From Polyangium fumosum (GTDB lineage Bacteria; Myxococcota_A; Polyangia; Polyangiales; Polyangiaceae): a stretch of DNA of 41,031 nt. Positions 1 through 41,031 of this stretch are shown piece after piece. A program made the translations under genes and the position numbers. Within the stretch, counting starts at the first letter, position 1. Each line of letters begins with the position of its first letter. The notes under the pieces were generated by a model. The model saw nothing but the letters and a program-made list of their open reading frames with translations. It was not told the DNA's origin and did not search any database. The stretch lies in the NCBI RefSeq assembly GCF_005144585.1, contig NZ_SSMQ01000092.1, forward strand, positions 1 through 41,031, in the 5' to 3' direction.

Positions 1-271
1 CGACGGGGGCCGCCGACGTCTCCGGCGCGGCAGCGGTCGCGGCCGCGCCCGGCGCGGGCTCGGCTGTGGCCGCGGGCGTCGCGGCGGGCGCTGCGGGTTT
101 TGCCTCGCCTCCCGCCACGTTCGCGGGCCCCGCCGGAGGCGGATCACTCGCGCCGCCGCATGCGCTCACGGAGGCCAAGAGACACGCGGTCGCCCACGCG
201 AACGGGGCCATGGCCACCGCGCCCGCGTGCGCCCCGTGCAAAACGTTCGTCCATCGTCTCACCGACATCAT
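1..271 (-). CDS. Lipoprotein, N-terminal part only (runs off the window)
   Basis: A reading frame starts at 271 and is still open at base 1, so about 90 residues are visible. GGAGG lies five bases before the first of two consecutive ATG codons. The N-terminus has a basic start, a hydrophobic stretch and a lipobox-like end (ASVSAC, followed by GG), then a long Ala/Pro/Thr linker, as in an outer-membrane-anchored lipoprotein. It is the third gene of a minus-strand operon, 35 bases after the stop of the small secreted protein at 307-822 and downstream of the cytochrome gene. The functional domain lies outside the window, so no function can be given. The lipoprotein call is inferred from the signal sequence alone. 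Confidence 0.7.
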   Translation of the reverse strand, partial: MMSVRRWTNVLHGAHAGAVAMAPFAWATACLLASVSACGGASDPPPAGPANVAGGEAKPAAPAATPAATAEPAPGAAATAAAPETSAAPV

Positions 272-306
272 TCTCGCCTCCGCGTCCTTCGCCCCGGACC
301 CCATTT

Positions 307-822
307 TCACATCGCCGTCACGGTCGGTGACGCGCGATCTTCCAGCCAATGCTCCTGAAGGATCAGCGAGGGCTTGGGCTTGAAGACGCCCGCCGCGTCG
401 ACCCCGCCGGTCCAGATCTGCACCACGCGCCGATCGCCGCGCCGCATCGGGAACTGCACCTCCCCGCCCTGCCGCTCGTCGCGATCGATCCAGAACGAGA
501 CCTCGGCGGCATCCCCGCCGAGAACGACCATCGCATGCGGCTTCGTCCCGAGGCAACGCACCTTGAGCCACTCGCGCACCCGGTACGCGGTGCAAGGCGC
601 CGCGGCCGGCCCCGTGCGCGTCAATCGGACCTTGGTCGCCTTCGACCATTCGTCGAACGTGGGCGCCTTCGTCTTTTCGTTGCCCGGCGGATCCATGTCG
701 AGCGGCACGGCGTCCCCGAGCGCCGCCGAAGCGGCCCCAGCGGGCGGAGCCTGCGCTGGGGCCGGCGAGGATGCCGTCGCCGCCGCGACGAGCGCGAGGA
801 GGGGAAGCGGGAAGGCTCTCAT
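307..822 (-). CDS. Small secreted protein of unknown function
   Basis: This 171-residue protein begins with a clear signal peptide (MRAFPLPLLALVAAATAS...APAQA). The mature part is rich in charged and aromatic residues and has two cysteines (in APCTAY and VRCLG) that could form a disulphide. The start at 822 overlaps the stop of the upstream cytochrome gene in an ATGA arrangement, so the two are probably translationally coupled. A partial lipoprotein gene follows 35 bases downstream. I recognise no family. Its position suggests a periplasmic or surface protein made together with the di-haem cytochrome, perhaps an accessory subunit, but that is inference from context. Confidence 0.75.
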   Translation of the reverse strand: MRAFPLPLLALVAAATASSPAPAQAPPAGAASAALGDAVPLDMDPPGNEKTKAPTFDEWSKATKVRLTRTGPAAAPCTAYRVREWLKVRCLGTKPHAMVVLGGDAAEVSFWIDRDERQGGEVQFPMRRGDRRVVQIWTGGVDAAGVFKPKPSLILQEHWLEDRASPTVTAM

Positions 823-2942
823 AACGTCCGCAAGAACGCCGCAAGCGCGTCGCGATCTTCCTTCGAAAGTTGGTTCGTTTTGCCCATGCGATCGTTGTTC
901 TTCGCGACCAGCTCGTCGAGGTTCGCCGCGCTCCCGTCGTGCAGGAATGGCGCCCGGCCTTCGAGATAAAGGAGCGACGGCACGCGAAGCTCGCCGGTCT
1001 TCAATTCGTCGAAATCGGGCCGGCGCGCGAGCTTCGGCAGCGGATAGACCGAACGATCCGTGTACTCCGTCCCGGGGACGTGGCAACGCGCGCATTGCAC
1101 GGCGTCGTTCATGAAGACCTCCTTGCCGCGCTGCTCGACCGCGTCGAGCGTGCGTTTTTCGCGCGGCGGCGGCTTCAGGCCGGCCCGCACGAAGGTGGCG
1201 ATGCGCAACGCGCGCGCGTCGAGGTTCTGCGGCTCGTGCTTCGGCACGCCGCCCCACCGGTGCAGGCCAAAGCCCCCGCGCAGCCGCGATACGAGGTCGG
1301 GGCTCTCGCCCACCCAGCCATAGGGTCCGGGTGAGCTCACGCGACCCGCGAGCATCGGCGTCCGGCGCGGCACGCCGCGGGTCCGATCGGTCTCGGGCAC
1401 GTTCTCGGCCGTGCCCACGAAATTCACGTTCGTCCCGTCCTCGGTATTGAATTTCGCCTCGTGCCACACGTGCCCGTCGTCGCGCCCCTCCGGATGGCAG
1501 CCGGCGCAGCCGAGCCCCCCGCTCATCAGGCGATCCGTCGCATTGTAGAAGAGCCGCCGGCCGATCGCCGCGTCGCCGCCGATCGGATCGTCCGCGACAC
1601 GGACGAACGTCGGCGCGGGCGCCTTTTCGTTGCTGAAGGCGCCACGCGGCGCGCGCGGCGCGAGCGGAATGGCCACGAGATCGTACGTCGCGCCGCAAAA
1701 CACGAACGCCGTCGCCTCGTCCTCCGAAAGCACGACCCCCGCGGGCGCTCCGCCTCGATTCGCGATTCCCAGCGCGGGATCACGCTCACTGCCCACGTCA
1801 TACGTGGCGACGACGGAGAGCGTCGGATCCACCGCGAGCGCGTCGACCTCCACGAGCCGATCGTCGCCTTCACCCGCGACGAGCAGCGTATCCGCGCTGC
1901 GACGATAAACGACGGCGCGCGGCTGCGTGAACACCGCGAGGCTCGTGCCCGGGATTTGCAGCTCCGGCGCCGGCCCCTCCCCTTCCGCGCGGACCAGCGT
2001 CGTATGATCCCGATGCAGCGGCGCGAGGCCCTTGTCCGCGCCCGTGACGAGCACGTCCACCGTGGCCGCCCCGAACCACGCAATTTCCCCCAATGCGCCG
2101 AGCGCGTGCCGCGGCGCATAGAGCAGGCTCTCGTCCGGGGACAACGTGATCGCATACCCGAGCGCCGCGTTCAGCGCCCTTCCCACGGGCGTGCGCAGCG
2201 GCGACGCAGGCAGCTCGACGCGCCGGATCGTGGGCGTGCTGCCGCCGAGCTCGTCGAGGCGCGTCAACCCCGCGCCCGTGAGATGCGAGATGTAGGCGGA
2301 TTGCCCGTCCTTCCGGAGGGCGATGCCCCGCGGCTCGCGTGCGACGTCGACCGTCCAGCGGACCTCGTGGCTGCGCAGATCGACCGCGCTGACCTTGTGC
2401 GTCCATGCGCTCGTCACGAGCGCCAGCGATTGATCCGCCGTCACCGCGAGCCCCCAGGCGTCGGCCGGCAATTTTACGCGCGATACCTCGACGAGCGCGG
2501 CGCTCGGCTCGGCGCGGAACTCCACGAGCAGACCTGGATCGCGGATGGTCACGAGCACGCGCCCGGGCAACGTCACGACCTGCGCGGGCGGCCCCGGCAT
2601 CTCCACGGCCGTGCCGGCCCCGCCTGGCGAAAGGGGCAAGGGCACGCGCCGGAGCACGCCGTGATCCTCGTCGGCGACGTAGAGCGCCTCCTCCCCGACG
2701 CCCCGCGAAAGCACGCTGCCCTGCCGCGGCCCGATCGACGCGGCGTTCGTGGCGGGCGCCGCCGACGTTGTGGGCGAGGCCGCGGAGACCGAGGCCAACG
2801 GCTGCGTGGCCCCCGCGTCCACGCTGGCCTGGTCCGAGCCCGTGCAAGTACAGCCGACGCCGAGGCCCAAGGACACCCCGACGGCAATGCTGACCAGCCC
2901 GAGGCGTGAGCCGAACGATCCGACGGGGCGCTGTGTAGGCAC
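819..2942 (-). CDS. Beta-propeller / di-haem c-type cytochrome lipoprotein
   Basis: The 707-residue product starts with a signal peptide ending in LGVGC, a lipobox, so it should be anchored in a membrane facing the periplasm or outside. Residues about 50-440 carry repeated short beta-rich segments with SPDESLLYA- and DGQSAYISH-like motifs typical of YVTN/YncE-type propellers. The C-terminal third has two haem-attachment motifs, CAGCH at 479-483 and CARCH at 617-621. It ends with a segment (RVPSLLYLEGRAPFLHDGSA) typical of the MauG/cytochrome c peroxidase superfamily. Such proteins reduce peroxide or carry electrons, but the substrate here cannot be read from sequence. It heads a three-gene minus-strand operon and overlaps the next gene by four bases. 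Fusion of a propeller with a di-haem peroxidase-like module is seen in several environmental Proteobacteria and Myxococcota. Confidence 0.88.
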   Translation of the reverse strand: MPTQRPVGSFGSRLGLVSIAVGVSLGLGVGCTCTGSDQASVDAGATQPLASVSAASPTTSAAPATNAASIGPRQGSVLSRGVGEEALYVADEDHGVLRRVPLPLSPGGAGTAVEMPGPPAQVVTLPGRVLVTIRDPGLLVEFRAEPSAALVEVSRVKLPADAWGLAVTADQSLALVTSAWTHKVSAVDLRSHEVRWTVDVAREPRGIALRKDGQSAYISHLTGAGLTRLDELGGSTPTIRRVELPASPLRTPVGRALNAALGYAITLSPDESLLYAPRHALGALGEIAWFGAATVDVLVTGADKGLAPLHRDHTTLVRAEGEGPAPELQIPGTSLAVFTQPRAVVYRRSADTLLVAGEGDDRLVEVDALAVDPTLSVVATYDVGSERDPALGIANRGGAPAGVVLSEDEATAFVFCGATYDLVAIPLAPRAPRGAFSNEKAPAPTFVRVADDPIGGDAAIGRRLFYNATDRLMSGGLGCAGCHPEGRDDGHVWHEAKFNTEDGTNVNFVGTAENVPETDRTRGVPRRTPMLAGRVSSPGPYGWVGESPDLVSRLRGGFGLHRWGGVPKHEPQNLDARALRIATFVRAGLKPPPREKRTLDAVEQRGKEVFMNDAVQCARCHVPGTEYTDRSVYPLPKLARRPDFDELKTGELRVPSLLYLEGRAPFLHDGSAANLDELVAKNNDRMGKTNQLSKEDRDALAAFLRTL

Positions 2943-3246
2943 GGAGGTCGGACCAACATACGCCGGCCCGAGGGACGATCTCTATGATTTTCGCACCCCG
3001 GGGGCGTGGACCGGTAGGTGCATCCCGAAGAACCTGGGTATGCACTTGCAGAGCATTCGACGCGTCGTCCCTCAATGCGGGTGCCTTGGTGGCCGCGATA
3101 CAATGCTCGCCCAAGCGAAATTTCACGCTGCGATCAAGCGATCCAGCCGACGCGGAGCACGGAATCTCGGTGCATCCGGGAAACATCACGCTTGAACCAC
3201 CGGCCGTGACCTGTGAACATCGCCGGCCAGGAAGGGGGAACCGCGC
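2943..3246. other. Divergent intergenic region between cytochrome and T6SS operons
   Basis: About 300 bases separate the two divergent operons. I see no gene here. A ribosome-binding stretch GGAAGGGGG lies just before the GTG start at 3247. GGTGCATCC occurs at about 3016 and again near 3171 as a direct repeat, and the first copy also pairs imperfectly with a GGATGCAC-like segment (GGGTATGCAC) about 15 bases later. These are possible operator sites for one or both operons. No convincing sigma-70 or sigma-54 promoter could be picked out by eye. Confidence 0.4.
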
Positions 3247-5703
3247 GTGCCCAATGACGATTTTTCCTTCGCGTGCGAGGCCGTCCCCGGCGAGGGGGCT
3301 TTCGGGGCCTGGGGGGCCCTCCGGGTCGCGCGTCTCCGCGGCCGCGAGGCCCTCTCCGAGCCGTACCGGTACGAGATCACGCTGCTCGCGAAGGCCGGCG
3401 CGGCCGAGGTCGATCCGCGGGACCTGCTCGGCAAACGCGCGACGCTCCGCATCGCCACGCTTTCGAATCCCCCCTTCAAGGTCGTCCACGGCATCGTCCG
3501 CGAGGCCTCGGAGCTCTCCGACCTGCCCGAGGGCACCCTTCTCCGGGTGATCCTGGAGCCGCCCTGGACCCGGGCGCAGCACCGCACGCGGTGCCGGATC
3601 TTCCTCGACAAAAGCCTCCGGCGTATCGTCGAGGCGGTCCTCACGGGCGACCCGCGCATGGAGCACCAGGCGAGCGCCGAGGTCGAGGACGACGACAACG
3701 CGCCCACGTTCACGCCCGCCCGCGAGCTCTTCACCTGGCGCGTGACGGACACCTCGCGCCTCGACGACCCGCGCGCGCGCCCGTTCGTCGTGCAGTACGA
3801 GGAGAGCGACTTCGCGTTCGTTTCGCGCCTGCTCGAAGACGAGGGCATCAGCTACCACTTCGAGAACGGCCGCGAGGCCTGCCTGCTCGTCCTTTCCGAT
3901 GACGACGCCGGCCGGCCGCGCCTCGATCCTCCCGAGCTCGGCGCGTCGATCCCCGGCCGGAACGTGAGCCACCTCGGGCTCGGCGGCCGGCTGCGCCCCA
4001 CCCGCGTCGTGCTCGACGACCACGACTGGCGGAAACCGACGCTCGACATCACGGCCAAGGCCGGCAGCGGCGATCTCGCCGAGTACCATTATCCCGGCGC
4101 GTACGGCGACGCCGCCGACAAGGGCAAGCCGCTCGCGGCCGCGCGCCTCGACCGGTATCACGTGGAGGCGAGCTACGCGGCCGGCGCGGGCGGGGTCCGG
4201 GTGCTCTCGGCCGGATCGATCTTCGCGCTCGCGACCGAGGAGCCGGACCACGAGGGTGAATACCTCGTCACGCGGCTCGACGCGCGCGGGGCGCAGCAGG
4301 GCGTGCTCGCCCAGCCCGCGGCCGAGGACGCCTTGCCCTGGGAAGCGCGCTTCGACCTCGCGCGGCGCGGCGTGGGCAACGCCGCCACGGCCTCGCGGTT
4401 CCGCCCGGCGCAAAGGACGCCGAAGCCTCGCATCCGCGGCGTGCAGACCGCCGTCGTGACGGCCGATCCCGGCGCCTCCGGGGCCGAGGTGAACGTCGGC
4501 GGCCCGGACGGGCTCAGCGTGGGCTGCGTCCGGCTGCGGTTCCCTTGGGACACGGACGCGGCGCGCCTCGCGAAGGAGCCTTCGAGCCTCTGGGTGCGCG
4601 TCAGCCAGATCTTCGCCGGCGCGGGCGAGGGCGCCGTGTTCCATCCGCGCGTCGGCGACGAGGTGATCGTCGATTTCGACGAGGGCGACCCCGACAGGCC
4701 CGTCGTCGTCGGCCGCGTCTACAACGGCGCGAACCTGCCCGCGCGCGGCGGCGGGCACGAGAGCTCGATGAAGTCGCTCTCGACGCCCGGCGGCGGCACG
4801 TACAACGAGATCATGTTCGGCGACGCAGCCGGCGGCGAGCTGCTCCACTCTTTCGCGGGCAAAGACCAGACGACGGACGTCGCGAATTTCCGCCGCGAGA
4901 GCGTGGTCTCGAACGCGAAGATGACCGTCGGCGGCAACAACACCGAGACCATCGCCGCGAACCGGACCGAAAACGTCGGCGCGAACGACACGCTCACGAT
5001 CGGCGGCAACCAGACGATCACGATCGGCGGCAACGCCGTCACGATCGTCGGCGGCAACCATGCCCACGCGGTCGGCGCGAACGAGCTCAACATGGTCGGC
5101 GGCTCCCAGACGATCGGCGTCGGCGGGAGCCTCACGGAGAGCGTCGGCGCGGACGTGAGCGAGTCCTACGGCGCCTCGCGCACGACGACCGTGGGCGGCG
5201 CGGTGACCGAGAGCTTCGGCGCGATGATGAAGGTCACGGTGGGCGGGAACGTGGACGAGAGCGCGGCCTCGCACACGCTCTCCGTGAGCGCCGCGCGGCT
5301 CATGATGATCGGCGGCAACTACACGACCGTCGTCACGGGCGACGTCACGACGCAGATCGGCGCGGTCGAGATCGAGGCGAGCGGGGGCCCGCAGACGCTC
5401 GAGGTCGGCGGCTCGATCACGCGATCCGGCCCGCTGCACCTCACGCTCTCGGCGTTCGAGGACGACATCAAGAGCGCGAAGCTCGACGCGCAGGGCTCCT
5501 CCTCCTCGTACAACGTGATCACGCTGGAGGCGATCGGGATGACCCGCGACGTCACCGGGATCGCCAAGTCGAAGGCCGGCGCGAGCCCGAGCGCGTACGG
5601 CTTCGAGAAGAGGATGTGCGGCGGGATCCTCAAGATCGCCGCCGTTGGCCTCGTCGCGTCGGGCGTCGACAACCAGGGCGGCGGGCCCAACGTCGAGGCC
5701 TGA
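3247..5703 (+). CDS. vgrG: Type VI secretion spike protein VgrG, paralogue 1
   Basis: This 818-residue VgrG forms the trimeric spike that sits on the Hcp tube and pierces target cells. The gp27-like base occupies about residues 1-400, with family motifs YRYEITLL, LLGKRATL, VVHGIV and FVVQYEESDFAFVSRLLEDE. A gp5-like OB fold follows (VRLRFPWDTD near 427, GDEVIVDFDEGDPDRP near 470). Residues about 555-725 are many short GGN-x-T-x-T-I/V-G repeats, the needle-like beta-helix. The last ~90 residues form a different, non-repetitive tail. The start is GTG after a strong purine-rich site; no ATG fits the family start better. It is the first gene of an eight-gene operon, 14 bases before the second VgrG. 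No enzymatic C-terminal domain is recognisable, so the tail is more likely an effector-docking surface. Confidence 0.95.
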   Translation: MPNDDFSFACEAVPGEGAFGAWGALRVARLRGREALSEPYRYEITLLAKAGAAEVDPRDLLGKRATLRIATLSNPPFKVVHGIVREASELSDLPEGTLLRVILEPPWTRAQHRTRCRIFLDKSLRRIVEAVLTGDPRMEHQASAEVEDDDNAPTFTPARELFTWRVTDTSRLDDPRARPFVVQYEESDFAFVSRLLEDEGISYHFENGREACLLVLSDDDAGRPRLDPPELGASIPGRNVSHLGLGGRLRPTRVVLDDHDWRKPTLDITAKAGSGDLAEYHYPGAYGDAADKGKPLAAARLDRYHVEASYAAGAGGVRVLSAGSIFALATEEPDHEGEYLVTRLDARGAQQGVLAQPAAEDALPWEARFDLARRGVGNAATASRFRPAQRTPKPRIRGVQTAVVTADPGASGAEVNVGGPDGLSVGCVRLRFPWDTDAARLAKEPSSLWVRVSQIFAGAGEGAVFHPRVGDEVIVDFDEGDPDRPVVVGRVYNGANLPARGGGHESSMKSLSTPGGGTYNEIMFGDAAGGELLHSFAGKDQTTDVANFRRESVVSNAKMTVGGNNTETIAANRTENVGANDTLTIGGNQTITIGGNAVTIVGGNHAHAVGANELNMVGGSQTIGVGGSLTESVGADVSESYGASRTTTVGGAVTESFGAMMKVTVGGNVDESAASHTLSVSAARLMMIGGNYTTVVTGDVTTQIGAVEIEASGGPQTLEVGGSITRSGPLHLTLSAFEDDIKSAKLDAQGSSSSYNVITLEAIGMTRDVTGIAKSKAGASPSAYGFEKRMCGGILKIAAVGLVASGVDNQGGGPNVEA

Positions 5704-5717
5704 GACCAAGAGGACGT

Positions 5718-8168
5718 ATGCCGAGCTTCGACTACACGTTCGCTTGTGAAGAGGTCGCCGGGGCCGATCCCTGGTCGGCCCTGCGCGTCGCGCGTTTCAC
5801 CGGGGCCGAGGCGCTCTCGTCGCTTTACCGCTACGAGATCCTCCTGCTCGATCCGGCCGGCGTCGCGTCGGCCCCAGCGCTCGTGGGCAAACGCGCGACG
5901 CTCCGGATCACCACGCTCTCGGCCCCGGCGTTCAAGACCGTGCACGGCATCGTCGTGGAGGCCGAGGAGATCGCGCGGCTGCCGGAAGGACGCACCTTGC
6001 GCGTCGTCCTCGCCCCGCCCTTCGCGCGCGGCGCGCATCGCAGGCGGTGCCGCATCTTCCTCGACAAGACCTTGCGCGAGATCGTCCGGGCGGTCCTCCT
6101 CGGTGATCCGCTCGTCCGCGAGGCCGGCGCCGAGCCTCCTGCGCCCGATCTCGGCGGCGCCGATTTCGCGCCGGCCGACGAGGCGTTCACGTGGCGCGTC
6201 GAGGACACCTCGCGCCTCGACAACCGGCGCGTCCGGCCCTTCGTCGTGCAGTACAACGAGAGCGACTTCGCGTTCGTCTCGCGCCTGCTCGAAGAGGAAG
6301 GGATCACCTACCACGTCGAGAACGGCGCGGAGACGAGCCTGCTCGTGTTCACGGACAGCGACGCCGGCCGCCCGCGCCTTCAGCCCGACCTCGTCGGCAT
6401 CGGCATCGACGGGCGCGAGGTCCGCGGGTTCTTCACGGGCGGCCGGCTGCGGCCCGAGGCGGTCTCGCTCGGCGAGTACAACTGGAAGCAGCCCGGCCTC
6501 CCGATGGACGCGCGTGTCGGCGGCAAGGACGCGGACCTCTTCGAGGTGGTGTACCCGGGCGGCTACCCGGACGAGGCGACCCAGGGCCGCCCGCTCGCGA
6601 AGGCGCGGCTCGAACGGCACCGGACGGAGGCCCGCTTCGCGCGGGGCGACGGTCACCTCCGGGTCCTCGGCGCCGGGACGATCTTCGAGCTCGACCACAA
6701 GAAACCACGCCTCGAAGGCGAGTACCTCGTCAGCTCGCTGGAGGTCGTGGGCGAGCAAGCCGGCGTCCTCCCGAGCGGCGCGGGCGGCGGCGTGATCGAG
6801 CCCTTTTTCGCGCGGTTCGTCTGCGCGCGCCGCGGCCAGGGCACCGCCGTCGAGGACAGCGGGTTCCGTCCGCCGCGCGTCACGCCGCGGCCGCGGATCG
6901 TGGGAACCCAAACGGCCCTCGTCACCGCGGATCCCTCGGCGCCGAGCGCGGAGATCCACGTCGGCGGCCCGCCGGGCGTGCAGATCGGCTGCGTGCGCTT
7001 GCGCTTCCACTGGGACACGGACGAGGCGCGGCTCGCGAAGGAGCCTTCGAGCGCGTGGGTCCGCGTGAGCGAGCCCTTCGCGGGCAGCGGCATGGGCGGC
7101 GTCTGGCACCCGCGCGTGGGCACGGAGGTCCTCGTCGACTTCGAGGAGGGCGACCCCGATCGGCCGCTCGTCGTCGGCCGCGTCTACAACGGCAAGAACC
7201 GGCCCTACCACGGCGGCGCGCCCACGATCAGCACGCTGAAGTCGAACGCGAGCCCGGGCGGCGCCGTGCACAACGAGATCACCTTCGACGACACGTCGGG
7301 CGCCGAGCGCATCTACACGAACGCCGGCAAGGACATGGAGACCGACGTCGGGAACGAGCGCACCGAGACCGTGGGCGCGAACAGCGCGATGAAGGTCGGC
7401 GCGAACGACACGGAGACCATCGGCGCGAACTGCGCCGTGACGATCGGCGGCGACGAGACGGTCACGGTCGGCGGCAACGACACGGCCCTCATCGGGGGCA
7501 ACCTGTCGACGACGATTGGCGCGAACGCGACCACGATCATCGGCGCCAACGAGGGGCATTTCGTCGGCGCGGATCAAGCGATCACGATCGCCGGGGCGCA
7601 CAACGAGATCGCTTCCGGCAGCGTCACCGAGGAGATCGGCGGCACCCTCACGACGAGCGTCGCCGCGTCGGAGACGCAGACCCTCGGCGGCAACCGATCC
7701 ACCATGATCACCGGCGCGCACACGCAGTCCTTCGGCGCCGCGCACCTCAAAATGGTCGGGGGCAACCGGGATCTTTCGTGCGCGAGCCTCGACACGACGG
7801 TCTCGGCCGCCTCGATCCGCATCGTCGGGGGCTCGGTCACGACGAAGATCACGGGCGATCACACGCTCTCGACGGGCGGCGGCGCGGTCTACATCGCGCC
7901 CAAGTACAGCGCGCAGGACGCGAACCGGAGCGACGTCGACGTCGCGAAGTACACGCTCACGGGCCTCGACGTGACGATCGGCGGCATCGCGCTCGGCGCC
8001 ACGGGGTACGCGTCGTCGACGATGGGCGTGAGCGCCGCGGCGGCCGGGCTCAACGTGGAGTTCGTCGGCGCGGACGTGGACTTCTTCGGCCTGCTCACGC
8101 GGGTCGACGGGGGCCACATGCAGAACAACGGGGTCAAGACGCGGGTCGGGCTCATCATCAAGCTTTGA
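5718..8168 (+). CDS. vgrG: Type VI secretion spike protein VgrG, paralogue 2
   Basis: This 816-residue VgrG has the same plan as its neighbours. The gp27-like base has YRYEILLLD, LVGKRATL, TVHGIVVEAEE and FVVQYNESDFAFVSRLLEEE. The OB fold has VRLRFHWDTD near residue 426 and LVDFEEGDPDRPLVVGRVYNG. The beta-helix repeats of the IGGN/VGAN type run over about residues 545-685. The tail (about 700-816) differs completely from the tails of the other two paralogues and ends in an alternating hydrophobic stretch. The frame is open far upstream into the first VgrG, but the ATG at 5718 aligns with the other two N-termini (short acidic/aromatic lead, then FACEE). Close homology with both neighbours indicates local tandem duplication followed by tail divergence. 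Confidence 0.95.
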   Translation: MPSFDYTFACEEVAGADPWSALRVARFTGAEALSSLYRYEILLLDPAGVASAPALVGKRATLRITTLSAPAFKTVHGIVVEAEEIARLPEGRTLRVVLAPPFARGAHRRRCRIFLDKTLREIVRAVLLGDPLVREAGAEPPAPDLGGADFAPADEAFTWRVEDTSRLDNRRVRPFVVQYNESDFAFVSRLLEEEGITYHVENGAETSLLVFTDSDAGRPRLQPDLVGIGIDGREVRGFFTGGRLRPEAVSLGEYNWKQPGLPMDARVGGKDADLFEVVYPGGYPDEATQGRPLAKARLERHRTEARFARGDGHLRVLGAGTIFELDHKKPRLEGEYLVSSLEVVGEQAGVLPSGAGGGVIEPFFARFVCARRGQGTAVEDSGFRPPRVTPRPRIVGTQTALVTADPSAPSAEIHVGGPPGVQIGCVRLRFHWDTDEARLAKEPSSAWVRVSEPFAGSGMGGVWHPRVGTEVLVDFEEGDPDRPLVVGRVYNGKNRPYHGGAPTISTLKSNASPGGAVHNEITFDDTSGAERIYTNAGKDMETDVGNERTETVGANSAMKVGANDTETIGANCAVTIGGDETVTVGGNDTALIGGNLSTTIGANATTIIGANEGHFVGADQAITIAGAHNEIASGSVTEEIGGTLTTSVAASETQTLGGNRSTMITGAHTQSFGAAHLKMVGGNRDLSCASLDTTVSAASIRIVGGSVTTKITGDHTLSTGGGAVYIAPKYSAQDANRSDVDVAKYTLTGLDVTIGGIALGATGYASSTMGVSAAAAGLNVEFVGADVDFFGLLTRVDGGHMQNNGVKTRVGLIIKL

Positions 8169-8196
8169 AGGCGCACGCGGCGGCACGAGGACACCG

Positions 8197-10638
8197 ATGA
8201 ACACCGACGATTTCGTCTTCGCGTGGGAGGAAGAAGGCCAGACGCCCGAGCCCCTGCGGGTCGCGCGTTTCGAGGGCGAGGAGGGCATGAGCCGCCTCTT
8301 CCGCTACGAGATCCTCCTCCTCGCGAAGGAGGCCGACCTCGACCCCGAGACCATGATCGGCAAGCGCGCGAGCCTCTGGATCACGACGCTCTCGGCGCCC
8401 GCGTGGAAGCTCGTGCACGGGATCATCACCGAGGCCGAGGACGCGACCACCCTTCCCGAGGGATCGGTCTACCGCGTCGTCGTCGAGCCGCCGCTCGCGC
8501 GCGCGCGCTACCGCACGCGGAGCCGCGTCTTCCTCGACAAGACGTTGCGCCAGATCGTCGAGAGCGTCCTCCGCAACGACGCGGGCATGACGCTCACCTC
8601 GGGCGCCTCGCTCGATCCCCCGGTCGGCCCGCCCTCGTTCACGGCCGCGTCCGCGCGCTTCACCTGGCGCACCAAGACGAGCCGCCTCGACGCCCCGAAG
8701 GCGCGGCCGTACGTCGTGCAGTACAACGAGAGCGACCTCGACTTCGTGGCGCGGCTGCTCGAAGAGGAAGGCATCAGCTACCACTTCGAGCACACGGACG
8801 ATACGAGCCTGCTCGTGCTCTCGGACAAGGACTTCGGCCGATCCCGCGTCCCGGGCGACGACGTCTTCGGGCCCGGCAAACCCGGCCGCGGCATCGGCAC
8901 CTTCCGCCTCGGCGCGCGGATGCGCGCGACCTCGGTCCACCTCGGCGCCTACAACTGGGAGAAACCCGCGCTCGACGTCGACGCGAAAGCCGCGGGCGAG
9001 CCGGGTGATCTCTCCGTGTACACCTTCCACGGCGGCTCCTTCGACAGCACCGAGCTCGGAGAGCCCCTCGCCGAAGCGCGGCTCGACGAGCTCCACACCG
9101 AGGCCTCGTTCGCCGTCGGCGAGGGCGCTACGCGTGTGCTCTCGGCCGGATCGATCTTCACGCTGGAGCACCCCAAAACCCGGTACGAGGGCGAGTACCT
9201 CGTCACGCGCCTGCGCGCCGTCGGCCATCAGCAAGGCGTGCTCTCCGTCGACGCGGGCGGCGCTCCCGCCGAGCCGTTCCGCATGGAGATCGAGTGCGCC
9301 TGCCGCGGCCGCGGGAGTGATGTCGCGGAAAGCCGCTACCGCCCCGCGCGAAGCACACGCAAGCCGCGCATCCTCGGCGCGCAGACCGCGTTCGTGACGG
9401 CCGAGCCGAGCGCGCGCGGCGCCGAGGTGAACCTCGGCGGATCGAGCTCGATCGGGTGCGTGCGCCTGCGCTTTCCTTGGGACACCGACGAACCCCGGCT
9501 CGCCAAGGAGCCTTCGAGCAAGTGGGTCCGCGTGAGCGAGCCCTTCGCGCGCGGCGGCCAGGGCGGCATCTGGCACCCGCGTGTCGGCAGCGAGGTCATC
9601 GTCGAGTTCGAGGACGGGGATCCCGACCGGCCCTTCGTCACGGGCCGCGTCTACAACGGCAAGAACCGCCCCGCGCAGACGACCCCGACGCACAGCACGA
9701 TGTGGTCGCTCTCCACGCCCGGCGGCGGCGTGCGCAACGAGATCTCGTTCGAGGACACGGCCGGCAGCGAGCGCATCTACATGCACGCCGGCAAGGACAT
9801 GCTCGCGAACGTGGGCAACCAGCGCGTCGAGAACGTCGGCGCGGACGCGCTCATGACCGTGGGCGCGAACAACACCGAGGAGATCGGCGGCGACCAGACG
9901 ATCCAGATCGGCGCGAACGACACGCTCTCCGTCGGCGGAAACCAGACGGAGACGATCGGGGCGAACCAGATCCGCATCGTCGGCGGCAGCCGGCTCATGG
10001 TCATCGGCGGCAACGAAACACGGCAAACCGGCGCGAGCCACGCGAACATCGTCGGCGGCGCGCTCAAGGAGAACGTCGCGGGCGACGTCGGCGAGACGTA
10101 CGGCGCCACGCGCACCACGGGCCTCGCGGCCGACTGGACCGAGAGCTACGGCGCGACGCGTGATCAGACCGTCGGTGCGCTCACCCTCCAGGACTACGGC
10201 GGCAACCAGACGACGAACATCGCCGGCGCGCGCACGATCCAAGCGGGCGCCGTGCTCGGCGCGCTCGTCGGCGGCAACTTCGACACCGAGATCGGCGGCT
10301 CGGAGACCGTGGACGTCGGCGCCGCGACCCTCCACGTCGCGGCGGGCCCCATCACCCACCAGGCGTCGAGCCTCGACATCAACATGTTCCTCAAGCTGCA
10401 CCTCGTCGGGGTGAAGCTTTCCATGTTCGTGTTCAAAGCAGCGGCGACGGGCAAATCGTCGAGCTACGGCGCGCTCACGGCCTCCGCGAAGGGCACGGCC
10501 ATCTCGTTCACGGGCCTGAACCTCCGCACGACGGGCCTCAAGTCCACGGCCGCGGGCGCGAAGCTCGACGAGGACGGCGTGAAGCTCGTGGCCATCGGCG
10601 TCCTCATCCACCCCTCGGGCGTGCATACGTTCACGTGA
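8197..10638 (+). CDS. vgrG: Type VI secretion spike protein VgrG, paralogue 3
   Basis: The third tandem VgrG is 813 residues long. The base domain carries FRYEILLLAKE, MIGKRASLW, LVHGIITEAED and YVVQYNESDLDFVARLLEEE. The OB fold has VRLRFPWDTDEPRLAKEPSS near residue 423 and GSEVIVEFEDGDPDRPFVTG. The GAN/GGN-type beta-helix covers about 545-710. The tail includes a hydrophobic segment (NMFLKLHLVGVKLSMFVF) not found in paralogues 1 and 2. It starts 28 bases after paralogue 2 and ends seven bases before the DUF2169-pentapeptide gene. Placement directly before an adaptor-type gene suggests that the adaptor loads cargo on this or on all three spikes. Whether the three form homo- or heterotrimers cannot be told from sequence. 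Confidence 0.95.
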   Translation: MNTDDFVFAWEEEGQTPEPLRVARFEGEEGMSRLFRYEILLLAKEADLDPETMIGKRASLWITTLSAPAWKLVHGIITEAEDATTLPEGSVYRVVVEPPLARARYRTRSRVFLDKTLRQIVESVLRNDAGMTLTSGASLDPPVGPPSFTAASARFTWRTKTSRLDAPKARPYVVQYNESDLDFVARLLEEEGISYHFEHTDDTSLLVLSDKDFGRSRVPGDDVFGPGKPGRGIGTFRLGARMRATSVHLGAYNWEKPALDVDAKAAGEPGDLSVYTFHGGSFDSTELGEPLAEARLDELHTEASFAVGEGATRVLSAGSIFTLEHPKTRYEGEYLVTRLRAVGHQQGVLSVDAGGAPAEPFRMEIECACRGRGSDVAESRYRPARSTRKPRILGAQTAFVTAEPSARGAEVNLGGSSSIGCVRLRFPWDTDEPRLAKEPSSKWVRVSEPFARGGQGGIWHPRVGSEVIVEFEDGDPDRPFVTGRVYNGKNRPAQTTPTHSTMWSLSTPGGGVRNEISFEDTAGSERIYMHAGKDMLANVGNQRVENVGADALMTVGANNTEEIGGDQTIQIGANDTLSVGGNQTETIGANQIRIVGGSRLMVIGGNETRQTGASHANIVGGALKENVAGDVGETYGATRTTGLAADWTESYGATRDQTVGALTLQDYGGNQTTNIAGARTIQAGAVLGALVGGNFDTEIGGSETVDVGAATLHVAAGPITHQASSLDINMFLKLHLVGVKLSMFVFKAAATGKSSSYGALTASAKGTAISFTGLNLRTTGLKSTAAGAKLDEDGVKLVAIGVLIHPSGVHTFT

Positions 10639-10645
10639 CGGCCCT

Positions 10646-13369
10646 GTGAAGACGATCAAGCCCATGAAGCTCGGCGTCCTCACGCGGACGTTCGAGCTCG
10701 ATCACAAGCACTACTTCGTCCCGACGGTCTTCGTCTTCTGCGACCTCGGGCCCGCGCGGAGCCTGCTCTCCGAGGTCGAGCTCTGGCGCCTCGCGGCCGC
10801 GGAGCTCGGCAAGGACGCGGTGCTCGACGAGTGCATGCCCAAGCAACGCGGCGAGCTGCTCGTCCACGGCCGCTGCTACACGGCGAACCGCGTCCCGCGC
10901 CCCGCCGCCTCCGTGCGCGCCAAGCTCGGGCCGATCGACAAGACGCTCTACGTCATCGGCGATCGTGTCTTCCGCCGCGACGGCACGCCCGGCGATCCGG
11001 AGCTCTTCACGGAGATGCCGATCCACTACACGCGGGCGTTCGGCGGCGAGGGTTTTTCGCAGAACCCGATCGGCGTGGGCTTCGCGCCCACGAAGGAAGA
11101 CGGGCGCACCGTGCACCGGCTCCCGAACATCGAGCTGCCGGACAAGCTCCTCAAGAGCACCTCCGATCGCCCTCCGCCCGCGGGCTTTGGCCCCTACGAT
11201 CTGCTCTGGGCCCAGCGGTGGCCGAAGATCGGCACCTACGACACGAAGTGGGCGCGCGAGGATCTGCCGGGCCTGGCGAAGGACATGGACCTCTCCATGT
11301 GGAACGCCGCGCCGAACGATCAGAAGCTCCCGGCCGGCTTCTTCGAGGGCACCGAGGAGATCCTCCTCGAGAACATGCACCCCGAAAAACCCCGGATCGA
11401 GGGGCGCTTGCCGGGCGTCGTCGGCCGATGCTTCGTGACGCAACGGACGGCCGAGGGCGACGTCTTCCGCGAGATCCCGCTGCACCTCGACACCGTGCAG
11501 ATCTTCCCGCACCACGAGCGCGTCGCGCTCTCCTTCCGTGGCCTCTGGGCCATCACCGAGGACGACGCCGACGACATCCTGCATCTGCTCGTCGCCGCCG
11601 ACGATCGCACGGCGCCCCGGCCGATCGAGCACTACCGCGCCGTGCTCGATCGTAGGCTCGACCCGAAACGCGAGGCCTCCGAGGTGTTCCGCGACGGCGA
11701 CCTCCTGCCGCCCGACGCGGGCGGCAAGGCCTCTGGGGGCGGCGACATCGACGCGATGTTCGAGCTCACGCGCTCGGAGAACCTGCTCCAGAAGAACCTC
11801 GCGGAGCGCGCGCGCCGCGAGGCCGAAAAGACCCGCGCGGCCATCCTGGCGGCGGGTGGTGATCCGGACCGCGTCCCGGTCGTGGAGGGGCCGAAGCCGG
11901 TGGAGGGGCCCTCGTTCGGGGACCTGCCGGACTTCGTCGAGCGCTCGGAGCGGGATCTCGCCGAGGCGCAGCGCAAGATGGACGAGGCGCACGAAAAAGC
12001 GCTCGCCGATACGCGCAAGCGTTACGCCGCGGCGGGCCTCGACTACGACGCCGAGGTCCGCCGGATGAAAAAGAAGGCCTCCGGGCCGCCGACGTTCTCC
12101 GCGGACAAAGAGCTCGAACGCCTGCGCGACATCCAGACGCTCTGCCACAACGCGAACGTGGCGACGCCCGACCTCGACGCGGCGCTCGCCGATCCGGCCA
12201 CCGAGCAGAAGCTCCGCAAGGCCGAGGAAGAAGCCCGGAACGCCTATCGCGACGGCGCGCACCTCGCCGAGCACCGCCCCGCGCGCCTCGAAGAACCCGC
12301 GCGGAGCGAGCTGCGCAGGCGTGTCGCCGCCGCGCACGCCGAGGGCCGGAGCCTCGCGCGGATCGACCTCTCGGGGGCCGATCTCTCGGAGATGGACCTC
12401 CCCGGCGTGGACTTCACGGACGCGTTCCTGGAGAACGCCGACCTCTCGGGGGCGAACCTCGCGGGCGCGAAGCTCGCGCGTGTCGTGCTCGCGGGCGCCA
12501 CGTTCGTGGGCGCCGATCTCACGGGCGCCGATCTCGCCGAGGCGAACCTCGGCGCCTCGAACGGCAAAAACGCAAACCTCGACGGCGTCACGCTGCGCGG
12601 CGCCATCCTCGCGAAGGCCGACCTCACGGGCGCGTCGCTCGGCGGGGTCGTCTTCGAGCTCGCCGATCTCTCCGACGTCCTGCTCGACGGCGCGGCGCTC
12701 ACGGGGGCGCGCTTCGATAAGTGCATCCTGAAGGGGAACCTGCTCCGCGGCTGTGATCTGCGGGAATCGACGTTCGTGCACGCGATGCTGGTCGAGGTCG
12801 ACCTGCGCAACGCGAACTTCGCGAACGCGACGCTCGAACACGCCTCGCTCGTCCGGTGCACGCTCGACGGCGCGTCGTTCTTGAAGGCGAACCTCTGCGG
12901 CATGCGGCTCGCCGAGCCCTGCACCTTCGTCGGCGCCGACTTCACAGGCGCGACGATCGCCGCCGCGACGCTGCGCGAGGCCGACTTCAGCCACGCGGAC
13001 TTCAGCGGCGCGACGCTCTCCTCGTCCGACCTCTCGAAGTGCGTCCTGCGGGAAGCCAAGCTCTACCGCGCCGTCGCGAAAAACGCCCTGTTCATGCGGG
13101 CGGACCTCACGGGCGCGAGCCTCGTCGCCGCGAACCTGGAGGGCGCGATCTTCCTCAAAGCGAAGCTCGGCCGGGCCGACTTCAAGGGCGCGAACCTCTT
13201 CCGCGCCGACCTCCTGCGCGCCGTCGGAGACGACAAAACAAGCTTTTTCGATGCCCTCGTCACGCAGGTCCGTGTCTCGCCGAAGGGCAGCGCGGGCGCA
13301 GAGGCCACGGTGGATCCGAGCGCGCCGAGGGCCACGCCGAAGCCGGTCAACAAGGAGAGCCGTGGATAA
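10646..13369 (+). CDS. DUF2169 T6SS accessory protein fused to pentapeptide repeats
   Basis: A 907-residue fusion. Residues about 1-300 are a DUF2169 domain (start MKLGVLTRTFE, then GEGFSQNPIGVG, and SMWNAAPNDQKLPAGFF). This family travels with vgrG/PAAR genes and is implicated in loading effectors on the spike. Residues about 370-565 are charged and probably helical, with runs of Glu/Lys/Arg. Residues about 568-870 are pentapeptide repeats of the A(D/N)LSGA type, which fold as a right-handed quadrilateral beta-helix. The GTG start is followed six codons later by an ATG, so the exact N-terminus is uncertain by six residues. The stop lies inside the start region of the next pentapeptide gene, suggesting coupled translation. 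The repeat domain may be a rigid scaffold between adaptor and spike. No catalytic motif is seen. Confidence 0.9.
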   Translation: MKTIKPMKLGVLTRTFELDHKHYFVPTVFVFCDLGPARSLLSEVELWRLAAAELGKDAVLDECMPKQRGELLVHGRCYTANRVPRPAASVRAKLGPIDKTLYVIGDRVFRRDGTPGDPELFTEMPIHYTRAFGGEGFSQNPIGVGFAPTKEDGRTVHRLPNIELPDKLLKSTSDRPPPAGFGPYDLLWAQRWPKIGTYDTKWAREDLPGLAKDMDLSMWNAAPNDQKLPAGFFEGTEEILLENMHPEKPRIEGRLPGVVGRCFVTQRTAEGDVFREIPLHLDTVQIFPHHERVALSFRGLWAITEDDADDILHLLVAADDRTAPRPIEHYRAVLDRRLDPKREASEVFRDGDLLPPDAGGKASGGGDIDAMFELTRSENLLQKNLAERARREAEKTRAAILAAGGDPDRVPVVEGPKPVEGPSFGDLPDFVERSERDLAEAQRKMDEAHEKALADTRKRYAAAGLDYDAEVRRMKKKASGPPTFSADKELERLRDIQTLCHNANVATPDLDAALADPATEQKLRKAEEEARNAYRDGAHLAEHRPARLEEPARSELRRRVAAAHAEGRSLARIDLSGADLSEMDLPGVDFTDAFLENADLSGANLAGAKLARVVLAGATFVGADLTGADLAEANLGASNGKNANLDGVTLRGAILAKADLTGASLGGVVFELADLSDVLLDGAALTGARFDKCILKGNLLRGCDLRESTFVHAMLVEVDLRNANFANATLEHASLVRCTLDGASFLKANLCGMRLAEPCTFVGADFTGATIAAATLREADFSHADFSGATLSSSDLSKCVLREAKLYRAVAKNALFMRADLTGASLVAANLEGAIFLKAKLGRADFKGANLFRADLLRAVGDDKTSFFDALVTQVRVSPKGSAGAEATVDPSAPRATPKPVNKESRG

Positions 13370-14411
13370 GACCGAGCTCGTGCAGATGGTGAAGGGCGGG
13401 GAGATCCTCTCCAGGATCGACCTCGCGGGCCTCGATCTCGCCGGCGCCGATCTCTCGGGCGGCATCTTCGAGAATGTCTCGTTTCGCGGCGCGAACCTCC
13501 GCGGGTGCCTGTTCAAGGAGAGCGTGCTCAGCGAGTGTGACCTCGACGGCGCCCGCATGGACAAGGCGAACCTGCGCCACGCGGTCTTCAACCGCTCCAC
13601 GCTGCGCGGCGCCGACCTCACGGGCGGCACCCTGCCCGTCGTGAAGTTCTACCAATGCGACCTCACGGAGGCGCGATTCGCAGGCTCCGACCTCGTGATC
13701 TCGGGCTTCGCGCAAAGCGACCTCACGCGCGCCGATCTCGCGGGCACGAACCTCGACCGCGCCGGCTTCGTCGAGTCGACGGTGACGGGCATGATCCTCG
13801 CCCGCGCGTGCCTCAAGCAAACGACGCTCTACAAGGCCGACCTCACGAAGACCAACTTCGCCGAGGCGCGCTTCGAGAACACGCTCTTCATCGCGGCAAA
13901 CCTCCGCGACGTGAGCTTTGCCTCGATGGACCTCACGCTCTCGCAGTTCCTCGACGCCGACCTCGAAGGCGCCTCCTTCGAGCGGGCGATCGTGCGCCAG
14001 TGCAACTTCATGCGGGCGAACCTCGTGGGCGCGCGCTTCGACGGCGCCGAGGCGCAGCAGGCGATCTTCGTCGAGGCGAAGATGGCGCGCGCGACGCTCA
14101 CGAAGGCCTGCCTCACGCGGGCGCTCTTCGCGGACGCCAAGATGCCCCTCGCCGACCTCTCGGGCGCGCGCGTGGACGAGGCCATCTTCCACCGCGCCGC
14201 GTGCGAGGGGACACGCCTCACCGGCTGCGACCTGACCTACGCCGACTTCACGCACGCCGACGTCTCGGCGGCCGACTTCACCGGCGCGAAGGTCTTCCGG
14301 ACGCGTTTCCACCGCGTCAAAGACCAGGATACGATCTGGTGCAGCCGCGCCGCCGCCCTCGGCGACGAGGCCGAGGTCGCGACGTCCGAGGACTGGAACC
14401 CGCCGTATTGA
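13362..14411 (+). CDS. Pentapeptide-repeat protein of the T6SS cassette
   Basis: A 349-residue protein made almost entirely of pentapeptide repeats (AGLDLAGADLSGG, RGANLRGC, and so on to near residue 335). I place the start at the GTG at 13362: GGAG lies five bases before it and the repeat domain begins shortly afterwards. The open frame extends 37 codons further upstream, but that part only re-reads the previous gene. The gene overlaps the previous one by eight bases. The repeats resemble the C-terminal half of the fused protein upstream, so one may be a split or duplicated copy of the other. The product should be a soluble beta-helix rod. A role as scaffold or as an immunity/adaptor protein is possible, and nothing in the sequence chooses between them. 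Confidence 0.88.
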   Translation: MDKTELVQMVKGGEILSRIDLAGLDLAGADLSGGIFENVSFRGANLRGCLFKESVLSECDLDGARMDKANLRHAVFNRSTLRGADLTGGTLPVVKFYQCDLTEARFAGSDLVISGFAQSDLTRADLAGTNLDRAGFVESTVTGMILARACLKQTTLYKADLTKTNFAEARFENTLFIAANLRDVSFASMDLTLSQFLDADLEGASFERAIVRQCNFMRANLVGARFDGAEAQQAIFVEAKMARATLTKACLTRALFADAKMPLADLSGARVDEAIFHRAACEGTRLTGCDLTYADFTHADVSAADFTGAKVFRTRFHRVKDQDTIWCSRAAALGDEAEVATSEDWNPPY

Positions 14412-14432
14412 CCTGTCGATCAGGAGAGACGC

Positions 14433-15092
14433 ATGCAAGCTGCCGCAAGGAAGTTGAACCGCGAGGTCACGACGATCGACGAAGGCACGGTCCTCGACGT
14501 GAAGGACGGCGTCTTCACGGTCCGCGTCGGTGATTTCGAGTGCGCGGCCCGGCGCGCGAAGAGTTGCCTCGTCGCGCCCGCGCCGGGCGACGTGGTGCTC
14601 TGCTCGTTTGGCCCCGGGGGCCGGAGCTTCGTGCTCGCGGTGCTCGAAGGCCCCGCGGGGGAAACGCAGCCGACGACGAAGCTCGACGTCGAGGGCGACC
14701 TCGAAATCTCCGTCGGCGCGGGCAAGCTCGACCTGCGCGCGGCCAAGGGCGTGAGCGTCGCGTCGGGCGACGAGCTCAACCTCGTCGGCCGCGCGCTCTC
14801 CGTGAGCGCGCTCGAAGGCTCGCTCTTCGTGCAGAAGCTCGCCTACCTCGGCGACCGCCTCAAGGCCGAGGTCGAGGCCATCAAGACAGTCGGCAAGACG
14901 CGGGACTCCTTCTTCGAGCGCGTCTCCGAGCGCGTCAAACGCTCGTTCCGCACGGTCGAGGACATCGACCAGCTCAAGGCGAACAAGGTCGACTACGCGG
15001 CCGAGACGACGCTCGCGATGCGCGCCGCGCACGCGGTCGTGCACGCCGAGGAGCTCATCAAGGTCGACGGCAAACAGATCCAGCTCGGCTAG
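14433..15092 (+). CDS. DUF3540 family T6SS-associated protein
   Basis: The 219-residue product matches the DUF3540 pattern. It has an N-terminal small beta-barrel-like part (GTVLDVKDGVFTVRVGDFEC, then CLVAPAPGDVVL), a central beta-helix-like stretch (LDVEGDLEISVGAGKLDLRA) that resembles a VgrG needle, and a helical C-terminus. In many Proteobacteria this family is encoded next to DUF2169, DUF4150 and VgrG genes. The VgrG-like barrel plus short beta-rod suggests a spike-extension or adaptor between VgrG and the PAAR-like tip. It lies 21 bases after the pentapeptide gene and 13 bases before the DUF4150 gene. The family function is not settled. Confidence 0.85.
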   Translation: MQAAARKLNREVTTIDEGTVLDVKDGVFTVRVGDFECAARRAKSCLVAPAPGDVVLCSFGPGGRSFVLAVLEGPAGETQPTTKLDVEGDLEISVGAGKLDLRAAKGVSVASGDELNLVGRALSVSALEGSLFVQKLAYLGDRLKAEVEAIKTVGKTRDSFFERVSERVKRSFRTVEDIDQLKANKVDYAAETTLAMRAAHAVVHAEELIKVDGKQIQLG

Positions 15093-15105
15093 GAGGCGCT
15101 AGACC

Positions 15106-15507
15106 ATGTTCGCGAACTCGCAGATGGGCGGGCTGAACCTGGGCTTTCCGGACGTGTGCCTCACCCCGGTGCCGCCCGCGCCCGCGCCGATCCCCATCCC
15201 GTACCCGAACCTCTCCATCGGCCCGCTCGGGATCCCGTTTGTCCCCGTCGTGCTCTACGGCGGCACACCCGCGCACAACCTCGCGACGATGATCCCGATC
15301 AGCATGGGGGACAATCCGGGCATCGCGACGGGCATCGCGTCCGGGACCGTGATGGGCCCGACGCGTAGCCTCACGGCCGCGTTCTCCGTGCTCGTCGGGG
15401 GCCTGCCGGGCACACGCCTGACGAGCGTGAACATCCACAACAGCACGAACGCGCCGGGGATGCGCATCGTCCCGAGCCAGGTGCGCGTGCTCCTCCTGGC
15501 GCCCTGA
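15106..15507 (+). CDS. DUF4150 PAAR-like spike-tip protein
   Basis: This 133-residue protein opens with the DUF4150 signature (FPDVCLTPVPPAPAPIPIPY) and contains the conserved GIASGTVMGP block. PAAR-like proteins cap the VgrG trimer as a sharp tip and often carry effectors. Here the protein ends right after the tip domain, so it is a plain tip without a fused toxin. AGGAGG lies ten bases before the ATG, straddling the stop of the DUF3540 gene. Its presence beside three VgrGs gives the cassette a complete spike (base, needle, tip) with dedicated accessory proteins. Confidence 0.92.
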   Translation: MFANSQMGGLNLGFPDVCLTPVPPAPAPIPIPYPNLSIGPLGIPFVPVVLYGGTPAHNLATMIPISMGDNPGIATGIASGTVMGPTRSLTAAFSVLVGGLPGTRLTSVNIHNSTNAPGMRIVPSQVRVLLLAP

Positions 15508-15526
15508 CGCGGCGGCGTGGACGCGC

Positions 15527-17443
15527 ATGGCCTCGATGGAAGTCGTCTCGGCGTGCCCCCTTCGTGTCGGCTCGATCCTCTGGCAGCCGCGGGAGGGCGC
15601 GTACGTGCTCACGGTCGTCTGCAAGGCGACCTTCGCCCTCGCGCCGGAGGTCTCCAGCCTCGCCGAGGAGCAGGACGATCCGAACGAGCATGACGAATAC
15701 TGGGACGACGACGCGCGGCGCAGCCTGAGCGCGGCGAGCGACCTCGCCCCGTTCAAGCGTGGCGCCGACATCCTCCTCGTCGGCCACGCCTACGCGCCCC
15801 ACGCCTCGCCGGGCGGGCCCTTTTTCGCGCGGCTCGGGGTCGGCGACGTGCTCGACAAGGCGATCGAGGTGCACGGCGAGCGCGCATGGACCGCCGACGG
15901 GCGCCTGCTCGAAGAGCCCCCCGCGGGCCGGGTGGCGCTCCGGTGGGAGCGGGCCGCGGGCGGGCCCGGGACGACGAACCCGGTGGGCGTGCCGCCGAAC
16001 GCGCCGCCGGATGCGCGGCACCTCCGGCGCGTGCCGAACTTCGGGCCGCCCGGCTTCCGCTTGAGGAGCCCCTCGGACGTGATCCCGCCGGTCGGCTTCG
16101 GGCCGATCGCGCCGACGTGGCCCGCGCGCCAGGAACACCTGCCCCGGCACGCGGCGGGCTGGGATCCGCACCGGCTCGGGGCGTGGCCGCTGCCCGCCGG
16201 GATCGACGCGTCGTTCTTCAACACGGCGCCGCCGGACCAGCGCGTCGCGGAGCTCGTGGGCGACGAGCGGATCTCGCTCACGAACCTGCACCCGCACGTC
16301 CCCGTGCTCTCGACGCGCCTCGCGCTCGTCAAGCCACGCGCGCTCGTGCAGAAGAGCGGGGCGCCGGCCGATCTGCGCTTCCGGTGCGACACGCTTTTCC
16401 TCGACACGAACCGGGGCATCGCCTCGCTCACGTGGCGGGGCAGCGTGCCGCTCGTGTCGCCGCACGAAGACGGGTGCGTCGTGGTGACGATCGAGGCGAG
16501 TGATCGTCAGCTCTCCGGGGGCGGCGCGCCCGGCACCGTAAAGCTCGATTGGCGCTCGAGCCAGCAGGCGGCCGTCTCCCCTGCCCTGCCCTTCACGCCC
16601 AGCGATCCGGCGGACACGGAGGCGGATGGCCTCTCCCTGGAGGACACGACGACGATCTCGCCCGACTCCCAGCGGCTCGACCCGGGGGCGGCGTTGCCCT
16701 TCGTCAAACCCCCGCTCGCCGTCCTCGGGGCCGCCTTGCCCGCGCCGCCGCCGGTGCCGCCGCCCGTGCGACCCCCGTCGTCCGTCCCGCCGCCGCCGCT
16801 CGCCTTCGAGCCGCCGCCCGCGTCACGCCCCGCGCCGCCCGACCGGGTCGCGCCGGGCCTGCCCCAGGCGCCGCCGATGATCGGCCCCCTCGCGACGCTC
16901 CGCGACCCCGGGCCGCCCGAGATCGTCCCGCCGCCTGCGCCCGCGCCTGCGTCCGCCCCCCCTGCGCCCGCCCCGGCCACGCCGGAGCCTGCGACCGCGC
17001 CGGAGATCGATCCGGCGACCGTCTCGATCGAGCAGTTCGCGGCGATCTCAGCCGAAATCGCGGAGGAACGCGAGGCCCGCGCCGACGTCCTCCGGCGGCA
17101 CGAGCTGACAGCGCGGACCTTCGCCGAGGTCGAGCGCCGGTGTTCACGTGTGCTCGCCGAGGAGGCGTCCCGCGGGGAGCATGACGAGCGGGCCAAGTAC
17201 GACCGCTCGTACGTCGCCGTGGTGGAGGGGTTTCGGGGGCCGATCAAGCCCGACGAACATGCGCGGATCCTGGCGTCCCTCGTGCGGGGACAAGCCCATG
17301 CCGTGCTCGACGAGCTCCACATTCAGCGGCCGGCGCTGATGCCCCTCCTGCGCTCCTGGGCGAAGCGCGCAGCCGGTACCACGGGCGCCGGTGCAGGCGC
17401 GCTCGACGCGCTCGACGCCTTCCGCGGAACGAAGCGCGGCTGA
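15527..17443 (+). CDS. Second DUF2169 protein with proline-rich linker
   Basis: A 638-residue protein. Residues about 1-330 are a DUF2169 domain (VLTVVCKATFALAPE near the N-terminus, DASFFNTAPPDQRV near 225, then a LTNLHPHVP block). It differs clearly from the DUF2169 part of the 907-residue fusion. Residues about 390-500 are extremely Pro/Ala-rich (runs of PPPV and PAPAP) and should be a long flexible linker. The last ~130 residues are charged and helical (EIAEEREARADVLRRHEL...) and form a separate domain with no family I recognise. It is the last gene of the cassette, 19 bases after the tip gene. Two different DUF2169 proteins in one operon suggest two cargoes or two steps of loading. That is inference. 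Confidence 0.88.
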   Translation: MASMEVVSACPLRVGSILWQPREGAYVLTVVCKATFALAPEVSSLAEEQDDPNEHDEYWDDDARRSLSAASDLAPFKRGADILLVGHAYAPHASPGGPFFARLGVGDVLDKAIEVHGERAWTADGRLLEEPPAGRVALRWERAAGGPGTTNPVGVPPNAPPDARHLRRVPNFGPPGFRLRSPSDVIPPVGFGPIAPTWPARQEHLPRHAAGWDPHRLGAWPLPAGIDASFFNTAPPDQRVAELVGDERISLTNLHPHVPVLSTRLALVKPRALVQKSGAPADLRFRCDTLFLDTNRGIASLTWRGSVPLVSPHEDGCVVVTIEASDRQLSGGGAPGTVKLDWRSSQQAAVSPALPFTPSDPADTEADGLSLEDTTTISPDSQRLDPGAALPFVKPPLAVLGAALPAPPPVPPPVRPPSSVPPPPLAFEPPPASRPAPPDRVAPGLPQAPPMIGPLATLRDPGPPEIVPPPAPAPASAPPAPAPATPEPATAPEIDPATVSIEQFAAISAEIAEEREARADVLRRHELTARTFAEVERRCSRVLAEEASRGEHDERAKYDRSYVAVVEGFRGPIKPDEHARILASLVRGQAHAVLDELHIQRPALMPLLRSWAKRAAGTTGAGAGALDALDAFRGTKRG

Positions 17444-17904
17444 GCAGGAACGTCCGCGTCCAGGCGCCTCCCGCGGGTGCAGCGACGCAAAACGAACACG
17501 AGCTTCTGCGCAGCCGTCCTTGCATCGACGCGAAGGCGCCCGGGACACGTGCACAGCGTGGGATGCACCGGCGCGAGAGCGGCTGGGACGCCGTGACGGG
17601 CGCGCTTGCGTCGACGCAGGAGGCGCCGGGACCCCGTCACGACGATGCCTGCGTCGACGCAAGGGCCCCCGCGCCGCGGGCACGACGTCCCTCGCGCGCG
17701 TGCAAGGCACGCTGTGCAGGTGTTTGGAGCGCTTTGCACGCACGCACCCCCCACCGAGCAACGGCCCTCGGGCTTGTTGCGCGCGTGCACGGCGCGTCGC
17801 GCACGCGCGCTGGAAGCTGCCGCGTCCGCGCACGCTCCCGCGCCCCCACCCGCTCCGGGTTCCTGCGCCCGGATCCGGCGGGCGGCGCGGGCGCGCAGGC
17901 GCCG
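17444..17904. other. Convergent intergenic region holding repeat copy 1
   Basis: This 461-base gap lies between the 3' ends of the T6SS operon and the minus-strand lipoprotein gene. Most of it is the 304-bp dispersed repeat described separately. Open frames here are not credible genes: the homologous copy at 29104 does not preserve a single frame. I found no classical T-tailed terminator. Confidence 0.6.
17511..17814 (+). repeat. Dispersed 304-bp non-coding repeat, copy 1
   Basis: This stretch aligns almost without gaps to 29104-29406. Shared blocks include GTCCTTGCA, GCGAAGGCGCCCGG, ATGCACCGGCGC, CGCGCTTGCGTCGACGCA, TGCAAGGCACGC and TTGCGCGCGTGCA. By hand, the first ~110 columns have about 21 mismatches, spread 7/8/6 over the three phases, so it is not evolving as protein-coding sequence. 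CTTGCGTCGACGCAGG at 17605-17620 is perfectly inverted at 17648-17663, giving a 16-bp stem with a 27-base loop. Many TTGC...GCAA-like units recur. A structured RNA, a protein-binding array or a mobile non-coding element are all possible. Confidence 0.8.
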
Positions 17905-18387
17905 TCAGAGCACCCAGCCGCAGGCCTTCAACGCGTCGCAGTCGCCGGCGCACACCGCGTCGACGAGGCATTTCACGTCGGCTTCCTTGTAACACTTGAT
18001 GGTGGTGCCCATCACGCAGTTGATGTTGCACTGCCCGACATCGGTCGAGGCCATGCAGCTCACGGAGAGCTCGCAGGTGTCCCCGTCGGACGCGCTCCCG
18101 CAGACCGCGCCCGCGCCCTGGTACGTGAGGCACCCCTCGGCGTTGTATTCGATGCCGGCCGGCAGGGCGCAGCCGCCGCCGCTGCCCCCGGCGGCCGACC
18201 CGCCGCCCGTCGACGACCCGCCGCCCTGCCCCCCTGCGCCGCCGCCACCCTCACTGCCGCCCCCCGAGCCGCCGCCCCCCGGCCCCGACGCACCCGGGCC
18301 CGCGCCACCGTCGCCACCCGTCCCCTCGCTGCTGCAAGCGACCCACGAGACGAGCGACACCATGAAGATCAAGAGGAATGTACGCAT
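17905..18387 (-). CDS. Cysteine-rich lipoprotein with Gly/Ser linker
   Basis: The product has 160 residues if started at 18387 (MRTFLLIFMVSLVSWVACSS), which gives a proper signal peptide with lipobox and GGGGGCGGA just upstream. A longer frame to 18489 would destroy the signal peptide. After the lipobox comes a long Gly/Ser linker of about 60 residues. A compact C-terminal domain of about 80 residues follows, with many cysteines (GCLTYQG, CELSVSC, CNINCVMG, CLVDAVCAGDCDALKACG), likely disulphide-bonded. It resembles numerous small uncharacterised myxobacterial surface lipoproteins. It is convergent with the T6SS operon and divergent from the PAS-STAS gene. Confidence 0.8.
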   Translation of the reverse strand: MRTFLLIFMVSLVSWVACSSEGTGGDGGAGPGASGPGGGGSGGGSEGGGGAGGQGGGSSTGGGSAAGGSGGGCALPAGIEYNAEGCLTYQGAGAVCGSASDGDTCELSVSCMASTDVGQCNINCVMGTTIKCYKEADVKCLVDAVCAGDCDALKACGWVL

Positions 18388-18724
18388 TCCGCCCCCATCG
18401 CATGAAGGGCGGACACATCCAAGTTCCTCGCAGCGTGCAAGCGCTCGTGTCGTCCGGGCGTGCGCGGCGAGCGCCTTCGGTCGGGGCACGGGACGCGGCG
18501 GGGCCGCTCCTGGAACCGAGTACGCCGGGTCCTTCCGTCGCCGTGACGTTCATGGTGGACCTTTCCACCCTCACGCGTGACAGTCGTGCCATCGCGTGTT
18601 CGCTACGATCGAATGGTGCCAAACGCTTGACGTGCACTTCCGTCTCGGGCGACATTTCCTCCTGGCATCAAGCTCCGCGCTCCATCCTCCTGGTCGTCGC
18701 GAGAAGGAAGGCAGAGTCGTAAGC
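18388..18724. promoter_or_regulatory. Divergent promoter region, lipoprotein / PAS-STAS operon
   Basis: This 337-base non-coding region is where promoters of both divergent units should lie. GGTGGA at 18554-18559 is inverted as TCCACC at 18564-18569, a short hairpin or operator. TTGACG at about 18627 could be a -35 element for the PAS-STAS gene, but no good -10 follows at the right distance. No further feature could be supported. Confidence 0.35.
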
Positions 18725-19636
18725 ATGGACAGGCCCTTCACTCACCAACCGGTTTCCGTCGAAACGAACGTCGATTCGCTCCGCCAACGCCTTGCCGATC
18801 TGAAGAGACAAGTCGACGTGCAAGCCGAGGAGATCACACGGGTCCGCGCGGACGCCCTGCGATATCGTCGGTATTTCAACCTCGCGCAGGTGGGGATGGC
18901 CATCACGTCCCCCGACACCGGTTGGATCGAGTTCAATGGCCGGCTCTGCGAGCAGCTCGGCTATGCACCGGACGAGCTGAGGACGACGACGTGGGTCTCC
19001 CTCACGCATCCCGAGGACGTCTCGCTCGACATGGACCTGTTCGCCAGCCTCGTCAAAGGCGAGATTCAGCGATACAGCCTCGACAAACGATTCGTGCGCA
19101 AAAACGGGAGCATCATGTATGGGAACATTCTCCTGCAAGGTGTCTACCGCGACGACGGGTCCTTCGACCACCTCTTTGGCTTTCTGCACGACATCACCGA
19201 ACGCTGGGAGGGCGAACGGGAGAGGTTGGCGCTCAAGCAGGAGATCATCGACGCACAAAAGAGGGCGCTGCGCGAGCTGTCGACCCCATTGATCCCCGTC
19301 GCAGAGCACGTCCTCGTGATGCCGCTCGTGGGCACGATCGACAACGTCCGCGCCCAGGCGGTGCTCGAGGTGCTGCTCGACGGCGTCATGCGGCACAATG
19401 CAAGAATGACCATCCTCGACGTCACCGGCGTGGAGGTCGTGGACATGGAGGTCATGAACGCGCTCGTTCAAGCCGCCCGCGCCGTCAATCTGCTGGGCGC
19501 GCAAGCCATCCTGACGGGGATCCAGCCGCGCATCGCCAAGACGCTCGTGGACCTTCAAGCCGATCTGAGCACCATCATGACCCTCAGCACCGTCCGAGAG
19601 GGCATTTCCTATGCCCTGGGGAGGCAAAAAACATGA
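18725..19636 (+). CDS. Coiled-coil / PAS / STAS regulator (RsbR-like)
   Basis: This is a 303-residue soluble regulator. Residues 15-45 form a heptad-rich helix. Residues 47-165 are a PAS domain (FNLAQVGMAI, NGRLCEQLGYAPDEL, THPEDV, LHDITER). A linking helix leads into a STAS domain at about 186-300 (STPLIPV, LVMPLVGTID, ILDVTGVEVVDMEV, LTGIQPRIAKTL). This is the layout of RsbR-type stressosome proteins, in which an N-terminal sensor controls a STAS domain phosphorylated on threonine. T234 in DVTGV is at the usual acceptor position, and T264 lies in LTGI. No cognate switch kinase or phosphatase is nearby. I chose the ATG at 18725 because the upstream extension is low quality. The stop overlaps the start of the isoprenoid synthase gene (ATGA), so the PAS ligand may control that enzyme or its expression. 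Confidence 0.88.
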   Translation: MDRPFTHQPVSVETNVDSLRQRLADLKRQVDVQAEEITRVRADALRYRRYFNLAQVGMAITSPDTGWIEFNGRLCEQLGYAPDELRTTTWVSLTHPEDVSLDMDLFASLVKGEIQRYSLDKRFVRKNGSIMYGNILLQGVYRDDGSFDHLFGFLHDITERWEGERERLALKQEIIDAQKRALRELSTPLIPVAEHVLVMPLVGTIDNVRAQAVLEVLLDGVMRHNARMTILDVTGVEVVDMEVMNALVQAARAVNLLGAQAILTGIQPRIAKTLVDLQADLSTIMTLSTVREGISYALGRQKT

Positions 19637-20823
19637 CGCACCTCTTCCATGGACTCGAGGAATGGTTCGACTACTCCACCACGAGCTTCCAAGCCGCCGG
19701 CGCGAACGCCGAGCTCGACCCGCGCCACATCCCCACGACCCCGACCGCATACAACAGCGAGACCTATCGATGGCTCGCGACGCGGTACCGTGACATCTAC
19801 CTCGATCTCTATCAGGCCATCCAGGCCGACGGGACGCTGATCCGAAAGCAGCCCCCTCACTTCACGCAGGAGTGGGCCAAGCACTTCGAACCCATCACGA
19901 TCTGGAAGCAGGTCTGCCCGCTCTTCGTGTTCGGTCAAGCGCTCGGCGGTCTCGACGAACGTCATCGAGACCTCGCCCGCGCCTACGCACTCGGATACGG
20001 CGTCCCGGTGATGGCCATCGATCGAATGATGGACGCGCTGCCAGGAGCACAAGCCACGAAGCACACCTGGCTCTTCGTGCTGGCCTCCTACGCGCTCGGG
20101 CTCGAGCAGCTCCAGAAGGTCGACGCGCCGCCCGCCGCCGAGCGCTGCTTCCTGCGCCACACCCAGGAAATGTATCACTTCTTCTGGGGCGAAGAGCGAG
20201 CGCGGTATCAACTGCCGGAGGTCGTCTCGGAGGCCACGCTCACGAAGTACCTGGAGGGCGACAGCCGTCTCCTGTCGTCCATCTTCTTCCCCGTGACGAT
20301 CGAGTGGGCCTTCCTGCTCGCCCAAGGGTCCTTGCCGCCCGCCTTCGCGCCAGCCCTCGTGGCCTTACGAAGAATGCGCCAGCTCAACGACGAGGTGGTG
20401 GACGCCGACGAGGACATTCGTTTCGGAATCGTGACGTTCCCCTATCTGCACGGCCTTTCATCCCCGCAAGGCGCAGAGCTCGCGGAAAACGTCCACGCAA
20501 CCTGGAAGCTCGATCGCGAGGAGCCCGGCTCACCCAAGATGGCCGAGCTGACCGCGCAGCGTCGTCTCCTCCTGCAAAAAGCCGGGAGCTTCGAAGCCGC
20601 CGCACATTTCTCGATGGGCTGTCTGAAGACGGTCATGCAAGCCGTGATGGGTCATCTCCCCGCAAAGAACGCATTCGACGTGACCCTGCTGGTCAACCAG
20701 CGGGTATCGCACCTGTACCGGCTGGCCCAGCACGGTTGGAACGAAATCCCCGGCGTCTACCAGCCGGAGCCCTTCGCGCCGTCGAGCCACGCAGCCCTTC
20801 CCTTGTCCGTTCCCTGGGCATAA
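19633..20823 (+). CDS. Divergent class I isoprenoid (polyprenyl) synthase-like protein
   Basis: A 396-residue, mostly helical protein. KQVCPLFVFGQALGG resembles the GKxxRP region of trans-polyprenyl diphosphate synthases. It is followed by an acidic pair D130-x3-D134 (AIDRMMDA) where the first aspartate-rich motif belongs. NDEVVDADED at 252-261, followed by GIVTFPYL, matches the second aspartate-rich motif plus the GKxTLP-like segment. The motifs are degenerate compared with standard farnesyl/geranylgeranyl synthases, so it may be a terpene cyclase-like enzyme or a regulator with that fold. The start at 19633 overlaps the PAS-STAS stop by four bases. No other terpene genes are nearby. The fold assignment is fairly good, the substrate and reaction are unknown, and the role of the upstream regulator is inferred. 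Confidence 0.65.
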   Translation: MTHLFHGLEEWFDYSTTSFQAAGANAELDPRHIPTTPTAYNSETYRWLATRYRDIYLDLYQAIQADGTLIRKQPPHFTQEWAKHFEPITIWKQVCPLFVFGQALGGLDERHRDLARAYALGYGVPVMAIDRMMDALPGAQATKHTWLFVLASYALGLEQLQKVDAPPAAERCFLRHTQEMYHFFWGEERARYQLPEVVSEATLTKYLEGDSRLLSSIFFPVTIEWAFLLAQGSLPPAFAPALVALRRMRQLNDEVVDADEDIRFGIVTFPYLHGLSSPQGAELAENVHATWKLDREEPGSPKMAELTAQRRLLLQKAGSFEAAAHFSMGCLKTVMQAVMGHLPAKNAFDVTLLVNQRVSHLYRLAQHGWNEIPGVYQPEPFAPSSHAALPLSVPWA

Positions 20824-20835
20824 ACGGGCGCAGGC

Positions 20836-21184
20836 CGTTGCGCCGGGGCGCTGCCCCGGACCCCGCGGGGGGCTGTCCGCCCCCTCGACCCCGGACCAGG
20901 CACGGCCTGGACCGAAGGTGGAAGAACTGCGCGGTGCGCAGTTCTTCCAACGGGCCGGTGGCAAGACCATGGAGGTGGGTTTCAAGCTGGCGGCGGGTAC
21001 GTTGCCGGCTGAACCTGCGGCGCTGTGGCCTTGGTGGGCGGGGTCGTCGCCGGTCTTGCCACCGGCCGTTCGATGAACTGCGCATCGCGCAGTTCATCGT
21101 CCTGGGTCCAGCGCCTCGCTGGTCCGGGTCCCGGGGCGGACAGCCCCGGGTGGGGCCTGGGGCAAAGCCCCAGCGCGGGGCGCC
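20836..21184. repeat. Large inverted-repeat element between convergent genes (copy 1)
   Basis: Two ~133-bp arms, 20836-20968 and 21052-21184, are imperfect reverse complements separated by ~83 bases. Each arm contains nested smaller hairpins: GGGGCGCTGCCCC, GGGGGGCTGTCCGCCCC, CCAGGC/GCCTGG, and GAAGAACTGCGC...GCGCAGTTCTTC. The element fills the whole gap between the isoprenoid synthase stop and the RND pump stop, so it would act as a bidirectional transcription terminator. Its structure suggests a non-autonomous mobile palindromic element. No transposase is present. Confidence 0.82.
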
Positions 21185-21201
21185 GTGATCCTCCCCTACG
21201 T

Positions 21202-24200
21202 TCACTCGCCAGGCAGAATGGCTGGTGCGGCCTCTGGGTGGCTGCTGGCGGCTTCGGGCGAGAGCCGCTTCACGATGCTCCGCACGACCACGTAAAACCC
21301 GGGGACGAGCAGGAGTGCGAGTACGGTTGCGCTGATCATCCCGCCGAGGACGCCGGTGCCGATCGCGCGCTGGGTTTCTGCGCTGGCGCCGCTTGCGATG
21401 GCGAGGGGGACGACGCCGAGGGTGAATGCGAGGGACGTCATCAGGATGGGACGTAGGCGCAGACGTGCGGCCTCGATGGCTGCGCTTGCCGTCGAGCGCC
21501 CTTCCTCTTCGAGTTGCTTGGCGAACTCCACGATGAGAATGGCGTTCTTCGCGGACAGACCGATCAGCGTGATCAGACCGACCTTGAAGAAGACATCGTT
21601 CGGCATCCCGCGCAGCTTCACGGCCAGGAGCGCGCCGAGCAGACCGAGGGGGACCACGAGCAGGACGGACACGGGGATCGACCAGCTCTCGTAGAGCGCG
21701 GCGAGCACGAGGAACACGACGAGCAGGGAGAGCGCCAGGAGCGCGGGGGCTTCGTTGCCCGAGAGACGCTCTTGGTATGAGAGCCCCGTCCATTCGACGC
21801 CGTAGCCTGGGGGGAGTTGCGCGACGAGACGCTCCATCTCGGCCATCGCTTCTCCGCTGCTGAAGCCGCTCGCGGCTGTGCCGGAGAGACGCACGGCGGG
21901 ATATCCATTGTAACGAACGAGCTGGAGCGGGCTCCGCTCCCACCGCGGCGTGGCCACGGCCGAGAGCGGCACCATCCGACCTTCTTGGTTGCGCACCGGC
22001 AGCGCGAACACGTCGTCGAGCTGCATGCGCACGTCCGGCTCTGCTTGCAGGATCACCTGCTGCAGACGCCCCGCGTTGGGAAAGTCGTTGACGTACATCG
22101 AGCCGAGCGCCGCCGAGAGCGTCGCGTTGATCGACGCGAACGACACGCCGAAGGCCTCCGCGCTCTGACGGTCGATCTCCACGCGCACCGACGCACCGTC
22201 GGGCAAGCCCTCCGGATACACCCCCTGCACCACGTGGCTTTTTGCCGCGGCGGCGAGGAGCTGGTTCTGGGCGGCGAGCAGACGCGTTTGCCCCTGGTTG
22301 CGTCGATCGACGAGGCGCATCGCGAACCCCGAGCTCGTGCCGAGCGAATCGATCGAAGGCGGCAGGACGTGGAACATCCTTCCGTCGCGAATACTCGCGA
22401 AACGCTCGTTCGCGGCTTGCACCTCTCCCTGGGCCGTCGCGCCTTTGCGCGCGTCCCAGTCTTTCAGCGTCGTGAACATCAGCGCTGCGTTCGGGCCCGA
22501 GCCCGAGAAGCCGAAGCCTTGAATCGCCACCACCGCCTGCACGCCCGGCCGCTCGCGGGCGTAGGCCTCGTACGAGCGGATCACCTGATCGGTACGCTCC
22601 GCCGTCGCATCCGAAGGCAACGCGACGCTCGAGATCCAGTAGCCCTGATCCTCTTGCGGCAGGAACGAGCCTGGCAATGCGCGGAACAGCCATGCCGCCC
22701 CGACGCCGATGGCGGCGAGCGAGACGAGCGCGGTCCAGCTCCGCTTCACCACGCGCCCGACGCCGTTGCCATACCGATCGGTGAGCCACGCGAAGCCACG
22801 ATTGAAGGGCCCGAACACGCCGCGGTTCGCGTCGTGGTGCGCGGGCACCGGCTTCAAGAGGGTCGCGCAGAGCGCGGGCGTCAGCGAGAGCGCGAGGAAC
22901 GCCGAGAGCAGGATCGACACTGCCATCGACAGGCTGAATTGCCGGTAGATCGTCCCGACCGAGCCCGACGCGAACGCCATGGGAATGAACACGGCCGAGA
23001 GCACCAGCGTGATTCCGACGACCGCGCCGGTGATCTCTTTCATCGCCTTCTTCGTCGCTTCTTTCGGCGACAGGCGCTCGGTCGCCATGATGCGCTCGAC
23101 GTTCTCGACCACGACGATCGCGTCGTCGACGATGATGCCGATCGCGAGCACCATCCCGAACATCGTCAGGACGTTGATCGAATACCCCGTCGCATACATC
23201 ACGGCGAACGTGCCGAGCAGCGCGATCGGCGCGACGATCGCGGGCACAAGCGTGTAACGCAGGTTCTGCAGGAACACGAACATCACCACGAACACGAGCG
23301 CCATCGCCTCGAAGAACGTCTTGAAGACCTTCTCGATCGAAATGCGAACGAAGGGCGCCGTGTCGTAGGGAACGCCGACCTCGATTCCCTCCGGGAACCC
23401 CTCGGCGAGCTCGGCCACGCGCGCGCGGACGAGCGCGGCCGTCTCCACCGCGTTTGCCCCGGGCGAGAGCATCACGCCCGCGCCGGCCGAGGGGGAGCCG
23501 TCCGTTCGTGTCGAGGTGCGGTAGCTCTGCGCGCCGAGCTCGATGCGGGCCACGTCCGAGAGCAGGACACGCGAGCCGTCTGCACGTGCGCGCAGCACGA
23601 TCGCGCCGAACGCCTCGGGCGTCTCCAGCTCGCCTTGCACCACGAGGGGGATCGTCACGCGTTGCCCCGGCACCGTCGGCGCGTCGCCCACCCGGCCCGG
23701 CGAGACCTGCGCGTTCTGCGCGCGGATGGCGTTCGCCACCTCCTCGACCGACACTTCGAGCGCCGTGAGCTGCGCGGGGTCGAGCCACACGCGCAAGGCG
23801 CGCGGGGCGGCGAAGACCTGCACGCTGCCCACGCCGCGGATGCGCTTCAGCTCTTCGACGAGGCCCCGCGAGAGGAAGTCGCCGAGCGTCTGTTCGTCGT
23901 AGCGCCCGCTCGGCGAGCGTAGATCGACGATGCAGAGGAAGTTCGAGGTCGAGGACTCGACGGCGAGGCCGATCTGCCGGACCATCTGCGGCAGCCGCGG
24001 CTCCACCGTGCGCAGGCGGTTCTGGACCGCGACCTGGGCCAGCTCGGGATCGGTCCCCGGCTCGAACGTGACGGAAATCTGCGCGACGCCCGACGTGTCC
24101 GAGGACGACTCGAAGTAGAGCAGGTGCGGCACGCCCGAGATTTCACGCTCGATGGGCGCGAGCACGCTCTCGCTCATCGTGGAGGGCGTCGCGCCGGGGT

Positions 24201-24345
24201 ACACGGCCGTCACGTTCACGCTCGGGGGCGCGACGGTTGGGTAACGCTCGACGGGCAGGCGCTGGAGCGCGAGTGCGCCGAACAGGACGATGAAGAGGGA
24301 GACGACCCACGCGAAGACCGGGCGCTCGATGAAGAAACGCGGCAT
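21202..24345 (-). CDS. RND multidrug efflux transporter, HAE1/AcrB type
   Basis: This 1047-residue inner-membrane pump matches the full length of the AcrB/MexB family. It has the usual N-terminal PRFFIERPVFAWVVSLFIV, the large periplasmic loops, and two sets of six transmembrane helices. The proton-relay residues are present: D407-D408 in GIIVDDAIVVVENV and K933 in GLSAKNAILIVEFA. It should expel drugs, dyes, detergents or secondary metabolites in exchange for protons. The gene lies 15 bases after the adaptor gene and its 3' end abuts the inverted-repeat element, about 17 bases away. No outer-membrane TolC-like gene follows, so it must share a channel encoded elsewhere. No local regulator gene is seen. 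Confidence 0.95.
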   Translation of the reverse strand: MPRFFIERPVFAWVVSLFIVLFGALALQRLPVERYPTVAPPSVNVTAVYPGATPSTMSESVLAPIEREISGVPHLLYFESSSDTSGVAQISVTFEPGTDPELAQVAVQNRLRTVEPRLPQMVRQIGLAVESSTSNFLCIVDLRSPSGRYDEQTLGDFLSRGLVEELKRIRGVGSVQVFAAPRALRVWLDPAQLTALEVSVEEVANAIRAQNAQVSPGRVGDAPTVPGQRVTIPLVVQGELETPEAFGAIVLRARADGSRVLLSDVARIELGAQSYRTSTRTDGSPSAGAGVMLSPGANAVETAALVRARVAELAEGFPEGIEVGVPYDTAPFVRISIEKVFKTFFEAMALVFVVMFVFLQNLRYTLVPAIVAPIALLGTFAVMYATGYSINVLTMFGMVLAIGIIVDDAIVVVENVERIMATERLSPKEATKKAMKEITGAVVGITLVLSAVFIPMAFASGSVGTIYRQFSLSMAVSILLSAFLALSLTPALCATLLKPVPAHHDANRGVFGPFNRGFAWLTDRYGNGVGRVVKRSWTALVSLAAIGVGAAWLFRALPGSFLPQEDQGYWISSVALPSDATAERTDQVIRSYEAYARERPGVQAVVAIQGFGFSGSGPNAALMFTTLKDWDARKGATAQGEVQAANERFASIRDGRMFHVLPPSIDSLGTSSGFAMRLVDRRNQGQTRLLAAQNQLLAAAAKSHVVQGVYPEGLPDGASVRVEIDRQSAEAFGVSFASINATLSAALGSMYVNDFPNAGRLQQVILQAEPDVRMQLDDVFALPVRNQEGRMVPLSAVATPRWERSPLQLVRYNGYPAVRLSGTAASGFSSGEAMAEMERLVAQLPPGYGVEWTGLSYQERLSGNEAPALLALSLLVVFLVLAALYESWSIPVSVLLVVPLGLLGALLAVKLRGMPNDVFFKVGLITLIGLSAKNAILIVEFAKQLEEEGRSTASAAIEAARLRLRPILMTSLAFTLGVVPLAIASGASAETQRAIGTGVLGGMISATVLALLLVPGFYVVVRSIVKRLSPEAASSHPEAAPAILPGE

Positions 24346-24360
24346 GATCTCGTTATTCGC

Positions 24361-25557
24361 TCAGGGGTTGGGGGCCGATGCGCTTGGCGCGGCCGTCGCC
24401 GCCGGCGCTGCGGAGGGCGCGCTCGACGGGGTCGGCGGCGGTTTCCAGGGGGAGGGACGCACCGCCATCGCGGGCTGGAGCTGGTCCTGCCCTTCGACGA
24501 CGACGCGGTCGCCTGCTGCGAGCCCGGTGCGCACGATCTGCTGCCCCTCGACGATGCGCCCCGTCGTGACGGAACGCACCACGACGCGGTCGCCGGGGTC
24601 GACCACGAGCACGCTCTCGCCGAGCGCGGGGTCGTGGAGCACGGCTTGCTGCGGCACCGTGATCGCTTGGGGCTCGCGGCCGACGGGGATCCGCGCGCGG
24701 ACGAACATCCCCGGAAGGAGGTGGAGATCCTTGTTCTCGACGAGCACGCGTAACGTCAGCTCGCTCGTCGACGGGTCGACGTTCACGTCGGTCGAGAGCA
24801 GCCGCCCTTGCTCGGCGTAGGGCTCGCCGCGCATCGAAAGCAGCGTGACCGGCAGGCCCTGGCTCGTCTCGAGCTCTCCCCGCGCGAGGCGCTTGCGTAG
24901 CTCCTCGTAACGCATCACCGGCTGCCGGATGTCCACGTACACGGCGTCGAGCTGCTGGATCGTGACCATCGGCGTCGGGTCCGCGGTCCCCACGAGCGCG
25001 CCTTCGGTGACGCGGGACAGGCCGATCCGCCCGCTGATGGGGGCCGTCACGGTGGCGTAACGCAGGCTGACCCGGCTCCGCGCGAGCGAGGCTTCGGCGA
25101 TGGCGAGGTCGGCCCGCGCGATGTCCATCGTGCTGCGCGCGTTGTCGGCGGCCTGGCCCGCGATGGCGCCGCCCGATTCGAGGCGTTCTGCGCGCTCGGC
25201 CTCCCGTGTCGCGACCGCGAGGGCCGCGCGTTGCCGCGCCGTCGTCGCGGAGGCGCTCGCGACCTCGGCCCGGAAGATCGTGGGGTCGATGCGATAGAGG
25301 GCTTGCCCCGCCTTCACGGTGTCGCCCTCGTTGAAGAGCCGCTCGAGCACGATGCCGGACACGAGCGGCCGGACGTCGGCGACCCGCACCGGCGTGACGC
25401 GCCCTGGGAGAACGTCCTCGATCACCAGGGCGTGCGGCGCCACGGACACGACCGAGACCTCGGGGGGCGGCGGCGGCGCGGGCGGCGCGCTCGTCTCGGC
25501 GGACGCGCAAGCCGTGAGGAGCGCCGCGCAAACGAAGAGGAGACGAAGGAGTCGCAT
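24361..25557 (-). CDS. RND efflux periplasmic adaptor lipoprotein (AcrA family)
   Basis: This 398-residue membrane fusion protein has a signal peptide with lipobox (ALLTACAS). A short Pro-rich linker follows, then the barrel-sandwich half motif (VRPLVSGIVLERLFNEGDTVKAG) near residues 65-90. The alpha-hairpin runs from about 95 to 165, then TAPISGRIG and the beta-barrel and membrane-proximal domains. The C-terminal ~40 residues are Pro/Ala/Ser-rich and look disordered. It bridges the RND pump to an outer-membrane channel. It is the first gene of the two-gene minus-strand efflux operon. The ~900-base non-coding stretch upstream must hold its promoter. Confidence 0.93.
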   Translation of the reverse strand: MRLLRLLFVCAALLTACASAETSAPPAPPPPPEVSVVSVAPHALVIEDVLPGRVTPVRVADVRPLVSGIVLERLFNEGDTVKAGQALYRIDPTIFRAEVASASATTARQRAALAVATREAERAERLESGGAIAGQAADNARSTMDIARADLAIAEASLARSRVSLRYATVTAPISGRIGLSRVTEGALVGTADPTPMVTIQQLDAVYVDIRQPVMRYEELRKRLARGELETSQGLPVTLLSMRGEPYAEQGRLLSTDVNVDPSTSELTLRVLVENKDLHLLPGMFVRARIPVGREPQAITVPQQAVLHDPALGESVLVVDPGDRVVVRSVTTGRIVEGQQIVRTGLAAGDRVVVEGQDQLQPAMAVRPSPWKPPPTPSSAPSAAPAATAAPSASAPNP

Positions 25558-26245
25558 GTCGTTTTCTATCGATCTTTCGCGGAGTTTGTCCGAAATGGGC
25601 GCCCGACGGACGTTCTGGACGCGCCGTGGTGGGGCACCTGCCGGGTCCGATCGTGGAACGTCTCTTTGGTGTTCGCGCGCGGGGAAGGCAATGGAGAGAG
25701 CCCCGTGAGCGCACCGACGCCTCTCGCGTACGTCGGTCGCGTCAGGACGGGGATTCGCCCATCTTCACGTTACGCCCGAGCGCAACGATGCCGTTCCCTG
25801 TTTTGCTGCCGTGAGGAAGGGAGGGGAACCTCGGAGCCAGAACGAGAGATATGCACGGCTCCTGGGTCGTCGCGCCCCACACGACCTTCCTTGGTTTACG
25901 GCTCCACCTCGTTCAAAACGGAACAGGTTTACCACGGGACATTGGGCATGCAAGGGTTCAGGGCGAAGAGCAAGCTATGGAGCCGATCTCCGCAAGCTCG
26001 GATTCGAATCCAAAGAGCCGTTTGAAAATCTTACCTTGACATAGCACCTGGCACATGGCCCGCGCCGGCCAGGGCGAAAGAGGTTCGCCTGCCGGCCATG
26101 CCGTATACGCGTCCCGCCTGAGAGGCGGCTCCCGTTTGAAGGGAACCCTCCGAGGAAGCAACCGAGGAAGCACGATTCCTACGGCACGGCCCCACGCGGC
26201 GAGGAGGCGTCCATTGAGGAAGGAGCGAGAGAGGTTTGTCGCTGA

Positions 26246-26288
26246 CCTGCGGCGATGTGCAGTTCATCGAACGGGCCGAGGCAAGACC
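26246..26288 (+). repeat. Fragment of the inverted-repeat element family
   Basis: GTGCAGTTCATCGAACGGGC followed by GAGGCAAGACC matches the inner end of the arms at 20940-20968 and 27920-27949 (GCGCAGTTC...AAC.GGCC...CAAGACC). Only the inner end is present. The outer hairpins and the second arm are missing, so this is a solo remnant. Confidence 0.7.
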
Positions 26289-26296
26289 GGGAGCCG

Positions 26297-26423
26297 GGAT
26301 TGTTTCCAAAGCGCATCGGGGGGGCCCGATGCCGCCCCCTGCGCCCTGGCGGACGCGGACCTCGAATGCATCGCACGGCTTCGCGTCGCGGCGGGATCGT
26401 TTCCAAAGCGTTGGAAACAATCC
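26297..26423. repeat. 17-bp direct repeat, each copy with a hairpin
   Basis: GGATTGTTTCCAAAGCG at 26297-26313 and GGATCGTTTCCAAAGCG at 26394-26410 differ by one base and lie 97 bases apart. The second copy is the left half of a 13-bp stem with one mismatch and a four-base loop (26394-26423). The first runs into another stem, GCATCGGG...CCCGATGC (26313-26332). Both lie shortly upstream of the start at 26483 and could be operators or attenuator-like hairpins for that gene. Confidence 0.6.
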
Positions 26424-26482
26424 AACCCAAGAGCCCTCCTGTCGGAGATTTACAGAACCAGACCTCCCTGGTAGGGGGGGCG

Positions 26483-27802
26483 ATGGGCGTCACCGCGTAC
26501 CTCGAGTGCTACGGCTCCGAAGACTTCGACCCGGCCTCGGGCGGCACCGGGCTCTTCGGGACCAAGGGCCTCCTCCCGCCCGCTTGGTTTCTCTTCTTCG
26601 ACGCCGCGGACTTCACCTCCGTGCGCTCGAAGCACGATGGCAGCACCTACTCGCTCCTCCGCCGCCCCGCATCCCAGGCCGCCGCCCGCGCCCACGAACG
26701 GATCGAGGCGCTGAAGCCCCACATCACGCCGGAGCTCGACGCCGTGCTGCGCTCGTTCCTCGCCGCCGTCGAGAAGGCCTGCACTCCCTGCGATCTCGGC
26801 GAGCCCCTCGACCACCAGCGCGTGCTCGTCTTCAACACCCACCGCTTCGAGTCCACCCGGGCCGAGCTCAACGCTTGTATCGGCTGGTTCGACGCGTTCG
26901 CCGCGAAGGGCTACTCCGCTCGCCTCGCCACACGCGCCGAGTCGATCTTCGACCCCTGCGACGGCCTCGACTTCGACGAAGACGACCGGAAGCTCGACGT
27001 CGGCGACCCAGACGCGCTCTGCGGCTGGCCCTCCAGCGTGACGGACAAGGCGCCCCCCGTCGTTCCGAAGCCGCCCCCGCCCAGCGCGGACGCCAGTTCT
27101 CTCGACGCCATCCTGGCGCGCGTGTGGGCCCATCCGGCAGACCTCGATGTTCGCCTCGCCTGCGCGAAAGAGCTGTCCGCCCTCGGCGACCCTCGCGGCG
27201 AGTTCATCCCGCTCGATTGCGCCAAAAAGCTCACCCACCGCCAGCTCAAGCGTCACGAGCAGCTCCTCGACGACGCGCGTGTACACCACCCCTTCAGCCG
27301 CGCGCGTACCTTCCACCAAGGCCTTCCGGTCGAAGTGGAGTGGAACGCCGCGCCCGGCGATCCCCTCGTCGGCCACCCCGCCTGGTCCACCGTCGAGAGC
27401 GTGATCTTCTCCGGCCCCGTCGCGCTGCTCCCGCCCGTGCGCCAGCTCCAGGCGACGCCCGCGCTCCTCCGCGCCATCGACCGGCCGGTGCCCTACGTCT
27501 CCATCTGCATGAGCGACGACAAGGACCCCGCAGCCTGGGCGGCGCTCGAATCCACGGAGCGCTTCCCAAACCTCGTCGAGGTCCGCGTTATCACGCCCGC
27601 GACCGTCTGGCTCCCCGAAGCAGGGCAGCGGCTCATCACGCGGAGGCCCTCGGTGCGGCTCCACGCCAGCTCGCCCCTCGTACCCCTCCCTCCGCTCACG
27701 CCCCTCACAGCCGAGGAGCACGCCGCACGCGTCGCGCGATGGGCGAACCCACCGGAGGCCCGCTTCGCCGAGGGGCCTCGCTACGACAACGGATTCAACT
27801 GA
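26483..27802 (+). CDS. Uncharacterised protein with TIGR02996-like segment
   Basis: The product is 439 residues if started at the ATG at 26483, which follows a purine-rich AGGGGGGG. The open frame reaches back to 26255 but would then translate repeat sequence. Residues about 1-180 form an unknown domain (VTAYLECYG, HRFESTRAELNACIGWFDAF). After a Pro-rich linker, residues about 205-270 contain DAILARVWAHPADLDVRLA and LGDPRGEFIPLD, matching the TIGR02996 repeat-companion domain of planctomycetes and myxobacteria. In that family a leucine-rich-like region usually follows, and the last ~150 residues here have short repeats of that kind. No enzyme motif or signal peptide is seen. A cytoplasmic interaction protein is the best guess. 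Confidence 0.75.
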   Translation: MGVTAYLECYGSEDFDPASGGTGLFGTKGLLPPAWFLFFDAADFTSVRSKHDGSTYSLLRRPASQAAARAHERIEALKPHITPELDAVLRSFLAAVEKACTPCDLGEPLDHQRVLVFNTHRFESTRAELNACIGWFDAFAAKGYSARLATRAESIFDPCDGLDFDEDDRKLDVGDPDALCGWPSSVTDKAPPVVPKPPPPSADASSLDAILARVWAHPADLDVRLACAKELSALGDPRGEFIPLDCAKKLTHRQLKRHEQLLDDARVHHPFSRARTFHQGLPVEVEWNAAPGDPLVGHPAWSTVESVIFSGPVALLPPVRQLQATPALLRAIDRPVPYVSICMSDDKDPAAWAALESTERFPNLVEVRVITPATVWLPEAGQRLITRRPSVRLHASSPLVPLPPLTPLTAEEHAARVARWANPPEARFAEGPRYDNGFN

Positions 27803-27816
27803 CCCGTTCACGGTGA

Positions 27817-28134
27817 AGCCGTTTCGCTGGGGCTTTGCCCCAGGCCCCAGCAGGGGCTCTCCGCCCCTGCACCCGGACCAGCGAGGCGCTGGACCCAAGC
27901 TCGATGAACTGCGCGATGCGCAGTTCATCGAACAGGCCCGGTCAAGACCAGCAACGGCGTTGCCCACCAAGGCAGCCGCGTTGCGGGTTCTGCTGGCACC
28001 CCGGCTCCTTCGTCGGCCTGTTTGAAAAACTGCGCGGAGCGCAGTTTTTCAACCCTGGGTCCAGCGCCTCGCTGGTCCGGGGTCGAGGGGGCGGACAGCC
28101 CCCCGCGGGGTCCGGGGCAGCGCCCCGGCGCGGC
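27817..28134. repeat. Large inverted-repeat element between convergent genes (copy 2)
   Basis: Arms at 27817-27949 and 28012-28134 are imperfect inverse copies, with a ~62-base spacer. They share the same nested hairpins as the element at 20836: GGGGCTTTGCCCC or GGGGCGCTGCCCC, a CCAGCGAGGCGCTGG stem, and GAACTGCGC...GCGCAGTTC. The right arm ends one base before the stop codon of the minus-strand gene at 28136, and the left arm starts 14 bases after the plus-strand stop. This exact fit between two convergent genes again suggests use as a two-way terminator. Confidence 0.82.
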
Positions 28135-28135
28135 G

Positions 28136-28852
28136 TCAAGCGACCGGCGTTGGCCCTTCGCGCGTCTCGCTGCTGACGCTGTCGCCTTCGTTCGTGTCTG
28201 CGGTTGCGAGGGCGGACCGTGTGCGGACCTCGTCGAAAAAGAGTGCTTGGGAGACCTTGTCGCGTGGCAGTTCGGCTTCGACGCGGGCCATCACCTCGGC
28301 GTACGTCGTGAGGAACCTGTCCTTCGTCGCATTCCGGGCTGCCCGCAGATCACGCGCGTGCTGGACGGCGATCTGACGGTTCAAGAGGGCGGCCTGGTAA
28401 CGCTGCCGGAGCACGCCGAGCTCGATCTTCTCGGCTTCGGCCTCGGGCCACGACGCCTGGGCGGCGGCGAGCCGCCCTTCGAGATCGATCATGGCTTCGA
28501 CTTGTGAGGCGCCGAAGAGGCGGATGATCGGGGCGGATCCCTCGGGGAAGACCAGGCTTGCGATTCGGCCTTTTCGTTTGCCGTCGGCGATCTCGGCCTT
28601 CTGCTGCGAGAGCCGGATGCGCCGATCGGAGACGTAATTCTCGTACTTGATGTCGACGCGGGTGGGGAGAATGGCCTTGAGGGCCTTCTCGTACTCCGCT
28701 TGCGCCGTCGCGAGCTCGGTGGCGCCCGCGCGCATCTTGTCTTCGAGCGAGGCGAATGCGGCCTGGCACGAGAACTTGCTGAGCATACATGTGGCGTGGG
28801 CGGCGAGATCGAGGCACTTCGAGACGGGGGTGCTCTGCGTGGGCGATTGCAT
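28136..28852 (-). CDS. Coiled-coil protein of unknown function
   Basis: A 238-residue protein with an excellent ribosome site (AAGGAGG eight bases before the ATG). Apart from a short N-terminus with two cysteines, it is almost wholly helical and charged. Long heptad-like stretches occur at about 30-75 and 115-215 (ELATAQAEYEKALKAIL, EAEAEKIELGVLRQRYQAAL). There is no signal peptide or membrane segment. It looks like a cytoplasmic coiled-coil structural or scaffold protein, and I recognise no family. The stop lies right against the inverted-repeat element. The 304-bp repeat copy 2 lies about 250 bases upstream of its start and may be part of its 5' region. Confidence 0.75.
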   Translation of the reverse strand: MQSPTQSTPVSKCLDLAAHATCMLSKFSCQAAFASLEDKMRAGATELATAQAEYEKALKAILPTRVDIKYENYVSDRRIRLSQQKAEIADGKRKGRIASLVFPEGSAPIIRLFGASQVEAMIDLEGRLAAAQASWPEAEAEKIELGVLRQRYQAALLNRQIAVQHARDLRAARNATKDRFLTTYAEVMARVEAELPRDKVSQALFFDEVRTRSALATADTNEGDSVSSETREGPTPVA

Positions 28853-29484
28853 CGAGGCATCCTCCTTGGAAGGGGATACGCGCCGAGGAGCGTGAGGGCG
28901 CTCGGGGCGCGTGGGTTTCGTGGGTGCGCGTGGTCATCATCGCGCGGGCCGTTCGACGTTGTGGCCGAACGTTTCTTGGGCGGCTTTGCTCTTGCAACGT
29001 GGGCTGGAGCTGGCGAAGGCCGCCTGCGGCGTGCGCGCGAGGGGGTCGCGCCACGCGCCTCGCCTGCGCTTGCGCCGATGCCCATCGAGCGCGCGCGCCT
29101 GCGCGATCGTCCTTGCAGCGGCGCGAAGGCGCCCGGTCCATGTGCGCGGCGCGGAATGCACCGGCGCAACGGCGGCGGGGACGCTGCGATCTGCGCGCTT
29201 GCGTCGACGCAAACGGGGGCAGGACCACGGCACGGCGACACTTGCGCGCGCGCACGCGCTCCCGCGCCGCGGGCGCGACGTCCCTCGCGCACATGCAAGG
29301 CACGCCGCGCGGATGGCTCGGGGCGCCTTGCACGCATGCGACACCCACCGAGCGATTGGCATCGGGCCCTTTGCGCGCGTGCATGGCGAGTCGCGCACCT
29401 GCTGGACGAGCTGTCGCGTCGATCGACGCTTCCTGGTGTCCCCGCGCGCGGGTGCAAAACGCGCGTGCACCCCACGCGCACCCC
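28853..29484. other. Intergenic region holding repeat copy 2
   Basis: 632 bases lie between two minus-strand genes. About half is the 304-bp repeat (29104-29406). The part next to 28852 must carry the promoter of the coiled-coil gene, but no clear promoter is visible. Open frames here do not look coding. Confidence 0.55.
29104..29406 (+). repeat. Dispersed 304-bp non-coding repeat, copy 2
   Basis: This is the same orientation and almost the same length as 17511-17814, roughly 80 percent identical by eye over the first 110 bases and less in the middle. The palindrome TTGCGTCGACGCAA is kept at its first position. Its inverted partner has changed to a GC-rich variant, so the long stem of copy 1 is not conserved in full. 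It lies between two minus-strand genes rather than two 3' ends, so a pure terminator role does not explain both copies. Confidence 0.8.
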
Positions 29485-30171
29485 TCAGGGCGGAGCGCGC
29501 AGCGAAAGGTCGCTCGCGAGCTTGTCGAAAAGCGCCGCCGCCATCGTCGGCACGTACGTCTCTGCCCACCGCTCGAGCAGCGCCGCGAACCCCGCGACCT
29601 CCGCCTCGACCTCCGCGAGCGCCGCGCGTAGCACCGCCGGCGCGACCTCGATCGCCGCTTCTTTTTTCTCGTGGTACCCGAGCGCCAGCAGCCCCGTGTC
29701 GAGACGCGCGATGTAGGGCGTCGGATCGTGCCCGCCCCACGGCGGCGGCCCGCCTTCGGCGAACGTGATCCACGCGCGCCAGCTTTCGAGCCCCGTGCAG
29801 CACTCCGGCGCCAGCACCAGCGCGCCGCCGCACGTGATCTCGATCCCGCCGGCCACCACCACCTTCTCCTCCGAAAGCAGCCGCCGCGCCACCGCCTCCG
29901 CCGTGGGTTCGAGCTCGTCGTCGGTCCCGAACCCGTACATCGCGATCGCCGCCATCACCGTCCCGACCTCGAGGGGATCCATCGCCCCGGTCAGCGTGAT
30001 CGTACGAAACCCTTCTTCGCGGCGGTACGGGTGCGTCGGTGACGACGGCGGCACGAAGTCGGCCCGCGCCTCCTCGCTGAACAGCGCCCCGCGCCAATGC
30101 GGCCACGGCAGCACCTCCCCCACCCCGTGCGACCGCACGACGATCGCGTGGCACCGCAATTCGCTCGCCAT
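29485..30171 (-). CDS. Hypothetical cytoplasmic protein
   Basis: A 228-residue protein without signal peptide or membrane segment. The N-terminal half has alternating beta-type segments (CHAIVVRSHGVGEVL, EEGFRTITLTGAMDPLEVGT). The middle contains GGIEITCGGALVLAPECCTGLESWRAWI and an aromatic-rich GGPPPWGGHDPTPYI. The C-terminal ~60 residues are a long amphipathic helix (VLRAALAEVEAEVAGFAALLERW). It is encoded alone, divergent from the OmpA-domain gene. I recognise no family. Composition and codon use look like a genuine host gene. Confidence 0.72.
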   Translation of the reverse strand: MASELRCHAIVVRSHGVGEVLPWPHWRGALFSEEARADFVPPSSPTHPYRREEGFRTITLTGAMDPLEVGTVMAAIAMYGFGTDDELEPTAEAVARRLLSEEKVVVAGGIEITCGGALVLAPECCTGLESWRAWITFAEGGPPPWGGHDPTPYIARLDTGLLALGYHEKKEAAIEVAPAVLRAALAEVEAEVAGFAALLERWAETYVPTMAAALFDKLASDLSLRAPP

Positions 30172-30552
30172 TCACGCGAGAATAGGTCCGAGGTCGGCGC
30201 GCCGTCCAGCCCCCTCCGGCGTGCATTGCAATGCCGCGTGGGCCCTCCGGCCCCTGCGCGCCCCTCGCTGGCGTGGTCGTCCACCGGCCCATTCCAGATC
30301 CTCTCGCCCTTCCGTCTGGAACGTGGACCTGGAAAAACCAGGGGCCATAGGGCTCGAATTTTTTGACGCAGGTGCCGCGCCGCCGTCAGCGAGGCGACGT
30401 GCGCCACGTTTTCGCCGTCCGGAGCATGCTGGAGGGCGTCAAGGCTCTGGATTCCGTCGCCGACCTGAGGGAGTCTGTCGTCCAGACACACCGACGGCCG
30501 GCCTTTTGGCGCCGGCCCTTCCGCCTCCTCACGAGGCATGGAGACCGTGCTC
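30172..30552. promoter_or_regulatory. Divergent upstream region of the OmpA-domain gene
   Basis: 381 non-coding bases. CCTGG-AAAAA-CCAGG at 30328-30342 and a run of six T at 30359-30364 could form a weak terminator-like unit. GGCCGGC at 30496-30502 is inverted at 30511-30517, a short strong hairpin 36 bases before the start at 30553. No promoter could be assigned with confidence. Confidence 0.35.
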
Positions 30553-31341
30553 ATGAACCGATGCCTTCTGGCTGTCCCCGTCCTTCTGGCCTCGCTCGTG
30601 GGTGGCTGTGGTCACTCCGAAGACGAGTGGAGAGCGCAGCTCGCCAAGTACAACGAGCTCCAGGACTCCAGCGAAGCAAAAAAGGCCGAGCTGGAGAAGC
30701 AGCTCGCCGAAGCCAAGCAGCACGTCGCCGACCTCGAGAAGCAGCTTCAGGACGCCGGCGCGGACGTGAAGAAGATGAGCTCGACGCTCGAGGACCAGGA
30801 GAAGGCCCTCGCCGAGTACAAGGCCCGCGCCAAGCAGCTCGAGGCCATCAAGGCGCGCTTCGACCTCCTGCGCAAGAAGCTCGACGAGCTGACCAAGCTC
30901 GGCCTCGCCGTCAGCATCCGCCGAAACCGCATGGTCATCTCGCTCCCGGGCGACGTGCTCTTCGATACGGGCAAGGTCGAGCTGAAGAAAGAAGGCGAGG
31001 ACATCCTCAAGAAGGTCGCCCAGGTCATCAAGGCCGACAAATCCCTGGCCGATCGTGATTATCAGGTCGCGGGTCACACCGACAACCAGCCCCTCAACGG
31101 CGGCACGTACCAGGACAACTGGGGCCTCTCGCTGATGCGCGCCCGCTCGGTGTTGATCTTCCTCGTGGGCAAGGGCGGGGCGCTGCCGCGCGCGCACTGG
31201 AGCGCCGCAGGTTTCGCGGACACCGACCCGGTGGCGAACAACGGCACCAAGGACGGGCAGCAGAAGAATCGGCGCTGCGATCTCATCGTCGTGCCCGACG
31301 TCGACGAGATGATCGATTTGACGAAGCTCACCAAGGAGTGA
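30553..31341 (+). CDS. OmpA-domain peptidoglycan-binding lipoprotein
   Basis: A 262-residue protein. The signal peptide ends in a lipobox, LVGGC, with C19 as the anchored residue. Residues about 22-115 form a strong Lys/Glu-rich coiled coil (KAELEKQLAEAKQHVADLEK). Residues about 118-255 are an OmpA/MotB C-terminal domain with the peptidoglycan-contact signatures GHTDNQP, LMRARSV and NRRCDLIV. It should tether the outer membrane to the cell wall in the manner of Pal, but with a long spacer helix. An ATG at 30538 is also possible. The ATG at 30553 has GGAG at a proper distance and gives a cleaner signal peptide. A GC-rich hairpin follows the stop. Confidence 0.92.
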   Translation: MNRCLLAVPVLLASLVGGCGHSEDEWRAQLAKYNELQDSSEAKKAELEKQLAEAKQHVADLEKQLQDAGADVKKMSSTLEDQEKALAEYKARAKQLEAIKARFDLLRKKLDELTKLGLAVSIRRNRMVISLPGDVLFDTGKVELKKEGEDILKKVAQVIKADKSLADRDYQVAGHTDNQPLNGGTYQDNWGLSLMRARSVLIFLVGKGGALPRAHWSAAGFADTDPVANNGTKDGQQKNRRCDLIVVPDVDEMIDLTKLTKE

Positions 31342-31347
31342 GAGCCT

Positions 31348-31366
31348 GGAGCCGCGCCGCGGCTCC
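31348..31366 (+). terminator. Hairpin after the OmpA-domain gene
   Basis: GGAGCCGCG-C-CGCGGCTCC is a perfect inverted repeat starting seven bases after the stop codon. There is no T-tract, so it would act as a weak or factor-aided terminator. Confidence 0.5.
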
Positions 31367-31445
31367 CCTGGCTCGGTCTCTCGAATTCGGGGGCGCCCGC
31401 ACTACGAGGCGCCCCGGGCCGGCTGTAAATGCAGCTCCCGTGCGT

Positions 31446-31476
31446 GCGGCGCGCTGGCCGGATGGCAGCGCGCCGC
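31446..31476 (-). terminator. Hairpin after the secreted-protein gene
   Basis: GCGGCGCGCTG and CAGCGCGCCGC form a perfect 11-bp stem with a nine-base loop. It lies a few bases beyond the stop of the minus-strand gene at 31483. There is no T-tract. Confidence 0.6.
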
Positions 31477-31482
31477 CGCCTT

Positions 31483-32121
31483 TCAGGAGCCGGACAATGG
31501 CGTCGTGCCGTTGTACGCGCGGAACTTGTACAACGAGAGCGTGGCACCATTCGTCCCAAGGCCGAGCGCCGTGTTGACGGCGGCGGAGAGGCCATTGCAC
31601 GCCCCGCTGCCCGAGCCGCTCATCGCGGGGATGGTGAAGGTGCTCGACGTCGTGTTTCCCCAGTCGCCGGAGACATAGATGGTGAACGTGCCGGTCTGGC
31701 AGTTGACCGTCGTGATGCCCTGCCCGGCTTCCGCGACCTGCAGCTTCGCGGTCATCTCCCAATTGATGTCGGGGTCGGCGCCCGAAAGATCGGTGGTACC
31801 TACGACATCGGTGAAGAGGAGCCGCACCCGGACAGCAACGCCATTGACGAGCGCGTCCGTGAGCTCGAGCTGCATCGTCGACCCGACGAAGCTCATGTTG
31901 CCCGCGCTGTCGGTGTCGGCCGAGAAGGAGTTGGTCCCGGCGAGGCCGGTCGTGGACTTGCCGTTCGAGAAGTCCAGGAACGGCGTGCCGCCATTTTTGT
32001 AAAACTCGAATTTGCAGTTGAGGCCAGGGTTGTCGATGGGGCTGGCGTGGGCGCTTCCGCTGAGCGTGACACACGCGATCGTCGCCAGGCTGGCCATCCA
32101 CCACGATGCACTTCGGATCAT
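31483..32121 (-). CDS. Secreted beta-rich protein of unknown function
   Basis: The product is 212 residues from the ATG at 32121, with AAGGA eight bases before it. A longer frame to 32172 would place 17 extra residues before the signal peptide. The signal peptide is MIRSASWWMASLATIAC...GSAHA. The mature part is rich in Thr, Ser, Gly and Asn with alternating beta pattern (LEFTD/VRVRLLFTDVV, TGTFTIYVSGDWGNTTSSTF) and only two or three cysteines, as in extracellular beta-sandwich or surface proteins. TTGACT lies about 50 bases upstream and may be a -35 box with a poor -10. No family is recognised. It is convergent with the OmpA-domain gene. Confidence 0.78.
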   Translation of the reverse strand: MIRSASWWMASLATIACVTLSGSAHASPIDNPGLNCKFEFYKNGGTPFLDFSNGKSTTGLAGTNSFSADTDSAGNMSFVGSTMQLELTDALVNGVAVRVRLLFTDVVGTTDLSGADPDINWEMTAKLQVAEAGQGITTVNCQTGTFTIYVSGDWGNTTSSTFTIPAMSGSGSGACNGLSAAVNTALGLGTNGATLSLYKFRAYNGTTPLSGS

Positions 32122-32323
32122 GAAACCGTCCTTTGTCCCCCGCCGCACGGCTACACCGCCCTGTCCGTCCAAGTCAACGTGGAAAAAGTATTGCGCACGA
32201 GTACGACGCCTCTCTACCTGTGCCGGTGGAAAGACGCATCAACAACGTAAAATCAACCACTTGCACGCGTGGTGGGTACCATGTACGCGTGCTGGTTCCG
32301 CAATGACGCCTCCCACCGCTGCG

Positions 32324-33337
32324 ATGTCGCATCCCCGCCGAATCCTCTCGGGGCCTCTCTCGGCCCTCGCCGTGGTCGTGCTCGTCGCGTGCGGCGGAAG
32401 CGCGCCTCCGGGAGGAGCCTCGACGCCCGCCGAGGCGAGCGCCGCCTCGCCGTTTGGCCTTCATTCGATGGCGCGTTTCCACCTCCGCGGCGCGTCGTCC
32501 GGACCGCTCGACGGGCTTTCGCTCGGCATGAGGCTCGAAGACGCCTGGGCGCGCGCGTCGGCATTACGCAGTGCATTCCGAGTCGAGATGGAGGCGAGCG
32601 CCTACGAGGCCTTGCGGCGTCGTGTGCCCGAGCTCGGCGAGGGAAGTGGAGGTGGCAATCGCTTCTGGACGACGCGCGGTCGGTCCGCGACGCGGACGAT
32701 CGTGGACGGCGTCGGCTACGAGCTCCGCTTCGATCACACGGCTCGTCTGTGGGCCGTCCATCTTCGTCTGCCCAAGGAGAGCGCGCGGGACGCGGCGGTC
32801 GCGGGCTGGGGACCGCCCGCCATCGACGAGCGTTATCGCGTGTGGCTCGACGAAGCGACGGGGACCCAAGCCGCCGCCGTCGATTGCTACAAGGACGACG
32901 TGCCTGCGGGCTGCGTGATCGAGCTCTCGCCGTTCCAGTCCGTCGAGAAGACCCTCGCGGAGATCTTCCCCGACGAGGCAACCCTCGTCGGGCGGACCGA
33001 GGAGAGCTTGCCGTTCGGCGACGGGATCCACTGGGATTTCGTTCGTTATTACCTCGTGCCGAACCCCGCTGAATTGTGGCGGCCTCTCGAGGTGCAGTTC
33101 GACAAGGCGGCACCACGACGCGTCGTCGCGTACCGAACGATCTTCTCCTACGTCTACGCGGTGTCCAGACGCGACGCGATCCTGGCCTCGATCCAGGCCG
33201 CGGTGCCCGACCTCGCCCGGATCGAGGCCCCCACGATGGCTGGCACTTGCTGGGCCGGGAGCCGCAAGGGAACACGCGTCGAGGTCTGCGAGAACCACAC
33301 GAGTTTCCTCATTACGGTGGGCGCCTGGACGTTGTGA
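32324..33337 (+). CDS. Lipoprotein of unknown function
   Basis: 337 residues starting MSHPRRILSGPLSALAVVV, with lipobox LVACGG, a short Pro/Ala linker and a globular domain. In-frame ATG at 32303 would add seven residues, and neither start has a good ribosome site. The domain contains LDGLSLGMRLEDAWARASALR near the N-terminus, VGYELRFDHTARLWAVHLRL in the middle, and two or three cysteines (VDCYKDDVPAGC, GTCWAG, VEVCENH) likely forming disulphides. Calcyclin-like or known enzyme motifs are absent. It stands alone between a divergent secreted-protein gene and a strong bidirectional hairpin terminator. Confidence 0.75.
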   Translation: MSHPRRILSGPLSALAVVVLVACGGSAPPGGASTPAEASAASPFGLHSMARFHLRGASSGPLDGLSLGMRLEDAWARASALRSAFRVEMEASAYEALRRRVPELGEGSGGGNRFWTTRGRSATRTIVDGVGYELRFDHTARLWAVHLRLPKESARDAAVAGWGPPAIDERYRVWLDEATGTQAAAVDCYKDDVPAGCVIELSPFQSVEKTLAEIFPDEATLVGRTEESLPFGDGIHWDFVRYYLVPNPAELWRPLEVQFDKAAPRRVVAYRTIFSYVYAVSRRDAILASIQAAVPDLARIEAPTMAGTCWAGSRKGTRVEVCENHTSFLITVGAWTL

Positions 33338-33342
33338 TGCGG

Positions 33343-33377
33343 CCGGCTCGCCCGCATCGGTAGAGGGGGCGAGCCGG
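33343..33377. terminator. Bidirectional hairpin terminator
   Basis: CCGGCTCGCCC (33343-33353) pairs perfectly with GGGCGAGCCGG (33367-33377) around a 13-base loop. It starts five bases after one stop codon and ends 36 bases before the other, so it serves both convergent genes. TCAAAA follows; there is no long T-run. Confidence 0.75.
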
Positions 33378-33412
33378 TCAAAACGAGCGGACTCCGTGGG
33401 GGGAGCGGAGGC

Positions 33413-34708
33413 TCAGGGAGGCGGGAGGCAGAAGAGCGTCGAGAGGTCTTTGCCGTCCTTGTAGGCGATGTATCCCGCCGTCTTCGGGGCGACGCATTGC
33501 GACGGCGCGGAGGCGAACGGGATGCACTTCGCCTCCAGCGGGCCGCCTCCGTCGTCGTCCCAGCATGTCCCCGGCTGCCCGGCGCCGCCGCAGTAGAGTG
33601 CGCTCGTGGCGCACGGCTCGCCGAGGCTCGCGCCATCGACGCCGCTGTTCTGCAGGATCGCCTCGTCCAGGCACAGGTTGTAGCCGCCGCCGCAATGCGT
33701 GCCCATCGGGCACTCCGGCGCCGCCGAATGGATGTCGCACACCTTCATGCAGATGGGGTCCGCGCCGTCGGCCACACACCGCAGCCCGAGTGCGCAGTCC
33801 GAGTCCCACTGCGTGGCGCTCACCTTCGTGCACGCCTCGCCGGGCCCCTTGTTGCCGCCGGTGACGCACTCTCCGTCGGTCCCGATCGAATTGGTCGGCA
33901 TGCAGAACTGGTCGGCGGGGCAAGCGCCGCTCACGTAGGGCTTGCATCCGTTCGGCCGGCGGACGTCATACGCGGCCTCCTGGATCCAATAACATTTGCC
34001 TCCCTCGACCCAGTCATAGGCCTTGGTCTCTGCGTTCTTCACGATCTCGCGCAGCTCGAGGTAGCGGGCATTTCCCACGGTCTGGTGCGGCGTGAGGATC
34101 TCGCTGATTTCGAGCTCGCCCGCCTTGGCCGCGTAGGTCTTGAGGTACACGCCGTCCTGGAGATCCTCCTGGAACACGGCGCAGGCCGCGCAGGTGGTGA
34201 CGAACGTGGTGGTGTAGTCCGGCAGCGCGTGGTTCGGATCGCCGTCGATCGCATGGGTGCCGACGCCGAGGTCGCCATCGAAAAAGAGCCGGAGCCTATC
34301 GAAGAGCGTGGCGTCGCCCGAGATGTTCGGCAGCGAGCCCGCCGTCCGGATCACGGGCCCGGTGTCCGCCGCGTCGAAGGAGTTTTCTTGCAGGCTGAGG
34401 AGCTCGATGTCCGCAAAGGAGATCTCCTCGCAATCGGCAGGCTTCACGGGGGACTGGCCGCCCATACCCCCGGCGCCGCCCATACCCCCGGCGCCGCCCA
34501 TTCCACCGGCGCCGCCCATTCCACCGGCGCCGCCCATGCCGCCGGTCCCCGTGGTGCTGCTCGATGTCGTGGAGGAGCTGGACGAGGACCCGCTGGTCGG
34601 GCTTTCGCTGTCACCATCCGAGCAACTGGCCGCCAGCGCCGTCACAACGAGCGTGAGACCCACGAGCGTCGTGAAGCGAAGGCGTGCCTGAATCGTTCGT
34701 ATTTTCAT
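33413..34708 (-). CDS. Met-Gly-Gly repeat surface lipoprotein
   Basis: 431 residues from the ATG at 34708. The signal peptide ends in a lipobox (TALAASCSDGD). A Ser/Thr-rich stretch and then a GGAGGM repeat linker (about residues 53-83) follow. The remaining ~340 residues are a globular domain rich in cysteines (CEEIS, TTCAACAVFQ, CYWIQEA, CKPYVSGACPADQFC, and more), resembling many myxobacterial secreted proteins with a Cys-rich C-terminal part where CxxGxxC-type units repeat (PADQFCMPT, SDCALGLRCV, PMGTHCGGGYNLC). Surface or extracellular location is likely. The function is unknown. Confidence 0.82.
   Translation of the reverse strand: MKIRTIQARLRFTTLVGLTLVVTALAASCSDGDSESPTSGSSSSSSTTSSSTTGTGGMGGAGGMGGAGGMGGAGGMGGAGGMGGQSPVKPADCEEISFADIELLSLQENSFDAADTGPVIRTAGSLPNISGDATLFDRLRLFFDGDLGVGTHAIDGDPNHALPDYTTTFVTTCAACAVFQEDLQDGVYLKTYAAKAGELEISEILTPHQTVGNARYLELREIVKNAETKAYDWVEGGKCYWIQEAAYDVRRPNGCKPYVSGACPADQFCMPTNSIGTDGECVTGGNKGPGEACTKVSATQWDSDCALGLRCVADGADPICMKVCDIHSAAPECPMGTHCGGGYNLCLDEAILQNSGVDGASLGEPCATSALYCGGAGQPGTCWDDDGGGPLEAKCIPFASAPSQCVAPKTAGYIAYKDGKDLSTLFCLPPP
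34461..34550 (-). repeat. 18-bp tandem repeat inside the lipoprotein gene
   Basis: About five 18-bp units, CCCATACCCCCGGCGCCG or CCCATTCCACCGGCGCCG on the plus strand, encode GGMGGA repeats. Units come in identical pairs, suggesting recent expansion. The copy number is likely to vary between strains. Confidence 0.8.
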
Positions 34709-35207
34709 GGCCTTGCGCCTACCAGCCAGAACACGCATCGTAAAGGTCTCTCCAGCGACGGAACCGTGCAGCAGGCGCAGCCAGAGGCGCGCCGCTTCAT
34801 GGTTGATGTATTTGTTCAAGATGGGTGGCCGCAGGCGAGATGGAGCGGCGAGACGCGGAGCGACCTGTCGATATTTCGACGCGGCGCTCCACGCAAACCG
34901 GACGCCTCGCGCCGCCTCTGTTCAGGCGATGATCGGCCCGTCCCGCGCGCGAGGGCGCGTTTGTCGTCGGAGAGGCCCGCAGCGACGTCGCGAAGGCTCC
35001 TGCGCGCGTCTGGAAGCGCCTTTCGCGCGACCACCGCGTAAATCGTCTCCCCCTCGAACCGGATTGATCGGCCTGCCGCCACGTTCCTCCCGGGCGCCTC
35101 GCGCGCCCTCCCGTCAAAGCCGCGGTTTCCCGCGGGTCGAGCCCTGTGGACCACTCCTTGCTCTGGCCCCGCGCTCCTGTACCGGACCCCCATCCAGGAT
35201 GATCTTC
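34709..35207. other. Divergent intergenic region
   Basis: About 500 bases between the divergent lipoprotein and RCC1 genes. A minus-strand frame at about 34860-35075 reads IRFEGETIYAVV and DARRSLRDVAAGLSDDKRAL. It looks faintly protein-like but has no convincing start, so it is not called. I see no clear promoter, tRNA or repeat. Confidence 0.4.
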
Positions 35208-36449
35208 ATGCGGGAAACCCCCTCTACCGTTTGGCTCGGCATGGCTTCGCTCGTATTCGCGACGAGCACCGTTGCCTGTACCTCCACCGATGGTTCCTCC
35301 GCCCCGACGCGCATCGACGTGGCCCCGGCAGCGCAGCTCAGCGCGGGACTTTCGCATACCTGCGCGACCCTCCGAAATGGCAACTTGGCGTGTTGGGGCA
35401 AGGGCGACCGGGGTGAGCTCGGCAAAGCCCTGGCGGACGGCGCCACGTTTTCCGCGGCGCCCCAACCGGTGCCCATCCTCGCCAAGGTGATCCACGTCGG
35501 GGCCGGGGCCTCGGGTTCGTGTGCGGTGCTCGAAGACCACACGGTCCGCTGCTGGGGCAACAACGGCGACGGTCAGCTCGGCGTGACGGCGGCCTGTAGC
35601 TCAGGCGACTCGTTCTGCGTGACGGAGCCAGCGAGCGTCCAAGGGCTCGAACCCACCACGACCGTCGTCGCGGGGAGATCCGTCGACGACAATGAGTTCC
35701 CCGCCAAACGCAGCCATGTCGCCTGCGCGCTGGACGAGGGCGGCCTGGTGCGCTGCTGGGGAGGCGTCGACCAGCAAATGCTCGGGCGCGGGAGCAATGT
35801 AGCGTTGAGCAAGACCCCCGTGGTGGTGGTGGACGCCCAGAGCTTTCCTTTGCGGGACATCACGCAAATGGCGGCGGGAGCGAATCGGGTCTGCGCGCTC
35901 GACATCGAGGGCGCCGTGTGGTGCTGGGGCGCCGATGCCACGTATGATCAGCCCGGGGGTCTGTCCGCCGAGCGGGTCGAGCTGCCCATGCCCGCAAAGG
36001 CCATCGCGGTGGGCGAGGCGCATGCCTGCGCGGTCCTCGACGACAGGAGCGTCTGGTGCTGGGGCCGCAATCAAAACGGCGAGTGTGGTGTCTCCGCGGG
36101 TGGCAACGATTGCTGTAGCGGGGAGGACCTGTCTTGCCCGCGCGATTGTCGTCGCAAGCCGGTGACGGTCCCGGGCGTGATCGGCGCCGTGGGTGTCGCC
36201 GCAGGCGGCTATCACACCTGCGCGTGGCAGGCCAACGGGAGCGCCATCTGCTGGGGCAGCAACCAATCTCTCCAGCTCGGGAGCGACGTCCGGTCCCTGG
36301 AGAGGCCACCGAGCGCCGTCACGCAGGTCCCCGGGCGTATCGTCGAAATGGTCTGCGGCAGCGCGCACACCTGCGCGCGGAACCAGGACGACGAGATTTA
36401 TTGCTGGGGAACCAACAACCACGGGGAGTCGGGGGGGCTCGAGCCATGA
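35208..36449 (+). CDS. RCC1-repeat (beta-propeller) lipoprotein
   Basis: 413 residues from the ATG at 35208, which has AGGA eight bases upstream. An ATG three codons earlier lies too close to that site. The signal peptide ends in STVAC. The rest is a seven-bladed-type RCC1 propeller: repeats with C-[AT]-x-L plus GxxxCWGxNxxGQLG (HTCATLRNGNLACWGKGDRGELG, CAVLEDHTVRCWGNNGDGQLG, CAVLDDRSVWCWGRNQNGECG). Each blade carries a cysteine pair suited to a disulphide. Such lipoproteins are abundant in myxobacteria and probably bind proteins or glycans on the surface. The stop overlaps the start of the next gene (ATGA), so the two products are co-translated. Confidence 0.9.
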   Translation: MRETPSTVWLGMASLVFATSTVACTSTDGSSAPTRIDVAPAAQLSAGLSHTCATLRNGNLACWGKGDRGELGKALADGATFSAAPQPVPILAKVIHVGAGASGSCAVLEDHTVRCWGNNGDGQLGVTAACSSGDSFCVTEPASVQGLEPTTTVVAGRSVDDNEFPAKRSHVACALDEGGLVRCWGGVDQQMLGRGSNVALSKTPVVVVDAQSFPLRDITQMAAGANRVCALDIEGAVWCWGADATYDQPGGLSAERVELPMPAKAIAVGEAHACAVLDDRSVWCWGRNQNGECGVSAGGNDCCSGEDLSCPRDCRRKPVTVPGVIGAVGVAAGGYHTCAWQANGSAICWGSNQSLQLGSDVRSLERPPSAVTQVPGRIVEMVCGSAHTCARNQDDEIYCWGTNNHGESGGLEP

Positions 36450-38569
36450 GCAGACCCATGGGCCTCGCGCTCGCGCTCTTGCTGCTCTCCGCGCCGGCCG
36501 CGGCGCAAACCGCGCAGGAGCTCCCTCCGCCCGAAGCGCCGACCAAGCTGGGCTTCCGCTATTGGCACGGCGACGTCGCCTTTGGCGTGCGGAAAGGCGG
36601 CGGGACGTTCACATTGGATGGGCAGCTTTATGCGGGTGTCTTTCTCGCGCGCACCATCAAGGTCCCGGGCTGGTCGCCCTTCCTGGGCACCGGCATGCAC
36701 CTGAGTGGCGGAAAGGTGACCGTCGACGATCCTCGCGGCGTTTTTGGGGAGGTCGAGGTCCCACGTTTCGCCGTCGGCCCCGAGCTTCGCCTGGGCGTCG
36801 CGCGCGGCGAAAAGGTCGATCTCTTCTCGCGCGCTTGGCCCCACGTTCAGTTTTACGTGAGCTCGGCCTTGACGATGGTCTTCGCAGACGGCCTGAGCGA
36901 TCGGCTGCCAGAGGCAGGACACGGCTGGGACTATAAGTTCGGCCTTGGCGTGTCCCTCCCTGCGGTCTGGTCGATCTTCGAGAGGGATCCGGTCTCCTGG
37001 CTCATGATCATGTTTCCCAACACGATCGCGTTCGATATGGAGGTGCCGCTGGACGAACCGTCCAGGCGCCGGTACGGGGTACGGATGGGCTACGGTTTCT
37101 AGAGCGCCGAACAATTCGGCGCTCTGCGAGATCGCGAAGCGAGCTCGCCTCGGGGAGAAGTTCTGCTCATCCTGACCCGGGGTCGCCAACCCCGCGGATC
37201 TTGGCTGAATTTCTACAGGCAGAGGGGTTCCGCGCCGCGAGCGTGGTGCCCTTTCCGCCGCCCTTTCCTTCGTGCGGGCGCGCTCCGCGCTCGTCGCGTC
37301 GATCGGACGGGGGGCCAGCTCGGGGATCGTCTCGTCTAGCGGGCGGCACTCTTTAAGCCCGAGCTCGGCCGCCGTGCGTGCTGCACGCCGGTAGCGGTTG
37401 ATCATCTCGCTTGACTTGTGTCCCGTTCGGTCCTGTACCCACGCCTCCGTTCGTCCGTTCGCGAGCGCCAGCGTGACGAACGTGGCCCGCGCGTCGTGAA
37501 GCCGGATCCGGGTCCTCGTCGCCGTCCGCGCGAACAACTCCGGCCGGCGAATGCCCGCCAACTCCAGATGTCGACGGAACCGGCCGGCAGTGTCGCTCGT
37601 GGTGAGCCGCTGTCCCTTCTGGCTTCCTTCGTCATACACGAAGACGTGCGCGTCCCCCGACACGCGCACGCCTCTTGCCGCGCAGTGGTCTCGCCAGGCG
37701 CGCAACGCCGCGACGACCCCAGGCGACAGTGCCCACGCACGGGGTTCATCCGTCTTATTCACATCGAGCACAATCGCCCCGAGGTCCAGGTTGATCTCAG
37801 ACCACCTCGTGTTAAGGGCTTCCGAGCGGCGCATCCCTTCCCGATGAAGGAAGCCGTAAAACAGGCGCCATTCCAGCGGAACCTGCGTGCAGCCAAGCAA
37901 CATCGCGTCCTCGTCAGGATAAAGCCACCCTTTCGCTTTTCCTGCCTGATACCGCGGCACGAATCCACGCGGCAGCGGATGCACGGCGATATGGCGCAGT
38001 GGAAGGACCGCCAGCGAGCAGATCCGGTACACGAGCTGCGCGACGGAGCGCCGCGAATTTGGCGAGAGCCTCGGTGGGAGGCTCCGCATGACGGCTTCCG
38101 CGTGGTCGAGCGTGAACTTATCGATCGCCACGTCTCCGACCATTGGATAGACGTACTTGTCGAGCACGTATCGGTTGGTTTCTGCACTTCGTCGTCGCTT
38201 GACTCGATCGGGGTAGAGATCCGCCAGCTCCCCGCTCGTCCACCGCTTGCCGATTTGCTCGATCGTCGGCGTCAGGTTCTTCTGCACCACCTGTCCGGAT
38301 GCGATCATATCAACGGCCTTGCGCACCTCGTCCAATGCCTTCCCGTCACGCACCGCGGCGCGCTTGATGATATCCGGCGCGATGTCGTCGCGTCCGCATT
38401 TGCGGAGCTTCGCGGCCAGCTCCGCGAGGATGGCTTGACGCGTGACGGCGCTCCGCTCGTCCTTGCATGTTTCGAGCATGAAGCTTTGCCGCTTCTTCGT
38501 TCCGATGGTGAGCCGCGCGAACCACTTGCCGCGCCGCTCGTATACGTTCCCCGTGGCTAACCTGGGCAT
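36398..38569 (-). CDS. Tyrosine recombinase (integrase), reading through its normal end
   Basis: The frame from the ATG at 38569 (GAGGAG seven bases before it) encodes a site-specific recombinase. A SAM-like DNA-binding part lies at about 95-190 and the catalytic domain at about 215-400. All catalytic residues are present: R247 (GMRRSEAL), K272 (VNKTDEPRAWAL), H358 and R361 (LHDARAT), H384 (RTGHKSSEMI) and nucleophile Y393 (INRYRRA). After residue ~405 an Arg/Glu-rich tail continues without a stop. From residue ~490 the frame runs antisense through the barrel gene to 36398, giving 723 residues in all. The family usually ends soon after the tyrosine, so the original stop was probably lost when the element joined host DNA, or lies beyond the att site in the circular form. 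The core function is near certain; the tail is doubtful. Confidence 0.88.
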   Translation of the reverse strand: MPRLATGNVYERRGKWFARLTIGTKKRQSFMLETCKDERSAVTRQAILAELAAKLRKCGRDDIAPDIIKRAAVRDGKALDEVRKAVDMIASGQVVQKNLTPTIEQIGKRWTSGELADLYPDRVKRRRSAETNRYVLDKYVYPMVGDVAIDKFTLDHAEAVMRSLPPRLSPNSRRSVAQLVYRICSLAVLPLRHIAVHPLPRGFVPRYQAGKAKGWLYPDEDAMLLGCTQVPLEWRLFYGFLHREGMRRSEALNTRWSEINLDLGAIVLDVNKTDEPRAWALSPGVVAALRAWRDHCAARGVRVSGDAHVFVYDEGSQKGQRLTTSDTAGRFRRHLELAGIRRPELFARTATRTRIRLHDARATFVTLALANGRTEAWVQDRTGHKSSEMINRYRRAARTAAELGLKECRPLDETIPELAPRPIDATSAERARTKERAAERAPRSRRGTPLPVEIQPRSAGLATPGQDEQNFSPRRARFAISQSAELFGALETVAHPYPVPAPGRFVQRHLHIERDRVGKHDHEPGDRIPLEDRPDRREGHAKAELIVPAVSCLWQPIAQAVCEDHRQGRAHVKLNVGPSAREEIDLFAARDAQAKLGADGETWDLDLPKNAARIVDGHLSATQVHAGAQEGRPARDLDGAREKDTRIKLPIQCERPAAFPHAKGDVAVPIAEAQLGRRFGRRELLRGLRRGRRGEQQEREREAHGSAHGSSPPDSPWLLVPQQ
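36446..37102 (+). CDS. Small outer-membrane barrel candidate coupled to the RCC1 gene
   Basis: 218 residues with a signal peptide (MSRPMGLALALLLLSAPAAAQ). The mature part shows alternating hydrophobic/polar strands (GTFTLDGQLYAGVFLAR, PRFAVGPELRLGVA, HVQFYVSSALTMVFA, FDMEVPLD) and ends in YGVRMGYGF. A C-terminal phenylalanine is typical of outer-membrane beta barrels recognised by BamA. It overlaps the RCC1 lipoprotein gene by four bases, so barrel and propeller may form a surface complex. The family is not recognised. The minus-strand integrase frame runs antisense through this gene, but strand pattern and signal peptide make this the real coding strand. Confidence 0.82.
   Translation: MSRPMGLALALLLLSAPAAAQTAQELPPPEAPTKLGFRYWHGDVAFGVRKGGGTFTLDGQLYAGVFLARTIKVPGWSPFLGTGMHLSGGKVTVDDPRGVFGEVEVPRFAVGPELRLGVARGEKVDLFSRAWPHVQFYVSSALTMVFADGLSDRLPEAGHGWDYKFGLGVSLPAVWSIFERDPVSWLMIMFPNTIAFDMEVPLDEPSRRRYGVRMGYGF
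37101..37125 (+). terminator. Hairpin terminator at the end of the RCC1-barrel operon
   Basis: AGAGCGCCGAA-CAA-TTCGGCGCTCT is a perfect 11-bp stem with a three-base loop. It overlaps the last base of the stop codon of the barrel gene. There is no T-tract. It also marks the last point of clearly host-type sequence before the integrase region, so the element probably inserted next to it. Confidence 0.75.
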
Positions 38570-38815
38570 GTTCCAACTCCTCCAATCAGTGACCATCCAG
38601 GGAACAGCCGAGCGGCCGTGCCCTGCGATTTGGGCTCCTTCCCGCGGAGCCATGGGAGACGCGAGAGATACTCCCCCGTCGTGCCCCCCGGGGCCATGAC
38701 GGCATCCCGGCACGTGTCAAGCAGGATGGCGCGGGAGGGGGGGTGTGGCCCGTCTACGGGCCGCAGAGGCGAGAAGGCAAAGGCGACCGTAAAACCCGCG
38801 GGGGCCGGACGGTTG
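38570..38815. other. Gap between excisionase-like gene and integrase
   Basis: About 250 bases upstream of the integrase. GGCCCGT at 38747-38753 is inverted at 38756-38762, a compact hairpin that could lower read-through from the excisionase-like gene into the integrase. No credible gene is seen. Confidence 0.4.
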
Positions 38816-39238
38816 TCAGACGCGCCGAGCACGGCGGTTCGTCGCTCGCGCGCGGCTCGGACTGGCCGGGCGCGGTTGCAGGCCGACGGCGCCGAGAATG
38901 TCGTCTGCGTGCTCCGCGGTGTCGTCGGTGGGCGCGGCGTCATTCGTGGCCGATGGGGAGGAAGGGGTGGCGCTCTGCTTGCGCGCGTTTTCTTCGAGCC
39001 ACGCGACGAACGCAACGCGATTGACGATCCTAAGCTTCCCGAGGCGCGCGACGGGGACCGGGAAGTTCGGGGCGCGGATGGCCTCCAGGAAGACGCGCCG
39101 CGGGATGCCGGTCGCCGCCTCGACGTTGCATTGCGAGAGGGTTTCGGGCGGGGGCGCGACGAGCTGGAGGACGCCCCGTGGGATCGACAAGGTCGCCGTG
39201 ATGTTACCGTCCGGGCTGCGGGACTCACCGATGGACAT
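38816..39238 (-). CDS. Excisionase/AlpA-like helix-turn-helix protein
   Basis: 140 residues from the ATG at 39238, preceded by GGGAGG. A GTG at 39259 is also in frame, but its ribosome site is weaker. Residues about 34-83 form a winged helix of the excisionase/MerR type (LSQCNVEAATGIPRRVFLEAIRA, RLGKLRIVNRVAFVAWLEEN): two short helices, then a wing and a third helix, as in Xis and AlpA proteins. The C-terminal ~55 residues are Ala/Pro/Thr-rich and disordered. It lies just upstream of the integrase on the same strand, the usual order for a recombination directionality factor. The AT-rich palindromic region 100-170 bases upstream of its start is its probable control and autoregulation site. Confidence 0.75.
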   Translation of the reverse strand: MSIGESRSPDGNITATLSIPRGVLQLVAPPPETLSQCNVEAATGIPRRVFLEAIRAPNFPVPVARLGKLRIVNRVAFVAWLEENARKQSATPSSPSATNDAAPTDDTAEHADDILGAVGLQPRPASPSRARATNRRARRV

Positions 39239-39337
39239 GTCCGCCCTCCCATGGCGCACGAAGGGGCGCCGTTGCGTGGATCCGATTCTCCCGCCCGTGG
39301 GGGACGCGAGACAAGGGAAAATCGAGGTCGCCGTCGA

Positions 39338-39402
39338 GTTCTATATATATAGCCGACTATACGTATAGTCATATAGCCACATAGTCATATAGCTAACTAT
39401 AC
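39338..39402. promoter_or_regulatory. AT-rich operator/promoter block 1 of the element
   Basis: Within very GC-rich DNA this 65-base block is mostly A/T. It contains GTTCTATATATA (39338-39349), a perfect 16-bp palindrome GACTATACGTATAGTC (39355-39370), and a direct repeat ATAGTCATATAGC at 39365-39377 and 39381-39393 (16-base period). It is 100-165 bases upstream of the excisionase-like gene, so a promoter with operator sites for that protein or another element regulator is likely. Confidence 0.75.
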
Positions 39403-39486
39403 AAGGCCCCTCCCTGGCGGGGCGTGTGTAGCTGTTTTCGCGCAACTGGCGCCGGTGGGCCAAGAGGAATCGAAGCCCGAAGCGGC

Positions 39487-39531
39487 GTTCTATATATAAT
39501 TCATATTACATCAACGCGTATTACGTATTAC
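39487..39531. promoter_or_regulatory. AT-rich operator/promoter block 2 of the element
   Basis: GTTCTATATATA recurs at 39487-39498, 149 bases from the first copy. A tandem GTATTAC GTATTAC follows at 39518-39531. The shared 12-base sequence suggests one protein or sigma factor recognises both blocks, perhaps serving divergent promoters. Confidence 0.6.
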
Positions 39532-39673
39532 GGCGCGGACGCTGGACCGGCGCGGGCCCGAGCCCCCGCTTCTCGGAGCATCCCTCGGCCGGGTTCTCGG
39601 GGGGCGCTCGGCCGGCTCGCGGGAGTTCCCCGGAAGCCATGGCCGGAGAGCCACTCGAACCCGATGGCTCTTG

Positions 39674-39700
39674 CCATGGAAAAGCCATGGCTTTCCATGG
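39674..39700. repeat. Near-perfect palindrome with three CCATGG sites
   Basis: CCATGG occurs at 39674-39679, 39685-39690 and 39695-39700, joined by AAAAG-type and CTTT spacers. The whole 27 bases read almost the same on both strands (only one extra A in the left spacer). It looks like an operator array or a cruciform-forming site. Confidence 0.55.
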
Positions 39701-39745
39701 ATCCGAAGGGCATGCACCGCACCTCCCCCAGGGCGCCGCGAGACC

Positions 39746-39766
39746 GCAAAATCAGGCTGATTTTGC
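39746..39766. repeat. Perfect 10-bp inverted repeat
   Basis: GCAAAATCAG (39746-39755) and CTGATTTTGC (39757-39766) are exact reverse complements around one G. This could be an operator or, because the inner bases would form the loop, a terminator-like hairpin. Confidence 0.6.
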
Positions 39767-39789
39767 AGGGTACGCGAACCCCCCACATC

Positions 39790-40195
39790 GTGAAACATTT
39801 CCGTGGCCCGTTGCCATGGCTCCGGCGAGCCAAAAGGTGGATCGATCTCTGGACCCTTCATGGCCCCCGAGCCTGTGAAACAAGGGTACCGAACCGACCT
39901 CCATGGCTCAAACACGGCGATTTCGAGGTCTGTCCGCGGAGGGCATGGCTCTTGCGCATGCAGCGAACGTGAAGTCCGATACCGACTCCGGCTCCGTGAA
40001 ACATTTTCTGGGCCCGAGGCATGGCTCCGGCGAGCAAAAAGTGGATCGATTTGTGGACCCTTCTCGGTCCCCGAGCCTGTGAAACAAGGGGGCCTACCCG
40101 CCCGGTATGGCTCAAACGCGGCGATTTCGCGGTTCGTCCACGGAGGGCACGGTGCTTGCGGTATCGAAAAAGGTGAACTGAAGTACAGGGCCTAG
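39790..40195 (+). repeat. 204-bp tandem repeat, two clear units and a decayed third
   Basis: GTGAAACATTT...ATGGCTCCGGCGAGC...CCGAGCCTGTGAAACAAGGG...ATGGCTCAAAC...GCGATTTCG...GGAGGGCA recurs. For example, GAAACAAGGG starts at 39877 and 40081, exactly 204 bases apart. GAAACAAGGGGGC occurs once more at 40285, again 204 bases on, though little else of that third unit is recognisable. Units are roughly three quarters identical by eye. Such long degenerate tandem repeats next to AT-rich blocks can belong to replication or partition loci. Confidence 0.75.
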
Positions 40196-40467
40196 CCCTG
40201 GGAAGTTGCCGGGCCCCGGCGTTCTACCGAAAAATCTGTCGAAAACCGATTACATTGAGCGGCTTTTTCACGGCTTCATGCGACGAAACAAGGGGGCTGC
40301 TCCCTGATTTCGGACACGTAGCTCGGCTTTTGGGGGTTTGCTTTGAACAACGCGCCCCGAACCCTTGGAGCATTCCAGCACAGACGTAGTAGGCTCCGCC
40401 GAATTCCCGCTGATTTTTGTGGATCGCGGGAAGCCAAATGTGCATAGTGGTCGGCTGGAGCTTCTGT

Positions 40468-41031
40468 ATGGGTATGAGCGACGCATCCGGGCGCCCCGGT
40501 TTGCCAATGCAAACACCGATGCAGCCTTCCGTAGTCTGTACTGCGGTTGTGCTCATCGGCGTTTGCGAATCGTCGCCGGATCTCGTAGCACTCGGTACGG
40601 CGCTGGGGGCGTTCGCGGCAGGTCTTGCCGATGTTCCGAACGTCGGGCCCGCATCGATGACCGAGTCCATCCGGCGCAGCCTCGCGGACGCGGCATGGCG
40701 CCGAGCCGCGCAGGAGACGCTGGCGGACCAGCGTGTGCAATTGCTCGCGGGCGCGTTCCTCAAAGCCTGCGAGCAGCGCGTGCCGCGGCCAGTGTCCAAC
40801 CCGGATGACCCGGCATGGCTTGCCGGAGTCCGGGGCGCGTACGAGGAAGACGAGCGTCTCCAAATGCTCGCCGACACCCTGCTCGGAATGCTTCGGTTCC
40901 CACGCGAGGCGGCATCCCCCGCGCCGTCTGCGCGCCCCGCGCCCACGCCCGCGCCGTCTGCGCGCCCCGCGCCCACGCCCGCGCCGTCTGCGCGCCCCGC
41001 GCCCACGCCCGCGCCGTCCGCGCGTCCTGCG
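40468..41031 (+). CDS. Element cargo protein with Ala/Pro repeat tail (partial)
   Basis: A frame open to the window edge, at least 188 codons. GGAG lies seven bases before the ATG at 40468; later in-frame ATGs occur at 40474 and 40507. Residues ~20-50 are small/hydrophobic (PDLVALGTALGAFAAGLADV). The next ~90 residues are amphipathic helices (ESIRRSLADAAWRRAAQETL, YEEDERLQMLADTLLGML). Then an exact 10-residue repeat (APSARPAPTP) begins and runs off the end. I recognise no family. Its location downstream of the control region suggests the first plus-strand gene of the element. The tail is probably a flexible linker to a domain outside the window. Confidence 0.65.
   Translation, partial: MGMSDASGRPGLPMQTPMQPSVVCTAVVLIGVCESSPDLVALGTALGAFAAGLADVPNVGPASMTESIRRSLADAAWRRAAQETLADQRVQLLAGAFLKACEQRVPRPVSNPDDPAWLAGVRGAYEEDERLQMLADTLLGMLRFPREAASPAPSARPAPTPAPSARPAPTPAPSARPAPTPAPSARPA
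40921..41031 (+). repeat. 30-bp tandem repeat coding for Ala/Pro linker
   Basis: Three identical 30-bp units (GCGCCGTCTGCGCGCCCCGC plus GCCCACGCCC) at 40921-40950, 40951-40980 and 40981-41010, then a fourth with changes (GTCCGCGCGTCC) cut by the edge. Perfect identity of three units suggests recent expansion. Confidence 0.9.

Follow-up and report, generated by a model that had tools for sequence, protein, structure and literature searches.

What kind of element is the non-coding sequence of 304 bp that lies twice, in unrelated contexts, within 41,031 nucleotides of Polyangium fumosum DNA (contig NZ_SSMQ01000092.1 of assembly GCF_005144585.1, positions 1 to 41,031; hereafter the window)? A first-pass annotation had left the choice between a family of structured RNAs and DNA-binding arrays not tied to one gene type. 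The second part of this reading has stood and the first has not.

The repeats in the window consist of regularly spaced near-palindromes

Alignment of positions 17511-17814 with 29104-29406 gave 238 identical columns out of 306, with five gap columns (79.1% identity over ungapped columns), confirming that the two copies are nearly gap-free, and a search of the genome itself with the 304-bp query returned E 8.9e-63 between them. The even spread of mismatches over the three codon phases, first noticed in part of the alignment, holds for the whole copies (26/20/17), a non-protein pattern. For the 16 full copies of the sub-family to which the window's arrays belong, the mean non-consensus by codon phase was 0.143/0.125/0.099 (the two partial copies, G4c and G4f, were left out of these 16-copy alignments). 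Codon-phase and stop counts gave no protein-type pattern in any frame, and stops are scattered across the frames; some single frames are open by chance in this G+C-rich DNA.

When both copies were scanned for the core CTTGC-N6-GCAAG, requiring at least 7 of its 10 positions, each resolved into eight sites:

17476..17791, no strand assigned: array 1, 8 sites with 7-9/10 core positions each
Site starts of array 1: 17476, 17519, 17562, 17605, 17648, 17691, 17733, 17776 (intervals 43, 43, 43, 43, 43, 42, 43)
17535..17561, no strand assigned: example of a 27-bp spacer of array 1; the spacers carry a weak dyad, CNNGCMSNSKGCNNG
17605..17620, no strand assigned: array 1 site, CTTGCGTCGACGCAGG, 9/10 core positions
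17648..17663, no strand assigned: next array 1 site, 43 bp on, CCTGCGTCGACGCAAG, 9/10 core positions
29069..29385, no strand assigned: array 2, 8 sites with 7-9/10 core positions each
Site starts of array 2: 29069, 29112, 29155, 29198, 29241, 29284, 29327, 29370 (all intervals 43)
29198..29213, no strand assigned: array 2 site, CTTGCGTCGACGCAAA, 9/10 core positions

The borders first given need correction: the left ends of the homology lie at about 17476 and 29069 and the right ends at about 17805 and 29397. The leftward extension of both copies is one extra site, which is missing from some other copies. The perfect 16-bp inverted pair annotated at 17605-17620/17648-17663 is present in copy 1. 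It is no stem: its two arms are two adjacent near-palindromic sites, 43 bp apart. Array 1 is flanked by the stop of a DUF2169 gene (15527-17443, plus strand) and a convergent ORF without Pfam match (17905-18489, minus strand), array 2 by two minus-strand genes without Pfam match (28136-28852 and 29485-30171).

The window also holds a separate repeat of about 320-350 bp, unrelated to the arrays, in opposite orientations at 20829-21177 and 27815-28136. It has hairpins of the GATGAACTGCGCGATGCGCAGTTCATC and GGGGCTTTGCCCC type and is far commoner than the arrays: a 15.5-kb query gave 56-80 matches in each of four genomes and, among the matches listed, most fell on these two places.

Arrays occur in five of six Polyangium genomes

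A search of the whole genome and of relatives yielded 16 further copies of the window's sub-family in the genus (2 of them partial), together with 11 arrays that have strongly diverged or unrelated spacers. The complete set of 29 arrays (27 full, 2 partial) comes from five of six Polyangium genomes:

G000: 5 arrays
G001: 2 arrays
G002: 8 arrays
G003: 0 arrays
G004: 9 arrays (two partial)
G005: 5 arrays

Note that the counts for G001, G002 and G005 are lower bounds, as they come from matches with at most two mismatches, by which weaker arrays may be missed. G003 yielded no array match even when up to three mismatches were allowed (control 3).

With the 304-bp query, four genus genomes (G000, G002, G004 and G005) gave long copies, and 9 of 39 genomes gave some match at E 0.001, five of these with short matches only. 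A two-site pattern, in which the 27 bp of the spacer were left free, brought out further arrays with different spacers. Applied to 183 genomes of the order with at most two mismatches, this pattern gave 92 forward matches in the six genus genomes (control 2), a few of which are non-array repeats of G004. The remaining 177 genomes gave 6 forward matches vs 16 for the reversed control, i.e. background. Within the order, as covered by these 183 genomes, the arrays are restricted to the genus. An exact two-site match in an Oscillospiraceae metagenome-assembled genome was discarded because it looks like an unrelated repeat.

For G004, 50 forward matches were obtained. We set aside six that belong to another repeat family (6.2-7.5 Mb), three within a tandem repeat at G004:C1:7524253-7524397 and one single match at 1946791. 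The tandem repeat is a simple one with a 43-bp period and palindrome-like units, apparently unrelated to the arrays. The other family, a dispersed repeat of the GTTGCGGC..CTTGCGGGGAYGCAAG type, occupies six places near the inferred terminus (6198413, 6248394, 6301766, 6316431, 6469404 and 7486810; loci L069, L070, L071, L013 and L074).

A 16-bp dyad recurs every 43 bp

From 110 non-redundant units out of 250, the site consensus is cTTGCRYSSRYGCAAg, symmetric over 16 bp. Across the 29 arrays, 203 of 221 intervals measure exactly 43 bp; this figure stems from a chain search that favours 43, and the count for strong sites (9 or more of the 10 core positions) is free of that bias. Over whole loci, the distances from one such site to another peak at 43 (74 pairs), 86 (55), 129 (42), 172 (30) and 215 (13), the runner-up being 85 with 4 pairs. 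A palindrome autocorrelation that uses no motif was highest at a lag of 43, 86 or 129 for 23 of the 29 arrays; for 12 arrays the best lag was 43 itself, compared with 7 of 1531 control windows. It fails in six arrays, array 2 of the window included (top lag 10).

Strong sites number 124 within arrays (9.7 kb) vs 38 in the remaining 520 kb. In sampled G004 DNA, solitary strong sites amount to 50 in 609 kb, with five control palindromes ranging from 2 to 124. Since solitary sites stay within the range of the controls, the array has to be regarded as the unit.

Symmetry extends to the centre of the site and into the spacer. The central bases 8 and 9 are self-complementary in 60 of 84 sites (37.3 expected). 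Spacer dyad symmetry in the 84 units reached 35.1, compared with a permuted mean of 7.9 (sd 5.0), a value attained in 0 of 20000 permutations; shared descent of the units may contribute to it. The weak spacer dyad, derived from 57 non-redundant spacers out of 171, is centred 21.5 bp from the sites, that is half-way between them, and may be a degenerate version of their half-site, repeated after about two helical turns. Some array ends (L041:9813, L043:10057 and similar ones) carry a half-site joined to GGATC-type letters (GGATCCACGACGCAAA, TTTGCGTCGGGGATCC), perhaps a specialised end.

The conserved feature is a DNA dyad and not an RNA stem

If the repeats were a structured RNA family, paired positions should change together. 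Copy 1 does fold better than its shuffles on both strands (z-scores -3.92 and -4.95), and the inner pairs 6-11 and 7-10 show a mild excess of complementarity (43 vs 37.3 and 54 vs 41.3 expected, n=84). Palindromes, though, fold in this way on both strands without any selection for RNA, and copy 2 folds no better than shuffled sequence (z -1.07). In the consensus fold, the covariation term contributed -0.79 of -76.47 kcal/mol, and a double change was preserved in 6 of 73 pairs. The five outer pairs of the palindrome vary independently over the 84 units, with no covariation (standard pairs at 3-14: 54 vs 57.4 expected; at 1-16: 44 vs 44.2), and Rfam gave no match to the window at the gathering threshold. 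The largest symmetry excess falls on bases 8 and 9, which are unable to pair in a hairpin; this fits a dyad read by a protein dimer. We consider a structured RNA extremely improbable and have rejected it on the grounds of covariation, central symmetry and the fold of copy 2.

Cores and register are kept where spacers have diverged

Identity at the ten core positions was compared with that of the spacers in 15 array pairs. In the four comparisons whose spacers are down to 41-47%, the cores stand at 76-81% and 7/9 to 9/9 sites are in register (core/spacer identity 0.79/0.41 for G4i-G5e with 8/9 sites in register, 0.81/0.46 for G4h-G1a with 9/9, 0.80/0.45 for G2e-G1a with 8/8 and 0.76/0.47 for G2f-G5e with 7/9). 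The pairs G4i-G2f (0.92/0.66, 9/9 sites in register) and G4h-G2e (0.94/0.75) also favour the core. A small core advantage is seen for G0a-G4a (0.91/0.87), G0b-G4b (0.91/0.84), G0c-G4d (0.89/0.81), G0b-G2a (0.81/0.75) and G4b-G2a (0.86/0.78). Four of the 15 pairs show none (G0b-G5c 0.74/0.79, G0e-G4g 0.88/0.89, G0e-G2h 0.62/0.62 and G4g-G2h 0.61/0.60), and in younger pairs the contrast is little or nil. In the window's sub-family, taken over its 16 full copies, core conservation was 0.928 vs 0.866 for spacers (p 0.00025). The most diverged comparisons thus bear signs of selection. The arrays G4i, G2f and G5e share a locus that is syntenic. About 500 bp of homology link G4h, G2e and G1a, but each of the three has a context of its own, and their orthology is unproven.

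Arrays are dispensable and some have kept their positions

Three pairs of arrays occupy conserved positions (G0a/G4a, G0b/G4b and G0c/G4d). At a transporter locus, G000, G002 and G004 have an array, and in G003 and G005 the two convergent genes are separated by 7-12 bp with the array absent. At the fmt locus the array is found in G002, G004 and G005, has decayed in G000 and is missing from G003, in which both loci are closed up. The arrays are dispensable, since G003 has none, G005 does without that of the transporter locus and the fmt-locus array of G000 has decayed. Insertion and deletion are indistinguishable here because the boundaries between presence and absence coincide with gene ends.

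Such a pattern brings to mind a selfish or mobile repeat of the MITE or REP kind, whose palindromes would be read by a transposase-type protein and whose dispersal would explain the copies. It would account for the similar copies of the window's sub-family at different places, the 500 bp that G4h, G2e and G1a share, the presence or absence of arrays between genes that almost abut in G003 and G005, and the young tandem array G2g of G002 with its near-identical units (88% matching). We nevertheless judge it unlikely: inspection by eye of one aligned presence/absence junction revealed neither a target-site duplication nor a terminal inverted repeat, positions are common to three species at two loci, unit number varies, the sub-families differ in their ends and have none in common, and core and register are preserved in the most diverged comparisons.

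In G001, the array's place at the fmt locus is taken by a DUF3226 gene and an AAA ATPase of the OLD/AbiEii type (L100:1528-3125), perhaps a defence pair; a similar ATPase gene adjoins an array in G002 (L043:9879-11171).

The neighbouring genes have no function in common

According to our own gene calls, 12 of the 29 arrays lie between convergent genes, 12 between co-directional and five between divergent ones. A called gene overlaps the array in 11 of the 29 cases, which makes some gene starts doubtful. All 58 immediate neighbours were compared with Pfam, a good number giving no match at all. Among them there was no partition domain (ParA, ParB, SopB), no helix-turn-helix family and no common function; the families that were seen include DUF2169, formyltransferase, protein kinases, Sir2, prolyl oligopeptidase, esterase, isochorismatase, acyl-CoA dehydrogenase, RCC1, Mrr and others.

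These data bear on the idea that the arrays are multi-operator regions, through which a repressor or activator controls adjacent genes in the fashion of a regulon with many operators. Dimeric regulators typically have palindromes of 16 bp as their sites, and the arrays are intergenic, 12 of them in co-directional and five in divergent settings. It is hard to reconcile with this idea that no promoter faces the array in the 12 convergent settings (with the reservation that 11 of the 29 arrays have overlapping, doubtful gene calls), that the 58 neighbours share no gene type and that single sites are not enriched outside arrays. Local regulation therefore appears rather improbable. In line with the first reading, it is the 43-bp periodicity of 16-bp dyads, their central-base symmetry, the unrelated neighbour genes and the preservation of core and register across diverging spacers that speak strongly for DNA-binding arrays.

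Two observations on neighbours are recorded for their own sake. PAS-STAS proteins are encoded 0.8-2 kb from arrays in three contexts (window 18596-19636, L047:7873-9030 and L014:3778-4731), which may be chance. Array G2e adjoins an open frame of 2179 aa (G002, L042:3408-9947) whose called start overlaps the array; this frame ends in a NucA/NucB nuclease, and its other matches are FG-GAP, RHS, SpvB-like and TcdB-like.

The arrays resemble the sopC centromere of plasmid F in form

Several kinds of repeated, partly palindromic or periodic non-coding DNA invite comparison. Plasmid iterons lie about 20 bp apart and are tied to rep genes, and REP/BIME elements are without a fixed long register. CRISPR repeats are near-identical and their spacers unique; in the arrays, units diverge while copies share spacers, the reverse of CRISPR, and a CRISPR array was rejected for this reason. 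The matS sites of E. coli, read by MatP, are single short palindromes and not arrayed; they share with the arrays a dispersed occurrence and, as far as G004 is concerned, a position on the terminus side of the chromosome. Chromosomal parS sites are likewise 16-bp palindromes, bound by ParB dimers, with several per chromosome. They differ in being single and near the origin, while the arrays have another palindrome and, in G004, a terminus-side position.

The closest likeness is to F sopC. Measured in the same way, sopC (NC_002483) has a period of 43 with 10.7 copies and 94% matches, and nine TGGGACCACGGTCCCA-type sites at intervals of 43, with one of 86. According to PMC6238139 and PMC9178275, the centromere comprises twelve repeats of 43 bp, and ParB_F/SopB binds the 16-bp inverted repeats within them. 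Tandem 43-bp repeats with one 16-bp inverted repeat per unit, about ten sites and a non-coding character are found in Polyangium as well. The palindrome is a different one, TGGGACCACGGTCCCA in F and the consensus given above in Polyangium, and the Polyangium arrays are chromosomal, number several per genome and consist of mostly diverged units. Furthermore, no parA-parB (sopAB) operon stands alongside any of the 29 arrays among the 58 immediate neighbours. Because parAB neighbours are lacking and no cognate protein was found, we do not assign the arrays to sopC/ParABS and call them sopC-like in form only. Our literature search found no paper describing such arrays, part of the results being judged by titles.

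An architecture identical to that of a plasmid centromere, combined with patchy presence and decay, could mean that the arrays are decoys on the chromosome, or what is left there of a centromere from a plasmid or phage, owing to incompatibility, capture or past integration. This is very unlikely, given that array 1 matched none of 72,556 records of plasmids and none of 50,697 of phages (E 1e-5, distant mode), that the exact two-site pattern had none in IMG/VR and that the neighbours are chromosomal and often syntenic.

Position relative to parS and the ordinary ParB

Each of the six genus genomes has four canonical parS sites (GTTTCACGTGAAAC). In G004, with a contig of 13.24 Mb, all four lie at 12.90 Mb, beside an ORF at 12.914 Mb which we take to be DnaN-like. 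The genes dnaA (11.65 Mb) and parB (8.38 Mb) are no clear origin markers in G004, and GC skew was too noisy in the sampled loci. The origin reference therefore consists of parS, the DnaN-like ORF and the strand polarity of GGGNAGGG, the E. coli KOPS motif, over 50 sampled loci. Strand counts of this motif were 49 vs 14 in 19 loci at 0.1-6.04 Mb, 26 vs 12 in 6 loci at 6.19-7.03 Mb and 17 vs 68 in 25 loci at 7.38-13.1 Mb. Polarity switches twice, at about 6-7.4 Mb and in the stretch from 13.1 to 0.1 Mb, the latter switch being a few hundred kb away from parS.

All nine arrays of G004 lie 3.35-6.44 Mb from 12.904 Mb, i.e. in the terminus-side half. Their mean distance of 4.86 Mb compares with 3.31 Mb expected (p 0.006, or p 0.014 with a cluster of three counted once), in one near-complete genome and by a test chosen post hoc, after looking. 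The arrays do not show the GTTYCACGTGRAAC consensus near the origin that marks the chromosomal parS class.

Could the ordinary chromosomal ParB use the arrays as a second type of centromere beside canonical parS? Both kinds of site are 16-bp palindromes, and in G004 as in G005 some 89 kb separate the fmt-locus array from parB. A ParB_N search gave one strong match per genome in all six, the G004 protein being a complete, ordinary ParB. The match in array-less G003 is at odds with such a use, as are array palindromes unlike GTTTCACGTGAAAC and the position of the G004 parS sites, away from the arrays. Use of the arrays by ordinary ParB is thus highly improbable.

Extra ParB_N matches occurred in large open frames of 692-784 aa in G000 (two), G004 and G005 (L035, L036, L037 and L038), the three that were scanned having no other Pfam match. 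They are absent from G001, G002 and G003 and do not track the arrays, since G001 and G002 carry arrays without them. SopB of F matches PF18090 and not PF02195, so that the ParB_N search may have missed a SopB-type protein; a tblastn search with SopB against 1.36 Mb of DNA returned nothing at E 1.

A model for the arrays

On balance we lean, with moderate confidence, towards the assembly of a larger structure rather than the control of one gene: the arrays would nucleate a ParB/SopB-like complex, or one equivalent in function, by which chromosomal DNA is condensed, tethered or segregated. Each copy would act in cis as a nucleoprotein array of 6 to 13 putative dimer-binding palindromes of 16 bp, 43 bp apart. 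This distance is close to four helical turns and would place the dimers on nearly the same face of the DNA, where cooperative assembly could unite them in one large complex. Five of the six Polyangium genomes carry from two to nine of these arrays, scattered over the chromosome. The chromosome-organising role is proposed because of the analogy with sopC, which has the same period and the same site length, and another palindrome.

A more far-reaching proposal is that the arrays form a second chromosome-wide, centromere-like system, in which sopC-type 43-bp arrays on the terminus-side half are read by an undescribed DNA-binding protein that organises or segregates this half of the 13-Mb chromosome independently of ParB/parS at the origin. 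We offer it tentatively, as a possibility that is doubtful at present.

The form is a known one, that of a plasmid centromere; what is new is the place and the number, several arrays being found per chromosome. In a genus with very large genomes, this and the signs of selection point either to array centromeres put to use on chromosomes or to a nucleoid organiser of a new kind. The array sequence is an exact bait for fishing out the binding protein, and the combination of 43 bp with a 16-bp dyad would suggest a recurring geometric solution for assembling such complexes.
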